DNA from: Pirellulales bacterium
GTDB taxonomy: Bacteria > Planctomycetota > Planctomycetia > Pirellulales > PALSA-1355
Direction of reading: 5' to 3'
Assembly (NCBI GenBank): GCA_022844125.1
Contig: JALHMI010000007.1
Location: 194,896 to 258,895 of the forward strand
DNA length: 64,000 nt
The notes under the pieces were generated by a model. The model was given only the letters and a program-made list of their open reading frames with translations, was not told the origin of the DNA and did not search any database. A program made the position numbers and the translations under genes. Shown piece after piece: positions 1 to 64,000 of this stretch. Numbering within the stretch: the stretch's first letter is position 1; every line of letters begins with the position of its first letter.

Positions 1-1019
1 CGCTGGAGGGAACGGTTGGCTTGGTCATAGATCACGCGGCCGCAGACGGCGTTGCCGGAGAAGAACCCGACGCTGACGCCGGCCTGGATCGCGGAGCGGA
101 CGTTCTCGAACATCTCGATCGTCCAGTACTCGTCGTGGCCGACACTGAGCAGGCCTTTGGCCCGCAGCAGGCCCTGAGGATTGCGATGGGTATCGAGGTT
201 CGAGATGTAGGAGACGTCGTAGCCTTGCTGCTCCAGCCAGAACGCGAGCGGAAACTCCCAGAGGAAGAAATCGCCGGAGCCGGTCGAAAGGGGCGCGTCG
301 AGAATCTGGCAGTACTTGCCGTAGGGACGATTGAAGCTGATCTCCACGCCGCCGCCCCAGTACCACTCATTCTTGCCGTCGTCGTACAGCGAGAACTGCG
401 ACGGCCAGCGATTGTAGGCCTGCCAGGTGAAGTCGCTGACTTGAAAGAGCAAGTCGGCCGAGCGGTTGTCGCGGACGACGAACGTGATGTAGCTCTGCCA
501 ACCTTCTTTCTCCGCGGTGAGCTTGCCGACGTAGACGCCGCTTGGCCAGTCAGCGGGGATCGCGAGTTCGGTGGCCGCATCCCACTGGCAGTTACGGAGC
601 CGCTTGGGGGCCGTGGGCGGATCGGGCTGGATAGTACCTTCGAAAGGCCCGAGCCGCGTCATGTGGCGGCCGCCATCGCCGCCGTAGTAGCCCAGCCGAT
701 AGACGTCGATCGTGAATCGTGACGCGGGATTGGTGCTGACGAAAAACTGAATCGTCTCGCCGGCCTTCGCGCTGGCGTGCGAGCAATAGCCTTCGATCCA
801 CGGGCAGCGGTACTTGGTCGCCGGATCGACGCCCGTTTCGGCGAGCATCCAGTCGCGCGTGCCGGGGCGAGCGTTCTCTGCGCGGATAGGACTGGTGGGT
901 TCGGCGGCGCGCGGGGGCTCGGCGGCGCGGGCGAGTAGCGGCAGACTGGTCCAGGCCACGCCCGCTGTGCCGGCGGCTAGTTTCAAAACTTCACGCCGTG
1001 TGAATCGATCTGGGTGCAT
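1..1019 (-). CDS. N,N-dimethylformamidase beta-subunit-like secreted protein (partial, C-terminus outside window)
   Basis: The reading frame starts at ATG 1019 and stays open to the left edge, so the C-terminus is missing. The N-terminus has a twin-arginine motif (TRREVLK) followed by a hydrophobic, Ala-rich stretch, which suggests Tat export. The following sequence (KYRCPWIEGYCSHAS, then a YRLGYYGGDGGR block, then a WQAYNRW block) resembles the large domain found in the DMFase large subunit and in many secreted proteins of planctomycetes and actinobacteria. The true substrate cannot be read from the sequence. It is transcribed leftward; a palindromic repeat lies between it and the next gene upstream. 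Confidence 0.75.
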   Translation of the reverse strand, partial: MHPDRFTRREVLKLAAGTAGVAWTSLPLLARAAEPPRAAEPTSPIRAENARPGTRDWMLAETGVDPATKYRCPWIEGYCSHASAKAGETIQFFVSTNPASRFTIDVYRLGYYGGDGGRHMTRLGPFEGTIQPDPPTAPKRLRNCQWDAATELAIPADWPSGVYVGKLTAEKEGWQSYITFVVRDNRSADLLFQVSDFTWQAYNRWPSQFSLYDDGKNEWYWGGGVEISFNRPYGKYCQILDAPLSTGSGDFFLWEFPLAFWLEQQGYDVSYISNLDTHRNPQGLLRAKGLLSVGHDEYWTIEMFENVRSAIQAGVSVGFFSGNAVCGRVIYDQANRSLQ

Positions 1020-1150
1020 GTGGGTCGTGTTCTCCTCAGACGGTAGCGGATGCCCGGCGGTGATGTCGTGCTTGGGGGCCAGCGGCGGGCGGCCACACTA
1101 TGATAACCCGACGTTCGCTCGTGTGGGGTGAGACTTTCGGCGGCCGACGG

Positions 1151-1184
1151 CACGGGTGACTGCTTCGCAGCACCCGTGGCACCC
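1151..1184 (+). repeat. Palindromic intergenic repeat, subtype C (copy 1)
   Basis: Stem CACGGGTG (1151-1158) pairs with CACCCGTG (1171-1178), with an inner CTGC/GCAG stem, followed by GCACCC. Close relatives lie at 17136 and 52906. It sits between two leftward genes. Confidence 0.8.
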
Positions 1185-1189
1185 GCTGG

Positions 1190-1579
1190 CTACGCGACGT
1201 GATCGACCGAGGCGAAGATGCGCCAGCCGCTGTCGGTGAGCGCGAGGTTGTACGACTCGCGCCAGGCGGTGTGAATCGCGCCGCTCTCGAGGAGCAGTTC
1301 CCAAGTGACGGTGGCCAGCGCGGCGAGGGTGCCGAGGGGGACGAGTTCCAAATCACGATAGCGGCATGAGCGACAGCCCTGCGCGTGGTACGCCTCGACG
1401 ACGTCTTGGAAATACTGGCCGGTGGCCGCGTGCTCGGTGAAGCACTGCGTCGAGCCGTCGGCTTGCAGCGCGACACACGGAGCCGTGTAGCGCTGGGCGA
1501 TGAGCGGGCCGTCGAAGCGGCTGAACGCCGTCACGAAGTCGTTGAAGAATGCCATCGCCGTCTCGCGTGAAAGGCTCAT
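1190..1579 (-). CDS. NTF2-like (SnoaL/DUF6841-type) small protein
   Basis: A 129-residue protein starting MSLSRETAMAFF. The ATG at 1579 is chosen because it has a purine-rich ribosome binding site (AAGGAA) just upstream; a longer frame exists but its extra residues are low-complexity and run through the terminator hairpin. An N-terminal helix (FFNDFVTAFSRFD), a ring of hydrophobic strands and a C-terminal GWRIFASVDHV strand fit the cone-shaped NTF2/SnoaL fold, used for ketosteroid isomerase-like enzymes and for ligand-binding proteins. No catalytic residue set can be assigned, so substrate and role are unknown. No signal peptide is visible, so it is probably cytoplasmic. Confidence 0.65.
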   Translation of the reverse strand: MSLSRETAMAFFNDFVTAFSRFDGPLIAQRYTAPCVALQADGSTQCFTEHAATGQYFQDVVEAYHAQGCRSCRYRDLELVPLGTLAALATVTWELLLESGAIHTAWRESYNLALTDSGWRIFASVDHVA

Positions 1580-1630
1580 CCGATTTCCTTCCCCTGGTTG
1601 GCCGCCATCGATTGTCCGCATTCTCGGCAC

Positions 1631-1679
1631 AAAAGCAAAGAAACCTCGCAAGCGGCCGGGTGTTCGGCCGCCTGCGAGG
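1631..1679 (-). terminator. Rho-independent terminator of the Gfo/Idh/MocA gene
   Basis: On the minus strand a 15-bp stem (CCTCGCAGGCGGCCG, one mismatch) with a 6-base loop is followed by a T-rich tract (TTTCTTTGCTTTT). It lies downstream of the leftward gene that ends at 1763. Confidence 0.85.
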
Positions 1680-1762
1680 CATTGGTCTCTGGGATGTTCG
1701 GCAGCCGCGCCCTTCGCCGAGGCTGAGGGACGGGCCACGCTAGCGCCTTTACTGTGGCGCCA

Positions 1763-3058
<1,296 letters not shown>

Positions 3059-3246
3059 GAGGGGACGCCTATGATTGCGGGAGGGATAACACAACGGTGG
3101 GGCCGGTCCTGTCGCGTGAAGTCCGCTGGGCAGCGGCCGGTGCAGGTTTAGTGTAACTGGCGGGGGGACGAGGTGCAAAAGGGGCGTTCAATCGGGGCGG
3201 AGAGAGGATACCGTGTGAAGTTGGGAAATCGATCCGATCGATGAAG

Positions 3247-3298
<52 letters not shown>

Positions 3299-3321
3299 AT
3301 CACATCCGTGCCAGCCGCCGG

Positions 3322-5079
3322 CTAGGCCGTGTCGAGGAGCTTCAGGTTGGGGGCGATTTCGCCGATCTGGTCGGCCATCAGCCGCTGGATGCCGGACATG
3401 GTTTTCAGGCAGAGCGCGCGTTGCAGGATCGCCTCGGCCTTTTCGCGCGTGAGGTGATGCGCGAGCTCTTTAAGCGTGGGGATGAAGGCCGGGCTCATGC
3501 TGAAGCTGCGCAGGCCCATGCCAAACAGCAGCACGAAGGCCCGCGGAGCGCCGGCCATCTCGCCGCACAGCGTGACCGGCTTGTTCGCCGCGCGGCAGGC
3601 GGTGATTACCTTGTTCAAGACCTGCAGGACGGGCGGGCTGAGCGGTTGGCACAGGTGGTTGACCTTCGGATTGTCGCGGTCGGCGGCCATCAGGTATTGC
3701 ACGAGGTCGTTCGAGCCGATCGACACGAAGTCGACGTTCGCGAGCATGGTTTCGATCGTCATGGCCGCGGCGGGCACTTCGAGCATGAAGCCGACCTGCA
3801 CGTCGCCAAACGGTTTGCCCTGGTCGATCAGGCTTTGCCGTGCCTTGCGGACGATCTTGCGCACGCGGCGAATCTCTTCGAGCGTGGTGATCATCGGGAA
3901 CATCATCCGCACGCGCGAGTCGGGCTCGGCCGCCGAGCGCAGGATCGCCCGGATCTGCGTGGTAAAGAACTCGGGATGTTCGAACGAAAGGCGGATCGAG
4001 CGCCAGCCGAGAAACGGGTTCGCCTCGCGGGCATGGCCGAGATAGGGAATCGTCTTGTCGCCGCCAAGGTCGAGCGTGCGGATCGTCACGTGGCGGCTGG
4101 GGCTGGCGGCGATGATCTCGCGATAAGCCGCGAGCTGTTCCTCTTCGTCCGGCACGTCGGGGTGCGTGAGGAACAGGTACTCGGTGCGGAACAAACCAAC
4201 GCCCGAGGCGCCCATGGCGGCGGCCGCCTGCGCATCGCTGAGGTTGTTGATGTTCGCCAGCAATTCGACTTTTTCACCGTCGGCGGTGACGGCCGGCTGA
4301 TCGCGGTTCTCGGCCAGCGCGTCTTTGAGATGGAAGAACTCGCGCTGCAGCTTGAGATAGGCGCTGGCGGTCTCCGGGTCGGGGTTGATGACGACGTGGC
4401 CATCGCGACCGTCGACCACCACGGTGTCCCCCGTCTTGATCGCGCGGAGGATGCCCTTCAGACCAGTGACGGCCGGGACGCCGCGGCTGCGGGCGAGGAT
4501 CGCGGCGTGGCTGGTGCCGCCGCCAGTCTCGGTGACGATGCCGGCCACTTGCCGCTTGCCAAGGGTGACGACTTGCGAGGGGAGCAGTTCCGCGGCTACC
4601 AGGATCAAGGGTTCAGGGAGCGAGGCGAGTTGCGGTTGCAGGACGTCGGAGAGGTGGCCGCTGATGCGGATCACGACGTCGCGCAAGTCGGCCAGGCGCT
4701 CCTTGAGATAGTCGTCGTGCGTGCTCTCGAAGAGCTTGGTGTACTCTTCAAGCAGACGGTGCAGCGCGCTCTGGGCGCTATGCTGCTCGTCAACGATCCA
4801 GGCCCGGACCTTCGAGCGGAACGAGGGGTCGTGCAGGATCGCCTCGTGGGCGCGAAAGATGCCGGCCTCGTCGGGGCCGACCTGCGTAGCGACCTTCTGA
4901 TACAGGGCACGGAGATCGGCAGCGACTCGTTCGCAGGCGCCGTCATAGCGCTGGAGCTCGGCCAGGACCTCGGACTTGTCGATCTGGCGAGTCTCGGGAT
5001 TGACGAAAATCTCGTGGATGCAGTACGCCGTACCAATGGCCACACCCGGAGAAACGCCGATCCCTTTTCGCATGGTCAA
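3322..5079 (-). CDS. ptsI: Phosphoenolpyruvate-protein phosphotransferase (PTS enzyme I)
   Basis: A 585-residue protein, the usual enzyme I length. In order it has an N-terminal HPr-binding helical region, a phosphohistidine domain with GGGTSHAAILARSRG (His about residue 190) and a C-terminal PEP-binding TIM barrel with the GVGLFRTEYLF, GSNDLVQY and TLCGEMAG motifs that carry the Mg/PEP ligands and the catalytic Cys. It transfers phosphate from PEP to HPr in the cytoplasm. No HPr, EIIA or permease gene lies beside it, so in this organism it may serve regulation (EIIA-Ntr or HPr kinase) as much as transport. No GAF domain is present, so it is not the EI-Ntr (PtsP) type. Start could be either Met of MTMRKG. 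Confidence 0.95.
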   Translation of the reverse strand: MTMRKGIGVSPGVAIGTAYCIHEIFVNPETRQIDKSEVLAELQRYDGACERVAADLRALYQKVATQVGPDEAGIFRAHEAILHDPSFRSKVRAWIVDEQHSAQSALHRLLEEYTKLFESTHDDYLKERLADLRDVVIRISGHLSDVLQPQLASLPEPLILVAAELLPSQVVTLGKRQVAGIVTETGGGTSHAAILARSRGVPAVTGLKGILRAIKTGDTVVVDGRDGHVVINPDPETASAYLKLQREFFHLKDALAENRDQPAVTADGEKVELLANINNLSDAQAAAAMGASGVGLFRTEYLFLTHPDVPDEEEQLAAYREIIAASPSRHVTIRTLDLGGDKTIPYLGHAREANPFLGWRSIRLSFEHPEFFTTQIRAILRSAAEPDSRVRMMFPMITTLEEIRRVRKIVRKARQSLIDQGKPFGDVQVGFMLEVPAAAMTIETMLANVDFVSIGSNDLVQYLMAADRDNPKVNHLCQPLSPPVLQVLNKVITACRAANKPVTLCGEMAGAPRAFVLLFGMGLRSFSMSPAFIPTLKELAHHLTREKAEAILQRALCLKTMSGIQRLMADQIGEIAPNLKLLDTA

Positions 5080-5221
5080 ATCGTAGCAACGCGGGGTGGA
5101 ATCGACAACGAAGGAGCGTCAAATCGCGGGCGCGTGACGCAATTGTAAGGTCGGAGCACTTGTCAGGTCCGCGGAGAAAGAGGCCTCGCTGATGCTTCGG
5201 GTTACGAAGAGGGACGCGGCG

Positions 5222-5250
5222 TTGTGGCATCTCGGCCCCACCGATATACT
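5222..5250 (+). promoter_or_regulatory. Predicted sigma70-type promoter for the FabZ-like/FabG pair
   Basis: TTGTGG (5222-5227), a 17-bp spacer and TATACT (5245-5250), about 40 bases before the ATG at 5291. It lies in the divergent gap between ptsI and the FabZ-like gene. Confidence 0.5.
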
Positions 5251-5290
5251 ACAACATTTCCAGCATTCCCCACTCCGCGACTGGCCCGCC

Positions 5291-5833
5291 ATGCAGTTTA
5301 CTTTTGTCGATCGCGTGCTCCAGCTCGAGCCGGGCGTCAAGATCACGACGCTCAAGTCGCTCTCGCTGGCCGAGGAGTACCTGGCGGATCACTTTCCGCG
5401 GTTTCCCGTGATGCCCGGCGTGCTGATGTTGCAGGCTCTGACCGACGCCAGCGCGCTGCTGATTGGCGCGACGGAAGACTTCGCCTACAGCGTGATCACG
5501 CTCAAGGAGGCGCGCAACATTCGGTTCGCCGACTTCGTGCAGCCGGGGCGCACCCTGACCGTCACGTCCGAGATCCACAAGCTGGGCGCGCGCGACGTCG
5601 AGTTCAAAGCCCAGGGGAGCCTGGACGGTCGCACCGCGGTCAGCGGGCGGATCGTACTCGAACGCTACAACCTGGCCGACGAACGGCCCCTCATGGCCGA
5701 GACCGACGCGTACCTGCGGAACCATCAGCGCAGCCGGCTGACGCTGCTCTACCACCCGCAGGATCCCGCGCTCGAGGGCGACGATGCTTCGCTGGTCACG
5801 GCGAAGTCGGATGCCGATTCGGGCAAGGCTTAA
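5291..5833 (+). CDS. FabZ/FabA-like hotdog-fold protein (3-hydroxyacyl-ACP dehydratase family), Glu-to-Gln at active site
   Basis: A 180-residue protein, slightly longer than FabZ (about 150). The family core DHFPRFPVMPGVLMLQAL is clear: His34 aligns with the catalytic His, but residue 48, normally the catalytic Glu of FabZ (Asp in FabA), is Gln. The rest of the hotdog sheet (LTVTSEIHKLGARDVEFKA) is intact. It lies 20 bases upstream of fabG in the same direction, so a role in fatty-acid or related acyl chain synthesis is likely. With Gln at that site it may be a slow dehydratase, a specialised enzyme or a non-catalytic binder. The start at 5291 gives a normal hotdog N-terminus; earlier in-frame codons lie inside the predicted promoter. 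Confidence 0.8.
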   Translation: MQFTFVDRVLQLEPGVKITTLKSLSLAEEYLADHFPRFPVMPGVLMLQALTDASALLIGATEDFAYSVITLKEARNIRFADFVQPGRTLTVTSEIHKLGARDVEFKAQGSLDGRTAVSGRIVLERYNLADERPLMAETDAYLRNHQRSRLTLLYHPQDPALEGDDASLVTAKSDADSGKA

Positions 5834-5853
5834 TCGTAAAGGACTGATTCACG

Positions 5854-6606
5854 ATGCGACTCGAAGGTAAGACTGCGCTTATTACTGGCGGCAGCCGTGG
5901 CATTGGTCGCAGTTGCGTCGAACGCCTGGCGGCCGAAGGCGCGAAGGTGGCGTTCCTCTATCGCAGCAATGCCGAGGCCGCCGAGTCGCTGGCCGCCGCA
6001 CTCAAAGACGCGGGCCGAGAAGTGCGCGCCATCCAGGCCGACGTGACCGACGGCGCCAAGGCGGAGCAGATCGTCGCCGAGCTGCAGGAAGCGTGGGGCC
6101 AGCTGCACATTCTGGTGAACTCGGCCGGCGTGATCAAAGACGGTCTCTTCGCCACGATGAGTCCCGAGCAGTGGCAGATGGTGATCGATACGAACCTGGG
6201 CGGCACGTACAACTACTGCCGCGCGGTGGCCCAGCCGATGATCTCGCAGCGCAAGGGAAGCATCATCAACATCTCGAGCGTGGCGGCCGAGTTCGGCTCG
6301 CGCGGGCAAGTGAATTACGCGGCGAGCAAGGGCGGCATCGACGGACTCACGCGCTGCCTGGCAAAAGAGCTGGCCAGTCGCAAGGTGCGGGTGAACGCCG
6401 TTTCGCCGGGCATGATCGAAACCGACATGAGCGAAGCGGTGCGCGGGATCGCCGGCGACCGGATCAAAGACGCGATTCCGCTGCGCCGCGTCGGGCAACC
6501 GCAGGAGATTGCCTCGGTCGTGGCGTTCCTCGCCAGTGACGACGCCAGCTACATGACCGGCCAGGTGCTGCGCGTCGACGGCGGGATCAGCCTCGGCGGA
6601 GCGTAG
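5854..6606 (+). CDS. fabG: 3-oxoacyl-[acyl-carrier-protein] reductase FabG
   Basis: A 250-residue classical short-chain dehydrogenase. It has the NADP-binding TGGSRGIG motif (about residue 11), the NSAG strand, a catalytic Ser in NISSV, YAASK with the catalytic Tyr and Lys, and the C-terminal YMTGQVLRVDGG typical of FabG. It reduces 3-oxoacyl-ACP in fatty-acid elongation in the cytoplasm. It follows the FabZ-like gene closely, so both are probably one transcript; AAAGGA precedes the ATG. Some FabG-like proteins act on other substrates, but the FabZ neighbour supports fatty-acid synthesis. Confidence 0.9.
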   Translation: MRLEGKTALITGGSRGIGRSCVERLAAEGAKVAFLYRSNAEAAESLAAALKDAGREVRAIQADVTDGAKAEQIVAELQEAWGQLHILVNSAGVIKDGLFATMSPEQWQMVIDTNLGGTYNYCRAVAQPMISQRKGSIINISSVAAEFGSRGQVNYAASKGGIDGLTRCLAKELASRKVRVNAVSPGMIETDMSEAVRGIAGDRIKDAIPLRRVGQPQEIASVVAFLASDDASYMTGQVLRVDGGISLGGA

Positions 6607-6642
6607 GACGGTCGCGGACTTCAGCCAGGCCGCGTCGACTTC

Positions 6643-6981
6643 CTAACCCGCGGCCACTGGCGCCTTGTGGCGCTCCAACTTGGGCGGCTCTGGTGCCGCC
6701 CGCTCTGACTTGCGGGTCAGCAAGTAGACGAGTGGACCAAAGGACCCCAGCGCGAAGGTGGCCACAATCCAGGGCCAGGGATTTCTGCCCAAGCGTTTGG
6801 CGTCGTGCCACATCCAGGTGAGCACGAGGACGAGTGCGATCGCGAGATCGACGAGGACCTGCAGGCCCGCGCTGGACTGCATGTGGAGGGTGAAAATACC
6901 CAAATAGCCATACTGCCAGAGTGCGAGCCCGGTCAGGGCTGCAAACGGCACGAGCGCGGCAATCAACAGCAGCTTTTGCAT
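6643..6981 (-). CDS. Small membrane protein, DUF2834-like
   Basis: A 112-residue protein with three hydrophobic segments (about residues 3-22, 42-60 and 70-88) and a charged C-terminal tail (KSERAAPEPPKLERHK). The blocks LWQYGYLGIF, DLAIALVLVLTWMWHDAKRLGRNPWPW and LGSFGPLVYLL match the DUF2834 pattern as I remember it. Function is unknown in the family. It is divergent from the HTH regulator at 7114, and a perfect palindrome in the shared gap suggests that regulator controls it. Confidence 0.75.
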   Translation of the reverse strand: MQKLLLIAALVPFAALTGLALWQYGYLGIFTLHMQSSAGLQVLVDLAIALVLVLTWMWHDAKRLGRNPWPWIVATFALGSFGPLVYLLTRKSERAAPEPPKLERHKAPVAAG

Positions 6982-7056
6982 GGAAATACCCCCCTAGCAT
7001 CAAGATTCGTGTGACGCGGTAAAAGTCTCTGGGAACTATGCAGCGGGTCCGTCATG

Positions 7057-7085
7057 GATTCAATTACCAGTGAGGTAATTGAATC
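7057..7085. promoter_or_regulatory. Perfect 12-bp inverted repeat, likely operator
   Basis: GATTCAATTACC (7057-7068), 5-bp spacer AGTGA, GGTAATTGAATC (7074-7085). It lies between the DUF2834-like gene (leftward, start 6981) and the HTH regulator (rightward, start 7114). A third near-identical half site, GATTCAAATA, lies at 7098-7107 just before the regulator's ATG. This is the usual position for autoregulation of an XRE/MmyB regulator and a divergent target. Confidence 0.7.
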
Positions 7086-7113
7086 GCGAAAAGCGGGGAT
7101 TCAAATAGTTGTC

Positions 7114-7956
7114 ATGCACACAGTCGAACCCAGGTTAACGGTGACCTTGCGGCAAGCGCGACGTGCGCGCCGGCTCAGCCAGCTCGAGCTTTCGTTGAGG
7201 CTGGGGGTTTCGCAGCGGCACGTCAGCTTCGTCGAGAGCGGGCGCGCCCGGCCGAGCCGCGAACTGCTGCTGGCCTGGCTGCGAGAGCTTGAAGCGTCGC
7301 TGGTCCTGAGCAACGAGGTGCTCCTGTCGGCCGGCTTTGCTCCGGCGTTTGGCAAAGCGAAGCTGGAAGATCCCGCACTTGCGCAAGTGAATCATGCGCT
7401 GAAGCGGCTTTTGTCGACGCACGACCCGATGCCGGCGCTGCTGCTGGATGCCGATTGGAACGTGCTCGAAATGAACCGGGGCGCGCGGTGGTTGGCGGCC
7501 ACGCTGGTTCCGTGGGCCGCGGAGATGGCATCACAAGGCCCCGTGAACATGCTCGATCTGCTCGCGCATCCCGCGGGGTTTCTGACCAGGATCACGAACC
7601 TGGGCGAAGTCGGCGCGCCGCTGCTGGCACACCTGCGGCACGAGGCCGGCACCAACGCGCGGCTTGCCGAGCGAGTCGAAGCAATCGCGGCCTTAGTTGC
7701 AGCCCGGGTCGGTAGTGATCCTCGGCAGCAGGGTTGGCACCGCCCCGTCGCACCGGTGCTGACGACGCGCTATGAGACGCCGCACGGAGAGCTGGCGCTG
7801 TTCAGCGTATTTACGACTTTCGGAACCCCGCAAGACATCACGCTGGCGTCCCTGCGCGTCGAGCACTTGTTTGCGGCCGACGCGGTGACGGAGCAAGTTC
7901 TGCGGACGCAGGTTCCCGTCAGCCAGGCGAGCAATAGCACGCCGATCGTACCGTAA
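7114..7956 (+). CDS. XRE-family transcriptional regulator with MmyB-type ligand-binding domain
   Basis: A 280-residue protein. Residues about 8-65 form an HTH (LRQARRARRLSQLELSLRLGVSQRHVSFVESGRARPS). The rest is the MmyB PAS-like ligand-binding domain (ALLLDADWNVLEMNRGARWL, then a PHGELALFSVFTTFGTPQDITLASLRVEHLFAAD block). Fatty-acid or related ligands are known for this family. Start 7114 is preferred over 7054 because the upstream choice would place the palindromic operator inside the coding region, and the ATG at 7114 gives the normal short lead to the HTH. The last dozen residues (QASNSTPIVP end) read over an antisense gene remnant and look like a replaced C-terminus. Confidence 0.85.
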   Translation: MHTVEPRLTVTLRQARRARRLSQLELSLRLGVSQRHVSFVESGRARPSRELLLAWLRELEASLVLSNEVLLSAGFAPAFGKAKLEDPALAQVNHALKRLLSTHDPMPALLLDADWNVLEMNRGARWLAATLVPWAAEMASQGPVNMLDLLAHPAGFLTRITNLGEVGAPLLAHLRHEAGTNARLAERVEAIAALVAARVGSDPRQQGWHRPVAPVLTTRYETPHGELALFSVFTTFGTPQDITLASLRVEHLFAADAVTEQVLRTQVPVSQASNSTPIVP

Positions 7957-8135
7957 GACCAAAGCGGCAGCGGCCCGGCCGACAGCGCCACGAAGATGAT
8001 GCCGATTACGGCGAGCAGCGTGCGGAGACGGACAAGCTTCGCCCCGCCTATCGAGGGAACGACCGCTACGAGTTGCAGCGACACGCCCACGAATAGCGCC
8101 AGTCCGCTACCGAAGATGTCGATGGCCCAGTTCAT
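7770..8135 (-). pseudogene. Truncated membrane-protein remnant (possibly the N-terminus of an SGNH/GDSL hydrolase)
   Basis: ATG at 8135 opens a frame whose first about 75 residues look like a real membrane N-terminus: MNWAIDIFGSGLALFVGV, then LRTLLAVIGIIFVALSAGPLPLW, then YGTIGVLLLAWL. From about position 7911 downward the frame becomes Ser/Cys/Arg-rich and runs antisense to the MmyB regulator, so it no longer looks like protein. From memory, planctomycete SGNH/GDSL hydrolases carry a similar two-helix lead before the hydrolase domain; that domain is absent here. The break point coincides with the odd C-terminus of the regulator, which suggests a past deletion or insertion joined the two. It lies 9 bases downstream of the PEP-CTERM gene stop. 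Confidence 0.45.
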
Positions 8136-8143
8136 CGGTTGGT

Positions 8144-10060
8144 TCACTGCAGATTTCGGCGACGACGGGCAGCAATAATTGCAACAGTGCCAAGGGCCGC
8201 CAGGATCATGCTCGACGGTTCGGGGACCCCGATCGCTTGGCTCTCGATGAGAAAGACTTGCCCCTGGTCGGTGTTGAAGGCCAGGCCATGCGCACCGTAG
8301 CGGAGTAGCGTATAGGAGCCGGCATTGCCGACCTCGGGAATCGTGAGCGTGTCGATCTGGATGAACGTGGCCATATCGAAGATGCGAATCGTCTGTCCAC
8401 GGAGCATGTAAACGTGACCGGCTTCGGCATCGACGGCAACCCCGCCGGAAAACTCGCCGCCCGAGAATTGACCTGCCGCGGTAAAGTCCGTCAGGTCGAA
8501 AGCGCGGGCTTGCGTGCTCACGAGCAAGTCGCCGTCGAGAGCGATTCCCGGATCGGGCCCGCCCAGGGCTCCGCCGTATTGCGCGCTGAGCGAGTCGCCC
8601 GGTCCGAGGGTGACTTTGGCGAGGTTCTGACCGCTCGTCGCATAGAACGTGCTGGGGTCGGGCGAATAGGCCAGGTTGTAGGCGGCGATGCCCACGATTG
8701 GGTCGTGCGTGAACGTCGTGCCGTCGAACTGCCAGACCTGCAAGCCGACATACTGGGGGCTTCCGGCCCGTAGCAGTGAAGCCACGAACGTGTCGGGTCG
8801 CGTGGGCACCGCGGCCAGGTCGGCAACGATGTAGTTCTCGGGCACGGTCGACTGCGGCCCGGGCGTCATCGAGTTGAGATCGAGGGCTCGGATCTTGAAT
8901 GCGCCGGAAATGTCGACGTACATCTGCGAACCATCGGACGAGACCGTAATCGCTTGCGGTTCGCTGCCAATGAAGGTCGAGTCCATGATGGTGCGCGTGA
9001 CCAGATCGATTCGCGTAATGGAGTTTCCGACGCCGACACCGCCGCTGGAGGGCACCGCCGCATAGAGAATGTCGCGCACCGGGTCCATCTTCAGAGCGTT
9101 GACGGGGAGATCGAGGATCGTCTTCGAGGTAACGACGCCTGCCGAAGCGGGTTGGATCCCGAGGAATAGCCCCAGCGCACCGAGCACCGCGAGCGAGGTG
9201 CCTCGTCTCGAGAACCGCCGGCATCCGAATACGGCCAGGATCCCCAGCGCTGCGAGCATCAAGCTCGACGGTTCGGGGACGGTGAGGCCAGCGAACTGGC
9301 CGAGGGGATCGAAGTTCTTGTACTCGGTGACGCCATCGAGGCCGGCGTTGAAGAGGTGCAGTCGGCCAGCACCGATGGCGTACACGCCATTCAGTCCCAC
9401 GGCCACGTCATCGATCGCGCCGCCCGTGTAGTAGAACTGCCCTTCGGAAGACGCAGTGACATTCACTGGGTCGATTCGCACGAGTGAGATCAGGCCCGCG
9501 TCGTTGTCCATGGTGAGCAGGCTGCCGGGCTGGGCTGGGTGGTCGCTCATGCCGTCCAGGTCGACGCCAAAGCTGCCATACAGGTTGCCGATGCCCGGGA
9601 TGGCCTGGTAGTTGATGTTGCCGGTGATTGCGCCGGTGAGAGGGTTGATCTCGCCAACATCGGTGCTGACCGTTCCGCCGGGCGAAAAGCCCACGTAGAG
9701 TTTGCCGTTCGCGACGCCGATGCTCTCCATGAAAAACGGCTTGTTGCCGTTGAGCAGGATCTCGGTGCTGTGCAAGAGCGCACCGGTCTGCGGATTGATC
9801 TTGAGCAGCGAATAGCCGGCGTTGGCGAAGAAGCCGTCGGCATGGGCGGTGATCGCAAAAATCGAGCCGTCGAGATAAGCAAGATCGGCGCCGAAGAATT
9901 GGAAGCCGATTGGGCCGACAGTCGTAACGGCCGCAGTTTCGGAATTGATTCGCATCAACGTGCTGGCTGCGGTGTTGATCGTGTAGAGCGATTCGGCGGC
10001 GGCGGGCGCGGCGCTTGACGCCAGGCCGAACAGCAACGTTATTTTCAGGCAGGTGTTCAT
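8144..10060 (-). CDS. Secreted two-part beta-propeller-like protein with two PEP-CTERM signals
   Basis: A 638-residue protein with an N-terminal signal peptide (MNTCLKITLLFG to AAAES). Residues about 25-255 form repeated short beta units (YTINTAAST, LLKINPQTGAL, VGEINPLTGAI) like a propeller. A complete PEP-CTERM signal follows at about 261-287 (VPEPSSLMLAALG, then CRRFSRR). Another hydrophobic signal-like segment (about 290-310, ending QPASAG) leads a second propeller-like part, and the protein ends in a second PEP-CTERM signal at 612-638 (VPEPSSMILAALG, then AARRRR). PEP-CTERM is the exosortase sorting tag, normally only at the extreme C-terminus. It looks like an in-frame fusion of two secreted proteins. 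ATG 10060 gives the signal peptide at residue 1. Confidence 0.8.
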   Translation of the reverse strand: MNTCLKITLLFGLASSAAPAAAESLYTINTAASTLMRINSETAAVTTVGPIGFQFFGADLAYLDGSIFAITAHADGFFANAGYSLLKINPQTGALLHSTEILLNGNKPFFMESIGVANGKLYVGFSPGGTVSTDVGEINPLTGAITGNINYQAIPGIGNLYGSFGVDLDGMSDHPAQPGSLLTMDNDAGLISLVRIDPVNVTASSEGQFYYTGGAIDDVAVGLNGVYAIGAGRLHLFNAGLDGVTEYKNFDPLGQFAGLTVPEPSSLMLAALGILAVFGCRRFSRRGTSLAVLGALGLFLGIQPASAGVVTSKTILDLPVNALKMDPVRDILYAAVPSSGGVGVGNSITRIDLVTRTIMDSTFIGSEPQAITVSSDGSQMYVDISGAFKIRALDLNSMTPGPQSTVPENYIVADLAAVPTRPDTFVASLLRAGSPQYVGLQVWQFDGTTFTHDPIVGIAAYNLAYSPDPSTFYATSGQNLAKVTLGPGDSLSAQYGGALGGPDPGIALDGDLLVSTQARAFDLTDFTAAGQFSGGEFSGGVAVDAEAGHVYMLRGQTIRIFDMATFIQIDTLTIPEVGNAGSYTLLRYGAHGLAFNTDQGQVFLIESQAIGVPEPSSMILAALGTVAIIAARRRRNLQ

Positions 10061-10398
10061 GGTGTTGTCCTTGGTTAGGTGCGCAGCGCGGAGCGCGCGA
10101 CGAGTCATGGTGCGAAGTCGAACCGAAGCGGGCGCGAACGCGGTCCGAGCGAGAGAGCTGGCGAAATGGACGAGGGGCGTCGGGCTAGCGGGACCGTGGA
10201 GAAAGTCGAAAGAGGATGTCAGGCAGCTTTCCAGGTTAGCGGTGTGCAGAGCGCCATTCAAGGGGTGCGACCACCGCCGCACCGCGAGGAATTGCCCGAG
10301 AAATTGGCCGGAACTGGCGGCCGCGGGCTAATTGCGCTGACAGTGGGGCTATGCTTCGAGTAGACTGGGGCTACCTTAACCCCTCGGAGACTGAACGC

Positions 10399-10608
10399 AT
10401 GAGCGGCCTGACCGACATCGAGATCCAAGAGATCAATGCGAAACTCGGTACGCTTCGCCAACAGATTCGTGAGACCGGCGCCACGGTGCTGAGTCCGACC
10501 CCGGCTTGGGAATCGCTGCGCAAGGAAATCGCCACGCTCAATCGCAAGCTCACCACCGACACGAACGCCAAGGCGAAGCGCGCCGCGGCGGCAGCAGCGA
10601 GCGTTTAG
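10399..10608 (+). CDS. Small hypothetical helical protein
   Basis: A 69-residue protein starting MSGLTDIEIQEINAKL. It is charged and likely helical (coiled coil about residues 7-55), with an Ala/Lys-rich tail. I do not recognise a family. A CGGAG box lies about 10 bases before the ATG at 10399, which is why this start is preferred over an earlier one. It is alone, 210 bases upstream of the sulfatase. The 339-base gap upstream (10061-10398) holds no gene I can support and should contain the promoters of the divergent PEP-CTERM gene and this gene. Confidence 0.55.
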   Translation: MSGLTDIEIQEINAKLGTLRQQIRETGATVLSPTPAWESLRKEIATLNRKLTTDTNAKAKRAAAAAASV

Positions 10609-10817
10609 GCCGCGAGCGAACTCACCCTCCGACCCCCCCGCATCGCGCATCCAAAGACTGGACGTCGCGCGTGCGGACCACGCCGATTCCGGCCTGCGAT
10701 GGAAACGTCGCTGGCGCCGGTTGCTGTTGGACATTTCGCCCTCGGTCAGCGAAACTCAGAACCACTTCGGCGGTTCAATTCTTGTTTGGGGGGCCAACTT
10801 TTACTGAGGAGTCTGTC

Positions 10818-12197
10818 ATGCGCAGTTCATTCGGGTGTGCTTTGCTGGCGGCTCTTTTCGCCGCGACTTCGACCGCGGCGGCAGCCGATGCGAAGAAGCC
10901 GAACGTCGTCATCTTTCTGTGCGACGATACCGGTTGGGCCGAATTCGGATTTCAAGGGGGCGACATCCCCACGCCAAGCATCGACTCGATCGCCAAGAAC
11001 GGCGTCCGGTTCACGCAAGGCTACGTCTCGGGGCCCTACTGCAGCCCGACGCGCGCCGGCCTGATGACCGGACGCTATCAGACGCGGTTCGGCCACGAGT
11101 TCAACAGCGTGGCGCGTCGCGCGGGCCTGTCGCTCGAAGAGAAGACGATTGCCGACCGTCTGAAGACCTTGGGTTACGCGACCGCGGCGGTCGGTAAATG
11201 GCATCTCGGTGAGCAGCCGCCGTATCGGCCCTGGCTGCGCGGCTTCGACGAATTCTACGGCACGCTGGCGAACACCCCGTTTTTCCATCCGACGAACTTC
11301 GTCGACACCCGCGTGTCGAAGGAAGTGCAGAAGATCGAGGACGAGGAATTCTACACGACAGATAAATATGCCGAGCGCGCGGTCGAGTTCATCGAAGCCC
11401 AGAAAGGCAAGCCGTGGTTCCTGTACTTCCCGTTCAATGCCCAGCATGCGCCGCTGCAAGCGCCGAAGAAGTACCTGGATCGGTTTCCGCATAACAAGGA
11501 CGAAAGGCGCCGGATTTTCGCGGCGATGATGTCGGCCATGGACGATGCCGTGGGCCAGGTGTTGGCGGAAGTTCGCAAGCAAGGCGAGGAAGAGAACACG
11601 CTGATCTTCTTCCTCTCGGATAACGGCGGCCCGACGCTGCAAACCACGTCGAGCAACAAACCGCTGCGAGGATTCAAGAGCACGACCTGGGAAGGCGGCG
11701 TGCGCGTGCCGTTCGCCGTGCAATGGCAGGGGCACATCCAGCCTGGGCAGACGTACACGAACCCGATCATTCAGCTCGACATTTTGCCGACGGTCATCGC
11801 GGCGGCGGGCGGAAAGGTCGATCCGGCCTGGAAGCTCGACGGCGTGAATCTGCTGCCGTACCTGGAAGGCAAAGAGACGGCCAAGCCGCACGAGACACTC
11901 TACTGGCGGTTTGGCGAGCAGCGTGCCATTCGTCACGGCGATTACAAGCTCGTGGTCGGTCGCGACGGCAGTGGCCAGCCAGAGCTCTATAACCTGGCGA
12001 GCGACATCTCGGAGTCGAAGGACCTCGCCTCGGCCGATCCGGAGAAGCTCAAGGAGCTCGAGTCGCTGTATGCGAGCTGGAATGCCGAGCAGGCGCCACC
12101 CAGCTTCCCGAATGAACCCGCCGGCAAGGGTCAGGGCAAAGGCAAAGGAAAAGGAAAGGGTAAAGCCCGGGCCAAGGCCAAGGCGAATCCGGCCTGA
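10818..12197 (+). CDS. Secreted arylsulfatase-type sulfatase with Lys/Gly-rich tail
   Basis: A 459-residue protein. Signal peptide MRSSFGCALLAALFAATSTAAAA, then the metal-binding start KPNVVIFLCDDTGW. The formylglycine motif C-S-P-T-R (in GPYCSPTRAGLMTGRY) is intact, followed by AVGKWHLG, FFLSDNGGP (metal ligands) and a C-terminal subdomain. Formylglycine sulfatases release sulfate from sulfated polysaccharides or other esters; planctomycetes carry dozens. A GAGGAG box lies before ATG 10818. The end is unusual: about 25 residues of alternating Gly and Lys, then Ala/Lys (GKGQGKGKGKGKGKARAKAK), strongly basic, perhaps binding an anionic substrate or surface. No formylglycine-generating enzyme is encoded in the window. 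Confidence 0.95.
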   Translation: MRSSFGCALLAALFAATSTAAAADAKKPNVVIFLCDDTGWAEFGFQGGDIPTPSIDSIAKNGVRFTQGYVSGPYCSPTRAGLMTGRYQTRFGHEFNSVARRAGLSLEEKTIADRLKTLGYATAAVGKWHLGEQPPYRPWLRGFDEFYGTLANTPFFHPTNFVDTRVSKEVQKIEDEEFYTTDKYAERAVEFIEAQKGKPWFLYFPFNAQHAPLQAPKKYLDRFPHNKDERRRIFAAMMSAMDDAVGQVLAEVRKQGEEENTLIFFLSDNGGPTLQTTSSNKPLRGFKSTTWEGGVRVPFAVQWQGHIQPGQTYTNPIIQLDILPTVIAAAGGKVDPAWKLDGVNLLPYLEGKETAKPHETLYWRFGEQRAIRHGDYKLVVGRDGSGQPELYNLASDISESKDLASADPEKLKELESLYASWNAEQAPPSFPNEPAGKGQGKGKGKGKGKARAKAKANPA

Positions 12198-12247
12198 GGC
12201 CAATGCGGCCGAGCGATCGGGTTGCGGTCCGAGTAATTCGCACAGCA

Positions 12248-12281
12248 CGGGTCGCGCTCAGCGTTGCGTGAGCGCGACCCG
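12248..12281. terminator. Perfect 13-bp hairpin between sulfatase and cyanophycinase-like genes
   Basis: CGGGTCGCGCTCA (12248-12260) pairs perfectly with TGAGCGCGACCCG (12269-12281) around an 8-base loop. No T-run follows, so it may be a transcript-stabilising or attenuating hairpin rather than a complete intrinsic terminator. Confidence 0.55.
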
Positions 12282-12304
12282 CTTGCACATTCTGAGGGTG
12301 GGAG

Positions 12305-13150
12305 ATGACCGTGATCGAGAGCGTTCGAATCAACCAAATTTTGGCACTTATCGTGGCGCTTGCTCCCAGCTTATACACCGTGGGCCAGGTCAGCGGCGCT
12401 TCGCCGGGTGGCGCCCTGGTGGTCGTTGGTGGCGGGGAGATTGGGCCGGCGATTGTCGCGCGGTTCGTCGAACTGGCGGGGGGCAAAGACGCCGAGATCG
12501 TCGCGATTCCGACGGCGCACGACGTGCCCGACGCCGGCGAGCGATTGGCGAAATCGCTGCGCGAGACGTTCGGCTTCGAGCGGATCACGATCCTGCACAC
12601 CAAGGATCGGGCGGAAGCGGACTCGGAGGAATTTGTCGCTCCGCTGCAAAGTGCGACCGCGGTCTGGATCGGCGGCGGTCGGCAGTGGCGGCTCGTCGAT
12701 TCCTATCTGGGGACGCGCACCGAACGCGAGATCAAGTCGGTTCTCGAACGCGGGGGCGTCGTGGGAGGCAGTTCGGCCGGAGCCACGATTCAGGGTTCGT
12801 TCCTGGTGCGCGGGGCGCGCGAAGGGAACCGGATCATGGTGGCTAAGGACTACACCCAGGGCCTCGGATTGATGAACGGCGTGGCCATCGACCAGCACAT
12901 TCTGCCGCGCGGCCGGGCGGGCGATCTTGCGCCGGTCATCGACGCGCATCCCGAACTGCTGGGTCTGGGGGTCGATGAGTCGACGGCGATGGTGGTCGAG
13001 GGAGATCGGTTCGAGGTGATCGGCCGGGGCGTGGTGGCCATTCACGATGGACGCGAGCACGACGGCCGGAAGTATTACTTCCTGGCGCCGGGGGAGCAGT
13101 TCGATTGGAAAGCCCGGCGGCGCGTGGAAGCCGACAACGTTCGTAAGTAA
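12305..13150 (+). CDS. Cyanophycinase-like peptidase (family S51)
   Basis: A 281-residue protein. Residues about 8-32 are hydrophobic and end near VSGAS, a likely signal peptide. VVVGGGEIGPAIV and AVWIGGGRQWRLVD are followed by the nucleophile elbow GGSSAGATIQG (catalytic Ser about residue 160), characteristic of S51 peptidases (cyanophycinase, dipeptidase E). The later GLGLMNGVAIDQHILPRGR and GVDESTAMVV blocks also match cyanophycinase. Cyanophycinase cleaves the Asp-Arg polymer; exported relatives in heterotrophs may act on foreign cyanophycin or other beta-aspartyl peptides. GGGAG just before ATG 12305 serves as ribosome binding site. Confidence 0.85.
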   Translation: MTVIESVRINQILALIVALAPSLYTVGQVSGASPGGALVVVGGGEIGPAIVARFVELAGGKDAEIVAIPTAHDVPDAGERLAKSLRETFGFERITILHTKDRAEADSEEFVAPLQSATAVWIGGGRQWRLVDSYLGTRTEREIKSVLERGGVVGGSSAGATIQGSFLVRGAREGNRIMVAKDYTQGLGLMNGVAIDQHILPRGRAGDLAPVIDAHPELLGLGVDESTAMVVEGDRFEVIGRGVVAIHDGREHDGRKYYFLAPGEQFDWKARRRVEADNVRK

Positions 13151-13173
13151 GCGGAACGCAAGGTTCGCGTTCG

Positions 13174-14787
13174 TCAGCCGCTGTTGTAGGTCTTCAGGCG
13201 GCCGGCGGTCGCTTCACGCGTGAACTTGTAGAAGTGCCAGTGCGTAACGCAGCGGTTCATGAACTGCGCGAAGCCGACGATGTCGCGGCGATACTTCAGG
13301 TTGCGGGTGAAGAAGTAGCGGAGATAGACCTTGCCCACCGTGCGCAGCGAGCCGTCGCGAGCGAGCGCCCAGAAGAGCTTCCAGAGCAGCGCCAGGCCGA
13401 ACAGGAGCGTGGGAATCTGTTTTCCTTCGCCGCTCTTCTTGCAGATCTCGGCCCGCCGCTGCAAGTACTCGGGCGAGTCGTAAACCTTGAAGTAGCGATC
13501 AAAGAAGGCCTCGGGCGTGTACAGCCGTTCGACGAGCTTCCAGTACCCGGAGCGCAACTGGTCGCGTGTCATTTGCTTGGGGATGAAGTTGCAGTTGGGA
13601 TCTTCCTCGATGAGGCGTCCCTCTTTTTGCAAACGTTCATAAAGCGGCGTGCGCGGAATGGCCTGCAGCATGCCGACCATGGCCAGCGTGATGCCGTTTT
13701 CCTGGATGAACTGGAACTGATCCTCGAAGATCGCCAGGTCGTCGTTGTCGAACCCGACGATGAAGCCGGCGTTGATATCGAGTCCCGCGGCCTGAATGCG
13801 GCCGAGTTTCGCACCCAGCGTGTCGCCACGCGTGTTCTGGAATTTCTTGGTTTCGTTGAGCGAATCGAGCCGCGGCGTCTCGATGCCGATGAACACGCTG
13901 CGGAAATTGGCCCGATACATCATGTCGAGCAGTTCGGCGTCGTTGGCCAGGTCGATGCTGGCCTCGGTCGTGAGCCGGAGCGGGTAGTTGTGCTCTTCCA
14001 TCCAGGGGATGAGCTTATCGAGCAGGGCCTTGGCCTTCTTCTTGTTGCCGATGAAGTTGTCGTCGACGATAAAGACCGAGTGGAAGCCGGCCCGGCGCAT
14101 GTCGTCGAGCTCGGCCACGAGCTGATCGGGATCCTTGACGCGCGGCTTGCGGCCGAAGATCACGATGATGTCGCAGAACTCGCACTCGAAGGGGCAGCCG
14201 CGGGAATATTGCAGCGCGCCGGTTGCGTAGCAGTCGACCTTCAGGTGGTCGTAGCGCGGGCGCGGGACCTTGGTCATGTCGGTGGGCGTCGCCTGCTCGT
14301 AGCGGGCTTCGAACGGCTGGCCGCTGGCGAAGTTCTCGAGGAACACGGGCCAGGTGGTTTCAGCCTCGCCGATGAATTTGACGTCGCACAGGTCGTCGAA
14401 GAACGACTCTTTGACGGACACAAATGGCCCGCCCACGACGGTGAAGATCTTGCGTGCGCGGAGCTCGACCAGGATCTGGCGGATGCGTTCTTTTTGCACC
14501 GTCATGCCGGTGACGCCGACGATGTCGTACTTGGCGAGGGCTTCCCAGTCGATCTCCTCGACGTTCTCGTCGAGCAGATGCACCTGGTGATCGCCGCAGA
14601 GCCCGGCCACGGCCGAGAGCGACCCGGAGATCATCGTGCTGCGCTTGTCGCCGGGGTACAGCGGCAGGGCGAACTCGAAGCCCCAGTAGGACGGTTCGAA
14701 GCGGGGATTGATGAGACAGATCGAGAGCGTCCGGCGCGGGAGCGCGGCGGAGGCGTCTTCCGCCATGACCTCAAGAGTGCCGCTCAT
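13174..14787 (-). CDS. B12-binding domain radical SAM protein (BchE/HpnR-like, DUF4070)
   Basis: A 537-residue protein. The first about 150 residues form a cobalamin-binding Rossmann domain (SICLINPRF, then KYDIVGVTGMT, then VVGGPFVS). The radical SAM core follows with the cluster motif CPFECEFCD (C-x3-C-x2-C, about residue 200). The C-terminal DUF4070-like region has MVGMLQAIPRTPLYERL. Relatives include the hopanoid methylase HpnR and Mg-protoporphyrin cyclase BchE. The substrate cannot be told here; no hopanoid or chlorophyll genes are near. It would use SAM, a 4Fe-4S cluster and cobalamin in the cytoplasm. It lies alone, leftward. Confidence 0.88.
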   Translation of the reverse strand: MSGTLEVMAEDASAALPRRTLSICLINPRFEPSYWGFEFALPLYPGDKRSTMISGSLSAVAGLCGDHQVHLLDENVEEIDWEALAKYDIVGVTGMTVQKERIRQILVELRARKIFTVVGGPFVSVKESFFDDLCDVKFIGEAETTWPVFLENFASGQPFEARYEQATPTDMTKVPRPRYDHLKVDCYATGALQYSRGCPFECEFCDIIVIFGRKPRVKDPDQLVAELDDMRRAGFHSVFIVDDNFIGNKKKAKALLDKLIPWMEEHNYPLRLTTEASIDLANDAELLDMMYRANFRSVFIGIETPRLDSLNETKKFQNTRGDTLGAKLGRIQAAGLDINAGFIVGFDNDDLAIFEDQFQFIQENGITLAMVGMLQAIPRTPLYERLQKEGRLIEEDPNCNFIPKQMTRDQLRSGYWKLVERLYTPEAFFDRYFKVYDSPEYLQRRAEICKKSGEGKQIPTLLFGLALLWKLFWALARDGSLRTVGKVYLRYFFTRNLKYRRDIVGFAQFMNRCVTHWHFYKFTREATAGRLKTYNSG

Positions 14788-15055
14788 TGGAAGAAAGCGC
14801 GATGGGTGTCAAGCCGACGCGACACGCGCGGCCAGAAGGGCGGCGCGTGGTTCAACTTGCTCGGGCGCACCATAGAGCGCTGTGCGGTAATTGCCTACAG
14901 CAGTCTGGGAAAAAACTTTCCGCTGCAGCCGAAGTCCGGGACCCGCAGCAGGAAACCGGCTGGACGATGCCCTACATTTGCGGCCGCTGAAGGACGATTG
15001 GCACGGTGCTAAACCGCACGCCGATCTGCTGTGCTAACAGCTCGATCGACGCTAT

Positions 15056-15099
15056 CGGGGGTCGGGAGATGAACCCCCGGCCGGGCAGAGGTGCCCGGC
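15056..15099 (-). terminator. Tandem hairpins just downstream of tRNA-Cys
   Basis: Two adjacent stems lie 14 bases beyond the 3' end of the tRNA on the minus strand: GCCGGGCA/TGCCCGGC (15080-15099, 8 bp) and CGGGGGT/ACCCCCG (15056-15079, 7 bp). There is no T-tract, so they may block processing or aid termination. The rest of the 326-base gap to 14787 holds nothing else I can support. Confidence 0.45.
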
Positions 15100-15113
15100 G
15101 AGGAAAGATAAAA

Positions 15114-15184
15114 GGCGCCGGTGAGAGTCGAACTCACGATGGCGGATTTGCAATCCGCTGCCTTAGCCTCTTGGCGACGGCGCC
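15114..15184 (-). tRNA. tRNA-Cys (anticodon GCA)
   Basis: The 71-base minus-strand sequence folds as a full cloverleaf. Acceptor GGCGCCG/CGGCGCC, D arm GCC-AAGAGGCTAA-GGC, anticodon arm GCGGA-TTGCAAA-TCCGC, variable loop CATC and T arm GTGAG-TTCGACT-CTCAC are all present. The anticodon is GCA. The 3' CCA is not encoded (TTT follows). The 313 bases upstream on its strand (15185-15497) hold no gene and should include its promoter. Confidence 0.97.
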
Positions 15185-15497
15185 GGTTGAACGAATGCTA
15201 AAACTAAAAAAACCTTGGGTTTGGGTCAAGGCCATCCTTCTGGGGTTTTGGGCGCTTCCGGTAAAAGCATCCCGGCCCTCTGCGGCCTAGTGAAGACTAT
15301 CGGCAGCGCGGCACGATCCTCTACATACGCATCGCATGGCAGCTTCGTCAGACACGCAAGGCAGCGTGCTGGCGCTAGCGGGAACTTGATCGCAGCAGCA
15401 CGACGACGACTCTCGCACGGCGTCGCCACCCCTGCCCCCAAGCGATGTGCTCATTATTCGAAGGGATTCGAGCGAAGGCAAAAGGAGCTTGCCACTT

Positions 15498-15836
15498 ATG
15501 GGCATTTGGAGTTTTTTCGAGCGGCGGCGGACAGCCCGAATTGCGGCCAATCTGGCCAGTGAAGTGGCCCAGCGAAGCATCGGACCGGTGCTCGGACGCG
15601 TCAAGCGTCGGGCCGGTACCATGCGCAACGCCGAAGCCCGCGGCTACGTCCGGGCGCGATCGCTGGAGATCGTGCACCGGGAGCTGGCCGCGGTGCAGAA
15701 GGGTCGCGAGAAGCTCGATCCGGCGATCCAGACCGAGATCGTGAGCCTGGCGACCGAGGCCGTGATGGTCCGCGTGCTGGCCGAGCTGCGCAGTGCTCCG
15801 GCCGAGACGCGCAAGCCCGAGCGGAAGGCGGCGTAG
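15498..15836 (+). CDS. Hypothetical helical protein
   Basis: A 112-residue protein starting MGIWSFFERRRTARIAAN. An AAAGGAG box sits 10 bases before the ATG at 15498, which fixes the start. It is rich in Ala, Arg and Glu, probably all-helical, with no signal peptide or membrane segment and a basic tail (KPERKAA). I do not recognise a family. It lies 139 bases before the aldolase gene in the same direction and could share its transcript. Confidence 0.6.
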   Translation: MGIWSFFERRRTARIAANLASEVAQRSIGPVLGRVKRRAGTMRNAEARGYVRARSLEIVHRELAAVQKGREKLDPAIQTEIVSLATEAVMVRVLAELRSAPAETRKPERKAA

Positions 15837-15975
15837 CGACTGCTCGCCCCACCGAGTGACCGAGCGCGGCGCGTGCTTGAATGCGCGCGAGCGGCGCGGT
15901 CTAGTGGGCGCGAAGGCCACTTGCGCGAGTTCCCGAGAGCCGATTGGGCGGCGGCTGTTCGAGCCGCCGTAGCAC

Positions 15976-16902
15976 ATGAGTCCTGATCCTGCCACCGCCG
16001 GCCACCCCCCGTTGGCTGGCGTGCAATGCGTGTTTCAGACGCCCTATGCGGCGGATGAGTCGATCGACTACCAGGCGCTGGAGCGCGAGATCGAATGGCT
16101 CTTCGCCCGCGGCGCTGACGGCATTGTGATGGCGATGGTCAGCGAAGTGCTCCGGCTCTCGGGCAGCGAGCGCGAGGAGTTGGCGAAGGTGGCTTGCCGG
16201 TGCGCGCGAGGGCGCGGCAGCGCCGTAATCAGCGTCGGCGCCGAAAGCAGCCACACGGCCGAGAGCTTCGCCCGGCAGGCGGAACGCTCAGGCGCCGACG
16301 CGGTGATGGCGGTGCCGCCGATTGCGGTCGCGCTGGGTGAAGAGCAACTGCTGGCGTACTACCGGCGAATCCTGCACGCGGTGGCGATTCCGGTGGTCGT
16401 GCAGGATGCCAGCGGTTACGTCGGCCGGCCGCTGCCGATTGCGACGCTCGCGCGATTACAGGATGAATTTGGCGAGCGGGTGCTGTTCAAGCCAGAAGCG
16501 ACGCCGATTGGTCCGCGGCTGAGCGAGCTGTTGGCAGCGACCGGTGGCAAGGCGCGGGTGTTCGAAGGCACCGGCGGGATCGCGCTGGTGGATAGCTTCA
16601 AGCGCGGAATCGTGGGCACGATGCCGGGGGCGGACCTGGTCGACGGGATCGTGGCCCTGTGGCGGGCGCTCGTGGCGGGCGATGAGGCCCGGGCGTACAA
16701 GATCTGGCTGCCGCTGGCGGCACTGGTGTCATTGCAGCACAGCCTGGATGCTTTCCTGGCGATTGAGAAACATTTGCTCGTCAAGCAAGGGATCTTCAAG
16801 AACACGATCATTCGCGGGCCGGTGGGGTATGTGCTGGATGAAGCCACGCGGAGCGAAGTTGATCGGTTGTTCGAGATGGTGCAGGAAGCGGTGAAGACGT
16901 GA
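15976..16902 (+). CDS. Dihydrodipicolinate synthase/N-acetylneuraminate lyase family aldolase
   Basis: A 308-residue TIM-barrel protein. GVQCVFQTPYAADESIDY is the family opening, AVISVGAESSHTAESFARQAERSGADAVM matches the DHDPS strand 3-4 region, and VLFKPEATPIGP carries the Schiff-base Lys. The usual GT-T substrate loop is altered and the PPY motif reads PPI, so it is probably not a true lysine-pathway DapA but one of the many lyases or aldolases of 2-keto sugar acids. It is cytoplasmic. The family is clear, the substrate is not. Confidence 0.85.
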   Translation: MSPDPATAGHPPLAGVQCVFQTPYAADESIDYQALEREIEWLFARGADGIVMAMVSEVLRLSGSEREELAKVACRCARGRGSAVISVGAESSHTAESFARQAERSGADAVMAVPPIAVALGEEQLLAYYRRILHAVAIPVVVQDASGYVGRPLPIATLARLQDEFGERVLFKPEATPIGPRLSELLAATGGKARVFEGTGGIALVDSFKRGIVGTMPGADLVDGIVALWRALVAGDEARAYKIWLPLAALVSLQHSLDAFLAIEKHLLVKQGIFKNTIIRGPVGYVLDEATRSEVDRLFEMVQEAVKT

Positions 16903-16941
16903 GAGCCTTGCTGAGGCAGACGGTCTCGGGGCGCGATTGAG

Positions 16942-16994
16942 AGCAAGGCAAGATCCTGGAAGAGCACTGCTGGGCTGGGCCAGGCAGTGGCGCC
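16942..16994 (+). repeat. Palindromic intergenic repeat, subtype A (copy 2)
   Basis: This 53-base unit aligns end to end with 46941-46993: AGCAAGGCAAGA, GGAAGAGCACTGCTGG, CCAGGCAGTGG and CCC are shared; the loop differs (GCTGGG against ACAAG plus one base). It lies 40 bases past the aldolase stop. Confidence 0.8.
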
Positions 16995-17043
16995 CTACAC
17001 CGTTAAACCTTTGCATGTGGAGATTCGGCGTGTGATGCGGTCG

Positions 17044-17078
17044 GGTGCCACAGGTGGCCGCGTGGCGGCTCACCTGTG
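17044..17078 (+). repeat. Palindromic intergenic repeat, subtype B (copy 1)
   Basis: CACAGGTG-GCCGC-GTG-GCGGC-T-CACCTGTG is a near-perfect palindrome. The same subtype occurs at 52817 and, degenerate and inverted, at 34091. It is followed 58 bases later by a subtype C copy. Confidence 0.8.
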
Positions 17079-17135
17079 AGGCGCCGGGGAATGCCAGCAC
17101 GGTTTGCGAGGCGAGCTGTTTTAAGTCGCGAAGTG

Positions 17136-17168
17136 CACCGGTGACTGCTGCGCAGCACCGGTGGCACC
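17136..17168 (+). repeat. Palindromic intergenic repeat, subtype C (copy 2)
   Basis: CACCGGTG (17136-17143), inner CTGC/GCAG stem, CACCGGTG (17156-17163), then GCACC. It pairs with the subtype B copy just upstream, the same order as at 52817/52906. The gap 16903-17297 holds these repeats and the terminator and no gene. Confidence 0.82.
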
Positions 17169-17224
17169 CCGAAGCAAGCAAGACAACTTCGATACAGGAT
17201 TGGCGCTCGCGACAGCGCAAGAAG

Positions 17225-17265
17225 AAACTCCGGGCCTAAGGCTGGCCGCCCCGGGCCCGGAGTTT
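17225..17265 (-). terminator. Intrinsic terminator downstream of sodC
   Basis: Stem AAACTCCGGGCC (17225-17236) with GGCCCGGAGTTT (17254-17265). Read leftward it lies 33 bases past the sodC stop and is followed by TTCTTCTT. On the plus strand TTTCTGTTT follows, so it may work in both directions. Confidence 0.75.
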
Positions 17266-17297
17266 TCTGTTTAATTCTACCGCGAGCAAGACTCAGT

Positions 17298-17849
17298 TTA
17301 CTTCTTCGCCGGTTCTTTGATTTCGGCCAGGCCGATGACGCCGACGCCGATGCGCGGGCCGGCATCGCCAGCAGGTTGCGACTTCAGGTCGTCGGCCTTG
17401 GCGTGTACGACGACCGCGCGACCCAGCAGCATGTGCAGGTCGGCGCCGTCGGCCTTCACGTCGACCTTCGCGACGCCGTCATCGCCGGCCTCTACGTTGC
17501 CGAGATCGCCCATGTGGCGTTCCTTGTCGTGCGGACCGGCGTGCTTGTGACCGCCTGGGTTGTAGTGACCACCGGTGCTCATGCCGTCGCCTGAGCGGAG
17601 GTCGCCGAACATGTGCACGTGGAAGCCATGCTTGCCGGGCGAGAGGCCCGAGATTTCGCCGGTGACGTGGACGTAGCCTTTTTCCTGCTTGAAGATGATG
17701 ACACCGGCAGTTTTGCCATCGCCGGCTTTGGTGGGAGCGATCACGGCAACCGCTTCCTTGATTCCGCCGCCATGTTCGTCGGCAACGGCCAGTGTGGCCG
17801 AGCCTGCCAAAGCGGCCAACAGCGTGGCCGCGGCAAGTGAAGCTTTCAT
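17298..17849 (-). CDS. sodC: Secreted Cu/Zn superoxide dismutase-like protein lacking all cysteines
   Basis: A 183-residue protein. Signal peptide MKASLAAATLLAALAGSATLAVA. The metal site is complete by motif: HGFHVHMFGD (two Cu His), GGHYNP (bridging His), KHAGP, RHMGDLGN (Zn His and Asp) and VVVHAKADD (last Cu His). The family's disulfide is missing: there is no Cys anywhere, and the usual ACGVIG near the end reads IGVGVIG; the active-site Arg (GPRIG) is kept. It should dismutate superoxide in the periplasm or outside the cell. ATG 17849 places the signal peptide first; a longer frame adds a non-signal leader. Confidence 0.9.
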   Translation of the reverse strand: MKASLAAATLLAALAGSATLAVADEHGGGIKEAVAVIAPTKAGDGKTAGVIIFKQEKGYVHVTGEISGLSPGKHGFHVHMFGDLRSGDGMSTGGHYNPGGHKHAGPHDKERHMGDLGNVEAGDDGVAKVDVKADGADLHMLLGRAVVVHAKADDLKSQPAGDAGPRIGVGVIGLAEIKEPAKK

Positions 17850-18154
17850 CAGGAGTTTCCTTTTTCGTGCGAGTGTCAGTGTGTGAACCTGGTGGGAAGG
17901 CCAGTCGCGCACTCGGCGGGGCCTTCAGTATTCAGGCACATCTTAGCGAATTCGGTGCGATCTGCCCAATTTCGTGCGCACAGACCGCATGGACGATTTC
18001 GACCCGACGCGTAGCGAGGCCTCCTTGGTCGGGTTCGCCTCGCTCACGCTGCGGGTTGTGAATTGCCGAGCGGTAGCGCTAGGGCGCAGTCGCCGCATTT
18101 GCTAGCCTAGGGCAAACTTAGCACGCAACTATCGACACTCTGCTGGACGCTTTG

Positions 18155-19228
18155 ATGGATCCGGTGAATCTCGACGATTTCGAGCAGGCGGCGCAGCAAT
18201 GCTTGCCGCAGCTCGTGTACGACTACTACGCTGGCGGCGCGGGAGATGAGATCACGGTCCGCGAGAATCGCGCCGGCTGGCAGAGCCTGCGTCTGCGGCC
18301 GCGCGTGCTCGTCGACGTTGCCCAGCGTAACCTGGGGACCACGGTGCTGGGAGTGCCGGTGTCGATGCCGATCCTGACGGCGCCCTGCGCGTTCAATTCG
18401 ATGGCACATCCGGACGGCGAGCCCGCAGTTGCCCGCGCGGCGACGGCGGCAGGGATTATGCAAGTCGTGAGCACGGCGGGGACGCACAGCCTGGAGGAAG
18501 TGGCTGCGGCGGCGCCGCAGGGCAATCGCTGGTTCCAGCTCTATTGCTATCGTGATCGCAACGTGACGCAGTGGCTGGTGGAGCGCGCGGCCGCGGCGGG
18601 CTACAAGGCGCTGTGCCTGACGGTTGATGCGCCGCTGGTCGGCCGTAGAGATCGCGACACGCGGAATCGTTTCGCCCTGCCCCAGGGCATGTGCTGGAAG
18701 AATCTGGAAGGCGTGGGCCTGGAGCAGATGGAAGCAGCGCCCGACGGCTCGGCGCTGGTGCACTACATCTCGACGATCTGGGACTCGTCGCTCACCTGGG
18801 AAGCGGTCGAGTGGTTGCGTGGGTTGTCGAAGCTGCCGCTGGTGATCAAGGGCGTGCTCACGGCGGAGGACGCGCGGCTGGCCGTCGAACATGGCGCGAG
18901 CGGGATCGTCGTTTCGAATCACGGCGGCAGGCAACTCGACTGTGTACCGTCGACGGCCGAGGCGCTGGTCGAAGTCGTCGACGAAGTGGGCGGCGAGGTC
19001 GAGGTGTTCGTCGACGGCGGAATCCGCCGCGGCGGCGACGTGCTGAAGGCACTGGCGCTGGGCGCAAGGGCGGTGCTGGTGGGACGGCCGTACTTGTGGG
19101 GATTGGCTGTGGGTGGCGAATCGGGCGTTGCTAAGGTGCTCAAGACGCTGCGTGATGAGCTGGATCTCGACATGGCGCTGTGCGGCCGGCCGACTATTGC
19201 GAGTATCGATCGGACACTGGTGAAGTAG
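18155..19228 (+). CDS. FMN-dependent alpha-hydroxy-acid oxidase/dehydrogenase
   Basis: A 357-residue TIM-barrel flavoprotein. The key residues known from glycolate oxidase are present in order: YYAGGAGDE (Tyr), QLYCYRDR (second Tyr), VIKGVLTAEDA (Lys) and SNHGGRQLD (catalytic His, Arg and Asp), with VDGGIRRGGDVLKALALGA binding the FMN phosphate. It oxidises a 2-hydroxy acid such as lactate or glycolate to the 2-keto acid. ATG 18155 is taken as start; a TTG directly before it is also in frame. It is followed 23 bases later by the sialidase-like gene, so both are probably co-transcribed. The 305-base gap upstream holds no gene. Confidence 0.92.
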   Translation: MDPVNLDDFEQAAQQCLPQLVYDYYAGGAGDEITVRENRAGWQSLRLRPRVLVDVAQRNLGTTVLGVPVSMPILTAPCAFNSMAHPDGEPAVARAATAAGIMQVVSTAGTHSLEEVAAAAPQGNRWFQLYCYRDRNVTQWLVERAAAAGYKALCLTVDAPLVGRRDRDTRNRFALPQGMCWKNLEGVGLEQMEAAPDGSALVHYISTIWDSSLTWEAVEWLRGLSKLPLVIKGVLTAEDARLAVEHGASGIVVSNHGGRQLDCVPSTAEALVEVVDEVGGEVEVFVDGGIRRGGDVLKALALGARAVLVGRPYLWGLAVGGESGVAKVLKTLRDELDLDMALCGRPTIASIDRTLVK

Positions 19229-19251
19229 GTTGCAGCTGAGAGGTCGACATC

Positions 19252-20340
19252 ATGCGACGAATCGGACTGTTTGTGATTGCGATGCTGATTGCGTGCCTCG
19301 GTCGAGGCCTCGCCGCGGAACCGTCCACGAGCGAGACCGCTCCACAGCAGTTGATTGTCGCGCTCGAGCGGATCTGGGACCGGCCGGGACACGCGGCGTT
19401 TACTGATGTGCTGCTGCACGATGGGGCGCTGTATTGCAGCTTTCGCGAGGGTTCAGGGCACGTCCCGGGCGACGATGGGCTCAACGGCGTCGTTCGGGTG
19501 CTCCGCTCGCGCGATCGTCAGAATTGGGAGTCGGTCGCCCTGCTGGACGAGGAGCACGTCGACTTGCGCGATCCGAAGTTGTCGCTCACACCGGACGGCC
19601 GGGTGATGATCAACTGCGGGGCATCGACCTATCACGGCAAGGTGCGGCTGAAGGTTGAGTCGCGCGTGGCGTTCTCCGACACGAATGGCGAGAACTTTTC
19701 GGCGCCCGTTCGCGTGGAGCTACCCAAGACGATCGTGACGGGTTCGGACTGGCTGTGGCGAATCACGTGGCACGACGGCGCGGCCTGGGGTGCCGTGCAG
19801 CAGGTGCCGCCTGGGAAGCCGCGCCTGCTGCAACTGGTGAAGAGCACCGATGGTGTGCACTATGAGCATGTGAGCCAGGTGCCCGTCGATGCGCCGAGCG
19901 AGACAACGCTGCGGTTCACCCGCGATGGGACGCTGCTGGCGATGATTCGCGGCGAAGGCAGTCCGAAGATTGGCAGCCTCGGCCGGGCGAAGGCACCGTA
20001 TACCGAGTGGCAGATCACGACCTCGAACAAGCGGTTCGGCGGGCCGAACTTTGTGCAATTGACTGGCCATCCCGGGGCAGACGACGCCTGGTTGGCGGGC
20101 AGTCGAGCGTACGATACCGATCCTCACACGACGCAGCTCTGGTGGCTAGACGTTGCAACGGCCGAGTGCCGGGAGCTGCTGAAGCTGCCGAGCGCGGGCG
20201 ACAACAGCTATCCCGGCTTTGCAATCGATCGCGAGCGCGGGCTGGTGTACGTCTCCTACTATTCGAGTCATGAAGGCAAGGCGGCGATTCACCTAGTGAC
20301 GCTGAGGCTCGCGGCACTCGAGCAGTTGGCAAAAAGTTAG
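19252..20340 (+). CDS. Secreted sialidase-like beta-propeller (exo-alpha-sialidase family)
   Basis: A 362-residue protein with a signal peptide (MRRIGLFVIAMLIACLGRGLAA). It has Asp-box-like turns SRDRQNW, SDTNGENF and STDGVHY spaced as in six-bladed sialidase propellers, a CSFREGSGH block, and RDPKLSLTPDGRVM. A full set of sialidase active-site Arg residues cannot be confirmed by eye, so it may be another glycoside hydrolase or a binder with the same fold. It is transcribed with the hydroxy-acid oxidase. Its stop overlaps the stop of the convergent DUF4349 gene by 4 bases. Confidence 0.75.
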   Translation: MRRIGLFVIAMLIACLGRGLAAEPSTSETAPQQLIVALERIWDRPGHAAFTDVLLHDGALYCSFREGSGHVPGDDGLNGVVRVLRSRDRQNWESVALLDEEHVDLRDPKLSLTPDGRVMINCGASTYHGKVRLKVESRVAFSDTNGENFSAPVRVELPKTIVTGSDWLWRITWHDGAAWGAVQQVPPGKPRLLQLVKSTDGVHYEHVSQVPVDAPSETTLRFTRDGTLLAMIRGEGSPKIGSLGRAKAPYTEWQITTSNKRFGGPNFVQLTGHPGADDAWLAGSRAYDTDPHTTQLWWLDVATAECRELLKLPSAGDNSYPGFAIDRERGLVYVSYYSSHEGKAAIHLVTLRLAALEQLAKS

Positions 20341-21269
20341 CCTGCCTTTTGCTGCGGAACGCCAGGGGCGAACAGGCTTCGCATTTTGCGGCGAACAACA
20401 ACCAGTGGCGTTGCGATGACGATGGCCGCGAGCGGAAGCCAGGGGGTGACTGCTACGGCAGCGAGCAGAGCGCCTTTGCCGGCGGCAGCGAGGGCTGCAA
20501 CCGAGCCGGCCCACGTGCGGCGAATCTGCGTGGCCAGAGTCGGGGCTTGCGGCGGCTGGTAGTTGCGAATCTCGATGATCGAAAGCTCTACGGTGGTGAG
20601 CGAGGTCAGGTCGGCCAGCACGCGCATCCGGCCCTGCATGCGTTCCAGCTCTTCGCGAACGCGCGAGAGCTCGCGCTCGATGGCGATCACGTCTTCGAGC
20701 TTGCCGGGGCGCTCTTCGAGCAGCGCGAGCAGGCGTTCTTCTTCCTTGGTTTTGTTGCGAATGCGAGCTTCGACGTCGAAGTACTCTTCGCTGACGTCAC
20801 GTGAGTCGGTGGTGGCGCGGACAACTTCGCCCAGGCCTTTAGCCGATTTGACGAACTCTTCGAAGCGTTCGACCGGAACGCGAATTGTCCAGGTGCCGCG
20901 GCGGCTTTCGCCGGTCTGACCACTGAGGTTCGAGCCGGCCAGGTAGCCGTCGTACCTGCGGGCCAGTTCGGCAACACGTTCGGGCGTGCCGCTGAAATCT
21001 TCGACTGCTAGCTCCACACTGGCGGTGTAGATAATCTTGCGGTTGGACTCGGTTGGACGAACGACCGTCGTATCACCAACGAGGCCAGTGCCCTCTTCGT
21101 TAAGGGCGTACATGGGCGTTCCGCCGGTCCCTCGCACCGCGGCGTCAGCCGGCGCGGCGGAGGCGGGTGCGGATTCGAGTGTGGCTTTCGTCTTCATTTC
21201 GGCGCAACCGGCGATTAGCAGCCCGCCGACAAGTGCGCCGGCGAGGGGACGAACGACGTGGGTACGCAT
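20337..21269 (-). CDS. DUF4349 lipoprotein
   Basis: A 310-residue protein. MRTHVVRPLAGALVGGLL is followed by a lipobox L-I-A-G-C, so it should be an acylated envelope protein. The middle (KIIYTASVELAVEDF, DGYLAGSNLSGQ, TWTIRVPVERFEEFV, SRDVSEEYFDVEARI) is DUF4349, followed by a long helix (EERLLALLEERPGKLEDVIAIE) and a C-terminal membrane segment (AVAVTPWLPLAAIVIATPLVVV) with a basic end. The domain function is not established. ATG 21269 gives the lipobox at about residue 22. It is convergent with the sialidase-like gene. Confidence 0.85.
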   Translation of the reverse strand: MRTHVVRPLAGALVGGLLIAGCAEMKTKATLESAPASAAPADAAVRGTGGTPMYALNEEGTGLVGDTTVVRPTESNRKIIYTASVELAVEDFSGTPERVAELARRYDGYLAGSNLSGQTGESRRGTWTIRVPVERFEEFVKSAKGLGEVVRATTDSRDVSEEYFDVEARIRNKTKEEERLLALLEERPGKLEDVIAIERELSRVREELERMQGRMRVLADLTSLTTVELSIIEIRNYQPPQAPTLATQIRRTWAGSVAALAAAGKGALLAAVAVTPWLPLAAIVIATPLVVVRRKMRSLFAPGVPQQKAG

Positions 21270-21568
21270 GGGAGTTCTCGGATGTGAAAGGAGTTGGGGA
21301 AGTGAGCGGGGCACCAGACCAGCCTCTGGTGAATTGGACGACACGCGATGCGCGGAAGTTCCCATGCAACCGTGAGCCATCCCCTAAGAGCCGCGCCGCG
21401 CGCGAAAAATTCCCGCGAGAAATCAGGGCGATTTCGCTGTGAGTCGCCTGTGCGTCCGCTGCGGCGAACAAGGGGCGGCGAGCTTGCGTATGGTCCAGTA
21501 GCCCAGGCGCCGGGTAGATGGGTCGCGGTGCGCCAGTAAGCTATGCTTGCTGGGCGCTGATTCTAGGG

Positions 21569-21595
21569 TTGTCCCCCCGGGGGAATGCGTATAAT
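21569..21595 (+). promoter_or_regulatory. Predicted promoter of the M16 peptidase gene
   Basis: A perfect TATAAT (21590-21595) lies 126 bases before the M16 start, with a TTGTCC at 21569-21574; the 15-bp spacing is short. It is in the 452-base gap 21270-21721, which holds no supportable gene. Confidence 0.45.
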
Positions 21596-21721
21596 CGGCG
21601 GTTCATGAGGCCCGAATTGGGCACGGATCGTCACCCGGTCTCGATCTGCACTCATTCGATTCAATCATTAGGCGGTTCGGCGCGTGACACACGCTGGGCA
21701 CACGAGAGGGAGCGATATACG

Positions 21722-24553
21722 ATGATTCACCGAACAGTTATTCACCGATCGGCAGCACTTGTGGGCGGCCTGGCAATCTTGCTGGTCGCGGGACTCACCC
21801 GGGCTCAAGACAAAGCGGCCACTGCGGAAAAGCCAGCTGAGAAGCCAGCGGCTGCCGCGGCCGATTCTGTCAAGGGTTCGGCGGCCGAGCCGGTGAAGGC
21901 CACGAAGGTCCGCACGCTCGAAGGGATCACCGAGTACACACTACCCAACGGACTGGTGGTGCTGCTTTATCCCGATCCTTCGAAGCCGACGGTGACGGTG
22001 AACCTGACGGTGCTCGTGGGTTCGCGGCACGAAGGCTATGGCGAGACGGGCATGGCTCACTTGCTCGAGCACATGGTGTTCAAGGGAACCCCCAACCATC
22101 CGCACATTCCCAAGGCGCTGCAAGAGCGCGGCGCGCGGTTCAACGGCACGACCTGGGTCGATCGGACCAACTACTTCGAAACACTCCCGGCCAGCGAAGA
22201 TAATTTGAACTTCGCGCTGGAGCTCGAGGCCGACCGGCTGGTGAACAGCTTCGTGAAGCAGGAAGACCTGCTGAGCGAGATGACCGTTGTGCGAAGCGAG
22301 TTCGAGCGCGGCGAAAACTCGCCGAGCAACCTGCTCAACCAGCGGATCATGTCGACCGCTTTCGACTGGCACAACTACGGCAAGGACACCATCGGGAATC
22401 GGACCGACATCGAGCGAGTACCGATCAACAACCTGAAGGCGTTCTATCAGAAGTACTATCAGCCGGATAACTGCGTCCTGGCGATCGCGGGCAAGTTCGA
22501 CGAAGCCAAGGCGATTCAACTGGTAGAGAAGCACTTCGGCGTGCTGCCGAAGCCAGATCGCAAACTGCCGAAGACTTACACCGAAGAACCGCCGCAGGAC
22601 GGCGAGCGTTCGGTAACGCTCCGCCGCGTGGGCGAAGTGGGCATCGTGGCGGCCAGCTATCACGTCCCCTCGGGTTCGCACGAGGACATGGCGCCGCTCG
22701 ATGTGCTGGCGAACATTCTGGGTTCAGCCCCGGCCGGTCGGCTGTACAAGGCCCTGGTCGAATCGAAGAAGGCCACCAGCGTGTCGGCCGGAGCGTACAG
22801 CTTTCACGATCCGGGCGTATTCGCCTTCGAGGCGGAGGTGCGCAAGGAGAACTCGCTGGATGACGTCCGCGACACCATGCTGGACGTGATCGAAAACGCC
22901 ACCAAAACGCCGTTCACCAAGGAAGAGGTCGACCGGGCGAAGCAGCAGCTCATCAAGCAGCGCGAACTGAGCGCGGCGGATACGAGCCGGATCGCGGTGG
23001 AACTGAGCGACTGGGCCGCACAGGGTGACTGGCGGTTGTATCTGCTGCATCGCGACCGGATCGAGGCCGTGACGCCCGAGGAGGTGACCGAGGTGGCGAA
23101 CAAGTATCTGCGTCGCGAGAACCGCACGCTGGGCATGTTCGTGCCGTCGGAGAAGTCGGAGAAGGTCGAGGTTCCGGCTTCGCCCGATTTGGCTGCCCTG
23201 TTTGAGAACTACAAGGGGCGCGAGGACATCGCGGCGGGTGAAGCCTTCGATCCGACCCCGGCGAATCTCGACATGCGGAGTCAGCAGGTTTCGCTGCCCG
23301 AGGGAGTCAAGGGGATCCTATTGCCGAAGAAAACGCGCGGCGAGTCCGTCAACTTGCGGCTGGTGCTCCATTATGGCGACGCGAAGTCGCTCAAGGGGCA
23401 CGAAGCGGCGAGCGACTTTCTGCCCGTGCTGATGACGCGCGGCACGAAGAACCTCACGCGGCAACAGATTCAGGACGAGCTCGATAAGAATCGGGCCACG
23501 CTCTCGATGGGCGGCAGCCTGGGTGAGTTGATTGTGACGATTCAGACCAAGAAGGCGAACCTGCCGGCCGTGCTCGATCTGCTGCGGCAGATTCTGCGCG
23601 AGCCGACGCTGCCGGCTGAAGAGTTTGACATCCTGCAGCGACAGCAACTCTCGGCACTGGAAGAGCAGCTCACCGATCCGGGCGCTTTGGCGATCACGAA
23701 GGTTCGCCGCGCGGTATCGCCCTATCCTAAAGACGACGTGCGCTACATACCGACGCAAGAAGAAGACATCGAACGGTACAAGAGCGTGACACGCGATCAG
23801 GTAGCCAAGGTCTATGACGAGTTTTTGAGCTCGCAGGCCGGCGAACTGGCGATCGTGGGCGACTTTGAACCGACGGAAGCGACCGAAGCACTGCAGACGG
23901 CGCTTTCCGGCTGGAAGACGAACAAGTCGTATACCCGGATTCCAGCCGAGTACTTCCCGGACGTGCAAGGCAGCCTGTCGCGAATCAACACGCCCGACAA
24001 GGCCAACGCGGTTTACATGGCGGGTATGGCCTTCCCCCTGAAGGAGTCGGATGCGGATTATGCCGGCGTGCTGATGGGCAACTACATCCTGGGTGGCGGT
24101 ACGCTCAGCTCACGGTTGGGCGACCGGGTGCGGCAGAAGGATGGTTTGTCGTATGGCGTCGGATCGTTCATCTCGGCCGGCGTGCTCGACAACCGTTCGA
24201 GCTTGACGATCAACGCAATCTGCAATCCGACGAATATCGAGAAGGTAAACGCCGCGATCGACGAGGAACTGACTAAGCTGCTGACCGAAGGCGTCACGGC
24301 GTCGGAGCTGGCGCGTGCCAAGCAGGGATACCTGCAACAGCAGCAGGTCTCGCGCACCAACGATGGAGTGCTGACCGGACTGCTGACGGAGAATCTCGAG
24401 GCCGAGCGGACGATGGCGTTCTACAGCGAGTTGGAGAAGCGGATCAACGCTCTGACGCCGGAGCTCGTGCTCGAAGCCCTGAAGAAGTACATCGATCCGA
24501 AAAAGCTCGTGATCGTGGACGCAGGGGACTTCCAGGAGCAGGCCGCGAAGTAG
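21722..24553 (+). CDS. M16 family zinc metallopeptidase, two-domain, secreted
   Basis: A 943-residue protein with a signal peptide (MIHRTVIHRSAALVGG to GLTRAQ) and an Ala/Lys/Pro-rich linker. The inverted zinc motif HLLEH (His113, Glu116, His117) lies in the first peptidase domain, with the distal Glu in the LEADRL region. The second half repeats the M16 fold (VMTRGTKNLTRQQIQDEL to GDRVRQKDGLSYGVGS) and carries the R-x-x-x-G-x-x-Y type binding motif of the inactive partner domain. It probably degrades peptides in the periplasm. GAGAGGGAGC is the ribosome binding site before ATG 21722; the frame extends upstream but no signal peptide would result. Confidence 0.93.
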   Translation: MIHRTVIHRSAALVGGLAILLVAGLTRAQDKAATAEKPAEKPAAAAADSVKGSAAEPVKATKVRTLEGITEYTLPNGLVVLLYPDPSKPTVTVNLTVLVGSRHEGYGETGMAHLLEHMVFKGTPNHPHIPKALQERGARFNGTTWVDRTNYFETLPASEDNLNFALELEADRLVNSFVKQEDLLSEMTVVRSEFERGENSPSNLLNQRIMSTAFDWHNYGKDTIGNRTDIERVPINNLKAFYQKYYQPDNCVLAIAGKFDEAKAIQLVEKHFGVLPKPDRKLPKTYTEEPPQDGERSVTLRRVGEVGIVAASYHVPSGSHEDMAPLDVLANILGSAPAGRLYKALVESKKATSVSAGAYSFHDPGVFAFEAEVRKENSLDDVRDTMLDVIENATKTPFTKEEVDRAKQQLIKQRELSAADTSRIAVELSDWAAQGDWRLYLLHRDRIEAVTPEEVTEVANKYLRRENRTLGMFVPSEKSEKVEVPASPDLAALFENYKGREDIAAGEAFDPTPANLDMRSQQVSLPEGVKGILLPKKTRGESVNLRLVLHYGDAKSLKGHEAASDFLPVLMTRGTKNLTRQQIQDELDKNRATLSMGGSLGELIVTIQTKKANLPAVLDLLRQILREPTLPAEEFDILQRQQLSALEEQLTDPGALAITKVRRAVSPYPKDDVRYIPTQEEDIERYKSVTRDQVAKVYDEFLSSQAGELAIVGDFEPTEATEALQTALSGWKTNKSYTRIPAEYFPDVQGSLSRINTPDKANAVYMAGMAFPLKESDADYAGVLMGNYILGGGTLSSRLGDRVRQKDGLSYGVGSFISAGVLDNRSSLTINAICNPTNIEKVNAAIDEELTKLLTEGVTASELARAKQGYLQQQQVSRTNDGVLTGLLTENLEAERTMAFYSELEKRINALTPELVLEALKKYIDPKKLVIVDAGDFQEQAAK

Positions 24554-24578
24554 TTTGCTGCAGTTCGATACGAACGAC

Positions 24579-24609
24579 AAATCCCCCGGTGAGAGCCGGG
24601 GGATTTTTT
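24579..24609 (+). terminator. Intrinsic terminator of the M16 peptidase gene
   Basis: ATCCCCCGG (24581-24589), short loop, CCGGGGGAT (24596-24604), then a run of six T. It lies 26 bases past the stop codon. Confidence 0.92.
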
Positions 24610-24634
24610 CGCGCTATGGACAATCAGGTCACTG

Positions 24635-25129
24635 CTACCCACCCCACTGCCGCAACGCCTCGTAGATCACGATTCCGGCGGAGTTCGAAAGGTTCAGGCT
24701 GCGTACTTGCGGGCGGATGGGGATGCCGATGGCGCGGTCGCGGTTTGCTTCGAGCATGGACGGTGGCAGGCCGTTCGACTCTGCGCCGAACACCAAAACG
24801 TCACCCTCGTTAAATGCAACGTCCGTGTAGCGCTGCGTCGCGGTCTTGGTGAGGTACCAGAAGCGGTGATCGGCGAGGCGGCTGGTGAGCGCCTCCCAAT
24901 CGTCGACGACTTCCCACTCGAGATGCGGCCAGTAGTCGAGACCGGCGCGGCGCAGGTAATAGTCGTCGAGCCGGAAGCCGAGCGGGCGAACGAGCCACAG
25001 CTTGCAGCCGGCGGCCACGCAAGTGCGGCCGACGCTGCCGGTGTTGTGCGGGATCTCGGGATGGTAGAGCACCACGTGCAGCCGCGGCGTGTAGAGCGGC
25101 TCGCGGGGTGTGGGTTCGGAATCATGCAT
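24635..25129 (-). CDS. trmL: tRNA (cytidine/uridine-2'-O-)-methyltransferase TrmL
   Basis: A 164-residue SPOUT methyltransferase, the usual length. LHVVLYHPEIPHNTGSVGRTC is the family opening, LVFGAESNGLP is the SAM knot motif and IPIRPQVRSLNLSNSAGIVIYEALRQ is the C-terminal knot. It methylates the 2'-OH of the wobble nucleotide 34 of tRNA-Leu. It starts 28 bases after the stop of the ceramidase-like gene and is probably co-transcribed with it, with no obvious functional link. A longer start would overlap that gene. Confidence 0.93.
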   Translation of the reverse strand: MHDSEPTPREPLYTPRLHVVLYHPEIPHNTGSVGRTCVAAGCKLWLVRPLGFRLDDYYLRRAGLDYWPHLEWEVVDDWEALTSRLADHRFWYLTKTATQRYTDVAFNEGDVLVFGAESNGLPPSMLEANRDRAIGIPIRPQVRSLNLSNSAGIVIYEALRQWGG

Positions 25130-25157
25130 GGTGCGTTTCAATTCGTGCGGCCCGCCG

Positions 25158-26678
25158 TCATTCCCCTGCCCCGCGGTTCTCGCGGTTGTTGTCCGCTGCA
25201 CGAGCGGCCTTTATCGCTTCGCGCTGCTCAGGCGTGTAGAAGTCGGTCGTCAGCTCGCGGCGCGGCTTGCCGGATACCTTTTCCAGCAGCGAGACCAGTG
25301 CGGCGACGATCTTCGGCTCGGCATCGGTTTCCAATCCCGCGGTGCGAGCCGGCCAGGTGGTGTATCCGCCCAGGTAGTGCTGCTCGGGCGGGGGGATGTA
25401 GCCTTCCGCGCCGTTGGCCAGTTCGAGATTCATGTGCACGGTGGAGGGCGACTGGGCCTTGAGCTTGAGGCCCGTGATTCCGTAGACCTCGTTCGGGATG
25501 GCGGCCAGCGTCAGGTCGCCGATGCGGACGGCTTGCAGGACGAGGTCGGCCCGTGGATTGTCGCGAATCCAGAGGGCCTGTTCGGCGTAGACCTCGGGCA
25601 GATTGCCGGGGCGCGGGGTGGCCTGCTTGCTGCGGATTTCCTCGGCCCAGGCAAGGCGCTTTGCCGAAGGTAGCCGGCGGCCGAGGGCCAACTCAGTCTG
25701 CGCCATCGCAAGAGAGACATCGCGGCGATATTTCAGATCGGCGAGCGCCGTGAGCGTCAGCTCGCCAAGCTCGCGGGCATACTGCTCGCGCGAGTAATCG
25801 CGGCGCTGCGGCTGGCTGTAATCCATCCAGTGCAGGTCGCCGCTGGTGCCTTGCGACATCATGGCCACCAACGGGCGGGCGGCGTCGGGCTTGCCGGCCT
25901 TGGATTCGAGATAGCGGGCGTAGTCGCCGAAGTAATCGGCCGAGAAGCCTTCGCCGGAGCCGAAGTAGTGCATCGAGTAGTTGCTGAGGATGGCGATCGG
26001 CTCGCCCGATGTGCTGCGAATGCTGAGCACGGTGAGGCCCGTGTCGACCGGGCCAGCGGGGCCGGTGTAGGCGGGGTTCTGATAGCCCGGGTGCATCATC
26101 GCCCGGACGGTCTGGTCGCCGAACGGATCGTTGTCGATCGCGTCCGCGCGATGCACCCAGCGGCGGCTATGAGTGTGATTGGGCGCATCGAACGGGGTCC
26201 AGGCGGCTTCAGCCGGGGTGAGGCGAGTATTGGCTGCCGCGATGCCGTCGGAGACGCGCGCGATGAAATAGTCGGCGTAGGCCGGATCCTTGCGGCAGCC
26301 GAGGCAGAAGTCCATCAGGCTGGGGGCGGTATGCGTGTGGGTCGCGGCGATCAGGATCCGATCGGCGGGGATCTTTGTGGCATCGGTGACGCGGCGCTTG
26401 ATGGCCTCGCAAACGTCTCGCGGAGCCATGCAGGAATCGACGATCGCGAGCGCGAGCGTGGACTTGCCGTCGGCGAGCACCAGGCAGCGGGCGTGCAGCG
26501 GATCGTCAACACGGTTGCTCGAAGCTTCGATGAAGCCGCCATTGCGGAGAGCCGGCAGCGTGCGGGGAGAAATGTCGATTGCCGCGGCGCCGGCTTGAAA
26601 TTCAACGGCTGGCGCACGATGTGCCGAGAGGAGCAGCGTGAGCGTGACGAGAGCTAGTAGTCGTAGGATGGCGTTCAT
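25158..26678 (-). CDS. Secreted neutral/alkaline ceramidase-like hydrolase
   Basis: A 506-residue protein with a signal peptide (MNAILRLLALVTLTLLLSAHRAPA). The start of the mature protein (FQAGAAAIDISPRTLP) and ILIAATHTHTAPS (zinc-type His residues) match the N-terminal domain of neutral ceramidase-like proteins common in planctomycetes. AILSNYSMHYFGSG and AMMSQGTSGDLHWMDY follow. The family cleaves amide bonds in ceramide in animals and pseudomonads; the planctomycete substrate is not established. Start 26678 is chosen to begin at the signal peptide. Confidence 0.75.
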   Translation of the reverse strand: MNAILRLLALVTLTLLLSAHRAPAVEFQAGAAAIDISPRTLPALRNGGFIEASSNRVDDPLHARCLVLADGKSTLALAIVDSCMAPRDVCEAIKRRVTDATKIPADRILIAATHTHTAPSLMDFCLGCRKDPAYADYFIARVSDGIAAANTRLTPAEAAWTPFDAPNHTHSRRWVHRADAIDNDPFGDQTVRAMMHPGYQNPAYTGPAGPVDTGLTVLSIRSTSGEPIAILSNYSMHYFGSGEGFSADYFGDYARYLESKAGKPDAARPLVAMMSQGTSGDLHWMDYSQPQRRDYSREQYARELGELTLTALADLKYRRDVSLAMAQTELALGRRLPSAKRLAWAEEIRSKQATPRPGNLPEVYAEQALWIRDNPRADLVLQAVRIGDLTLAAIPNEVYGITGLKLKAQSPSTVHMNLELANGAEGYIPPPEQHYLGGYTTWPARTAGLETDAEPKIVAALVSLLEKVSGKPRRELTTDFYTPEQREAIKAARAADNNRENRGAGE

Positions 26679-26817
26679 GCAGGATTCCCTCGCTTGCGCG
26701 ACGGGCAATCATTCAGCGAAGTTGCCGGAGTTGCCCCGTGCCGGCTTTTGTAGAATGCCTGCGGACGGGGAGCAAGTGGCGGCGGCAAAACGACCCGAAA
26801 GACTGGGAGATGTATCG

Positions 26818-27141
26818 ATGGCGGAATTCGAATATGCCCACACGGACCTCGCGCGCGAGGAAGTGGACAAGTGGACGGGACCGGCTCTGCTCGAGTTTGG
26901 CACCAACTGGTGCGGTCACTGCCAGGCAGCGCAAGGGCCGTTTCGCGAAGCCATTGCCGGACATCAGGCCCTGCGGCATGTAAAAGTCGAGGATGGGCCG
27001 GGGCGGGCGCTGGGCAGGTCCTACCGGGTGAAGCTGTGGCCGACGTTTATCTTTCTGAAGGATGGCGTCGAACAAGCCCGGCTGGTGCGGCCGGAGTCGG
27101 CGGAGGAGATTCGCCGGCAGTTGTTAGCGCTGGGGGACTAA
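26818..27141 (+). CDS. Thioredoxin-family protein with CGHC active site
   Basis: A 107-residue single thioredoxin fold. The active site reads GTNWCGHCQAAQ, so the redox pair is CGHC, as in protein disulfide isomerases rather than the CGPC of classical thioredoxin. The cis-Pro strand is LWPTFIFLKDGVEQARLV. No signal peptide is present from ATG 26818, which has GGGAG upstream. It is a cytoplasmic thiol-disulfide oxidoreductase; whether it acts as thioredoxin or in another role cannot be told. Confidence 0.9.
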   Translation: MAEFEYAHTDLAREEVDKWTGPALLEFGTNWCGHCQAAQGPFREAIAGHQALRHVKVEDGPGRALGRSYRVKLWPTFIFLKDGVEQARLVRPESAEEIRRQLLALGD

Positions 27142-27400
27142 GTCGGGTTCGATCGGATCGACTCAGGCGGGTAAAAATCCGGGTAATTTCCCGGTCTGGC
27201 GGACGCCGGTGGTTGCGGCCGGATTTCTCGGCGGACACGGTTTCCAGGACGAACCCGTGGGGTAAGATTGAGCATTCGCATCCGGGCCCGTCGCCTGTTA
27301 TGCTCATGTGGGCTCGCGGGGACCCCCAGCGCCAACCTCGGGCTCACCGCTAAAGCGTGACGCATGGGACGAAGCAACTAATCAACTGAGGGTTATCACT

Positions 27401-28207
27401 ATGAAGAGTTTGTCGTGTGGTAAATGGATCAAGGCTTGTGCACTTCTCGGGGTAGCCCTGTCGTTGTCGGCTTCGACCGCGTTTGCTCAGACCGCTGAAG
27501 AAGTCATCGAGAAGTCGCTCAAAGCACAGGGTGGCAAGGCCGCTCTGATGGGCCTGAAGGCGATTGAGCGCAAGGGCGACGTGGCCGTCGATGGCGCGTT
27601 TGGCCAGATGGAAGGCTCGGTCGAGGAGATCGTGATCCCCGGCAAGAAGGCCATGCGTGCGCTCGACCTGGCCGTGTTCGTGCAGAAGGACTGCTGGACC
27701 GGTGAAGCCGCCTGGCGGGACGGCATGAACGGCATTCAAGACATCGAAGGCGACGAAGCCATCCAGATCAAGCAGGCCGCGATGGTCAGCCCGCTGCTGA
27801 TGATCGGCCAGGATGAATCGAGCGCCAAGAAGCTCGACGACGAGAAGGTTGAAGACATCGACTACTACGTGCTCGAAGTCTCGGCCAAGGATCGCCCGGC
27901 GGTGAAGATGTACATCGACAAGGCGGACGACCTGCTGAAGCGCGTCACGCTGACGCAGAACAACCCGCAGTTCGGCGAAGTCGAGATCGTGACCGGCATG
28001 ACCGACTATGCCGACTACGGTCCGGTGAAGCTGGCGAACAAGCAGACGATCGCGATCGGCGAAGTCCTTTCGATCGAGACGACCTACACCGAAACGAAGG
28101 TCGACGGCGAAGTTGACGAAAAGGTGTTCGAGAAGCCGGAAGAACCGGCGCCGGCCGCGGACGCCCCGGCTGAAGAAAAGAAGGACGACGCGAAGGACGG
28201 CAAGTAA
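27401..28207 (+). CDS. Secreted hypothetical protein, LolA/outer-membrane-lipoprotein-sorting-like
   Basis: A 268-residue protein with a signal peptide (MKSLSCGKWIKACALL to STAFAQ). The mature part (TAEEVIEKSLKAQGGKAAL, then IERKGDVAVDGAFGQMEGSVEEIV) looks like the beta-sheet half-barrel of LolA/LolB-like lipid-binding proteins, and a YYVLEVSAKDRPAVKMYIDK strand fits. It ends in a low-complexity acidic/Ala/Pro/Lys tail. A TGAGGG box precedes ATG 27401. The function is inferred from fold only. Confidence 0.65.
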   Translation: MKSLSCGKWIKACALLGVALSLSASTAFAQTAEEVIEKSLKAQGGKAALMGLKAIERKGDVAVDGAFGQMEGSVEEIVIPGKKAMRALDLAVFVQKDCWTGEAAWRDGMNGIQDIEGDEAIQIKQAAMVSPLLMIGQDESSAKKLDDEKVEDIDYYVLEVSAKDRPAVKMYIDKADDLLKRVTLTQNNPQFGEVEIVTGMTDYADYGPVKLANKQTIAIGEVLSIETTYTETKVDGEVDEKVFEKPEEPAPAADAPAEEKKDDAKDGK

Positions 28208-28239
28208 GCCGCTGACCGCGCGTTTTCGATGAGTAATCT

Positions 28240-28286
28240 CACGGGGGTCGGAAGTCCGAGTGGCTTTCGGCCCCCGTGTTGTTTTA
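28240..28286 (+). terminator. Intrinsic terminator of the LolA-like gene
   Basis: CACGGGGG (28240-28247) pairs with CCCCCGTG (28271-28278) with additional inner pairing, followed by TTGTTTTAA. Confidence 0.85.
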
Positions 28287-28397
28287 AGCGGTGCCAGTGC
28301 GCGGCGAGCCACACTCCTTGTCGGGGCATCGTATCTCGTTACGATGGAGGCGGATCGTATCCTTGCCAGCCGCCATGCCCCCGCGAACCAGGTTGCT

Positions 28398-29531
28398 ATG
28401 ACCGACGCGCACGCCGAGAAGTATCTGCCTGTTCTGGAGTTTGCCGAGCGACAAGTGGCCGCGCTTACCGAGCGCTCGCCCGACTTCTTTCCGATTTACA
28501 CGGTCGGCGGGCGCTGGCATCACGCAGGCGAACTGTGGACGGATTGGACCGGCGGGTTCCTGGCCGGCATGATGTGGCAATTCTTCCGCCGCACCGGCAG
28601 CCCCGCGTGGCGCGCCCGGGCTGAGCACTACAGCAAGCTGCTCGAGCACCGGCAGCACGACCGCCATGTTCACGACCTGGGATTTATCTTTTTGAACACG
28701 TATCGGCCGTGGTACCAGGCGACCGGCGAAAAGCACCTGCACGAGGTACTGATTCAGGCCGGCCGCACGCTGGCCATGCGGTTCAAGGAGAAGGGGCAGT
28801 ACTTGTGCTCATTCATCGGGCCGCAGTCGCTGTTCATCGACATCATGATGAACGTGCCGATCATCTACTACGCGGCCAACGAAACAGGCGACCCCGAACT
28901 GCGGCGTTTGGCCGACGCTCACTGCGCAACGACGCGCGATCGCATCGTCCGGCCGAACGGCTCGACGGCACACGAAGGCCTGTTCAATACCGAAACTGGA
29001 GAGTTTCTGGGGGAGTCGACGCATCAAGGACTGAGCGCCGACAGCAACTGGGCCCGCGGGCTGGCCTGGTCGATGTACGGCTACAGCCAGGTCTATGCGC
29101 TCACCGGCGATCGGCAGTGGCTGGACGTTGCCGAGCGGAACGCCGATTTCTGGCTCACGCACCTGCCAAAGGATCACGTGCCCTACTGGGACTTCGCCGC
29201 CGATCTCTCGCAGCCGCTCCCCTGGGGACCGCAGAAGGACACTTCGGCCGGAGCGATCGCGGCCAGCGCGCTGTTGGATTTGGAACGGCAGACCACGGAC
29301 GTCGATCGAGCGGTCATCTACCGGCAGACGGCGCTGGCGATGCTCGATGCGCTGGTGACGCCTGAGTATCTGGGCAGCGGCACGCCGGGCTGGGAGGGGA
29401 TTCTCAAGCACGGGGTGTATCACACCAAGAAAAACCTGGGCGTCGACGAAGCGGTGATGTGGGGTGAGTATTTCTTCGTGGAAGCATTGACCAAGGTCGT
29501 GCACGCACAAGCGGCAAAGGCAGCATCATGA
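28398..29531 (+). CDS. GH88 unsaturated glucuronyl hydrolase-like protein
   Basis: A 377-residue (alpha/alpha)6-barrel protein, the same length as Bacillus UGL. GELWTDWTGGFLAGMMWQFF holds one of the catalytic-type Asp residues and HDLGFIFLNTYRPWY the second; LSADSNWARGLAWSMYGY and DTSAGAIAASALLDLE are typical GH88 blocks. The family hydrates the 4,5-unsaturated uronic acid left by polysaccharide lyases. No signal peptide is seen. ATG 28398 is preferred; an in-frame ATG at 28344 would add 18 residues without clear ribosome binding site. The stop overlaps the next start (ATGA). Confidence 0.88.
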   Translation: MTDAHAEKYLPVLEFAERQVAALTERSPDFFPIYTVGGRWHHAGELWTDWTGGFLAGMMWQFFRRTGSPAWRARAEHYSKLLEHRQHDRHVHDLGFIFLNTYRPWYQATGEKHLHEVLIQAGRTLAMRFKEKGQYLCSFIGPQSLFIDIMMNVPIIYYAANETGDPELRRLADAHCATTRDRIVRPNGSTAHEGLFNTETGEFLGESTHQGLSADSNWARGLAWSMYGYSQVYALTGDRQWLDVAERNADFWLTHLPKDHVPYWDFAADLSQPLPWGPQKDTSAGAIAASALLDLERQTTDVDRAVIYRQTALAMLDALVTPEYLGSGTPGWEGILKHGVYHTKKNLGVDEAVMWGEYFFVEALTKVVHAQAAKAAS

Positions 29532-30766
29532 GCGACGTCGCAACAGGCACGCCGGCCACGATTCGCGTTGCCTTTCTGGGCGCGGATGAGACCACGCTCG
29601 AGTTGCTCATGGCGGTGCTCGAAAGCCCTCGCTTTGAGCTGGCGGGCTTTTGCGAACTCGATCCCGCCGAACTGAGCGGCGCCGGCGGTCTGGCGCCGAT
29701 CATGGCGAAGGTGCGGTCGTTCTCCTCCTGGGAAATGCTGCTCGAAACCGGGCAGCTCGACGCGGTGATCGTGGCCCGCGGCACGGACGCGGATCTACGC
29801 ACGGAGCAGCTTCGCAAGCTCGTGCAGGTGGAGCAGCCGGCGCTGGTTTCGCACCCGGTGGTCGATTCGATGCTCGTGTACTACGAGCTCGATATGATTC
29901 GCCGCGACACGAAATCCGTGCTCGTGCCAGAGCTGGCCGATCGGTTGCATCCTGCGGTGCAGGCCTTGGCCGAGATCGTGCGGCAGGGCGAGGCTTCGCC
30001 GATTGGCAAGGCCGAGCACCTGGTGATGGAACGCTGCCTGCCGACTTCCACGAAGCAGCTCGTCGACCGGCAGTTCGCCCGCGACGTGGACGTGATCCGC
30101 GCGATTGCAGGCGACATGACCCGACTGGGGGCGATGGCCGGAGCTCCCGGCGTGCCAAACTATGCGGCGCTCGGGGTGCAGATGCATGGGCCACAAGGAA
30201 TCGACGCCCGCTGGTCGGTGCTGGCAATTCAAGCCGCCTGCGGCGCGAAGATCACGCTGACCGGCGCGCGCGGGAGAGTGACGGTTGAACTCGATTCGGT
30301 TGATGCGCCGTGGTCGATGGAAACGCAGACCGCAGGAGCTCCGCAGAGACGAGAGTTCGCGGGTTGGACTTCAGCGGACGCGGTGCTCGCGCAGTTCGCA
30401 GCGGCCATCGACCGACAACCGATCACGCCTGACTGGGTCGACGCCTGCCGGGCGGTGGAACTGACCGAAACGATCGAGCGAAGCTTGAAGAAGTCGCGGA
30501 CCATTGAGCTGTACTATGAGGACTACACCGAGGACGCGACATTCAAAGGCACCATGGCCTCGGTCGGCTGTGGGTTGCTGCTGCTGACGTTGCTGTTGCT
30601 GGTGCTGGTGGGCGTGCTCGAGCAGATGAAGGTTCCCTTCCTCGGCGTCTGGCGGTATGCGGTGGTGGGAGTGCTCGGCGTGTTTCTGCTGCTGCAACTG
30701 CTGTTGCTAACCTCGAAGAAGCGGTCGAGTGACAGCGGCGCCGGCCGGCCGCCAGCGGAAGGCTAG
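29528..30766 (+). CDS. Gfo/Idh/MocA-like protein with two C-terminal membrane segments
   Basis: A 412-residue protein. The start RVAFLGADETTLELLMAVLESP and AVIVARGTDADLR resemble the Rossmann half of Gfo/Idh/MocA, but the EKP signature is replaced (VSHPVVDS), so catalysis is doubtful. PIGKAEHLVMERCLP and the following alpha/beta part fit the second domain. Residues about 345-365 and 375-395 are hydrophobic (LLLLTLLLLVLVGVL; YAVVGVLGVFLLLQLLLL), so the domain would be tethered to the inner membrane facing the cytoplasm. It is translationally coupled (ATGA) to the GH88 gene, which suggests a joint role in sugar acid use or sensing. Confidence 0.7.
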   Translation: MSDVATGTPATIRVAFLGADETTLELLMAVLESPRFELAGFCELDPAELSGAGGLAPIMAKVRSFSSWEMLLETGQLDAVIVARGTDADLRTEQLRKLVQVEQPALVSHPVVDSMLVYYELDMIRRDTKSVLVPELADRLHPAVQALAEIVRQGEASPIGKAEHLVMERCLPTSTKQLVDRQFARDVDVIRAIAGDMTRLGAMAGAPGVPNYAALGVQMHGPQGIDARWSVLAIQAACGAKITLTGARGRVTVELDSVDAPWSMETQTAGAPQRREFAGWTSADAVLAQFAAAIDRQPITPDWVDACRAVELTETIERSLKKSRTIELYYEDYTEDATFKGTMASVGCGLLLLTLLLLVLVGVLEQMKVPFLGVWRYAVVGVLGVFLLLQLLLLTSKKRSSDSGAGRPPAEG

Positions 30767-31072
30767 CAGCACCAACGTGCGCGGTCCGGCGGAAAAGTCC
30801 GCCGCTTCTGCCCAGTTTCTGCCCGGGCTGGGAAAGTGGGTGAAGTGTCGGCGTATTTGCCGATTACGTGAGCGTCAAACTAGGACGTTTATTCCGTCTG
30901 AAGTACGCGACCTTTATGAGGTTGCGGCGCGGGACCGATCTAGGTTTCGTACCGCCAAGGTCCGCGCCTTTGCCGCCGCAGAGGCGGACCCACGGACCGT
31001 AAGCGGGCAGGCAATTCCCAGAGAGTCCCGGCTTTCTGCCGGTGACGCGCGACACTTCGGACATTTCCCGCC
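30767..31072. other. Intergenic region without a recognised gene
   Basis: These 306 bases lie between the membrane-tethered Gfo-like gene and the HtrA gene. Apart from a small GCCGCC/GGCGG hairpin near 30973 I see no gene, repeat or clear promoter. Confidence 0.5.
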
Positions 31073-32428
31073 ATGCCCGACCGATCAGCTTGCGCCTGTT
31101 TGCGCAACCACTTTCGATTTGTCATCATGCTACTGGCGACCGGCGTGCTGCTGCACGGTGGCCAGCAAACCGGGGCCAGCGAACGGCGGAACTCCCCCAC
31201 CGTCAAATTGGTGCAGAAGGTGCGTCCGGCGATCGTCAACATCCACGGCCAGAAGACGCTCTCGCCCGGAGACGACAACTACCGTCGGGGCGAGTCGCAG
31301 AATGTCAACGGCATGGGCACGGGCGTCATCATCGACGAGCGCGGCTACATCCTCACGAATCACCATGTGGTGGACGGCGTCAAACGCATCGAAGTGACGA
31401 TGTACGACAAGACCGAGTACGTTGCGAAGCGCGTGGCCCACGATCCGACGACGGACCTGGCGATCATCAAGATCGACACCGCCCAGAAGCTGCCCGTGAT
31501 TCCGATTGGCTCGTCGGCCGACTTGATGATCGGCGAAGACGTCGTGGCGGTGGGCAATGCTTACGGTTACGAACACACGGTGACGCGGGGTGTGATCAGC
31601 GCGCTGGCGCGCAGCGTGCAGGTGAGCGAGACGCAGAGTTATAACGACCTGATCCAGACCGATGCGAGCATCAACCCGGGCAACTCGGGCGGCCCGCTGA
31701 TGAACATCGACGGCGAGATGATTGGGATCAACGTGGCGGTGCGGCAGGGAGCGCAGGGGATCGGGTTTGCGATTCCGGCGGATCAGGCCGTGAGCGTGGC
31801 GGCTGAGTTGATGTGCGCCGAACGGGAACGCTCTGCGAACACCTGGCATGGAATCGTGACCAAGTGCGATCCCGCCTCGGGTTGTTCGTGCGTGGTTGGC
31901 AATATCGATGATGCCAGTCCCGCCGCCGATAGCGGGCTGAAGGCCGGTGACATCATCTCTCAGATCGGCTCGATCACGGTCAGCCGGCCGCTCGACCTGG
32001 AGCGGGCTCTGCTCGCGCACCAGGTGGGCGAGAAGATTTCGCTATCGGTGGAGCGCAACAAGCAGCCGGTGAAAGTGGACCTGGTGCTGGCGTCGGTTCC
32101 CAAGCGCAGCAGCGATACCGACCGGGTTTGGGAAGCTCTGGGCGTGAAGCTGCAGCCGGTGTCGGGTACGCAGCTTCGCAGCTACCAGAAGCAGTATCGC
32201 GGGGGGCTGATGGTCACCGCGGTGAAGAAGGACAGCCCGGCGTCGATCGATGGGATTCGCCAGGGAGACATCCTGCTGGGAATCCACATCTGGGAAACGA
32301 TCTCGCTCGAGAACGTGATCTACATCCTGAACACGGACGAGTTCAGCTCGCTCCAGCCCGTCAAGTTTCTGATTCTGCGGAACGAAGCGACGTACTACGG
32401 GCATCTTTCGACGACGACCAAGCGGTAG
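31073..32428 (+). CDS. HtrA/DegP-like serine protease with two PDZ domains
   Basis: A 451-residue envelope protein. A hydrophobic N-terminal segment (FRFVIMLLATGVLLHGG) serves as signal or anchor. The S1C protease domain has the triad in TNHHVV (His), TDLAIIK (Asp) and NPGNSGGPL (Ser). Two PDZ domains follow (about 265-340 with SPAADSGLKAGDIIS; about 355-440 with SPASIDGIRQGDILLG). A short Cys-rich insert (CDPASGCSCVV) sits between protease and first PDZ. Such proteases degrade or refold damaged periplasmic proteins. A second HtrA lies at 38269 with a different architecture. Confidence 0.92.
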   Translation: MPDRSACACLRNHFRFVIMLLATGVLLHGGQQTGASERRNSPTVKLVQKVRPAIVNIHGQKTLSPGDDNYRRGESQNVNGMGTGVIIDERGYILTNHHVVDGVKRIEVTMYDKTEYVAKRVAHDPTTDLAIIKIDTAQKLPVIPIGSSADLMIGEDVVAVGNAYGYEHTVTRGVISALARSVQVSETQSYNDLIQTDASINPGNSGGPLMNIDGEMIGINVAVRQGAQGIGFAIPADQAVSVAAELMCAERERSANTWHGIVTKCDPASGCSCVVGNIDDASPAADSGLKAGDIISQIGSITVSRPLDLERALLAHQVGEKISLSVERNKQPVKVDLVLASVPKRSSDTDRVWEALGVKLQPVSGTQLRSYQKQYRGGLMVTAVKKDSPASIDGIRQGDILLGIHIWETISLENVIYILNTDEFSSLQPVKFLILRNEATYYGHLSTTTKR

Positions 32429-32552
32429 GCCGCGAAGGCGTCGTCTGTGGCGTTGCTTTCTGGCCGCTGGCCGGGTGACTACAATTCCACGATGTCGGTG
32501 GCCGCAGTGATTGCCGCGGTCCGGTGAAGTCGTTCGTCGTGGAGCATCGGCC

Positions 32553-33482
32553 GTGGAACTCGAATTCTTGCGCTGGCTGGGAGAGCGATTGCCTGCCGAC
32601 GTGCGCGCGCCCTTGGGTCTTCGCGACGACGCGGCGATTTTGGAATTGTCCGGCCAACGCGTGGTGACCACGGTCGACATGCTAACCGAAGGCGTGGATT
32701 TTCTGCTTTCGCAGGACGATCCCGAGCGAATCGGCCGCAAGGCGCTGGCCGTGAACCTGAGCGATCTGGCGGCGATGGCCGCGCGCCCGCTGGCGGCCCT
32801 GGTGGCGTTGACGTTGCCGCGCGAGGGAGCGCTGTCCCTGGCGAAGCGGCTTTACGAGGGTCTGGCGCCGTTGGCCGAGGAATTCGGTGTGGCGCTGGCC
32901 GGCGGAGATACGAACACCTGGGACGGACCACTGGCAATCAGCGTAACGCTGTTTGGCGAAGTTACCGAGCGCGGGCCCCTGTTGCGCTCGGGGGCCAGGC
33001 CGGGCGATGTGCTGCTGGTTACGGGTCAGCTTGGCGGGAGCCGGCTGGGGCATCAGTTCGACTTCACGCCGCGCGTACGCGAAGCCCTGTGGCTGGCAGA
33101 GCACGCTGAACTGCATGCCGGCATCGACCTGAGCGATGGGCTCTCGCTCGATTTGTGGCGGGTTTGCCAGGCCAGCGGCGTCGGGGCGATGGTCGACACT
33201 TCGCGGATACCAGTCGCTGACGACGCCGCAAGGTGGGCGGCGCAATTGGCCGATGGGTCAACGGCGCTCGAACATGCACTCGCAGACGGCGAAGATTTCG
33301 AGCTGCTGCTGGCGATGCCGCGCGAGGCCGCCGCAGAGCTGGTCAAGGAGCAGCCGCTTGCCTGCGGGCTGTCGATCATCGGCGAGTGTGTGGCCGGCGA
33401 AGGCGCTGGCAAGTCCCGTTTGTGGCGGCGCGAAGCGGATGGCAGCCGCTCCCCTCTTGTTCCTCGCGGCTACGAACATTAG
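32553..33482 (+). CDS. thiL: Thiamine-monophosphate kinase ThiL
   Basis: A 309-residue protein. ELEFLRWLGERLP is the standard start, read from GTG 32553; a TTG 42 bases upstream is also in frame. GLRDDAAIL and TVDMLTEGVDF (metal-ligand Asp residues), NLSDLAAMAARPLAALVALTLP, GGDTNTWDGPLAISVTLFGEV and AGIDLSDGLSLDLWRVC are diagnostic. It phosphorylates thiamine monophosphate to thiamine diphosphate using ATP. It runs into tsaE after 83 bases, so the two may share a transcript. Confidence 0.93.
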   Translation: MELEFLRWLGERLPADVRAPLGLRDDAAILELSGQRVVTTVDMLTEGVDFLLSQDDPERIGRKALAVNLSDLAAMAARPLAALVALTLPREGALSLAKRLYEGLAPLAEEFGVALAGGDTNTWDGPLAISVTLFGEVTERGPLLRSGARPGDVLLVTGQLGGSRLGHQFDFTPRVREALWLAEHAELHAGIDLSDGLSLDLWRVCQASGVGAMVDTSRIPVADDAARWAAQLADGSTALEHALADGEDFELLLAMPREAAAELVKEQPLACGLSIIGECVAGEGAGKSRLWRREADGSRSPLVPRGYEH

Positions 33483-33565
33483 TGTCAGCAGATCGAGGGC
33501 TTGTAAGGGCTTGCTGGCACCCGATTCGAAGACCAATACCTAAGTAGCTATTGAGAGAGCCGATC

Positions 33566-34039
33566 ATGCCACGCACCTTTTCCTTCCGCGCGCAGAACAT
33601 ACAGGACACGGAGCGCCTGGGAACCGCGCTGGCCGCAGCCTTTCCTGACGGCGTGATTGCGCTCGACGGACCGTTGGGCGCGGGAAAGACCCGGCTGGTG
33701 CAGGCAATTGCCGCGGAGTGCGGCGTGAATCGGGCCGACGTGGTCAGCCCGACGTTCGTATTGATGCACGAATATCACGGCGACCGGCCGATCTATCACG
33801 TCGATTGCTACCGCTTGCGCGACGACGACGAGTACAACCAACTCGGCGTCGATGAACACTATGGGCCGCCGAACCTGGTGTTGATCGAATGGGCCGGGCG
33901 GATGGAACGCTGCATGCCGAACGACCGGCTGGACGTGGCGATCAGCCCGATGGGGTCTGAAGTGCGCGAGTTCAACTTTGTGGCGCATGGCGAGAATGCG
34001 ACCGCGCGGCTGGCGGAGTTGCGGCGGATGCTGACTTAG
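33566..34039 (+). CDS. tsaE: tRNA threonylcarbamoyladenosine biosynthesis ATPase TsaE
   Basis: A 157-residue P-loop protein, normal family length. Walker A is GPLGAGKTRLVQ (about residue 27), SPTFVLMHEYHG and YHVDCYRL are the following conserved blocks and LIEWAGRM holds the Walker B-like region. It supports TsaB/TsaD in making t6A37 on tRNAs that read ANN codons. GAGAG before ATG 33566 fixes the start. Confidence 0.95.
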   Translation: MPRTFSFRAQNIQDTERLGTALAAAFPDGVIALDGPLGAGKTRLVQAIAAECGVNRADVVSPTFVLMHEYHGDRPIYHVDCYRLRDDDEYNQLGVDEHYGPPNLVLIEWAGRMERCMPNDRLDVAISPMGSEVREFNFVAHGENATARLAELRRMLT

Positions 34040-34090
34040 TCCACAACGCAAGCGATCTGGCGCACGGCTTGGAACTCTGTGAGGCGATCC

Positions 34091-34126
34091 GGCACAGGTG
34101 AGCCGCCACGCGGCAACTCGTGGCAC
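34091..34126 (-). repeat. Degenerate palindromic intergenic repeat, subtype B (copy 2, inverted)
   Basis: Read leftward: GTGCCACGAGTTGCCGCGTGGCGGCTCACCTGTGCC. The GCCGCGTGGCGGCTCACCTGTG core matches 17044-17078, but one outer arm has decayed (CTCGTG). It sits between the converging tsaE and hslU genes. Confidence 0.65.
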
Positions 34127-34146
34127 ACGACTCCGAGGCGAGCGCG

Positions 34147-35481
34147 CTACAGGATGAACTTGCTCAGGTCTTCGTCGGCGGCGAGTTCGGCCAGACGTTG
34201 TGTGACGTAAGCCGCGTTGATGACGACGCGGCCCCGGTGCATGTCCGGTGCTTCGAAGCTGAGCTCCTCGAGCAGGCGTTCCATGATCGTGTACAGCCGG
34301 CGGGCGCCGATGTTCTGGCTCGACTGGTTCACCTGGTGCGCGTACTCGGCCAGGGCCTCGATGGCATCGTTCTCGAACACGATCTGCACGCCTTCGGTTT
34401 CGAGCAGTGCCTGATACTGCTTGGTCAGGGCGCAGTTGGGCTCGGTCAGGATGCGGACGAAGTCGGCCTTCGTCAGATCCTGCAGCTCCACGCGGATCGG
34501 GAAACGACCCTGCAGTTCGGGCATCAGTTCGCTGGGCTTTGCACGGTGGAAAGCGCCTGCGGCGACGAACAAGATATGGTCCGTTTTCACATAACCGTAT
34601 TTGGTTTGCACGGTCGTACCTTCGACGATCGGCAGCAGGTCGCGCTGGACCCCCTGGCGCGAGACGTCTGCCCCGCGCGCGTCGCTGGCGACCACTTTGT
34701 CGATCTCGTCGATAAAGACGATACCCAGGTTCTCGCTGAGTTCGACGGCCTTGGCGTGGACTTTTTCGTGATTGATCAGGGCGTCACATTCCTGCTCGAA
34801 CAGCACCCGGCGAGCATCGCTGACGCTCATTTCGCGGCGGACGCTCTGCTTGGGAATGAGCTTTTCAAACATCCCTTGCAGGTCGATATCCGAGTGCTCA
34901 ATGCCCATGCCGGTGAGCATCATCGGCGCCGCCTTCTTTTCCAGGTGAATCTCGACCTTGCTCTCGTCCATCTCGCCGGCCGCCAGGCGCGCGCGGATCT
35001 TTTCGCGGGTCCGCTCGTAGCGCTCCGGCGAGTTGGGAGAATCGGTGCCGATCTCATAAGCCGGCGGACGCGGGACGAGCAAGTCGAGCAGCCGCTCTTC
35101 CACTCGCTCGCGGGCTTCGGCTTCGATTTCCTTGCGCTCGGTTTCACGGACGATCAAGATCGCATTCTCCACAAGTTCGCGGATCATGCTCTCGACATCG
35201 CGGCCATAGTAGCCGACTTCGGTGTACTTGGTGGCCTCGACCTTGATGAACGGCGCGCCGGTGAGCCGGGCCAGGCGGCGGGCGATCTCGGTCTTGCCGA
35301 CGCCCGTGGGGCCGATCATCAGAATGTTCTTGGGCGCGACTTCGCCGCGCATCGTCTCGGAAAGTTGCTGCCGGCGCCAGCGGTTGCGAACGGCGATCGC
35401 CACCGCCCGCTTGGCGTCCTGCTGGGCAACGATGTGGGCATCAAGTTCAGCGACGATCTGCCGCGGGGTCAGGTCGCGCAT
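34147..35481 (-). CDS. hslU: HslU, ATPase subunit of the HslUV protease
   Basis: A 444-residue AAA+ unfoldase, normal length. [21 protein letters not shown] opens the protein, Walker A is [15 protein letters not shown] (about residue 57), the pore loop GYYGRD is intact, an intermediate helical domain follows, Walker B is [10 protein letters not shown], and the sensor region is [17 protein letters not shown]. The C-terminus DLSKFIL matches the HslV-activating tail. It unfolds substrates and feeds them to HslV. Its ATG at 35481 overlaps the end of hslV by 13 bases, so both are translated from one message. Confidence 0.97.
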
Positions 35482-36011
35482 GGGAGCACCTCGACGTTGA
35501 TGTTTTCGTTCGTGTAGACGTCGATGCCGGCGGCGATCTGAAGGGCTTGCCTGACGATCTGGCCTGCATCGAGCGACGAGTGGGCAACCAGGGCTCTGGC
35601 CGCTGCGACGGCGTAGTTGCCCCCGGAACCAATCCCCAGCACGCCGTCGGTGGGCTGGATCACGTCGCCATTGCCCGTCACCAGGAGCGTGTGCTTCGCG
35701 TCGACAACGGTGAGCAGCGCCTCCAGGCGGCGGAGGGCTCGATCGGTGCGCCATTCCTTGGCCAGCTCGGTGGCGGCGCGGGGGACGTTGCCCGGGAAGT
35801 CGCGGAGCTTGGCTTCGAAGCGTTCGAGCAGGGCAAAGGCGTCGGCACTGGCGCCCGCGAAGCCGGTGATGACTTTGCCGTCGAGCAGGCGGCGAATCTT
35901 GTGGGCGTCGGCCTTCATGACGGTGTTGTTGAGGGTCACCTGGCCGTCGCCGCCGATGGCGACGTGCCCGTTATGGCGAACGGTGAGGATGGTTGTCGAA
36001 TGCGTGGTCAT
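35469..36011 (-). CDS. hslV: HslV, peptidase subunit of the HslUV protease
   Basis: A 180-residue Ntn-hydrolase of the proteasome beta type. The catalytic Thr is normally residue 1 after Met removal (TTI...); here the matching [19 protein letters not shown] is preceded by MTTHS, so a short propeptide must be cleaved after Ser5 (Thr6 = Thr1). [32 protein letters not shown] and [15 protein letters not shown] are all conserved. It cleaves proteins unfolded by HslU. It is the first gene of the hslVU pair. Confidence 0.97.
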
Positions 36012-36126
36012 GATATGCGCGGCCGAGGATAGCAGGGGGCGATGGCGAATGCGCGGCACACTCGCTGAGAACATGCTATCCGGCAGGGCCAACCGTTCGC
36101 TAGGGCCGATCAGGCGTCTGCAAAAG

Positions 36127-37245
36127 CTAGTCCGGCAGATCGACAATTTCATCGCCAGAAATGGTCGAAAGCTGCTGGTACAGCAGCATTTCAATGTCTT
36201 CGCTGATGAAGTGGGCCGAGCCATCGGCAAACAGGAAATGGCCGCCGCCGGGATGATCGCTGCGAAAGTTGGGGGCCACGTGCGCGCCGCAATTGTCGTC
36301 GGGATCCTGGCAACTGGTGGGGGTTCTGGTCCCCGAGGCGCCAGGCAGACTCTTCGAACCGTCGGTCGTGAGCGCTTCGGCGTTGACCCAGGCACTGGTG
36401 ACCGGATTCTTGTTCAGGGGCTCGAGCGTGCAAGCCACGACGGAGTAAAGGTACACGCCGAGTTCAGGGCCGACCAGGAAGGACGGTTCGGCATTGATCC
36501 AGGCCATGTAGGGCTGGCGCTGCGCGGCGAGTCCGGTCGCGAGGGCGAAGCGATCCTGGCCGGGGCGCGTCGCGGCGGAAACTTGCCAGTTATCGCCGAA
36601 GGCCCCTTCGCCCATCGCAATTGACCTCGACGTGCCGTCGGTGATCTTTCGCATGGGGACGGCCCAGTTGAAATCGAACATGCCGCGCTCGCTTTCGAAG
36701 GGGGCCTTCCTGTTGGCCTGGTAGGGCGGGAATGACCAGGCATCGGTCACGCCCTTGCAGAAGGCGTAGTTCGTCGTGCCAAATGACTGGTCAGACCGGA
36801 ACACGTTATCGGGAACGAGGGAGTTGATCACCAGGAGCAAGACCTTGTCCTGCAGTGGATTGTCGCCCGAGTTCGAGGGGCAACTGAAGATGGGGACAAC
36901 CGTCTCGGCGACTTCGGGGCGTTGTTTGAACCACGGCAGTTTCTGGTTATAGAGCCCATGCAGGGCCGTCTCCTCGAAGTATGGCATCAGCATCGCGTGC
37001 GGGCTGGCGAAGACGTCGGCCGCTCTGCGCGGATTGACGCAGCCGGCCGGCGGGAAGGTCTTCAGCGCATCGTGATAGTTCTGCAGCGCGATGCCGAACT
37101 GTTTCAGGTTCGAGACACATTTCGAGCGGCGAGCGGCTTCGCGGGCTGCCTGGATAGCGGGCAGCAGAAGTGCGACCAGCACTCCAATGATCGCGATGAC
37201 GACGAGCAACTCGACGAGCGTGAACGCGGTTCTGCGCCGGTCCAT
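36127..37245 (-). CDS. DUF1559 protein with type IV pilin-like N-terminus (paralogue 1)
   Basis: A 372-residue protein typical of planctomycetes. The N-terminus [18 protein letters not shown] is a prepilin methylation motif (cleavage before Phe, Glu5 present) followed by a hydrophobic helix. The DUF1559 domain ends with the H-x9-DG motif ([13 protein letters not shown]). Function is unknown; it probably forms a pseudopilin-like or surface structure. It shares runs of near-identical sequence with the second copy at 45496 (YGTTNY type block, [25 protein letters not shown]), 8 kb away on the other strand. ATG 37245 is the start that yields the prepilin leader. Confidence 0.93.
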
Positions 37246-37407
37246 GACGGAATCCCCGAAAAGCGCTGCCTCAAGCGGACCGGCACTGCCTTGACCCCCA
37301 CGACATGTGCCGTGCCAACCACACGCTGTTTTCCGCACTGTAGTGATTGACATGCTCCATCGTCAAGGAAGATCGGGCGAGAAGTGGTCGAATTCATGGT
37401 CGCGCAG

Positions 37408-38103
37408 TTACGACCGGTGCGGCGTGCGTTCCAGGTGATCGCCGAAGGTGGCTGACACTTCGAGCGCGGCGGACAGCCGAGCGAGGTACTCGTCGCGTGG
37501 AATTTCGATTGCTCCGAGGCTGGCCGTATGAGAGGTCTTCTGCTGGATGTCGAAGAGTTGGTAGCCGCGGGATCGCAAATGGTTGACGAGGTGCACGAGC
37601 GCGACCTTGGACGCATCGCTGACGCGGTGGAACATGGACTCGCCGGCGAATAGCCCGCCGATCGCGACGCCGTAGGCGCCTCCCACGAGCGCGCCGTCTT
37701 GCCAGACTTCGATGCTGTGGGCATGGCCGAGTTCGAATAGCCGGGTGTAGGCCGCGATCATAGGGGGCGAAAGCCAGGTGTTATGGCGACGACCGCCGGC
37801 CGTGGCGCAGCCTTCGATGACACCGGCAAAGTCGCGATCGCAAGAGACTTCGAACATGCCGCTACGGCAGGTGCGGGCCAGGCGACGCGAAACGTGGAGC
37901 CCATCGAGCTCGAAGATCGCGCGGGGGTCGGGCGACCACCAGACGATGACATCGGTGCCGTCGAAGACTGGCCAGGGAAAGATACCGTGCGCATACGCGT
38001 CCAGCAACCATTCAGGCGTGAGCTTTCCGCCGAAGAGGACGACCCCCTCGGGCTCGGCAAGTTGAGCGGGCGGAAAGTACTTTGATTTTGCGAGGGCCGG
38101 CAT
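37408..38103 (-). CDS. aat: Leucyl/phenylalanyl-tRNA-protein transferase
   Basis: A 231-residue protein of normal length. YAHGIFPWP, IVWWSPDPRAIFEL, GGAYGVAIGGLFAGESMF and LFDIQQKTSHTASLGAIEIPR match the conserved blocks of Aat, with minor changes in the last (usually D-x-Q-x-x-T-x-H-L). It adds Leu or Phe to N-terminal basic residues, targeting proteins to ClpAP in the N-end rule. It is divergent from the second HtrA gene. Confidence 0.93.
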   Translation of the reverse strand: MPALAKSKYFPPAQLAEPEGVVLFGGKLTPEWLLDAYAHGIFPWPVFDGTDVIVWWSPDPRAIFELDGLHVSRRLARTCRSGMFEVSCDRDFAGVIEGCATAGGRRHNTWLSPPMIAAYTRLFELGHAHSIEVWQDGALVGGAYGVAIGGLFAGESMFHRVSDASKVALVHLVNHLRSRGYQLFDIQQKTSHTASLGAIEIPRDEYLARLSAALEVSATFGDHLERTPHRS

Positions 38104-38188
38104 AGCGTGTTTCCGCAATCGTTCGCAGATCCCGCTCCACATGCTGGAGCGCGACACCGGAATGCTAGGGAATCGGCGCGGCGATTGC

Positions 38189-38194
38189 TATACT
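38189..38194 (+). promoter_or_regulatory. Predicted extended -10 promoter of the membrane HtrA gene
   Basis: TTGC-TATACT places a TG-type extension before the TATACT hexamer, about 75 bases before ATG 38269. No good -35 is seen, as usual for extended -10 promoters. Confidence 0.4.
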
Positions 38195-38268
38195 CGAAGT
38201 GGAGGTTTGGTCGATCCCGCGTGGCCCGCCGCTAGGGCCTGCTTTCTCGCAAATGTCGCAATTCTTCG

Positions 38269-39432
38269 ATGGACGAAATCGTCACACCTCCACCGCCTCC
38301 CTATCGAGAGCCGCGCACCGGTTCCGGGCTGCCGTGGCTGCTCACGCTGCTGGTGATTCTGATCGTCTTTCTGCTGATGCCGTGGTTTGTCGAGCGGCTG
38401 TACTACTCGATGACGATTGGCAAAGAGCGGGCGCAGGTGGAGTCGGCCCGCGAGCAGTTGCCAACGCCAGGGTTGACGGAGATTGCAAGGCAATCGGCGG
38501 TGGTAGCCAAGGCGATCGGTCCCAGCGTGGTGCATATCGACACGATTCAGGAGTATGCATCGCGGGAGCAACTGTTCGGCGCGCGGGCGACGCGGCAGGC
38601 AGTCGGCCAGGGTTCGGGCGTGATCGTCGACGAAGCGGGCTACATCGTCACGAACAATCACGTGGTCGAAAACGCCAGCGAGATCATGGTCAACCTGAGC
38701 GGCAACGAGCGCCGGCCGGCGACGGTGGTGGGGCTCGACGAGCCGACCGACCTGGCTGTGCTCAAGATCGACTCGGGCGGATTGATCGCGGCCGATTGGG
38801 GCGACAGCGACACGCTCGAAGTTGGATCGCTGGTGTGGGCCGTGGGAAATCCATTCGGTCTGGACCGTAGTGTCACGTTCGGCATCGTCAGCGCCAAGAA
38901 TCGGCGAGGCTTTCAGGGAACGAGCGCCTATCAGGACTTCCTGCAGACCGATGCGGCAATCAATCCGGGCAACTCGGGCGGCCCGCTGGTGGATGTGACC
39001 GGCAAGATCGTGGGGATTAATACCGCAATCGTGGGCCGCAGCTACCAGGGCGTGAGTTTCTCGATTCCTACGTCGCTGGCCAAGGACGTGTACGAGCGGT
39101 TGCGCGAGAGCGGACGCGTGGTGCGGGGATACCTGGGCGTGGAACATCAGAACCTCAACGAGGAACTGGCCGAGAAGTTCGGTGTTGGAACGCTCGATGG
39201 GGTCATCGTGGCTCGCGTGGCGCCGCGTTCGCCGGCTCAGAAGGCGGGCATCGAGGTCGGAGACATCATCGTCGAGTGGGACGGCCAGCCGATTCACGAC
39301 GCCACGGAACTCTCCATGCTGGTCGGCAAGACACCGGTCGGCAAGAGCGTGACTCTCAAGATCATCCGCAATGGCAGGCCGCAGGACGTCACGATTCAGG
39401 TCGAAGAGCGGCCCGTGCAGTTCGGCAGGTAG
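38269..39432 (+). CDS. Membrane-anchored HtrA/DegS-like serine protease with one PDZ domain
   Basis: A 387-residue protein. A Pro-rich cytoplasmic N-terminus (TPPPPPYREP) precedes one membrane segment (LPWLLTLLVILIVFLLMPWFV), so the catalytic part faces the periplasm. The triad is in TNNHVVEN (His), TDLAVLK (Asp) and NPGNSGGPL (Ser). One PDZ domain ends the protein (SPAQKAGIEVGDIIVEWDG). This is the DegS/HtrA architecture, which can act in envelope stress signalling as well as quality control. No anti-sigma factor substrate is seen nearby. Confidence 0.92.
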   Translation: MDEIVTPPPPPYREPRTGSGLPWLLTLLVILIVFLLMPWFVERLYYSMTIGKERAQVESAREQLPTPGLTEIARQSAVVAKAIGPSVVHIDTIQEYASREQLFGARATRQAVGQGSGVIVDEAGYIVTNNHVVENASEIMVNLSGNERRPATVVGLDEPTDLAVLKIDSGGLIAADWGDSDTLEVGSLVWAVGNPFGLDRSVTFGIVSAKNRRGFQGTSAYQDFLQTDAAINPGNSGGPLVDVTGKIVGINTAIVGRSYQGVSFSIPTSLAKDVYERLRESGRVVRGYLGVEHQNLNEELAEKFGVGTLDGVIVARVAPRSPAQKAGIEVGDIIVEWDGQPIHDATELSMLVGKTPVGKSVTLKIIRNGRPQDVTIQVEERPVQFGR

Positions 39433-39452
39433 TGACCTGACGGCGCGCGGGC

Positions 39453-39458
39453 TATAAT
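39453..39458 (+). promoter_or_regulatory. Predicted -10 element upstream of dnaG
   Basis: A perfect TATAAT, 58 bases before GTG 39516 and only 13 before the in-frame ATG 39471. The -35 region overlaps the stop of the HtrA gene and is weak. If used, transcription would begin near 39465, arguing for the GTG start. Confidence 0.45.
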
Positions 39459-39515
39459 CGACCGTTGGCGATGCCCCACTATTGGCTCGCCTTTCTTGCC
39501 AGATGGAGCGCAGCG

Positions 39516-41387
39516 GTGTCGGGCCTGTCGTTTGAAATCAAGGAGCGGGTGAAGCAGGCCACGGACATCGTCGACCTGGTTGGCAGCTTTTTGCCGCTGC
39601 GGCGCGAGGGAGGCGGCTTTAAGGCCCTGTGCCCGTGGCATGACGATTCGCGCCCCAGTCTGCAAGTGAATCCGGAGCGGCAGTCTTTCCGTTGCTTCGT
39701 CTGCGACATCGGCGGCGATGTGTTCAGTTTCATGATGCGGATGGAGGGCATCGAATTCCCCGAGGCTTTGCGGATGCTCGCCGATCGGGCGAACATCTCG
39801 CTGAAGGAGCAGACGCCTGCCATGCAGGGGGCGAACGACGACAAGCGGCTCCTCTATCAAGCGATGGCCTGGGTCGACGAGCAGTATCACGCCTTCTTGA
39901 TGAAGAACCCGGCGGCACAGGCGGCGCGCGATTATGTAAAGTCCCGCGGCATCACGGTCGAAAACGTGCGGCGCTTTCAGATCGGCTTTGCTCCGGACGA
40001 ATGGAGCTGGCTGCTTGAGCAGGCCAAAGGCACGCCGTTCAACGCCGCAATGCTCGAGAAGATCGGCGTCATCGCGCGGCGCCGGCAAGGACCGGGCTAC
40101 TACGATCGGTTCAAAGGCCGGGTGATGTTTCCGATTTTCGACGGCCAATCGCGCGCGGTCGGTACGGGTGGGCGCATCCTGCCAGGCGTGGCGCCTGCGG
40201 ACGCGGCCAAGTACGTGAACTCGCCCGAGACGCCGCTGTTCTCCAAGAGCAGATTGCTCTATGGGCTGAACCATGCCCGCGAGGCGATTCGCAAGACCAG
40301 CGTGGCGCTGGTCGTGGAGGGGTACACCGACTGCATCATCGCGCATCAGTTTGGTTTTGAAAACTGCGTGGCGGTGCTGGGGACGGCGCTCGGCGAGGGG
40401 CACATTCAACTTCTGAAGCGCTACTCGCGCGACGCCGATCGGATTCGCGTGGTGCTCGTGCTGGATGGCGACGAAGCCGGACGCAAGCGAGCCAAGGAAG
40501 TCCTGGAGCTGTTCGTATCGGCGAACGTCGATCTGCGGGTGCTGACGCTGCCTGACGACTCCGATCCGGCGGACTATCTGTTGGCGCACGGGGCCGACGC
40601 GTTTGGCAAACTTACCGAAAGCGCCTCGGATGCGCTCTCACACGCGTTTGACACGGCGACCGAGTCGATCGATTTGCAGAACGATTTGCATGCAGCGACG
40701 ACGGCGCTCGAACAGCTTGTGGGGACAATTGCGAAAGCACCGCGATTGCGGGGAGATACGCAAGTTGAAGATCGGTTAAGAGAGGAGAAGTTTTTACAAC
40801 GGCTAGCGACCGATTTTCGCGTTCCCGAAGGGCAAGTTCGCGAGTTGATGACGCAATTGCGGCGAAAAACGGCGTCTCGGCAAGCGATTCAGGACATGCC
40901 AGCTAGCAAACGCGAGAAAATTGAGCCGCTGGAGCGCGAATTGCTGGAGCTACTGATTGCTCAGCCGAACCTGGTCGAGCGGTTTGCCAGATTGGTGCGC
41001 CGCGAACAAGTGAACGGCGAGATGTGCCGCGATGTTTACTCGCGGTGTGTAGAACTGTGGTCGCAAGGAATCGTGCCCGACTTCTCGCGACTGTTGTTGG
41101 AGATTGACGACCCAGTGGTTAAAACGATGCTCGTGGAACTTGATGAGTCGGGTGGCCGCAAGGCAGCCGCGGAACTTCAAGCTCGCGTGCACGACGTACT
41201 CGCCGGCTTTGAGCGCCGCGAGCGCGAACAACAAGTTCGCCATCGCACCAGCCAGCTCAAGCAAAGTAATCTCACCGCGGAGGATGAACTGGCCGTGCTG
41301 TTGGAGCTACAGCGCCATCAGCAGGCCGCGCAACAAGCACTTGAAGATCGTTCCCGGCTGGGCATTTCCGATCCCACGGAAGGGTAG
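39516..41387 (+). CDS. dnaG: DNA primase DnaG
   Basis: A 623-residue protein. N-terminal CHC2 zinc finger (CPWHDDSRPSLQV to RCFVC), then the core with VVEGYTDCIIAHQFG and DGDEAGRKRAKEV (Toprim Glu and Asp metal ligands), then a DnaB-interacting helical C-terminus. It makes RNA primers at the replication fork. GTG 39516 (MSGLSFEIKERV) is chosen: it has a GGAG box at the right distance and a standard N-terminus; ATG 39471 would be nearly leaderless from the predicted promoter. The last about 220 residues use more A/T-ending codons (TTA, CTA, CAA, AAA) than the rest. rpoD follows after 122 bases, as in the classical macromolecular synthesis operon without rpsU. Confidence 0.96.
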   Translation: MSGLSFEIKERVKQATDIVDLVGSFLPLRREGGGFKALCPWHDDSRPSLQVNPERQSFRCFVCDIGGDVFSFMMRMEGIEFPEALRMLADRANISLKEQTPAMQGANDDKRLLYQAMAWVDEQYHAFLMKNPAAQAARDYVKSRGITVENVRRFQIGFAPDEWSWLLEQAKGTPFNAAMLEKIGVIARRRQGPGYYDRFKGRVMFPIFDGQSRAVGTGGRILPGVAPADAAKYVNSPETPLFSKSRLLYGLNHAREAIRKTSVALVVEGYTDCIIAHQFGFENCVAVLGTALGEGHIQLLKRYSRDADRIRVVLVLDGDEAGRKRAKEVLELFVSANVDLRVLTLPDDSDPADYLLAHGADAFGKLTESASDALSHAFDTATESIDLQNDLHAATTALEQLVGTIAKAPRLRGDTQVEDRLREEKFLQRLATDFRVPEGQVRELMTQLRRKTASRQAIQDMPASKREKIEPLERELLELLIAQPNLVERFARLVRREQVNGEMCRDVYSRCVELWSQGIVPDFSRLLLEIDDPVVKTMLVELDESGGRKAAAELQARVHDVLAGFERREREQQVRHRTSQLKQSNLTAEDELAVLLELQRHQQAAQQALEDRSRLGISDPTEG

Positions 41388-41509
41388 GATGCACCATTAA
41401 GCCGGTTGGCTCGCACGGCACCGACAGAGCACGATGCTCATGGTCGTCAGGCCGTCCGGCCCATCGAATGTCAACGGGGGCACCCGCGTGCCCAGGGAGG
41501 ATTTGACAG

Positions 41510-43159
41510 GTGGACCATTCCAATCCGGAGTTGCAGGCACTTCTAGTTCAAGGCAAGACCCAAGGCTATTTGACCTACGATCAGGTCAATCACTATCTGC
41601 CCGATGAGGCAGTCAACCCCGAGAAGCTCGACAGCCTGCTCATCGCGCTCGATGAGGCCGGCATCGAACTGGTCAGCGAAGAGCCGACCGCCGCAACGCT
41701 CACGGTCGTGGGTGGCGAGAGCACCGATGAGAGCGAAGTTGGCGGACTCACGCCCCTGCCCGCCCGCGAGCTGCCGAAGTTGAGCGACGACCCGATCCGG
41801 ATGTACCTCACGCAGATGGCCGAGATCCCGCTGCTCACCCGAGCCGAAGAGATCGCGCTGGCCAAGAAGATTGAAGTCACACGGAAGCGTTTTCGCCGCA
41901 CGGTGCTGGGCTGTAACTACGCCCTGGCCGCCACCGTTCGCGTTCTGAAGGACGTGAACAGCGGCGCGTTGCCGTTCGACCGCACGATCAAGGTCTCGCT
42001 GACCGAACGTTTGACCAAAGAGCAGATCATGGCCCGGATGCCGCACAACCTGGCGACACTGGACCACGTGATCGAGCGAAATCGCAAGCACTTCAAGAAG
42101 CTGATCAGCCGCTCGACCGAGGCCGATCAAGCGGCCACGGCTCGCAAGCAATTGATTCGCGGCCGCTGGAAGGGCCTGGCATTGGTTGAAGAACTGAGCC
42201 TCCGCACGCGGCGCGTGCAGCCGCTGGTCCGACAGCTCAAGGAGATGTCGCGGCGAATGGATGCGATTCGTAGCCGGCTCGCGCAACTCAAGAGCCAGCC
42301 GGCGCTCCAGGACGAGCGAAGCCTGCTGCGCAAGGAACTGCACGACCTGATGCTGACCGCGCTCGAAAGCCCGACCAGCCTGCGCAACAGGATCGCGACG
42401 ATCGAGAAACAGTACACCGATTACGAACTGGTGAAGCGGCAACTTTCGAGCGGCAACCTGCGGCTCGTGGTGTCGATTGCCAAGAAGTATCGCAACCGGG
42501 GGCTGAGCTTCCTCGACCTGATTCAGGAAGGCAACACCGGCCTGATGCGGGCGGTCGACAAGTTTGAGTATCGCCGTGGGTTCAAATTCTCGACTTATGC
42601 CACGTGGTGGATTCGACAGGCGATTACTCGGGCGATTGCCGATCAGGCCCGGACGATTCGGATTCCGGTGCACATGATCGACGTGCTCTCGCGGTTGCGA
42701 AACGTTTCGAAGCGGTTGCAGCAGGAGTTGGGACGCGAAGCGACGACCGAGGAGATTGCCGTCGCGGCCGAGTTGAGCGTCGAAGAAACGCGCCGGGTGC
42801 TGAGCATCGGCCGGCAGCCGGTGAGCCTCGACCGTCCAGTGGGCGAGAGCGAGGATTGCAGCTTTGGCGAGTTCATCGAAGACTCGGGCAGCGAGAGCCC
42901 GATGGTCACGGCCGGGCAAGCGATGCTTCGCGACCGGATTGAAGGGTTGCTGAAGACGCTGACCTATCGCGAGCGGGAGATCATTCGCCTGCGGTATGGC
43001 CTGGGGGATGGCTACACCTACACGCTTGAGGAGGTAGGCCGGATCTTTAAGGTCACCCGCGAACGCGTTCGCCAGATCGAAGCCAAGGCCGTCCGCAAGC
43101 TGCAGCACCCAGTGCGGAGCCAGCAACTCGAGGGCTTTTTGAGCGGGATGGCGGGGTAG
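41510..43159 (+). CDS. rpoD: RNA polymerase primary sigma factor (RpoD/SigA type)
   Basis: A 549-residue protein from GTG 41510, with GGGAGG 9 bases upstream. Region 1.1-like N-terminus ([22 protein letters not shown]), region 1.2 ([22 protein letters not shown]), region 2 ([14 protein letters not shown] to [17 protein letters not shown]), region 3 and region 4 HTH ([26 protein letters not shown]) are all present. The non-conserved stretch between 1.2 and 2 is rather long. It directs housekeeping transcription. The dnaG-rpoD order is the ancestral one. A perfect terminator follows. Confidence 0.97.
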
Positions 43160-43215
43160 TGCAGCGGGCGAGAACGGCGGGAGAATGCCCGCCCGTGGAT
43201 GTCAAGTAACTCAAG

Positions 43216-43252
43216 GCCGTGGACCGTTTTCGGTCCACGGCTTTTTTATTTT
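43216..43252 (+). terminator. Intrinsic terminator of dnaG-rpoD
   Basis: Perfect 11-bp stem GCCGTGGACCG / CGGTCCACGGC with a TTTT loop, followed by TTTTTTATTTT. Confidence 0.96.
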
Positions 43253-43322
43253 GCCTGGAAATTCTGGCTGGCCTGATACAATACAACACTCAAATAAGCT
43301 ACCGAGATGGGAACGTACGCAT

Positions 43323-44042
43323 ATGAGTGTTAGTGCCAGTGCCCTTGCCGAATTGCATCGGATTCACAAGCAATTGGGCGACTTGAGGGAACGCAAAGAT
43401 CGCGGGCCGCGGCAGATCAAGGCGCGCGAATTCAACCTCGCCAAGCAGAATGAGGAACTGTCCAAACTGCAGGCCGAACAGAAGGCCGGCCGGGTGCGGA
43501 GCGACCAAAAGCAACTGCTGCTGCGATCGAGCGAGCAGAAGATCGAGGATCTGAAGGTCAAGCTGAATCAGGCCTCCAGCAATCGCGAGTACCAGGCCCT
43601 GAAGGATCAGATCGCCGCCGATCAGATGGCCGGCAGCGTACTTTCCGACGAGATCCTGGAGGCGATGGAGAAAATTGACGAGCTGGCCGCGCATATCGCC
43701 GAGCAGCAAAAGAACATCGAGGCCGCGAAAGTCGAAGTGGCCCGGGCCACGGCTGCCGTTCGCGAGCAGGCCGGCATGCTCGATTCCGAAATCGCCCGGC
43801 TGGAAAGCGAACTGAAGGAAGCCGAGTCGAAGCTTCCCGGCGACTTTCTGGATACCTACAAGCGGCTCGTCAAAGGCAAAGGCGAGGATGCGATGGCCGA
43901 GGCCCAGGGGGACTTCTGCGGCGGGTGCTATCAGCAGCTTACGCCGAATAACATGGCCGAGTTGCAGATGTCCAGGGCAATCGTGTGCCGGAATTGTGGT
44001 CGGTTGGTATACAAGGCCGAGGATCGGTCGCCGTCAGCGTAG
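43323..44042 (+). CDS. Coiled-coil C4 zinc-ribbon protein (CdsZ/CT398-like)
   Basis: A 239-residue protein. Residues 5-180 form a long antiparallel coiled coil (LHRIHKQLGDLRERKDR, SSEQKIEDLKVKLNQ, NREYQALKDQIAADQ, LESELKEAESKL), and the C-terminus is a four-Cys ribbon (FCGGCYQQL ... VCRNCGRLVY). Chlamydial CT398, a relative in the same superphylum, binds sigma-54 and secretion parts; DksA-like roles have also been proposed. Here it sits between rpoD and greA, a context that suggests a link to transcription. That link is inference. Confidence 0.8.
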   Translation: MSVSASALAELHRIHKQLGDLRERKDRGPRQIKAREFNLAKQNEELSKLQAEQKAGRVRSDQKQLLLRSSEQKIEDLKVKLNQASSNREYQALKDQIAADQMAGSVLSDEILEAMEKIDELAAHIAEQQKNIEAAKVEVARATAAVREQAGMLDSEIARLESELKEAESKLPGDFLDTYKRLVKGKGEDAMAEAQGDFCGGCYQQLTPNNMAELQMSRAIVCRNCGRLVYKAEDRSPSA

Positions 44043-44138
44043 CGGCGAACGACCGCGGGCAGGGCCGTGGCCGGTGGCGAAGTCGTCCCTTTTCACCGTT
44101 TACACTGCCCCGAGCTTCGATAAGAATAAATGGCGGTT

Positions 44139-44166
44139 GGTCTCCTCGCGGGGGCCTTTTTTGTTT
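44139..44166 (+). terminator. Intrinsic terminator after the zinc-ribbon gene
   Basis: GGTCTCC (44139-44145) and GGGGGCC (44150-44156) pair with two G-U pairs around TCGC, followed by TTTTTTGTTTT. It lies 60 bases before greA, which therefore needs its own promoter or read-through. Confidence 0.7.
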
Positions 44167-44201
44167 TCGTGAGTCTCATATCTCGTTGGATGGGCGTTCT
44201 C

Positions 44202-44681
44202 ATGTCAGACCTGGTCCCGATGACTCGTACCGGCTATGCCAAGATCAAGGCGGAACTTGACCACATGGAGAACGTCGAGATGCCGGCCGCCGCGGCCCGG
44301 GTGGCGGCGGCGCGCGGTGAAGGCGATCTGAGCGAGAACGCCGAGTATCACGGCGCGCGCGAGTCGCAGGGGATGCTGCAAGCCAAGATCAACCTGCTGC
44401 GCGACAAGCTGGCCCGGGCCAGCCTGGTCGACACCTCGAAGCTGCCGAAGGGCGAGGTGGTCTTCGGTTCGATCGTGGTTGTCAAGGACCTGGACTTCGA
44501 CGACGAAGAGACGTTCATCCTGGTGGGCGCCGGCGAAGAGAACTACGACGAAGGAAAGATCAACGTCGTGAGCCCGCTGGCCCAGGGCCTGCTCGGCAAG
44601 AAGGTGGGGGAGAAGGTGGAGATTCCCGTGCCGAAGGGAACGATGAAGTTCGAAATTCTGGAGATTAAGATCGAGGAGTAG
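44202..44681 (+). CDS. greA: Transcription elongation factor GreA
   Basis: A 159-residue protein, normal length. The N-terminal coiled coil carries the tip motif [16 protein letters not shown] with the acidic residues that enter the RNA polymerase secondary channel, and the C-terminal FKBP-like domain ends [13 protein letters not shown]. It rescues backtracked polymerase by stimulating transcript cleavage. ATG 44202 is taken; 44220 is also possible (MTRTGYAKI). The frame extends upstream into the terminator and is not used. Confidence 0.96.
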
Positions 44682-44689
44682 TAGGCGAG

Positions 44690-45037
44690 AGCTTTGGCCA
44701 GCTTGCTCAATGTACTCCAGCCGATTCTCGAACTCCGTGGCATCGCAGAGTTCCAGGTCAGAGCCAGGCACCTGACGATATCTCCGATGGATCTCGACTG
44801 CTGGTGGCTGAAGACCAATCCACAGTGGTGTTCACCAGCTTGGTGAAAAGCGAGAAAGTCAGAATCCTGCACGACCAGAACTCGCTGATTGTTACGGCAG
44901 AACTCCAGATGCTCGCGGTCGGCTGATCCTTTCAAGCCAGCATCTTCCGGCGTCGTAACATCAATCCCACGCTGCCTGAGGGCAACCGCTACCGCGACGG
45001 GAACGCTCTCATCGAGATGGAAGCGAATCGTCGCCAT
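44690..45037 (-). pseudogene. DUF5615 PIN-like toxin, apparently frameshifted near its C-terminus
   Basis: From ATG 45037 the protein reads ATIRFHLDESVPVAVAVAL, then GIDVTTPEDAGLKGSADREHLEF, VLVVQDSDFLAFHQ and GLVFSHQQSRSIGDIVRCL, a clear DUF5615 PIN-like domain with its acidic residues. Around 44757 the frame turns to unrelated residues (TWNSAMPRSS), while the expected end (ELCDATEFENRLEYIEQA) is found in the neighbouring frame. Neither frame stops before entering greA antisense. A single-base indel is the simplest reading; 44690 is a nominal end. Its start overlaps the DUF433 gene by 29 bases. Confidence 0.7.
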
Positions 45038-45365
45038 GCGTTTGCTTCAGCTTCTCTTGGAGCAGGGAAGGCGAATTCGCACGAAGCTGTTCGGCAAGAG
45101 CTTCGTCGGCGGCGATGCTGGCCCGAATTTCTGCGACGTGATCCCAGTAGTACGCCAGGGCGGCGTGAACATCCGCCAGCGAGAGTTGGGGATACTGGGC
45201 CACGATTTCGTCTGGCGACATGCCACCGCGCTCGTGCCAGATGACGATGTTCTGTACCGTGATCCGATGCCCGGCAATCCGGGGCTTGCCGCCGCAGGTG
45301 CCCGGCGTGACGACGATGTGTTCGCCGATGACGGGAATCGTTTTGTCGGAGGCCGGAGTGCTCAT
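45009..45365 (-). CDS. DUF433 antitoxin-like protein
   Basis: A 118-residue protein. HIVVTPGTCGGKPRIAGHRITVQNIVIWHERGGMSPDEIVAQYPQ is the DUF433 winged-helix signature, with LSLADVHAALAYYWDH following and a charged C-terminal helix. DUF433 proteins are usually found just upstream of DUF5615 PIN-like toxins, as here, and are taken as their DNA-binding antitoxins. It should repress its own operon and neutralise the toxin. ATG 45365 removes a 12-residue leader with no ribosome binding site. Confidence 0.88.
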   Translation of the reverse strand: MSTPASDKTIPVIGEHIVVTPGTCGGKPRIAGHRITVQNIVIWHERGGMSPDEIVAQYPQLSLADVHAALAYYWDHVAEIRASIAADEALAEQLRANSPSLLQEKLKQTHGDDSLPSR

Positions 45366-45495
45366 ATTGGGACTATAGGTTGGGCTACCAAGTCGGAGCA
45401 ACGCGGACCCGGAAAATGCGGGCCTTGCCAGCCGATTGCACGATAGCGTAGGTATATTGGAAGGGTACCTCCCGACTTAGGTTGAGGGCTCCTTC

Positions 45496-46584
45496 ATGTC
45501 TTGCCGGCGCGGATTTACGCGGACCGAACTGGTCGTCGTCGCGTTCATCGTGGTGCTGCTCGCGGCGCTGCTGACGCCAGCCCTTAACAATAGAGCCGGT
45601 ACGTCGCGGCTACAGAGGTGTGCTCAGAATCTGCAGCAGGTCGGGATGGGGCTCGCAATTTACGACGATGCTTACCGTACTTTTCCGCCGGGCGGAACTG
45701 CTCGCGACGACAACCCCGCGCGGACGTTTGAGTCCGTCCATGGAATCCTTATCCCATTCTTCGTGGAAGGTGGCCTCAAGTCGTTCTACCGCGCGGGTGA
45801 CTGGCGAGAGCAAATGGAGCAGGCTCCCCGCATCGTCATCCCACTCTACAATTGTCCGTCAAGCGAAGGCGAGAACCCAGTTCTGGATAAGTTGCGCAAT
45901 GAGCTGTCGGCTGCCGGAGGTGCGCCGTATCCAGCGAGCCAGCTCTACGGCACGACCAACTACGTGTTTTGTCGCGGCGTGACCGATGCCTGGTGCCGGT
46001 GCTGGCTGGAGGATGGCAACCGAGTGCCGCGCTCCGAACGCGGAATGTTCGATATGAACTGGTCGGTGCGGCCGCAGGATGTGACCGACGGACTATCGAA
46101 GACCATCGCGGTGGGAGAAGGAGCCGATGGTTCAGGTTGGGACCTAGTCGATCGGACCGGGGCTGTGGTCGATCGGCATCGGCCCGGCAGCGCCGACAAG
46201 TATGGGATGCCCCGACGTCCGTATCAGGCTTGGCTGGCGATGGAGCCGGCGACGCTGGCTGTGTCGGAGCAAGGCTTGCGCGTGGCGAGCGTGCTGGCTT
46301 GCACGCTCGAACCGCTGAATAAGAATCCCGTGACCGATTCGTGGGCGGATGTGAACGCTCTCGACGATTGCCGCAAGAGTCTGCCCAGCGCCGCCGGCAC
46401 CCACGGGCCAACAACCGAGGGTGGTCCGCACACGACGCCGAACTTCCGTAGCGATCACGCCGGCGGCGGCAACTTTCTGTTTGCCGACGGCTCGGTGCAT
46501 TTCATCCATGAGGATATCGACATGCTGCTGTATCAGCAGTTGTCGACGTATGCAGGTGGAGAGGACGTCGAAGTGCCGGAGTGA
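45496..46584 (+). CDS. DUF1559 protein (paralogue 2) with degenerate pilin-like N-terminus
   Basis: A 362-residue protein. The N-terminus reads GFTRTELVVVAFIVVLLAALL, so the Phe after Gly and the Glu5 of the prepilin motif are kept, but the usual [12 protein letters not shown] core is altered. The body matches the copy at 36127: [61 protein letters not shown] (H-x9-DG) and MLLYQQLST. It has more Cys than the first copy. Function unknown; probably exported and surface-associated. Confidence 0.92.
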   Translation: MSCRRGFTRTELVVVAFIVVLLAALLTPALNNRAGTSRLQRCAQNLQQVGMGLAIYDDAYRTFPPGGTARDDNPARTFESVHGILIPFFVEGGLKSFYRAGDWREQMEQAPRIVIPLYNCPSSEGENPVLDKLRNELSAAGGAPYPASQLYGTTNYVFCRGVTDAWCRCWLEDGNRVPRSERGMFDMNWSVRPQDVTDGLSKTIAVGEGADGSGWDLVDRTGAVVDRHRPGSADKYGMPRRPYQAWLAMEPATLAVSEQGLRVASVLACTLEPLNKNPVTDSWADVNALDDCRKSLPSAAGTHGPTTEGGPHTTPNFRSDHAGGGNFLFADGSVHFIHEDIDMLLYQQLSTYAGGEDVEVPE

Positions 46585-46596
46585 TTCGTCCTCGGG

Positions 46597-46899
46597 TCAG
46601 CACTCCGCAAGCCGCTCGGCGATTCTCCGCTGAAGTTCCTCGGCCGTGATTTCGCGGACCAGGAACTTCTTCTGCGATGAAGTTTCGCCGGAGAGCAGCT
46701 CGAGCTGGTTCTTGCGGACGCCGAGCTTGTCGGCCAGGAGCTCGAGGATCGCCTTGTTGGCTTTGCCTTTCTCAGGGGCCTGGGTGACCATCACCTGCAG
46801 TGCACCGGCGTGAATGCCCTTGAGCGCGTTGCGCCGCGCGCCGGCGTGCGCTCGCACGGGGAGGATGACGCCGCCTGGGTAAGGTTCGAGGTGAAGCAT
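46597..46899 (-). CDS. DUF167 (YggU-type) protein
   Basis: A 100-residue protein. GVILPVRAHAGARRNALKGI, QVMVTQAPEKGKANKAILELLADKLGV and QLELLSGETSSQKKFLVRE are the conserved DUF167 blocks. The biochemical role is unknown. It often sits near yggS, as here: the YggS gene is 104 bases upstream, but a palindromic repeat has come between them. Confidence 0.9.
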   Translation of the reverse strand: MLHLEPYPGGVILPVRAHAGARRNALKGIHAGALQVMVTQAPEKGKANKAILELLADKLGVRKNQLELLSGETSSQKKFLVREITAEELQRRIAERLAEC

Positions 46900-46940
46900 T
46901 CAAGGCGGAATTGAAATTGGATTGTCTTGGCGAGTTAGAC

Positions 46941-46995
<55 letters not shown>

Positions 46996-47003
46996 GAGCT
47001 TCG

Positions 47004-47693
47004 TCACTCGAATAGAATCGATCCCACGCGGACCATCGTGGCGCCTTCTTCGATGGCGATTTCGAAGTCGCCGCTCATGCCCATCGAAAGTTCGGGAAGT
47101 GAGCATTGGCCGGTGAACTTGGCGGCGAGCTTGTCGCGCAAGTGCCGAAGATTGCGGAAGTCCTGACGTGCCGCGGTGTCATCCCCTTCGAGACTGGCCA
47201 TGCCCATCAGGCCGCGAAGCTCGATCTGCGGCAGCGTGAGCGCGTGCGCCAAAAGCGGTTCAAGTTCGTCGGGATTGAGGCCCGTCTTGGTGGCGTCGCC
47301 GGAGATGTTCACTTCCAGCAAGATCGGCAGGCGGAGCACTGCGAGCGCGGCCTCTTCGGACAAGGCATCGAGCAGGCGGCGGCTGTCGACCGATTGCAGC
47401 AAACTCACGAGCGGCAGCGTGCGGCGGATCTTATTACGCTGCAAGTGGCCGACCAGGTGCCAGCGGATCGGCAAATGGGCAAGCGCCTCGGCTTTGGTCC
47501 AAAGCTGCTGGGGGCGGGACTCGCCCAGATCGCAGCAGCCCGCTTCGACGACCGCGGCGGTTTCCTCGGCAGTGACGTACTTTGTCACCGCAACGAGTGT
47601 GACGTCTTCGGCCCCGCGTCCGCTCCGCTGGGCCGCCTCGGAGATGCGCTGGCGCACGCGTTTCACATTGTCGGCGATGCGGCTGGCCGGCAT
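47004..47693 (-). CDS. YggS-family PLP homeostasis protein
   Basis: A 229-residue single-domain TIM barrel. VTLVAVTKYV carries the PLP-binding Lys; DLGESRPQQLWTKAEAL, IRWHLVGHLQRNK, LEVNISGDATKTGL and LSMGMSGDFEIAIEEGATMVRVGS are the family blocks. The protein binds pyridoxal phosphate without known catalysis and helps control free PLP and amino acid pools. It starts 4 bases after the stop of the 602-residue gene, so they are one transcript. Confidence 0.93.
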   Translation of the reverse strand: MPASRIADNVKRVRQRISEAAQRSGRGAEDVTLVAVTKYVTAEETAAVVEAGCCDLGESRPQQLWTKAEALAHLPIRWHLVGHLQRNKIRRTLPLVSLLQSVDSRRLLDALSEEAALAVLRLPILLEVNISGDATKTGLNPDELEPLLAHALTLPQIELRGLMGMASLEGDDTAARQDFRNLRHLRDKLAAKFTGQCSLPELSMGMSGDFEIAIEEGATMVRVGSILFE

Positions 47694-47697
47694 CGGC

Positions 47698-49506
47698 TTA
47701 GGCCTCGATCTCGACGAGCGTCGTTACTTTGCCGTCGTCCGCATGGAAGCGGCCGATCAGCAGCTCGTTGTAAAGGTTTCTGCCGAGCACGGTCCGCGTG
47801 GCGGCTCCGCCCATGGCCCGATAGAACAGCCACTGCTCGCGACCGACCTGCACGCGGTAGCCGACGGCCTCATCGTGGGGAACAGGCTGGCGATCTTTAC
47901 CGACCGTGAGCTGCCGCCAGGTGATGTCGCGCTTCGCACGGCGAGGTTCGAGATCGACGAACAGCGGCACCAGCAGGTTCTGGCCCTCCGTGGATTGCGA
48001 GAGCACGAGTTGGTTGCGGTGCAGTTCGAGCGAGCCGTGGAAGCCGGGACCGTTGCGCCACTCGTTAAGGGCAAGCGGAACGACCCTTGCAACTAAACCA
48101 TCTGCCGCGATGAGCTGCCCTTCGCGAGTCTCGCGCTGGGGCTCGAATTGCGCGGTCTCGGCGAGCGGAAAGCTGGCCGAATAGTCAATCCGGCCGGACT
48201 TCGTACCGAGCACGGCATCCGCCACGAACAGAACGCGATCGTGCCGGGCAAGCGCCAGGTGCCGCTGTACGACGACGCCCTCGGAGAACGCCAGTTCGAG
48301 CTCCAGGTAGTCGATGTCGCGATCGGACTCCCAGCAGACCTGATCCCAGGTGCCATCGGTAGTGAGCGTTCGGCCGTCCAAGCGCACTTCGAGCGCGTGC
48401 GTGCCGCTCCAGAAGCTAGTCTTGCCGAGGGAGAGCTCACTCTTGAACTCGGCTGAACTATGGTTCACGGCAAGTTGCGGGCTGCGGCGGCGCCAGTCAC
48501 AACGGAGCGCGGCCAGGCCGGCATCTTCAAGCTGCCAGGAACTGGCGGGTAGTCCGTTCACGCCTGCCTTGACGCCTTTTTCGACTGCCTGTGCGACGGC
48601 AATTGCCTTGTCACGCTTACACGAGCGGAGAACGGCTCGGAGCGACTTGCGATGAGCCTTGCGGTCGGCGGCGGAGAACATCGGCGAACCATCCGCACGC
48701 GCGAGCCGCCAGGTGAACTCGACAAGCAGTTCAAGCTGCTTCTGGACCTCGGAACTCCAGAGCTTGCGGCCGCTGGCTTTGCCGAGCGAACGAACCCGCG
48801 CGAGGCTCGCAATCAGCGGGATGAGCTGCTCGAGCCGCTGGCCGTGAATCGTGCCCGAGGTGTCGAGCCGCTGATCGGACCATTCTTCGAGCGTCCGGCG
48901 GGCCGTTTCGGAGAGTGCGTCGACGGTGGCCAGCTCTGGGAGCAGGTAGGCGAGCGTGGCCGCCAGTTCGGCGTGGAGCAAAAGTGTGGCAAGCGGCTCG
49001 GCCAAGGGAGACTCGCCGGACGCGATCGTGATGAGACGCTGGGCGAGCTGCCACCAGGCGCGGGCGGAAAGCGGTTGGGCCAATTCGGGGAGCGCTTCGG
49101 CCCAGAGGAGACATTCCGCGGCGAATGGAACATCGGCCGCGGCTACCTCGGCCCGGCTGAGCCAGGCGTAGACGGCGCTTTCCATCTCAACCGAGCCGCG
49201 ATCGGCTTCGCCCGGACGGCGGAGCAGCCGCGCGATCTGGTCGGTGGAATTCGACGATCCAGCGCGCGGGGTAACGGCGTCGAGCGAGGCCTGCCGCTCG
49301 CCGAGGACTTTGGCCAGCGTCGCGAGCTTGCGCTTGGCGAGGTGTTTTCGCCAGGCGGCCCACACGTCAGGGCTTTCAACAGACGACTCCAGCTTGCGCA
49401 GGCGGCCGGGCGCGGCCTTGCTCCACGCGGTGGTGTCGTGCGGGTGAGCCGGCGCGTGCTGATGCTTGGCTTTCTTGGAACGCTTGGTCGAAGTGGTCGT
49501 AGCCAT
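47698..49506 (-). CDS. Unrecognised 602-residue protein
   Basis: No family could be assigned with confidence. The N-terminus is basic and low-complexity (Lys/His/Thr-rich, no signal peptide). Residues about 100-330 are Leu/Ala-rich and probably helical (LPELAQPLSARAWWQLAQRLI). Residues about 350-600 are likely beta-rich (HALEVRLDGRTLTTDGTWDQVCWESD, YLELELAFSEGVVVQRHLAL, HDRVLFVADAVLG, KDITWRQLTVGKDR type stretches). A helical half followed by a beta-sandwich is the layout of heparinase II/III-like lyases, but no catalytic motif is visible. It leads an operon with the YggS gene. Confidence 0.6.
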   Translation of the reverse strand: MATTTSTKRSKKAKHQHAPAHPHDTTAWSKAAPGRLRKLESSVESPDVWAAWRKHLAKRKLATLAKVLGERQASLDAVTPRAGSSNSTDQIARLLRRPGEADRGSVEMESAVYAWLSRAEVAAADVPFAAECLLWAEALPELAQPLSARAWWQLAQRLITIASGESPLAEPLATLLLHAELAATLAYLLPELATVDALSETARRTLEEWSDQRLDTSGTIHGQRLEQLIPLIASLARVRSLGKASGRKLWSSEVQKQLELLVEFTWRLARADGSPMFSAADRKAHRKSLRAVLRSCKRDKAIAVAQAVEKGVKAGVNGLPASSWQLEDAGLAALRCDWRRRSPQLAVNHSSAEFKSELSLGKTSFWSGTHALEVRLDGRTLTTDGTWDQVCWESDRDIDYLELELAFSEGVVVQRHLALARHDRVLFVADAVLGTKSGRIDYSASFPLAETAQFEPQRETREGQLIAADGLVARVVPLALNEWRNGPGFHGSLELHRNQLVLSQSTEGQNLLVPLFVDLEPRRAKRDITWRQLTVGKDRQPVPHDEAVGYRVQVGREQWLFYRAMGGAATRTVLGRNLYNELLIGRFHADDGKVTTLVEIEA

Positions 49507-49699
49507 AGAAACTGCGAGGGGCTCTGCGGGCGGGCGATCATGCTAACTGCCGAGTGTTCGGCCAGCGGCCCCCCGAGCGCGACTCCTTTCCTTGCCTGAG
49601 TTGGACGCTGCCATGGGAAGTCGGTATCTTAGCAATCGGAGGCCGAGTTATCGCGGTCCCCGCGGGTAAAAATTTTCCCCCAACCGTTGCGAGCCCGTT

Positions 49700-50509
49700 A
49701 TGCAAGGATTGCTGCTCGTCCGCGTGCCGCTGCTGTGCACTTTTCTGGCGGCTCTGTTGTCTATGTGCATGGTTGGCGCTCAGCCGCCGGACGACTCCAA
49801 GTCCGCGGCCGAAAGCGGTTCGGAGGATCGCACGAATGTCGCCGATCCGTTCAAGGGGCTACCTCCGCGCGGCCAGTCGACGAGTAAAGACCCCCCGGGG
49901 ATGAAGCGGCTGCTCAAGGGATATGACGTGTGGCTCGACCCGCAATACAAGCGGGTAGTGGTCGATGGGACAATCGCCCTCCGCGAGGGGCCGCTCGAGA
50001 TGCTGTCCTGCCCGCGCGGGACGAAGGAGCACGAGGCGATCATTGCCGCCGATACGAAGGCCTACGCCGTGCATGCGGGGCTGCTGGCCGTGGGGGCCGA
50101 GGCCGGAGCGCCGGTGCAGTTTCAGCCGGACTACAAGCCGGCGAGCGGCACCGAAGTGGACGTCGAGCTGATCTGGACCGACAAGGACGGCAAAGCGCAC
50201 CGGGCGAAGGGTCAGGACTGGGTCCAGAACGTGAAGACCGGCAAGGCGCTTGAGCATCCCTGGGTGTTTGGCGGGAGCGGCTTCTGGACCGACGAGATGA
50301 CCGGCGAGAAAGTCTACCTGGCCGAAAGCGGGGACTTTATCTGCGTCTCGAACTTTCCGACCGCGATGATGGACTTGCCGGTGCCGAGCAGCCAGTCGAA
50401 CGACGCGCTGCTGTACCACGCGTTCACGGAGAAGATTCCGCCGATTGGGACGCGGGTGCGGATGGTGCTGACGCCGAAGGCGAAGAAAGCCGAGGCGGCA
50501 GCGAAGTAA
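49700..50509 (+). CDS. Secreted YdjY-domain protein
   Basis: A 269-residue protein with an N-terminal signal (LLCTFLAALLSMCMVGAQ) and a charged linker. Residues about 75-260 match the YdjY domain: YDVWLDPQYKRVVVDG, GTKEHEAIIAADTKAYAVHAGLLA, QPDYKPASGTEVDVELIW, WVFGGSGFWTDEMTG and GDFICVSNFPTAMMDLPV. Function unknown; members are common in planctomycetes, often near redox or ferredoxin-like genes. It converges on hemQ (stops 40 bases apart). Confidence 0.85.
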   Translation: MQGLLLVRVPLLCTFLAALLSMCMVGAQPPDDSKSAAESGSEDRTNVADPFKGLPPRGQSTSKDPPGMKRLLKGYDVWLDPQYKRVVVDGTIALREGPLEMLSCPRGTKEHEAIIAADTKAYAVHAGLLAVGAEAGAPVQFQPDYKPASGTEVDVELIWTDKDGKAHRAKGQDWVQNVKTGKALEHPWVFGGSGFWTDEMTGEKVYLAESGDFICVSNFPTAMMDLPVPSSQSNDALLYHAFTEKIPPIGTRVRMVLTPKAKKAEAAAK

Positions 50510-50549
50510 AGCGGTTAAACCGCAACCGGCCTTTCTTGCTGCGACATCT

Positions 50550-51380
50550 CTACACCCGGCAGTGCGTCAGAATTTCCGCGGCCGGCGTCACGTAGCTCAC
50601 GTAGAACGGGCCGAACTCGGCATAGCGGGCGCTGGCCTCGTCGAACCGCATCCGGTAGACGATGTCCTTGAGGAACTCGGGATTGCGGGCCCAGAGCGTG
50701 ACGCCCCACTCCCAGTCGTCGTAGCCGAGGCCGACCGTGATGAGCTGCGTCACCTTGCCACCGAAGGTCATGCCCGTGCGGCCGTGCTCGGTCATCATTC
50801 GCGAGCGCTCGGCGAAGTCGAGGGTGAACCAGTTTTCGCCGACCTTGCGTTTCTTGTTCATCGGATAGAAGCAGGTGGCCGGCCACGGCGGCAGGTCGGG
50901 GGTGAGCCGCTGCTTGCGCATCATCACCTCGCGGCTTTCATAGGCTTTGAGCTTGGCGGCGTAGGCGGGCCCGGCCGGGTCCTCGCCCTCGGCCACCAAT
51001 CGCTGGCCATACTGCTCGACGGTCGGGACGTACTCGGAGACTTCGGTCACTGAGACGAAGGAGTAGGTCGGTTCGAGTGCCACGCCGAGGGGGCCGCTCA
51101 ACAGCCGCTGGTGGACGCTGTCAATCACAAGCGGATCGGCGTCGAGCAGCATCAGGCCAAAGTCGGCCTTGTGACCGCTGACGATCGAGGCCTGCACGCG
51201 AGCTGGCGCCGCCTGCCCGGCCGGATCGAGCGCGGCAGCGAACGCTTCGCGTCCCGAGGCAAGCTCCGCGGCGGTGAGCGTTTTGAGCGCGGCGTGATTG
51301 AAGCGGTAGTAGAGGTGACTGCAGTGCCAGCCTTCGCTGGGCTTGAGCGAAACTTCGGTGGACGGGGCGCCGTGAGACAT
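50550..51380 (-). CDS. hemQ: Coproheme decarboxylase HemQ (chlorite dismutase family)
   Basis: A 276-residue protein of two ferredoxin-like domains. HCSHLYYRFNHAAL starts the first; the second has GENWFTLDFAERSRMMTEHGRTGMTFGGKV, whose EHG His is the proximal heme ligand, then TVGLGYDDWEWGVTLWARNPEFLKDIVYRMRFDEAS. The distal Arg of true chlorite dismutases is not evident, which fits HemQ. It turns coproheme into heme b in the coproporphyrin-dependent pathway. GGAG lies 7 bases before ATG 51380. It is divergent from an NDH-2 gene, a heme-independent respiratory enzyme. Confidence 0.9.
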   Translation of the reverse strand: MSHGAPSTEVSLKPSEGWHCSHLYYRFNHAALKTLTAAELASGREAFAAALDPAGQAAPARVQASIVSGHKADFGLMLLDADPLVIDSVHQRLLSGPLGVALEPTYSFVSVTEVSEYVPTVEQYGQRLVAEGEDPAGPAYAAKLKAYESREVMMRKQRLTPDLPPWPATCFYPMNKKRKVGENWFTLDFAERSRMMTEHGRTGMTFGGKVTQLITVGLGYDDWEWGVTLWARNPEFLKDIVYRMRFDEASARYAEFGPFYVSYVTPAAEILTHCRV

Positions 51381-51495
51381 CGAAAACTCCGAACCATTGC
51401 CAGGCGGTGAACCAGTCAGCAATCATAACGGCTTCGCGGTGGCGGCGACAGCCACGAGGCGGGGGTGCTACGCTTGTGCAACGGAGGATCAACTT

Positions 51496-52728
51496 GTGGC
51501 AACGAAAGAAGTCGTGGTGCTCGGTGGCGGGTTCGCCGGCTTGTGGGCGGCGGTTGGTGCTGCGCGGAAGCTGGACGAGTTGAAGATCTCCAGCGATCAG
51601 GTGCGCGTGACGCTCGTCAATCGCGATCCGTTCCATGCGATTCGCGTGCGGAACTACGAAAGCGATCTGTCAGGTGTGCGCGTGCCCCTGGCCGATGTGC
51701 TCGAACCGGTTGGCGTGCATTTGGTAGTGGCCGACGTGGAATCGATCGATCCACGGGGACGTGCGGTGACGGTCATTTCTGCCGGCGTGAGGCAGTTTCT
51801 GCCATACGACCGGCTCGTGTTCGCGCTGGGGAGCCAGGTGATAAAGCCTCCTTTGCCTGGTCTCGCGGAACATGCCTTCGACGTGGACACGTACGGCGGC
51901 GCCGTGCGGCTGAACGAGCACCTGCAATCACTCGCAAAGGGACCGCAGTCGGCCGGCACGTGGACGGTGCTCGTCGTAGGCGCGGGGCTGACTGGTATCG
52001 AGGCGGCCTGCGAAATGCCCGGCAGACTGAAGGCGATTCAAAAGCGGGCGGGAATCCAGGCGCCGATCCGCGTGGTCCTGGCCGATCACAGCGACCACAT
52101 CGGCTCGACAATGGGCCAGTCCGCCTTGCCGGTCATCGCCGAGGCGCTGACGTCGCTCGGTGTCGAAACGCGAACTGGCGTAAGGATTGTCAGCGTGGAT
52201 CAGAGCGGCGCGATGCTCGATTCAGGGGAGCGGATCGATGCGGCAACGGTGGTCTGGTGTGCCGGGATGCGATCGAACCCCTTGGCGCAAACGCTGGGAG
52301 TTCCCATCGATCGGTTTGGACGAGTGGAGGTCAACGAGTACTTGCAAGTGAATGGCCTGGAAGGTGTGTTCGCGGCTGGCGACGTCGCGGCGATGAAGAT
52401 CGACGGCGTGCATGACTCGGTGATGAGCTGCCAGCACGGGCGGCCGATGGGACGGTTTGCGGGACACAACGTGGTGTGCGACCTGCTGGGATCGCCGATG
52501 CTGCCGCTATCGATCGACTGGTACGTGACCGTGCTCGACCTGGGGCCGTGGGGAGCGGTCTATACGAACGGCTGGGATCGGCACGTAGTCGCCGGCGGTG
52601 AGAAGGCCAAACGGACGAAGCAGACGATCAATTGCGTGCGAATCTATCCCCCGCGATCGCGGGATCGCGCAGAGATCCTGGCAGCCGCAGCGCCGGAAGT
52701 TCAGGCTCCGCCGGACTACGAGCCGTGA
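51496..52728 (+). CDS. Type II NADH dehydrogenase (NDH-2)/FAD-dependent oxidoreductase
   Basis: A 410-residue protein from GTG 51496 with GGAGG 8 bases before. FAD motif VVVLGGGFAGLWAA, NADH motif VLVVGAGLTGIEAACE and the C-terminal FAD block GVFAAGDVAAM are present in order. YDRLVFALGSQVIKPPLPG and VVWCAGMRSNPLA follow the NDH-2 pattern. It would pass electrons from NADH to quinone at the inner membrane surface without pumping protons. No membrane anchor is obvious, so a soluble relative is possible. Confidence 0.85.
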   Translation: MATKEVVVLGGGFAGLWAAVGAARKLDELKISSDQVRVTLVNRDPFHAIRVRNYESDLSGVRVPLADVLEPVGVHLVVADVESIDPRGRAVTVISAGVRQFLPYDRLVFALGSQVIKPPLPGLAEHAFDVDTYGGAVRLNEHLQSLAKGPQSAGTWTVLVVGAGLTGIEAACEMPGRLKAIQKRAGIQAPIRVVLADHSDHIGSTMGQSALPVIAEALTSLGVETRTGVRIVSVDQSGAMLDSGERIDAATVVWCAGMRSNPLAQTLGVPIDRFGRVEVNEYLQVNGLEGVFAAGDVAAMKIDGVHDSVMSCQHGRPMGRFAGHNVVCDLLGSPMLPLSIDWYVTVLDLGPWGAVYTNGWDRHVVAGGEKAKRTKQTINCVRIYPPRSRDRAEILAAAAPEVQAPPDYEP

Positions 52729-52816
52729 CGAGGCCGGATGGGATCAGCTCCGGTGCGCGCGGCACGTCCCTGAGGTACGACGAGTATGGCGTCGCTCAAC
52801 TGGCAAGATGCAGTAT

Positions 52817-52850
52817 GCCACGGGTGGCCGTGAGCGCGGCTCACCCGTGC
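52817..52850 (+). repeat. Palindromic intergenic repeat, subtype B (copy 3)
   Basis: CACGGGTG (52819-52826) and CACCCGTG (52842-52849) with inner GCC/GGC pairing. It is followed 55 bases later by a subtype C copy, as at 17044/17136. Confidence 0.8.
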
Positions 52851-52905
52851 TTACGCCACCGGGTCGCAGTCCCAGCCACTCAGGGTTTCGCAGCGTGAAT
52901 GGCAG

Positions 52906-52939
52906 CACAGGTGACTGCTGCGCAGCACCTGTGGCACCC
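52906..52939 (+). repeat. Palindromic intergenic repeat, subtype C (copy 3)
   Basis: CACAGGTG (52906-52913), CTGC/GCAG inner stem, CACCTGTG (52926-52933), then GCACCCA. The gap 52729-52978 holds these repeats and no gene. Confidence 0.82.
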
Positions 52940-52978
52940 AGAGCATGTGGCACCACTATCTGTGGCAATGAGCCGTCA

Positions 52979-53458
52979 TCAGCCGGCCGCGTCGGACAAG
53001 TCGCCCGCCAACCGGCAGAGGACTTCGCGCGTGACGTGCGCCGCTACGATCTCGCGCGAACCGCCAGCGGCTCGCGAATAGCGCACCAGGCTAAGCTCGC
53101 CGGCCCGAGCGACGAGCAGCTCGTAATAGCTGGTGCGGTCGGCTTCCTTCTGAGGCGGATTGGATCGCATCTGTACCGTGCAGCCGGCCGCGTCGGTTTC
53201 GATGGGGCTAATTGGTTCGAGCAGGTAGGTCAGCTTCGCCGAGAGGTTCTCGGCAATGGTCTTCAGTTCGGCGGCCGACTTGTTCGTAAGCGTGGATGAA
53301 CGCAACACCAGCCGCGTGAACGAGCAAGCGAGCGTATCGAGCGCCGCCAGATCGCAAGTGAGTTCCTGCTGAGCTTCGTTCAGGACGATCGACTGCCCAC
53401 CGCTGGAGAACAGCGACATGCCGGCCAGCGACTGCTGAAGCTGCTGTTTGAGACTCAT
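52979..53458 (-). CDS. Unrecognised 159-residue protein coupled to SpoVR
   Basis: The ATG at 53458 overlaps the spoVR stop (ATGA), so translation is coupled. The protein starts MSLKQQLQQSLAGMSLFSSG, has no signal peptide, and mixes strands (GQSIVLNEAQQELTCDLAALDTLACSF) with helices (KSAAELKTIAENLSAKLTYL). DAAGCTVQMRSNPP and DRTSYYELLVARAGELSLVRYSR look like the strands of a small alpha/beta fold. I know no family for it. It is the fourth and last gene of the PrkA-DUF444-SpoVR operon. Confidence 0.7.
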   Translation of the reverse strand: MSLKQQLQQSLAGMSLFSSGGQSIVLNEAQQELTCDLAALDTLACSFTRLVLRSSTLTNKSAAELKTIAENLSAKLTYLLEPISPIETDAAGCTVQMRSNPPQKEADRTSYYELLVARAGELSLVRYSRAAGGSREIVAAHVTREVLCRLAGDLSDAAG

Positions 53459-54981
53459 TCGTCCACCTCTCCGCACTTTTCCGTTTGGTGCTCGCCGCCG
53501 TCGAACGAGAGGATCGTTCGCGTGCCGTCGAGCACGGTTTCGATATGCACCGGCCGGCCCCAGAGGGCGTACAGGTTGGCCAGCGTGTCGTGGGCGTAAC
53601 TGGTCTTAAGCTCGACGCCGCCGAACGTGTGCTCGAGGAACAGCTCGCCGCGGTTCTTGTAGTTGCCGTCGCGCACCGAGATCATCGGCCGGCCGAGATT
53701 GGTGAGCTGGAACAGGAGCTGCTGCTTGATCTTGGGAAACTCGCGACTCTCGATCTCGTAAGCGTCGTTGGCCGGGTTGTAGCCGAACGAGAAGAGCTTG
53801 TGCTGGCGGCAGAAGTCGAGCGTGAGAAACTCGTCGATGAACGTCAGATCGTTATGGATTTTGCGGACTTCGAAGATCTTCTGCCGGCCGAGGCCAGCGC
53901 CGGTGTCCCAGTCGCGTTTCTTCGACCAGTCGTCGCAGTCGTCGTACTCTTTGCCAAATCGACCTTTATTCCAGCGATCTTCGATGTCGCGGAACAGCTC
54001 GATGCCGACTTTGTAGGGATTCAGCTTGGTCGGCGAGCTGGCGAGTGTGCCGGAGTGATGATCGCAGTAGTTCACGACGTCGGCCGCTTCCAGACCCTGG
54101 CGCGTCATGATCGTGGAGTGCCAGTAGCTGGCCCAACCCTCGTTCATGATCTTGGTCTGGCCCTGGGGGGCGAAGTAATAGGCCTCGTCGCGGACAATCG
54201 AGAGCACGTCGAGCTGCCAGGGCTTGAGCGGCGCGTTTTCGAGCACGAACAACATCACGTCGCGCACCGGTTCTGGCGGGAACCGCGTGTTCTTCACCTG
54301 CTGTTCGCGCAACTTGTCCGCCTCGGCCGCCAGCACGCGCGGCGGATTGATGAACGACTCCATATAGTCCTTGGAGTGGAAACGGCCGGGAGCACCGGTC
54401 GACTCCTCCTCGTCGTGCGCTCGCTCAAAGTCGTAGCGGCTGGGCTGATCGAACCGCTTGACGAACGGCGAATGGATGTCGATCAGGTCCTCGACGCTGA
54501 GGCAGGCATCGATGAATGTCTCGACTGTGTCCACGCCGAAGCGATCCATGTAGCGACGGATCCGATTGCCGTGGTTGGCCATCTCGTCCATCATTTTGCG
54601 GTTCGTCTGGCTGAACCAGTAGTTGTTCTTGAAGAAGTCACAGTGCCCATAGACGTGCGCCATCACCAGCTTCTGATCGACGAAGCTGTTGCAACGCATC
54701 AGGTAGGCGTAGCAGGGGTTGTTGTTGATCACCAGCTCGTAGATCTTCTGCAGCCCGTAGGTGTAGCCCTTGTTGAGCTGCTCGAACTCCATGCCGAACC
54801 GCCAGTGCGGATAGCGCGTGGGGAAACCGCCGTAAGCCGCGATCGCGTTCAATTGGTCGGCGTCGATCAGCTCGAAGATCGTGGGGTAGAAGTCGAGCCC
54901 GTAGTCGCGGGCGTGACCCTCGATCTTGACCTGGATTTCGGCCAGGTTGGCCGGCAGCGGTTCGAAAGTGGCAGTGGCCAT
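53455..54981 (-). CDS. SpoVR family protein
   Basis: A 508-residue protein, the normal size. DYGLDFYPTIFELIDADQLNAIAAYGGFPTRYPHWRFGMEFEQL is the diagnostic N-terminal block; ELVINNNPCYAYLMRCNS, VYGHCDFFKNNYWF and MNEGWASYWHSTIMT follow. The family takes its name from a Bacillus spore cortex mutant but is widespread in non-sporulating bacteria next to PrkA and YeaH, where it belongs to a stress and stationary-phase module. It starts 13 bases after the DUF444 stop. Confidence 0.95.
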   Translation of the reverse strand: MATATFEPLPANLAEIQVKIEGHARDYGLDFYPTIFELIDADQLNAIAAYGGFPTRYPHWRFGMEFEQLNKGYTYGLQKIYELVINNNPCYAYLMRCNSFVDQKLVMAHVYGHCDFFKNNYWFSQTNRKMMDEMANHGNRIRRYMDRFGVDTVETFIDACLSVEDLIDIHSPFVKRFDQPSRYDFERAHDEEESTGAPGRFHSKDYMESFINPPRVLAAEADKLREQQVKNTRFPPEPVRDVMLFVLENAPLKPWQLDVLSIVRDEAYYFAPQGQTKIMNEGWASYWHSTIMTRQGLEAADVVNYCDHHSGTLASSPTKLNPYKVGIELFRDIEDRWNKGRFGKEYDDCDDWSKKRDWDTGAGLGRQKIFEVRKIHNDLTFIDEFLTLDFCRQHKLFSFGYNPANDAYEIESREFPKIKQQLLFQLTNLGRPMISVRDGNYKNRGELFLEHTFGGVELKTSYAHDTLANLYALWGRPVHIETVLDGTRTILSFDGGEHQTEKCGEVDE

Positions 54982-54994
54982 GGTGAGCTCGCGG

Positions 54995-56092
54995 TTAGGC
55001 TCCGGTGCCCAGGAAAGTCTTCAGGCACGCGTAAACGGCTTCCTTGTTTTCGATTTCGGCAGTGACCAGTCGCGGTTCATCTTCAGCGAAGTCGAGCGAG
55101 CGGATGAACTCGCCGCTGCCGTAGGGGCTCTCGACCTGGCCGTAACAGAACAGGTTCACGTGCGGCAGGATTTCGTTCTTGAGCAGGTCCAGGCTCCGTT
55201 CGTTGTCTTCACCCCAGTTGTCGCCATCGGAAAACTGGAAGCAATAAATGTTCCACTCGCTGGGGGGAAATGTCCGGTTGATCAGCTCGGCGCACACGCG
55301 GTATGCCGAGCTGATCCGCGTGCCGCCACTTTCACGGGTGTGATAGAAAGTCTCCTCGTCGACTTCCTTGGCGGCCGCGTCGTGGATGATGTAGCGGCGT
55401 TCGAGACCCTTGTACTGGCTGCGGAGCCAGGTATCGAGCCAGAACGCAGCCGTGCGGACGATCTCTTTCTGGTCGTCGGTCATCGAGCCCGAGACGTCCA
55501 TCATGTAGATGATGGCGGCATTGGCTTCAGGCAGATTGACTTCGTTCCAGGCCCGGTAGCGTCTGTCTTCGCGAATGGGGACGACGCGCGGGCGATCCGG
55601 CACATAGGTGTTTGACGAAATCTGCCGACGCAGGGCCTCCATGTAGGTCCGCTTGAAATGGCGGAGCGACTCGGGCCCGCTGCGGCGGATGCTCGTGTAG
55701 CGCGACTTTTCCTGCTCGATGTTGGCCGTGCCCTTGGGCTCGATGCGGGGGAGTTCGAGCTCTTCGCCCAGGATTGCCGCCAGCTCTTCGAGCGAGACTT
55801 CAACTTCGAGCAGGTGCCGGCCCGGATCGCTGCCGGCGCCGCCTGCGCCACCTTCACCGTCGTCGCCTTTGCCGATGGGAGTGCCGGGCTCGCCATCGCC
55901 CTGGCCGACACCGCCATTGCCATTCTTGCCATAACGGAAGTGGGGCACGTCGAGCTGCGGAATCGGGATACTGACCAGATCGCGACCTTTGCGGCCGATC
56001 ATCTCGCCGTTGGTGACGTACTTGCGAAGATTCTGGCGAATCTTCCCGCGTACGATCTGCTTGAATCGCGACAGGTCGTGTTCGATTCTCAT
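54995..56092 (-). CDS. YeaH/DUF444 family von Willebrand factor A protein
   Basis: A 365-residue protein. [25 protein letters not shown] is the family start, then a Gly-rich linker ([13 protein letters not shown]), then a VWA domain with the MIDAS motif [16 protein letters not shown] and [11 protein letters not shown]. It probably scaffolds PrkA and SpoVR through metal-dependent binding. It is the second gene of the operon, about 204 bases after prkA. Confidence 0.95.
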
Positions 56093-56296
56093 TGGGCGGT
56101 TCCCACTCTTCGGGCTGATTGAAACCCGTCAGTGCCGCCGCGTCGCTTGTTGGGGGCGACGCGCCGAGTGCTGGCGGAGCCCTTCCCTTTCGGTAGTTAT
56201 CGGTTATTGATTGAGGTTGCGATTACATGTTGGCAGTTGGAATGTTGAGTGACATCGGCCCCCCGGCCGGGGCCGGGGGCTACTCGAATCACATCG

Positions 56297-58339
56297 TTAC
56301 GAACTCGGCTTGGCGTCTCCCCGGGCGAAGATGCTGGCCACGTAGTTCAGCACATCGGTGGCGCTCTCGTCGTCGTAGCCGGCGTCGCGGATCAGGCGCT
56401 GCTTGACCACGTCGATCTTGGCCTGCGTGTCGGCGTCGACGACCTTCGAAACCAGGCTCGTCAGCTTGATGGAATCCTTCTGGTCTTCGAACAGCTTGAG
56501 CTCGAGGGCCTTGTACAGCCGTTCGTTCGTCTTGTAGTCGAACGTGCGGCCGTCGATCGACAAAGCGCCGATATAGTTCATGATCTCGCGGCGGAAGTCG
56601 TCCTTGCGACTTTCGGGAATGTCGATTTTCTGTTCGATCGACCGCATCAGCCGTTCGTCCGGTTCCTGGTACTGGCCCGTGAAGGCGTTCTTGACCTTCT
56701 CGCGCTGGGTGTAGGCCTTGACGTTGTCGATGTAGTTGCCGCAGAGCCGCTTGAGGGCGTCTTCGTCGGCCGCGATGGCACGTTGGACTTCGTTCTTCAC
56801 GATGTTCTCATACTCCTCCTTGACCACGCCCAAGAGCTCGCGGTATTTCGACCGGAGTTCGTCATTGGTGATCAAGGTGTGATGCTTCAGACCGGCCTCG
56901 AGTTCGTTCATGACCATGAACGGATTGATCGAGCGGGCCTCGGGATGCGCGACCAGAGCGTTCGAAATCTTGTCCTGCACGTAGCGGGGTGAGATGCCGT
57001 GCATGCCTTCGCCGACGGCTTGCTCGCGAAGCTCCTTGATGTTGTCCTCGGTAAAGCCAGGGAGCGTCTTGCCGTTATAGAGCTTGAGCTTCTGCAGGAG
57101 GGTGAGCCCGGCATTCTTGGGTTCCTCGAGCCGGGTGAGGATGGCCCACATGGCGGCCATCTCGATCGTGTGCGGGGCGATGTGCTTGCCGAGCACGGTC
57201 GCGCGGTTGTAGTCCTTTTCGTAGATCTTGATCTCGTCGGTGAGCCGGGTGACGTAGGGCACGTCGATTTTCACGGTGCGATCGCGCAGCGCTTCCATGA
57301 ACTCGTTGTTCTGCAGCCGACGATACTCGGGTTCGTTCGTGTGGCCGATGATGACTTCGTCGATATCGGTCTGGGCGAATTTCTTCGGCTTGACCTTGTG
57401 TTCCTGGCTGGCGCCGAGCAGATCGTAGAGGAACGCCACGTCGAGCTTCAGCACTTCGACGAACTCGACCATGCCGCGATTGGCGATGTTGAATTCGCCG
57501 TCGAAGTTGAATGCCCGCGGATCGCTGTCGCTGCCGTACTCGGCGATCTTGCGATAGTTGATGTCACCGGTGAGCTCGGTCGAGTCCTGGTTCTTTTCGT
57601 CTTTGGGCTGGAACGTGCCGATGCCAATGCGGTCCTTTTCGCTGAGAATCAGGCGGCGGACGCGAACGTCGGCCACGACTTTGGTCCAGTCGCCGTCAAC
57701 TTTTTTCAGCATCTCGCTGTACACATAGCGGCAGTAGGGGCAGAGCTCGCCCTTGACTTTGACGCGGTAACCGCCGGGTTCAACCTCGGCATTCAGGCGG
57801 TCAAAAGCTTCCGGGCGAAATCGCTCGGGAATCAGGTGCAATGGCTCTTCGTTCATCGGGCACCAATGAACGCCATCCGGCGTGTTCCAGCCGAGCGAGT
57901 AGAGCGCCCCCTCGTCCTTGGTGCTGTAGCGCTCGAGGCCTTTCTTGAGCATCCGCGCGATGGTGCTCTTGCTGCTGCCCACGGGACCATGCAGGAGAAG
58001 CACGCGCTTTTCGATACCGTACCCCTGCGCGGCGCTCTTGAAGGCGTTCACCAGGTGCCACAACGAATCGTCGAGGCCAAACACGGCATCGCGGCCATCG
58101 TCTTCAGGATCGCTGAAGAACCGGTAGCGAACGCGCTTCTCGCGGAACTCTTCAAAAGTCTCGGTGCCGTAGGACAGCACCATGTCGTAGAGTCGCTCGA
58201 AGGCGTTGCGCGTAACGCTGGGGTTGGCCCGCACCACGTCGAGGTATTGCTCGAAGGTGCCCTCCCAGTTCTTGCGGCGGAACTGGTCGAGGTCTTGGCG
58301 CTCGGCCACGAGGGAAATGATCTCGCGTCCGTTGTTCAT
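56297..58339 (-). CDS. prkA: PrkA (YeaG) serine protein kinase
   Basis: A 680-residue protein, normal length. The AAA-type ATPase half has Walker [15 protein letters not shown] (about residue 116) and the regulatory half has conserved [18 protein letters not shown] and a C-terminal kinase-related domain ([27 protein letters not shown]). It phosphorylates protein targets and is linked to stress adaptation in E. coli and sporulation in Bacillus. It is the first gene of the operon prkA-DUF444-spoVR-unknown. Confidence 0.96.
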
Positions 58340-59116
58340 GGTGAATCTCCGAGAAAGGGTGCTGTAATGGCACCTTTCGCCGGAGTTTCCCTGAACGTCA
58401 GGGGCTTCGCGGCGAAACGCGCCGAGCGGCCCAAATCTGTTGGTTGCGTGGTTAAGGACTGTTTAAGAGTCGTTCGATCGTGGGATGTCTTTTGGTTTGG
58501 TACCCGCTACCTGGTTCTTCGTTTCAAATTCGTTTGTTTTGTGTCGGGCATGTCAGCTCGCGCGGAGCCTGCGCAGCCGCTGCCGCGCGCATGCGCACAG
58601 GGCATGCCGTGGCGACGGGATGGGCAGACAGCCGCAGCCCGGCTTTCGTAGCGCGCAGCGCGGCACCGCTGACAATTCGCGTTACAAGAGACCGGGAGAG
58701 AGAGAAATTGGAAAAGAACGCTCGAGGCGCGGCGGGCAGGATGCTACAAGCCTACTTCTCGTTTCGTGCAGGGCTTGCGATGTTACGGTCGGCCGTGCGA
58801 TCCTTGCCGCGACCATCTCCTAACCTTCCCTATGCCAAGTATGCTCACCAGTACGGCTACCGACAATATGGGTTTCGGGCCAAATCAATCCTTTGCTGTC
58901 ACAGGCAGCTGCAAATCTCTTGCCGGAGTTGGGCGATAATCCGGCAAATTGCGGGCAAAGTTTTACTTACCAGGGCTTAAGATCCGATCGCCGCGTTGCA
59001 GGTTCGCCCGGGGCGATCGTTCTCTGGACACTTTCGGAGACACTCTGCGGTCAGAGCGACCGCGCCCGGAGTACCTGCCGTGCGGGAGGCAGATGCGAGT
59101 CGTGCCCCAAGCCGAT
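58340..59116. other. Long intergenic region without a recognised gene
   Basis: 777 bases between the divergent starts/ends of prkA and the receiver gene. About 58440-58550 is T-rich on the plus strand (A-rich leader for prkA), followed by a GC-rich part and a purine-rich stretch (GAGAGAGAGAAATTGG, near 58694). No tRNA fold or convincing protein was seen. It probably includes the prkA promoter and a long leader. Confidence 0.4.
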
Positions 59117-59503
59117 TCAGGCCAAGAGTCGCTTGACGCTTTCCATGAGCCTGTCCATCGCGAACGGCTTGCGGATGTAATCGTCGACGCCCAGCATTTC
59201 GGCGTAGGCTTTGTGGCGACTGCCTTCGTTGGCCGTGATCATGATGACGCGGAGTGGCACCGGCCGCGTGCGACGGAGCTTTTCCAGGACCAGAAAGCCC
59301 GAGCGTTTGGGCATCATCATGTCCAGGATCACGAGGTCCGGATCTTCCTTTTCGGCCATGGCCAGCCCCTGGTTTCCATCGCGGGCGATGAGCACGTCGA
59401 AGTCGTTTGCCTCGAGCGCGAAACGCACGCTTTCGACGATTTCCTGATCGTCGTCCACAATCAGGACCCGTTGCCGTTTCGCTTCGGTCTTTGCCTCGTC
59501 CAT
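59117..59503 (-). CDS. Stand-alone receiver-domain response regulator
   Basis: A 128-residue CheY-like protein. RVLIVDDDQEIVESV holds the acidic pair, LVILDMMMPKRSG the phospho-accepting Asp, VIMITANEG the Thr/Ser switch and YIRKPF the conserved Lys. There is no output domain, so it acts by protein-protein contact or in a phosphorelay. No histidine kinase is next to it. The start at 59503 removes a long leader without homology; an AGG box lies upstream. Confidence 0.93.
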   Translation of the reverse strand: MDEAKTEAKRQRVLIVDDDQEIVESVRFALEANDFDVLIARDGNQGLAMAEKEDPDLVILDMMMPKRSGFLVLEKLRRTRPVPLRVIMITANEGSRHKAYAEMLGVDDYIRKPFAMDRLMESVKRLLA

Positions 59504-59660
59504 GGTCAACCTGCGAGAAAATGTGCCAGTCGGATACCCGCCACGGGGGCATTCGGAGTCGGTTTGGTCTAAAATGAAGTCCTCCACAACTATCCGAGAT
59601 TGGTTCGTTTTGCAAGAGACTCACCGTGCTCAACTTGCGTTGCCAAGAGGATTTCGGCAC

Positions 59661-61094
59661 ATGAGCGGCACTGCGAAAAAGGTTGGATACCTGCGGCGGC
59701 GGGAGGCGCGTCCCGGCCGAATCCTTGCGGCCACGGTTCTCGCCGGGATGCTTTTGGCGGCGGGCTCCCTGGCCGCAAACGCTCAAGGCCAAGGTCCGCG
59801 TGAGAAGCCAGGCGTGCGCCCCGCCGGTGAACTGCTGATACCCCAGAATGCGCCGATTCGCCGCGGACAGGGCCAGCGCGTCAGCGTGACGGACGGCGAG
59901 AATTGGGTGGTGGGCTTGCTGCACGTCGAGGTGGGTGATCGGCGAATCGTGATCCTGCCGGACGGCCGGCTCAAGTCGCTGCCCACGAGCGATGCGCCGA
60001 CGACCGAAGATCGCTTCAAGCCGGCCACGAAGGCCGAGATCGTGGCGCAGCTCGAAACTGAAGGGCTGAAAGGATTCAAGTCGCGCAGCACGGCACGGTT
60101 CGTCTACGTCTACAACACGAGTGAAGCTTTCACCAAGGGGACGAGCCGGATTCTGGAAACGATGTATCCGGCGATTCTGGCCTATTTCAAGCGGTTGCAG
60201 ATTCCGGTCGACCATCCGGAGATGCCGCTGGTGGCCGTGATGTTCAAGACCGAGGAGGAATTTCGCAAGTACGAAGACGTGCCCGAGGGAATCGCCGCGT
60301 ATTACAACTCGGTGACGAACCGGATCGTGATGTACGAGCAGTCGGACCTGGTCGAGATTGCGCCCGAACTGGCGATGAAGCAATCGATCGGCACGATCGC
60401 TCACGAGGGGATTCACCAGATTCTGCACAACATCGGCGTGCAGCAGCGGCTCAGCCGCTGGCCGATGTGGCTCAGCGAAGGATTGGCGGAGTATTTTGCG
60501 CCGACGAGTGTCGACCAGCGGATGCGGTGGAAAGGCGTGGGAATGCCGCACGATCTGCGGATGTACGAGTTGGGACGGTATCTCAAGGCGAATCCTGGTT
60601 CGCCAGGCGAAATCGTCGAGAAGGTCGTGGCCGCCGGGCAGCTCAACTCCAGCGGTTATGCGGCCGCCTGGGCACTTACGCACTATTTGGCCGAACGGCA
60701 GAAAGAAAAGTTCCAACGCTATCTGCGCGAAGTGGCCAGCCTCGGCCCGCTGGAGCCGGGCGAGCGGGCTGCGACCCAGCATACGGACGCATTCGTCAAG
60801 CACTTTGGCGGCGACTATGCCAAGCTCCAGTCGGCGCTTGTCGAACACTTGCAGTCGCTACCCTATGTCGATCCGATCGCCAATCAGACGCACTACGTCG
60901 TGCTGCTGGACACCACCAGCATGCGCACCGCGGGTGTGACCACCTCACCGAGCGGGGCGCACGAGTTCCAAGAAAAGGTGCTGGCCAAGCTGCCGCCAAA
61001 CGTGCGGGCGTCGAGCCGCTTCCAGATCATGCCGTTCGCGAATAAGCAACTTGCCGAACAGTATGCGGACCGGTTTCTGGGGCGTGGCAACTGA
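59661..61094 (+). CDS. Secreted DUF1570 protein, putative zinc metallopeptidase
   Basis: A 477-residue protein with a basic start and a signal-like segment (ILAATVLAGMLLAAGSLAANAQ). GTIAHEGIHQILHNIG is a HExxH-type zinc motif (HEGIH), followed by WLSEGLAEYFAP, where the Glu can be the third ligand as in gluzincins. Earlier ARFVYVYNTSEAFTKGT and FYTEEEFRKYEDVPEGIAA-like residues match DUF1570. Proteolysis is inferred from the motif. ATG 59661 has AGAGG upstream. Confidence 0.8.
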   Translation: MSGTAKKVGYLRRREARPGRILAATVLAGMLLAAGSLAANAQGQGPREKPGVRPAGELLIPQNAPIRRGQGQRVSVTDGENWVVGLLHVEVGDRRIVILPDGRLKSLPTSDAPTTEDRFKPATKAEIVAQLETEGLKGFKSRSTARFVYVYNTSEAFTKGTSRILETMYPAILAYFKRLQIPVDHPEMPLVAVMFKTEEEFRKYEDVPEGIAAYYNSVTNRIVMYEQSDLVEIAPELAMKQSIGTIAHEGIHQILHNIGVQQRLSRWPMWLSEGLAEYFAPTSVDQRMRWKGVGMPHDLRMYELGRYLKANPGSPGEIVEKVVAAGQLNSSGYAAAWALTHYLAERQKEKFQRYLREVASLGPLEPGERAATQHTDAFVKHFGGDYAKLQSALVEHLQSLPYVDPIANQTHYVVLLDTTSMRTAGVTTSPSGAHEFQEKVLAKLPPNVRASSRFQIMPFANKQLAEQYADRFLGRGN

Positions 61095-61341
61095 GTCGCA
61101 TTTCGACTTGAGGCTGCCCGAGATTGGCGTGCATCTGACCAGTCGCCGCGCCAAACTAATCACGAATGCCGCTGGTTCACCGGGCGGATTGCCCGGGTCC
61201 TGGGCGAGGATTGCACGCCCCGTGGGCAGTGCGACGCTAGCCTCGCCTGGCCGCCAGGCAGCGGCGGATGTCAGATGGTGTGTCCTGGTTAGCGCGCGGC
61301 TTCGATGCGCTGCAGGTGTGCTCGCAACCGCTCGTGAGCTG

Positions 61342-62100
61342 TCAGGCGGCGGGGTTGGCCCGGGTTGGCACGGGGCGCGCAGGATGTGGATGCATTCGTC
61401 CGACGCGTCCCCGGCGGGCAAGTGACTGCTCTTCCAGTTTGTCGAAGAGTCCAGAGAGTCCGCTGCCGTAGACGCATAGCGGGGCGAAGATGCAGCCCAG
61501 GGCCGCGCCCCACAGGACGTCGCTGGCGAAATGGGCGTCGGAGAGGATACGTTGCAAGCCGGCGAGGGCGGCGCAAGCCGGGAATAGCCAGCGTCCGCGG
61601 GGATAGAACGCCGCGAGCACGATCGCCAAGGCCGCGGCGCTTGCCGTGTGCGACGAGGGAAAGCCCTGTCCTCCGCTGGCGTTGCTGGCAAGCGGTAGCC
61701 AGTCGCCGAAGGTTTCCAAGCCGCGATGGATCAAGGTGAAGTCGACGCTGCGCGGGCGATCGCGAGCGATCAGGAGTTTAAAGACGTTGGCCAGCAGCCC
61801 GGCGCCGAGCGCTGCGACGGCGATTCGCGGCAAGGCATAGCGATGCCAGGGATCGAGGACGGCAATGACCACGCAGATTGTGAGCACGCCGAGGCCATGA
61901 CCGAAGAGCTCGGCGAAACCACAGATCTTCCGCAGGAAGCCGGGCGAATTGTCCTCGGCGACGAACCGGGCGAGTGGAATGTCGAGGGCCAGGCAGGCCA
62001 CGCCTAATCCTGCGAGCAGGGCCGCGCATGCCCACAGCTGCGAGATCGAGCGCAAGCGTGGGAGCGGAATCGAGGCATCGCGATAGGGATCGTTCGTCAC
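61342..62100 (-). CDS. PAP2-family membrane phosphatase
   Basis: A 252-residue protein with about six hydrophobic segments. The phosphatase signature is split as usual: KLLIARDRPR (motif 1), GFPSSHTASA (motif 2) and ILSDAHFASDVLWG (motif 3, with the catalytic His). Members dephosphorylate undecaprenyl pyrophosphate, phosphatidic acid or lipid A. The start is GTG 62100; no ATG fits. The C-terminus is basic and Pro-rich. Confidence 0.92.
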   Translation of the reverse strand: MTNDPYRDASIPLPRLRSISQLWACAALLAGLGVACLALDIPLARFVAEDNSPGFLRKICGFAELFGHGLGVLTICVVIAVLDPWHRYALPRIAVAALGAGLLANVFKLLIARDRPRSVDFTLIHRGLETFGDWLPLASNASGGQGFPSSHTASAAALAIVLAAFYPRGRWLFPACAALAGLQRILSDAHFASDVLWGAALGCIFAPLCVYGSGLSGLFDKLEEQSLARRGRVGRMHPHPARPVPTRANPAA

Positions 62101-62328
62101 AGCGAATCGGGCCTCCTGCCAGAAACGGTCACGCGCTTCGGCCGGTCCACCTCCGACACTGCGCGGGGCGAAGAATAGCAGAAACGCGCGGCTCGGTTAA
62201 ATGCCGGTTTAGAACGCTGTCACGGCCCTGCGGCGCCAGGGGGAACTGCTGTTGGTGATGCGGCGGCTGGAACCCTACACTTTGGCCACAAACTGGGACC
62301 GCCCTCAATCCGCAACGTTGGAGCAAGG

Positions 62329-64000
62329 ATGCTCTCGAACCTGCGACCGCAACTCGTGCTGGCAGCCGTGGCCAGCCTGGCCTTCTTCGTCAACCTGGGC
62401 GGGACCCATCTGTGGGACGTCGACGAAGCGATCTTCTCGCAGGCCGCCAAGGAGATGTACCAGCGCGGCGATGCCGTGACGCCGTACTTCAACGGGCAGG
62501 TGTTTCCCGACAAGCCGGGCATGATGTACTGGGCGATGATGCTCGGGTTCGAAATGTTCGGCATCAATGAACTCGCCGCGCGGTTCTTCTCGGCCGTGTT
62601 TGGCGTGGGCAGCGTGCTGGTAACGTACCGGATTGGACGGCTGATGTTTTCGCCGAGCGCGGCCTTCTGGGCCGGACTCATACTGGCGACAAGTTTGAAC
62701 TTTACGCTGATCGCCCGGGCCGCGACACCGGATTCGTATCTGACGTTTTTCTCCAGCCTGGCGATGCTGGCGTTCGTCGCCGGCACGGCGAAGTCACGAC
62801 CGATGTCGGGCGCAGCGAACGAACGCAATGTGCCGTGGGCGGGGCAAACTCGCTTTGAGCCAAGCTGGTTGAGCTGGTGCGGCGTATATGCCGTGATGGG
62901 ATTGGGCGTGCTCACCAAGGGGCCCATTGGCGTTGTCCTGCCGACCGCTTCGATCGGACTGTTTCTGCTGGTCGTGCGTGCGAAGGAAGCAACTGCTGTT
63001 CGCGAGCCGGGTGTTCGCGGCGCGCTTCTTGCCGCCGGGAACTGGCTCGCGCGCGTGTTGAATCCAATTCACGTGCTGAAGACGATCTGGAGCATGCGGC
63101 CGCTGACTGCGGTGGCGATGGTGCTTGTGGTGGCCGGTCCCTGGTACACGATGGTTGGCCTGGCAACCGAGGGCGAGTGGCTGGTCGGGTTCTTTGGGGT
63201 GCACAACCTCGGCCGCTTCTCGCATGCGATGGACGATCACAGCGGACCGATTTTTTATTATCTGATTGCGATCGCGGTGGGATTCTTCCCGTGGTCGGTG
63301 TGGGCGTCGCCGACCTTTTTGCAAGTGCGCCGGCACTTTGCCGAGCGGCATCCCTGGCGGCCCGGCTATGTGCTGGTACTGTCATGGATGGCCGTCTGGG
63401 TGGGATTCTTTTCGATCGCCAGCACGAAGCTGCCCAGCTACATCATTCCGGCGTATCCGGCGATTGCGCTGCTGACTGGCGCTTTCGTGGCGAGTTGGAT
63501 TCGCGAACCGGCTGCCCTGCCCCGGCTGCTGTATGGCCTGGCGTGGTCCGTGGTGCTGCTGGTTGGCGCGGGCTTGCTCGTGGGGCTGCCGATTGCCGCG
63601 CACTACTTGCTCGATCGGCAGTGGTATTTGGGCCTGATGGGTCTGATTCCGCTGATTGCCGGTGTGGCAGGTTGGGTCGCCAGTTCGCGCGGACAAACGG
63701 CGATCGCCTGTGGCACGATGGCTGCGGCGGGGCTGGCGATGTGGGTCGTGACGTTCGGCTTCCTGGCGCCGATTGTGGACGAGTATCAGGATGGGCCAGC
63801 GTTTGCGGCGACGATTGCCGCGAGTGGACCCGCAGACCGCGCAGCGGTGTGTTGCTTCCATCATTTTCGGCCGAGCTACGTGTATTACACGGATACGGTC
63901 GTCGAGAAGCTCGCTTCTCCGCAAGAAGTGGGCGAGTTCTTCGCTTCGCAGACTGCCGCGGCGTTCGTGATTACGAATGAGGGGCAGTTCGAAAAACTGC
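62329..64000 (+). CDS. ArnT/GT39-like membrane glycosyltransferase (partial, C-terminus outside window)
   Basis: A GT-C family protein from ATG 62329, open to the right edge (557 residues seen). It has many membrane segments. The first loop motif HLWDVDEAIFSQAAKEMYQRGD holds the catalytic-type Asp-Glu pair, and PYFNGQVFPDKPGMMYW follows, as in ArnT and protein O-mannosyltransferase relatives. LTKGPIGVVLP and a FSIASTKLPSYIIPAYPA block are typical ArnT-like features. It transfers a sugar from a polyprenyl phosphate donor to lipid A, protein or another acceptor; the acceptor is not readable. Confidence 0.88.
   Translation, partial: MLSNLRPQLVLAAVASLAFFVNLGGTHLWDVDEAIFSQAAKEMYQRGDAVTPYFNGQVFPDKPGMMYWAMMLGFEMFGINELAARFFSAVFGVGSVLVTYRIGRLMFSPSAAFWAGLILATSLNFTLIARAATPDSYLTFFSSLAMLAFVAGTAKSRPMSGAANERNVPWAGQTRFEPSWLSWCGVYAVMGLGVLTKGPIGVVLPTASIGLFLLVVRAKEATAVREPGVRGALLAAGNWLARVLNPIHVLKTIWSMRPLTAVAMVLVVAGPWYTMVGLATEGEWLVGFFGVHNLGRFSHAMDDHSGPIFYYLIAIAVGFFPWSVWASPTFLQVRRHFAERHPWRPGYVLVLSWMAVWVGFFSIASTKLPSYIIPAYPAIALLTGAFVASWIREPAALPRLLYGLAWSVVLLVGAGLLVGLPIAAHYLLDRQWYLGLMGLIPLIAGVAGWVASSRGQTAIACGTMAAAGLAMWVVTFGFLAPIVDEYQDGPAFAATIAASGPADRAAVCCFHHFRPSYVYYTDTVVEKLASPQEVGEFFASQTAAAFVITNEGQFEKL

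Follow-up and report, generated by a model that had tools for sequence, protein, structure and literature searches.

The palindromic core at positions 7061 to 7081 of the window, which is the whole 64,000-nucleotide stretch of Pirellulales DNA analyzed here, is very likely the operator of the adjacent MLTR regulator and would jointly control the regulator gene and a divergent DUF2834 gene. This reading draws on features of the sequence: a candidate operator that is conserved together with the gene pair, stands at a constant distance from a -10-like box on the DUF2834 side, and has no clear copies elsewhere. The palindrome and the genes on either side of it are as follows.

7057-7085, full palindrome with perfect 12-bp arms: GATTCAATTACC (7057-7068)-AGTGA-GGTAATTGAATC (7074-7085), arms 100% complementary, gap of 5 nt
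7061-7081, no strand, putative operator core: CAATTACC-N5-GGTAATTG, the conserved part of the 7057-7085 palindrome
7114-7956, plus strand, MLTR (MmyB-like) regulator: XRE-type HTH and PAS-like ligand-binding domain, Pfam HTH_3 and PF17765 above cut-off, model compared with 3pxp
6643-6981, minus strand, DUF2834 small membrane protein, the putative divergent target: PF11196, 25.8 bits (cut-off, 22.9)
6989-6995, minus strand, putative Shine-Dalgarno-like AGGGGGG of the DUF2834 gene, read from the sequence

The palindrome and its flanking genes

The start codons of the two genes, at 6981 on the minus strand and 7114 on the plus strand, leave a gap of 132 bp. The first-pass annotation had reported a perfect 12-bp inverted repeat between these divergent genes, and the sequence confirms it. 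When the 132-bp gap was simulated with a first-order Markov model, 1 of 20,000 runs produced a perfect 12-bp repeat with its arms ≤20 nt apart. Simulated 64-kb windows contained a mean of 0.18 such repeat pairs (n = 200) versus 5 in the real window, two of which are overlapping registers of one repeat. Further perfect inverted repeats with arms of at least 12 bp, possibly terminators, lie at 12248 to 12281, 17225 to 17265, and 55280 to 55316 of the window. A search for additional copies of the palindrome, as had been advised, found the full palindrome only once in its own 6.44-Mb genome, which also carries one MLTR gene and one DUF2834 gene.

The right-hand gene had been assigned to the MmyB family, in agreement with its domains. 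HTH_3 scores 39.5 bits (cut-off, 23) and MLTR_LBD (PF17765) scores 73.3 bits (cut-off, 26.3), the latter covering profile positions 1 to 166 of 168. Upstream, the open frame continues as far as an ATG at 7054, which borders the palindrome, and the homologs and their conserved region begin at the ATG equivalent to 7114. The structural model of the regulator matches MltR (PDB 3pxp) over the full length (Foldseek E value, 1.6e-9; TM score, 0.48; VIA Z score, 14.1; rmsd, 8.0 over 244 residues), and a difference in how the domains are arranged may explain the high rmsd. The fold search found 3pxp, which was not among the matches of a PDB sequence search with the regulator profile.

The left-hand protein, previously noted as DUF2834-like, indeed scores above the PF11196 cut-off. 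PF11196 matches 50 of 59 DUF2834 relatives, the window included, at E values of up to 1, and it gave no match at 0.001 to the proteins of L003 and L024; the DUF2834 alignment comprised 59 rows of 64 available. The model of the window protein has a mean pLDDT of 75.5, with helices at residues 2 to 33, 37 to 64, 69 to 78, and 81 to 89. Against the PDB, it gave no match at an E value of ≤0.001 and no Z score of ≥5 among the 12 chains aligned, an absence that proves nothing. ABA4-like (PF14108) gave weak matches to 10 of 59 DUF2834 members (best E value, 0.0018) and a profile-profile probability of 2%, and PLDc_N gave weak matches only. The one comment on DUF2834 function found in the literature is a soil correlation-network inference about glycosyl compounds (PMC6155114), which is given no weight here. 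On the minus strand at 8144 to 10282, the window also contains a 712-amino-acid open frame with two PEP-CTERM motifs, maybe two surface proteins joined in one frame.

Conservation of the operator with the gene pair

One scan of a species genome set yielded 80 relatives of the regulator. The close set consisted of 51 loci (L003 to L051, L056, and L067; 46% to 67% identity) and the window, and L054 (52% identity; partial, with 104 bases before the match) was placed in the distant set. The regulator alignment held 48 rows from the window and the 80 loci; L005, L006, L017, L024, L036, L045, L056, and L071 were left out because their match range contains a stop or an interrupted frame, and other loci, mostly similar to kept rows, were also omitted.

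A divergent DUF2834 homolog adjoins the regulator in 50 of the 51 fetched close loci, the exception being L049, and the gene pair is present in cyanobacteria, Burkholderiales, other proteobacteria, Acidobacteria, and Armatimonadetes. The palindrome had been proposed as an operator common to the MmyB/MLTR-type regulator and the divergent DUF2834 gene, an idea that would suffer if the palindrome were not conserved where the gene pair is. Of the 52 close loci, the window included, 50 carry the core with ≥13 of its 16 arm bases, which supports the proposal, and this count overstates the number of independent cases because many close loci are interrelated (Nodosilinea and Comamonadaceae). The core is missing in L049, which also lacks DUF2834, and in L047, where the gap itself is missing. 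Around position 4001, L047 has neither the intergenic DNA nor the two gene starts, and its DUF2834 frame starts within the regulator match, either because the sequence was misassembled at the palindrome or because a deletion occurred.

The 13 distant loci linked to DUF2834, with regulators about 32% to 41% identical to that of the window, all carry the operator at 12 to 15 of 16 arm bases. The best chance core score elsewhere in the close and DUF2834-linked loci was 9 to 13, with 14 in L004 and L017, and among the other distant loci, the best score elsewhere reached 14 in L071 and 16 in L079. The perfect 16/16 core of L079 (3147 to 3167) precedes an alpha/beta-hydrolase-like frame that runs into the MLTR regulator frame, a different target arrangement.

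Across 24 close rows, identity to the window is 92% in the arms versus 39% at fourfold-degenerate codon sites, indicating that the conservation of the arms is not simply due to recent common ancestry. The 21-bp core is the strongest conserved block of the gap in the 50 aligned close loci. The extent given to the palindrome by the first-pass annotation stands in the window, where the 12-bp arms are perfect, and not among the relatives, where only 8 bp per arm are conserved and the outer GATT/AATC is Watson-Crick paired in 10 to 22 of 50 close loci. Just outside the left arm, positions 7050 to 7055 of the window read CGTCAT; at the corresponding positions -11 to -6 of the core, the A and T nearest the arm are present in 42 and 43 of 50 relatives, and GGTNAT, which resembles an extra half site, occurs in 11 of 50 close loci, mostly those of cyanobacteria and Acidobacteria.

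The perfect arms and 5-nt loop of the window could also be read as an RNA hairpin, either a terminator or a leader structure. The element lies upstream of both putative starts, it has no T-run, and changes in one arm are for the most part not matched in the other; G replaces core C7 in 14 of 50 close loci, its partner being G in all 50, and the main exception is pair 4/16, with A-T for T-A in 5 of 13 distant loci. Because the arm substitutions are mostly uncompensated, protein-bound DNA fits better than an RNA stem, and the hairpin was rejected as extremely improbable.

Besides DUF2834, conserved neighbors are limited to a gene order common to six cyanobacterial loci and to additional small genes in some proteobacteria. 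Beside the DUF2834 gene, L017, L018, L055, L019, L021, L029, and L048 encode one more small protein that looks like a membrane protein; in the first three of these, it sits between the regulator and DUF2834 genes or just after DUF2834. The protein has no Pfam match in L018, L019, and L055. A DUF6713 gene is also found beside DUF2834 in L019.

Promoter elements and the proposed switch

Two -10-like elements were located in the gap, on either side of the palindrome.

7035-7040, minus strand, putative -10 of the DUF2834 promoter: CATAGT, 17 bp from the -35-like TTGAAT (7058-7063) in the left arm
7101-7106, plus strand, putative -10 of the regulator promoter: TCAAAT, 16 bp from TTGAAT (7079-7084), within the former "third half site" at 7098-7107

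In the close loci, a block at -26 to -22 of the core reads, on the plus strand, A (50/50), G (45/50), T (49/50), a variable base, and T (49/50). On the minus strand, this block is NANACT and lies 17 bp from the left-arm TTG hexamer, which fits a -10/-35 pair of the DUF2834 gene. These promoter boxes were called by eye on the alignment and are poor matches to the consensus. The three bases of the left-arm TTG/CAA are kept in 50, 49, and 50 of 50 close loci, and those of the right-arm TTG are kept in 50, 34 (T19), and 36 (G20); this asymmetry is in keeping with an additional promoter function on the side of DUF2834, and the lower conservation of the right-arm outer TTG suggests that the right-hand -35 is weak or variable.

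The sequence GATTCAAATA is present at 7098 to 7107, where the first-pass annotation had placed a third half site. Apart from CAA, the bases that it has in common with the palindrome arm are the outer, nonconserved ones; it lacks the conserved TTACC core and lies at a conserved -10-like box tied to the start codon, which argues against a role as an operator half site. This box, TGATTCAAT, precedes the regulator start in the relatives, with the window TCAAAT in register. Allowing ≤2 mismatches and an end 3 to 12 nt before the start codon, it is found in 34 of 52 close loci versus a shuffled mean of 1.93 and maximum of 7 (n = 200), a comparison whose consensus was built from these very loci and whose shuffled controls take no account of relatedness. 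In 29 of these 34 loci, precisely 6 nt separate the box from the start codon. The box may be an extended -10 (TG-N-TTCAAT) whose transcript would begin at the ATG or next to it, and the regulator message would therefore be leaderless.

An operator with three half sites, in which the regulator also binds at 7098 and control is cooperative, would draw on the presence of GATTCAA at both 7057 and 7098 and of GATTCAATTACC in the L056 palindrome as well. The bases common to the box and the arm are precisely the nonconserved ones, and the box keeps its place at the ATG in L044 and L051 although the palindrome has shifted away; in L049, TGCTGGAAT stands seven bases before the ATG with neither palindrome nor DUF2834. 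Such an arrangement is thus highly improbable, and the 7098 element is better regarded as a promoter-side element than as an operator half site.

In the mechanism proposed for the two-armed operator, a regulator dimer would bind a single dedicated site, with one recognition helix per ATTACC half, and the outer TTG on each side would begin the -35 of two back-to-back promoters. The leftward promoter would drive DUF2834, and the rightward one would drive the regulator, probably as a leaderless message. A small ligand in the PAS-like domain would alter binding and thereby switch both genes. A ligand-controlled switch, as first suggested, is plausible, with a PAS-like MLTR_LBD present and the model matching MltR over its full length. 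In the crystal of MltR, a bound fatty acid was modeled as myristate; the authors state that the natural ligand is not known and suggest that a ligand induces dimerization and DNA binding, as given in passages of PMC3406030. The fatty-acid-like ligand pocket of MltR is marked by Tyr227, Tyr258, and Asn176. A fatty-acid-like ligand for the window regulator would be an extension from this one crystal structure.

The operator center (7071) lies about 42 to 43 bp from both predicted transcription starts (approximately 7113 and 7028), a position that suits class II activation, with the dimer touching sigma at either promoter, as well as occlusion of the -35 elements. Ligand-dependent activation of DUF2834 is slightly favored because both promoters look weak and the family is described as activators. 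A symmetric repressor acting at the same operator, which would cover both -35 elements and keep DUF2834 and the regulator off until the ligand releases it, has somewhat less than an even chance. The overlap of the operator with both putative -35 elements speaks for repression, as does MsrR, a divergent XRE-type regulator of Corynebacterium glutamicum that, according to passages of PMC7532634, represses itself and its divergent neighbor. However, the weak -10 (NANACT) and partial -35 suggest promoters that need help, and passages of PMC3406030 describe the MmyB family as activators.

Operator variants, origin, and known systems

No good evidence of further operators was found in the window's own genome and the genomes of 21 relatives. 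At ≤2 mismatches to ATTACCTNNNAGGTAAT, the own genome has 6 sites versus 2 for the reversed control, and none of the other five is within one mismatch. At ≤1 mismatch, the 21 relatives' genomes have 34 sites versus 10 for the reversed control, with exactly one site in 13 genomes; the count does not include the local operators of at least L065 and L068, which are two bases away from ATTACCTNNNAGGTAAT. Since the pair appears self-contained and further operators are scarcely indicated, two genes should suffice for testing its ligand and function.

Among the 16 distant loci without DUF2834, six (L052, L053, L062, L063, L077, and L082) score 13 to 14. The streptomycete-type L059, L060, L061, and L073 carry CGATGAACTC-N3-GTTCATGG or a close form (ATGAAC-N5-GTTCAT) about 42 bp before the aligned regulator start, and L078 and L080 have a related palindrome in a similar position; no palindrome of this type was found in L075 and L071. 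The recognition-helix segment is QRHVSF in the window's branch, PRYVSL in L060 and L073, and ARHVSL in L078. The actinomycete palindromes suggest a family-wide operator code. The neighbor of the regulator is a SnoaL-like protein in L073 and L078 and a small protein without a Pfam match, membrane-like by eye, in L063 and L077.

As the binder cannot be named from sequence alone, the operator might belong to another regulator, with the MLTR gene only a chance neighbor. This is very unlikely to be so, as the operator accompanies MLTR genes over several phyla, including loci without DUF2834 (14 of 16 arm bases in L063, L077, and L082), and changes together with the HTH in actinomycetes.

Among the 392 genomes sampled from the window's phylum, only 4, the window's own included, have a regulator match at an E value of 1e-20, and the other three are 30% to 40% identical; the scan may omit records of or near the own genome, so closer relatives could be missed. 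In the tree, the window regulator groups with 8 cyanobacterial rows (99/91), and this clustering suggests horizontal gain by this planctomycete lineage as the simple reading. A link between the switch and the FabZ/FabG genes to the left had also been raised and does not hold. FabZ is present in 0 of 80 regulator loci and a FabG-like SDR in 6 of 80; fabZ is found in 14 of 15 genomes of the order, the own genome included, and fabZ and fabG are adjacent in two of the five planctomycete stretches examined (L132, which ends soon after fabG, and L136), without the regulator pair there. With FabZ absent from the regulator loci and the fabZ-fabG pair occurring without the regulator pair, the adjacency in the window is incidental, and the partnership was rejected for lack of conserved adjacency.

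A broader and more tentative view, doubtful as a whole, is that the MLTR sensor, operator, and DUF2834 may form a compact, horizontally mobile, ligand-gated unit that responds to lipids or membranes in at least five phyla, with a code of ATTACC/GGTAAT versus ATGAAC/GTTCAT in actinomycetes that would be set by the recognition helix.

No literature on the gene pair or operator was found in titles, starts of abstracts, and passages, a coverage that does not extend to most subscription journals or to the 223-cluster list of PMC12565409. Passages of the latter survey report palindromic motifs upstream of XRE genes in 223 motif clusters, with 9 of 10 tested motifs bound (PMC12565409). MsrR of C. glutamicum is likewise an XRE-type regulator that acts on a divergent intergenic region and its own gene, but in passages of PMC7532634 it senses oxidation via Cys62 and its divergent target is an MFS pump. 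The closest likeness is with MltR (Caur_2278; PDB 3pxp) and the MmyB-like family, which also combine an XRE HTH with a PAS-like MLTR_LBD, with a full-length fold match, and for which coelicolor paralogs are reported in passages of PMC3406030. The window regulator has the family's feature of standing divergent from its putative target across a short common upstream region (132 bp). Relative to the family as described in those passages, its target is a DUF2834 membrane protein rather than an SDR/MDR or antibiotic gene, its branch is found mainly in cyanobacteria and proteobacteria, and a candidate operator sequence is defined here, none having been found for the family in that part of PMC3406030.

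The system joins the known MLTR/MmyB-like kind, and its target, DUF2834, is unstudied. With a candidate operator sequence, binding can be tested directly in a large sensor family, for which no DNA sites were found in the literature searched, and the uncharacterized DUF2834 family becomes tied to one dedicated regulator in very distant bacteria. A parallel in geometry is lambda cI at OR2/PRM, where a 17-bp operator with ACC/GGT halves lies at about -42, touching the -35, and supports class II activation. The window operator resembles OR2/PRM in its ACC/GGT halves and in its position at about -42 touching the -35, whereas lambda cI differs in having no PAS-like sensor and in using three tandem operators.

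Follow-up and report, generated by a model that had tools for sequence, protein, structure and literature searches.

The window analysed here is a stretch of 64,000 nucleotides of Pirellulales bacterium DNA (GCA_022844125.1, contig JALHMI010000007.1, positions 194,896 to 258,895), and one of its ORFs encodes two complete PEP-CTERM cargo units joined in a single open frame. We consider it likely that this gene codes for a polyprotein, from which signal peptidase I and exosortase release the two PEP-CTERM cargos as separate surface proteins. The in-frame fusion, the intact signals, the recurrence of such fusions, the scarcity of internal starts, the selection on the junctions and the presence of exosortase genes are established at the level of sequence. 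The expression of the chain, its membrane topology and both cleavages are inferred, and no protein-level data are available.

Structure of the window ORF

The features of the window ORF and of the other multi-tag ORFs are listed in Table 1. A ribosome-binding-like site (Shine-Dalgarno-like AAGGA) is located upstream of the ATG. The two tags are independent matches to TIGR02595, both above the 16-bit cut-off, and Pfam PF07589 also matches two stretches of the ORF (E = 1.2e-10). The original prediction had described a full PEP-CTERM tag at about residues 261-287, followed by a signal-peptide-like segment and a second propeller-like part with its own terminal tag, and this description was borne out. 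As to the C-terminal placement expected of a PEP-CTERM tag, tag 2 conforms, and tag 1 fails with 354 further residues behind it. The N-terminal signal peptide expected of a cargo is recognized by inspection in both units, and also by a simple rule in unit 2; no SignalP-class predictor was used. The signal-peptide-like segment of the junction is RRFSRRGT-SLAVLGALGLFLGI-QPASA, and cleavage is predicted after residue 307 (ASA).

Domain B matches the YVTN/YncE beta-propeller model PF21783 (E = 2.8e-4, below the cut-off of that model) and the surface-layer propeller of PDB 1l0q (E = 1.6e-7). The AlphaFold model of the whole protein, which is based on only five aligned sequences and is not membrane-aware, has low confidence (pLDDT 62.8). 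In this weak model, two all-beta halves are separated by two short helices, and the nearest folds to the whole are tandem propellers. No shared function of domains A and B is known. Elsewhere in the window, an ORF resembling a secreted cyanophycinase-like (S51) peptidase was noticed by eye from the sequence at 12305-13150 (+), downstream of a sulfatase-like ORF at 10506-12197.

Table 1. Features of the window ORF and other multi-tag ORFs. Positions are those of the window unless a locus is named.
Feature	Position (strand)	Residues or length	Basis or content
Whole ORF: (signal peptide, domain A, PEP-CTERM 1) in-frame with (signal peptide 2, domain B, PEP-CTERM 2)	8144..10060 (-)	638 aa	Open frame, ATG 10060 to stop at 8144
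N-terminal signal peptide, MNTCLKITLLFGLASSAAPAAA	9995..10060 (-)	1-22	Sequence; cleavage site by inspection
Domain A, beta-propeller-like	9281..9994 (-)	23-260	Weak DUF6923 match (E 0.042); structure model; relatives
Internal PEP-CTERM tag 1, VPEPSSLMLAALGILAVFGCRRFS	9209..9280 (-)	261-284	TIGR02595 18.9 bits; PF07589 260-282
Arg cluster RRFSRRGT, predicted to end tag 1 and to serve as n-region for signal peptide 2	9197..9220 (-)	281-288	Sequence
Internal signal peptide 2, hydrophobic and cleavage regions, SLAVLGALGLFLGIQPASA	9140..9196 (-)	289-307	Simple rule and inspection
GTG, sole start-like codon in frame within the junction beyond the tag helix	9185..9187 (-)	292	Sequence
Domain B, YVTN/YncE-like propeller	8228..9139 (-)	308-611	Profile and PDB matches
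Terminal PEP-CTERM tag 2, VPEPSSMILAALGTVAIIAARRRRNLQ	8147..8227 (-)	612-638 (tag proper 612-635)	TIGR02595 23.0 bits
Two-tag ORF L001, genome of the window	L001 3235-6381 (-); G000:C4 about 249234-252380		HAF-like repeats, tag, signal peptide (internal ATG), DUF7453, tag
L011 (G003)		1243 aa	4 tags
L061	G047:C14	2427 aa	7 tags, six FGE domains
L070, L072			4 tags each
L069, L071			At least 4 tags each
L203			5 tags
L202		2298 aa	8 tags, laminin-G domains
L201		2531 aa	10 tags; runs off contig
L200 (single-contig 6.6 Mb genome)			2 tags, unassigned domain and GDSL lipase

Origin of the open junction

Two relatives, the family member G003 (L005, 66% identity) and G009 (L008), encode domain B on its own, preceded by a signal peptide of that gene. 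G039 (L006) has domain A as a single gene that ends in a tag, and G011 joins a relative of this domain to a different one. Both halves are found elsewhere as individual tagged genes. As the halves are separate genes in relatives, the window gene is judged to have arisen by fusion of two cargo genes. This particular fusion has been found in one genome only, and its junction has no orthologues.

The separate genes of the relatives, and a fusion that is unique so far, would also agree with a recent stop loss or with a sequencing or assembly error in the window genome, which would make the fusion accidental and perhaps non-functional. We regard this as highly improbable. A sequencing error in the form of a single indel was rejected, since undoing it would not yield two normal genes: neither of the other two frames has a stop just after tag 1. 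One of them has a stop, but ahead of the tag helix, and the remaining frame has none nearby. Thus, no stop in another frame is suited to gene 1, and no indel would turn this sequence back into a gene 1 that ends in a normal tag. The codon-position GC is continuous across the junction, and an accident also has to be reconciled with the other two-tag ORF of this genome and with the ORFs of 2-10 units in many genomes. A substitution that removed a stop cannot be excluded from the sequence alone.

The original prediction offered two readings, a fusion after loss of a stop and a genuine polyprotein. According to the separate-gene relatives and the recurrent junctions, both apply, at different times, with the exosortase cleavage inferred. 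Relatives with two ordinary separate genes, together with an obvious error here, were held to refute it; the separate genes were found, and no sign of an error was. An in-frame GTG was also proposed near residue 295. Such a codon exists, at residue 292, and it is a poor internal start because it lies inside the hydrophobic core and no charged n-region comes after it.

Recurrence of multi-tag ORFs

The genome of the window carries about 84 PEP-CTERM tags (TIGR02595), and its second two-tag ORF, L001, is unrelated in content to the window ORF. In related Planctomycetota, ORFs with 2, 3, 4, 5, 7, 8 and 10 tags were detected. Their domains are unrelated to each other and include FGE-sulfatase, laminin-G, HAF-like, GDSL lipase and DUF7453. 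Named records from another collection add multi-tag ORFs in other Planctomycetia (L096) and in Phycisphaerae (L116, L161 with 3 tags, and L165). Several units per uninterrupted ORF without internal starts, as expected of a polyprotein, are thus observed with 2-10 units; the window ORF has one poor GTG. That the junction recurs in many unrelated ORFs, of as many as ten units and mostly without a start codon at the junctions, fits a maintained polyprotein and not an error. A chance juxtaposition of tag and signal peptide was rejected on the same recurrence.

The third unit of L061 is a propeller-like domain among six FGE units, as in a cassette-like exchange of cargo. Most of the longest multi-tag ORFs, with 4 to 10 tags each, are located in one genome, G030 (L201, L202, L203, L204, L069, L071 and L072), which seems to be a polyprotein specialist. 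Most genomes with multi-tag ORFs are fragmented and probably metagenome-assembled.

A profile of the tag and the following signal peptide was run over 296, then 396 genomes of the order. Among the matches listed for the 396 genomes, about 40 full-length matches are stop-free and 2 contain a stop. This ratio is biased toward stop-free matches, since the profile was built from stop-free junctions. A phylum-wide search at E 1e-10 returned full-length stop-free junctions in the window genome only, and none was found in 289 genomes of Verrucomicrobiota, with a model that is insensitive to divergent junctions. As the model missed known junctions in three genomes (G778, G779 and G780), all the junction counts are lower bounds.

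Anatomy of the junctions

We collected 71 internal tags, of which 58 form tight junctions (no more than 16 residues from the tag helix to the next hydrophobic core) and 13 form loose ones. The recurring order is tag helix, Arg cluster, hydrophobic segment and small-x-Ala. In the predicted architecture, the Arg cluster has two roles, closing one tag and forming the n-region of the signal peptide that follows. In the tight junctions, helix and core are separated by a median of 8 residues, with a median of five Lys/Arg.

The open frame could also be explained by internal initiation or coupling, in which translation of gene 1 continues past a lost stop and gene 2 has a start of its own. A proper ATG precedes the signal peptide in L001 (MRSIRRGR...), and in the loose junctions of L017, L021, L024 and L059 the tag is followed by 20 or more linker residues and then by a normal ATG and signal peptide, with the frame open throughout. 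In the window ORF, however, the only candidate is the GTG, which falls within the hydrophobic core. In 53 of the 58 tight junctions, no ATG lies between the Arg cluster and the beginning of the core, and in 38 GTG and TTG are missing there as well; one junction of L061 has none of the three from VPEP to past the cleavage site. Without a start codon in that interval, translation could not begin there to give an independent second protein whose signal peptide works. Internal initiation was therefore rejected as a general explanation for most tight junctions and kept for a few loose ones, and for the window gene we hold it to be quite improbable. The 13 loose junctions, often with a normal ATG, may be read-through pairs with independent starts, and the loose fusions may stand midway between separate genes and polyproteins.

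It is also possible, though in our judgement unlikely, that the chain is made and never cut. The product would then be a multi-span membrane protein with periplasmic domains on helical hairpins, and the tags and signal peptides would be relics. No cleavage data are at hand to contradict this, and the open-licence literature searched has no description of internal tags that are cleaved. The signals themselves do not look like relics. A small-x-Ala site follows the core in all 58 tight junctions, as against 44% of the control windows, and AxA is present in 42 of the 58, as against 8.6% of the controls; part of this excess reflects the Ala-rich segment. The scores of the internal tags have not decayed and are no lower than those of held-out terminal tags (medians 39.9 and 33.9 bits). 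The PEP motif was used in selecting the tags, and thus its presence is not independent evidence.

Selection on the junctions, and exosortase genes

For the junctions, taken from tag to signal peptide, six groups of homologous units gave pairwise dN/dS values of 0.18-0.46. One HAF-tag-FGE fusion occurs in two genera of one family, with synonymous sites near saturation. These results indicate that the junctions have been kept as protein-coding sequence over long times. The tags and signal peptides would each already have been under selection before the fusion, and the six groups do not include the window junction, which lacks orthologues. Two exosortases are encoded in the genome of the window (79.0 and 76.5 bits), with the conserved Cys, Arg and His motifs, and at least one exosortase gene is present in all of the ten other multi-tag genomes tested.

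Proposed processing

In the polyprotein that we prefer for the window gene, Sec would export domain A, and signal peptidase I would remove signal peptide 1. The helix of tag 1 would then stop the transfer, and the Arg cluster would be left in the cytoplasm. With this cluster as its positive n-region, signal peptide 2 would re-insert and export domain B. Signal peptidase I would cut after ASA, and exosortase at VPEP 1 and VPEP 2. Two surface proteins in a 1:1 ratio would be produced, and the hairpin of tag 1 and signal peptide 2 would stay in the membrane. In longer chains, alternating signal peptides and tag helices would put all the domains in the periplasm and all the Arg clusters in the cytoplasm. 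Signal peptidase I and exosortase could then free every unit, with short helical hairpins staying behind in the membrane.

We also lean towards a polyprotein strategy of Planctomycetota in general, in which 2 to 10 or more cargos per chain are cut alternately by signal peptidase I and exosortase, the Arg clusters have dual use, and exosortase accepts internal tags. The general view that exosortase requires its tag at the C-terminus counts against the polyprotein reading. If the chains are cut, exosortase needs no free C-terminal tail. The multi-unit ORFs make this cleavage testable, because cutting shifts the product size by whole units. In annotation, a multi-tag ORF would be called one giant protein.

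Comparison with known systems

Known PEP-CTERM cargos carry one tag near the C-terminus 'virtually without exception', and atypically placed tags or very long tails were suspected to be non-functional (Haft 2006, PMC1569441). The internal tags described here are, in contrast to that earlier dismissal, no less well preserved than the terminal ones, and they belong to a design that is repeated. The first version of PF07589 in Pfam, from Rhodopirellula baltica, had 38 residues and overran the stop of many tags (PMC1569441); this overlong model may have reflected internal tags. In a literature search limited to open-licence papers, no description of internal or tandem PEP-CTERM tags or of an exosortase polyprotein was found. 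Each unit otherwise resembles a canonical cargo of PEP-CTERM/exosortase (EpsH) sorting (TIGR02595/PF07589/TIGR04178), with a signal peptide, a variable domain, and VPEP, helix and Arg cluster, and exosortases are present. The difference lies in the tags, which here occur internally and in up to ten copies per ORF.

The substrates of sortase (LPXTG) are similar in having a sorting motif, a helix and a basic tail, and in being cut by a membrane transpeptidase or protease, but the enzyme family is different. To our knowledge, that system does not place sorting signals in head-to-tail tandem with internal signal peptides.

Bacterial polyproteins cut by signal peptidase are known, such as FbcH of Bradyrhizobium (cytochrome b/c1), in which an internal signal sequence allows one ORF to give two exported or membrane proteins. 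The window gene shares this design, with its cleavage inferred. Unlike FbcH, the junctions here add a site for a sorting protease, the cargos are many and unrelated, and the number of units varies.

In viral structural polyproteins, stop-transfer and internal signal sequences alternate. The topological logic is the same here, with a C-terminal helix directly followed by the next signal sequence, whereas the present chains are bacterial, modular and presumably cut by exosortase, and no sequence relation is claimed. Cleavage of the chains, if it occurs, would give bacteria a virus-like route to many surface proteins at a fixed ratio from a single message.
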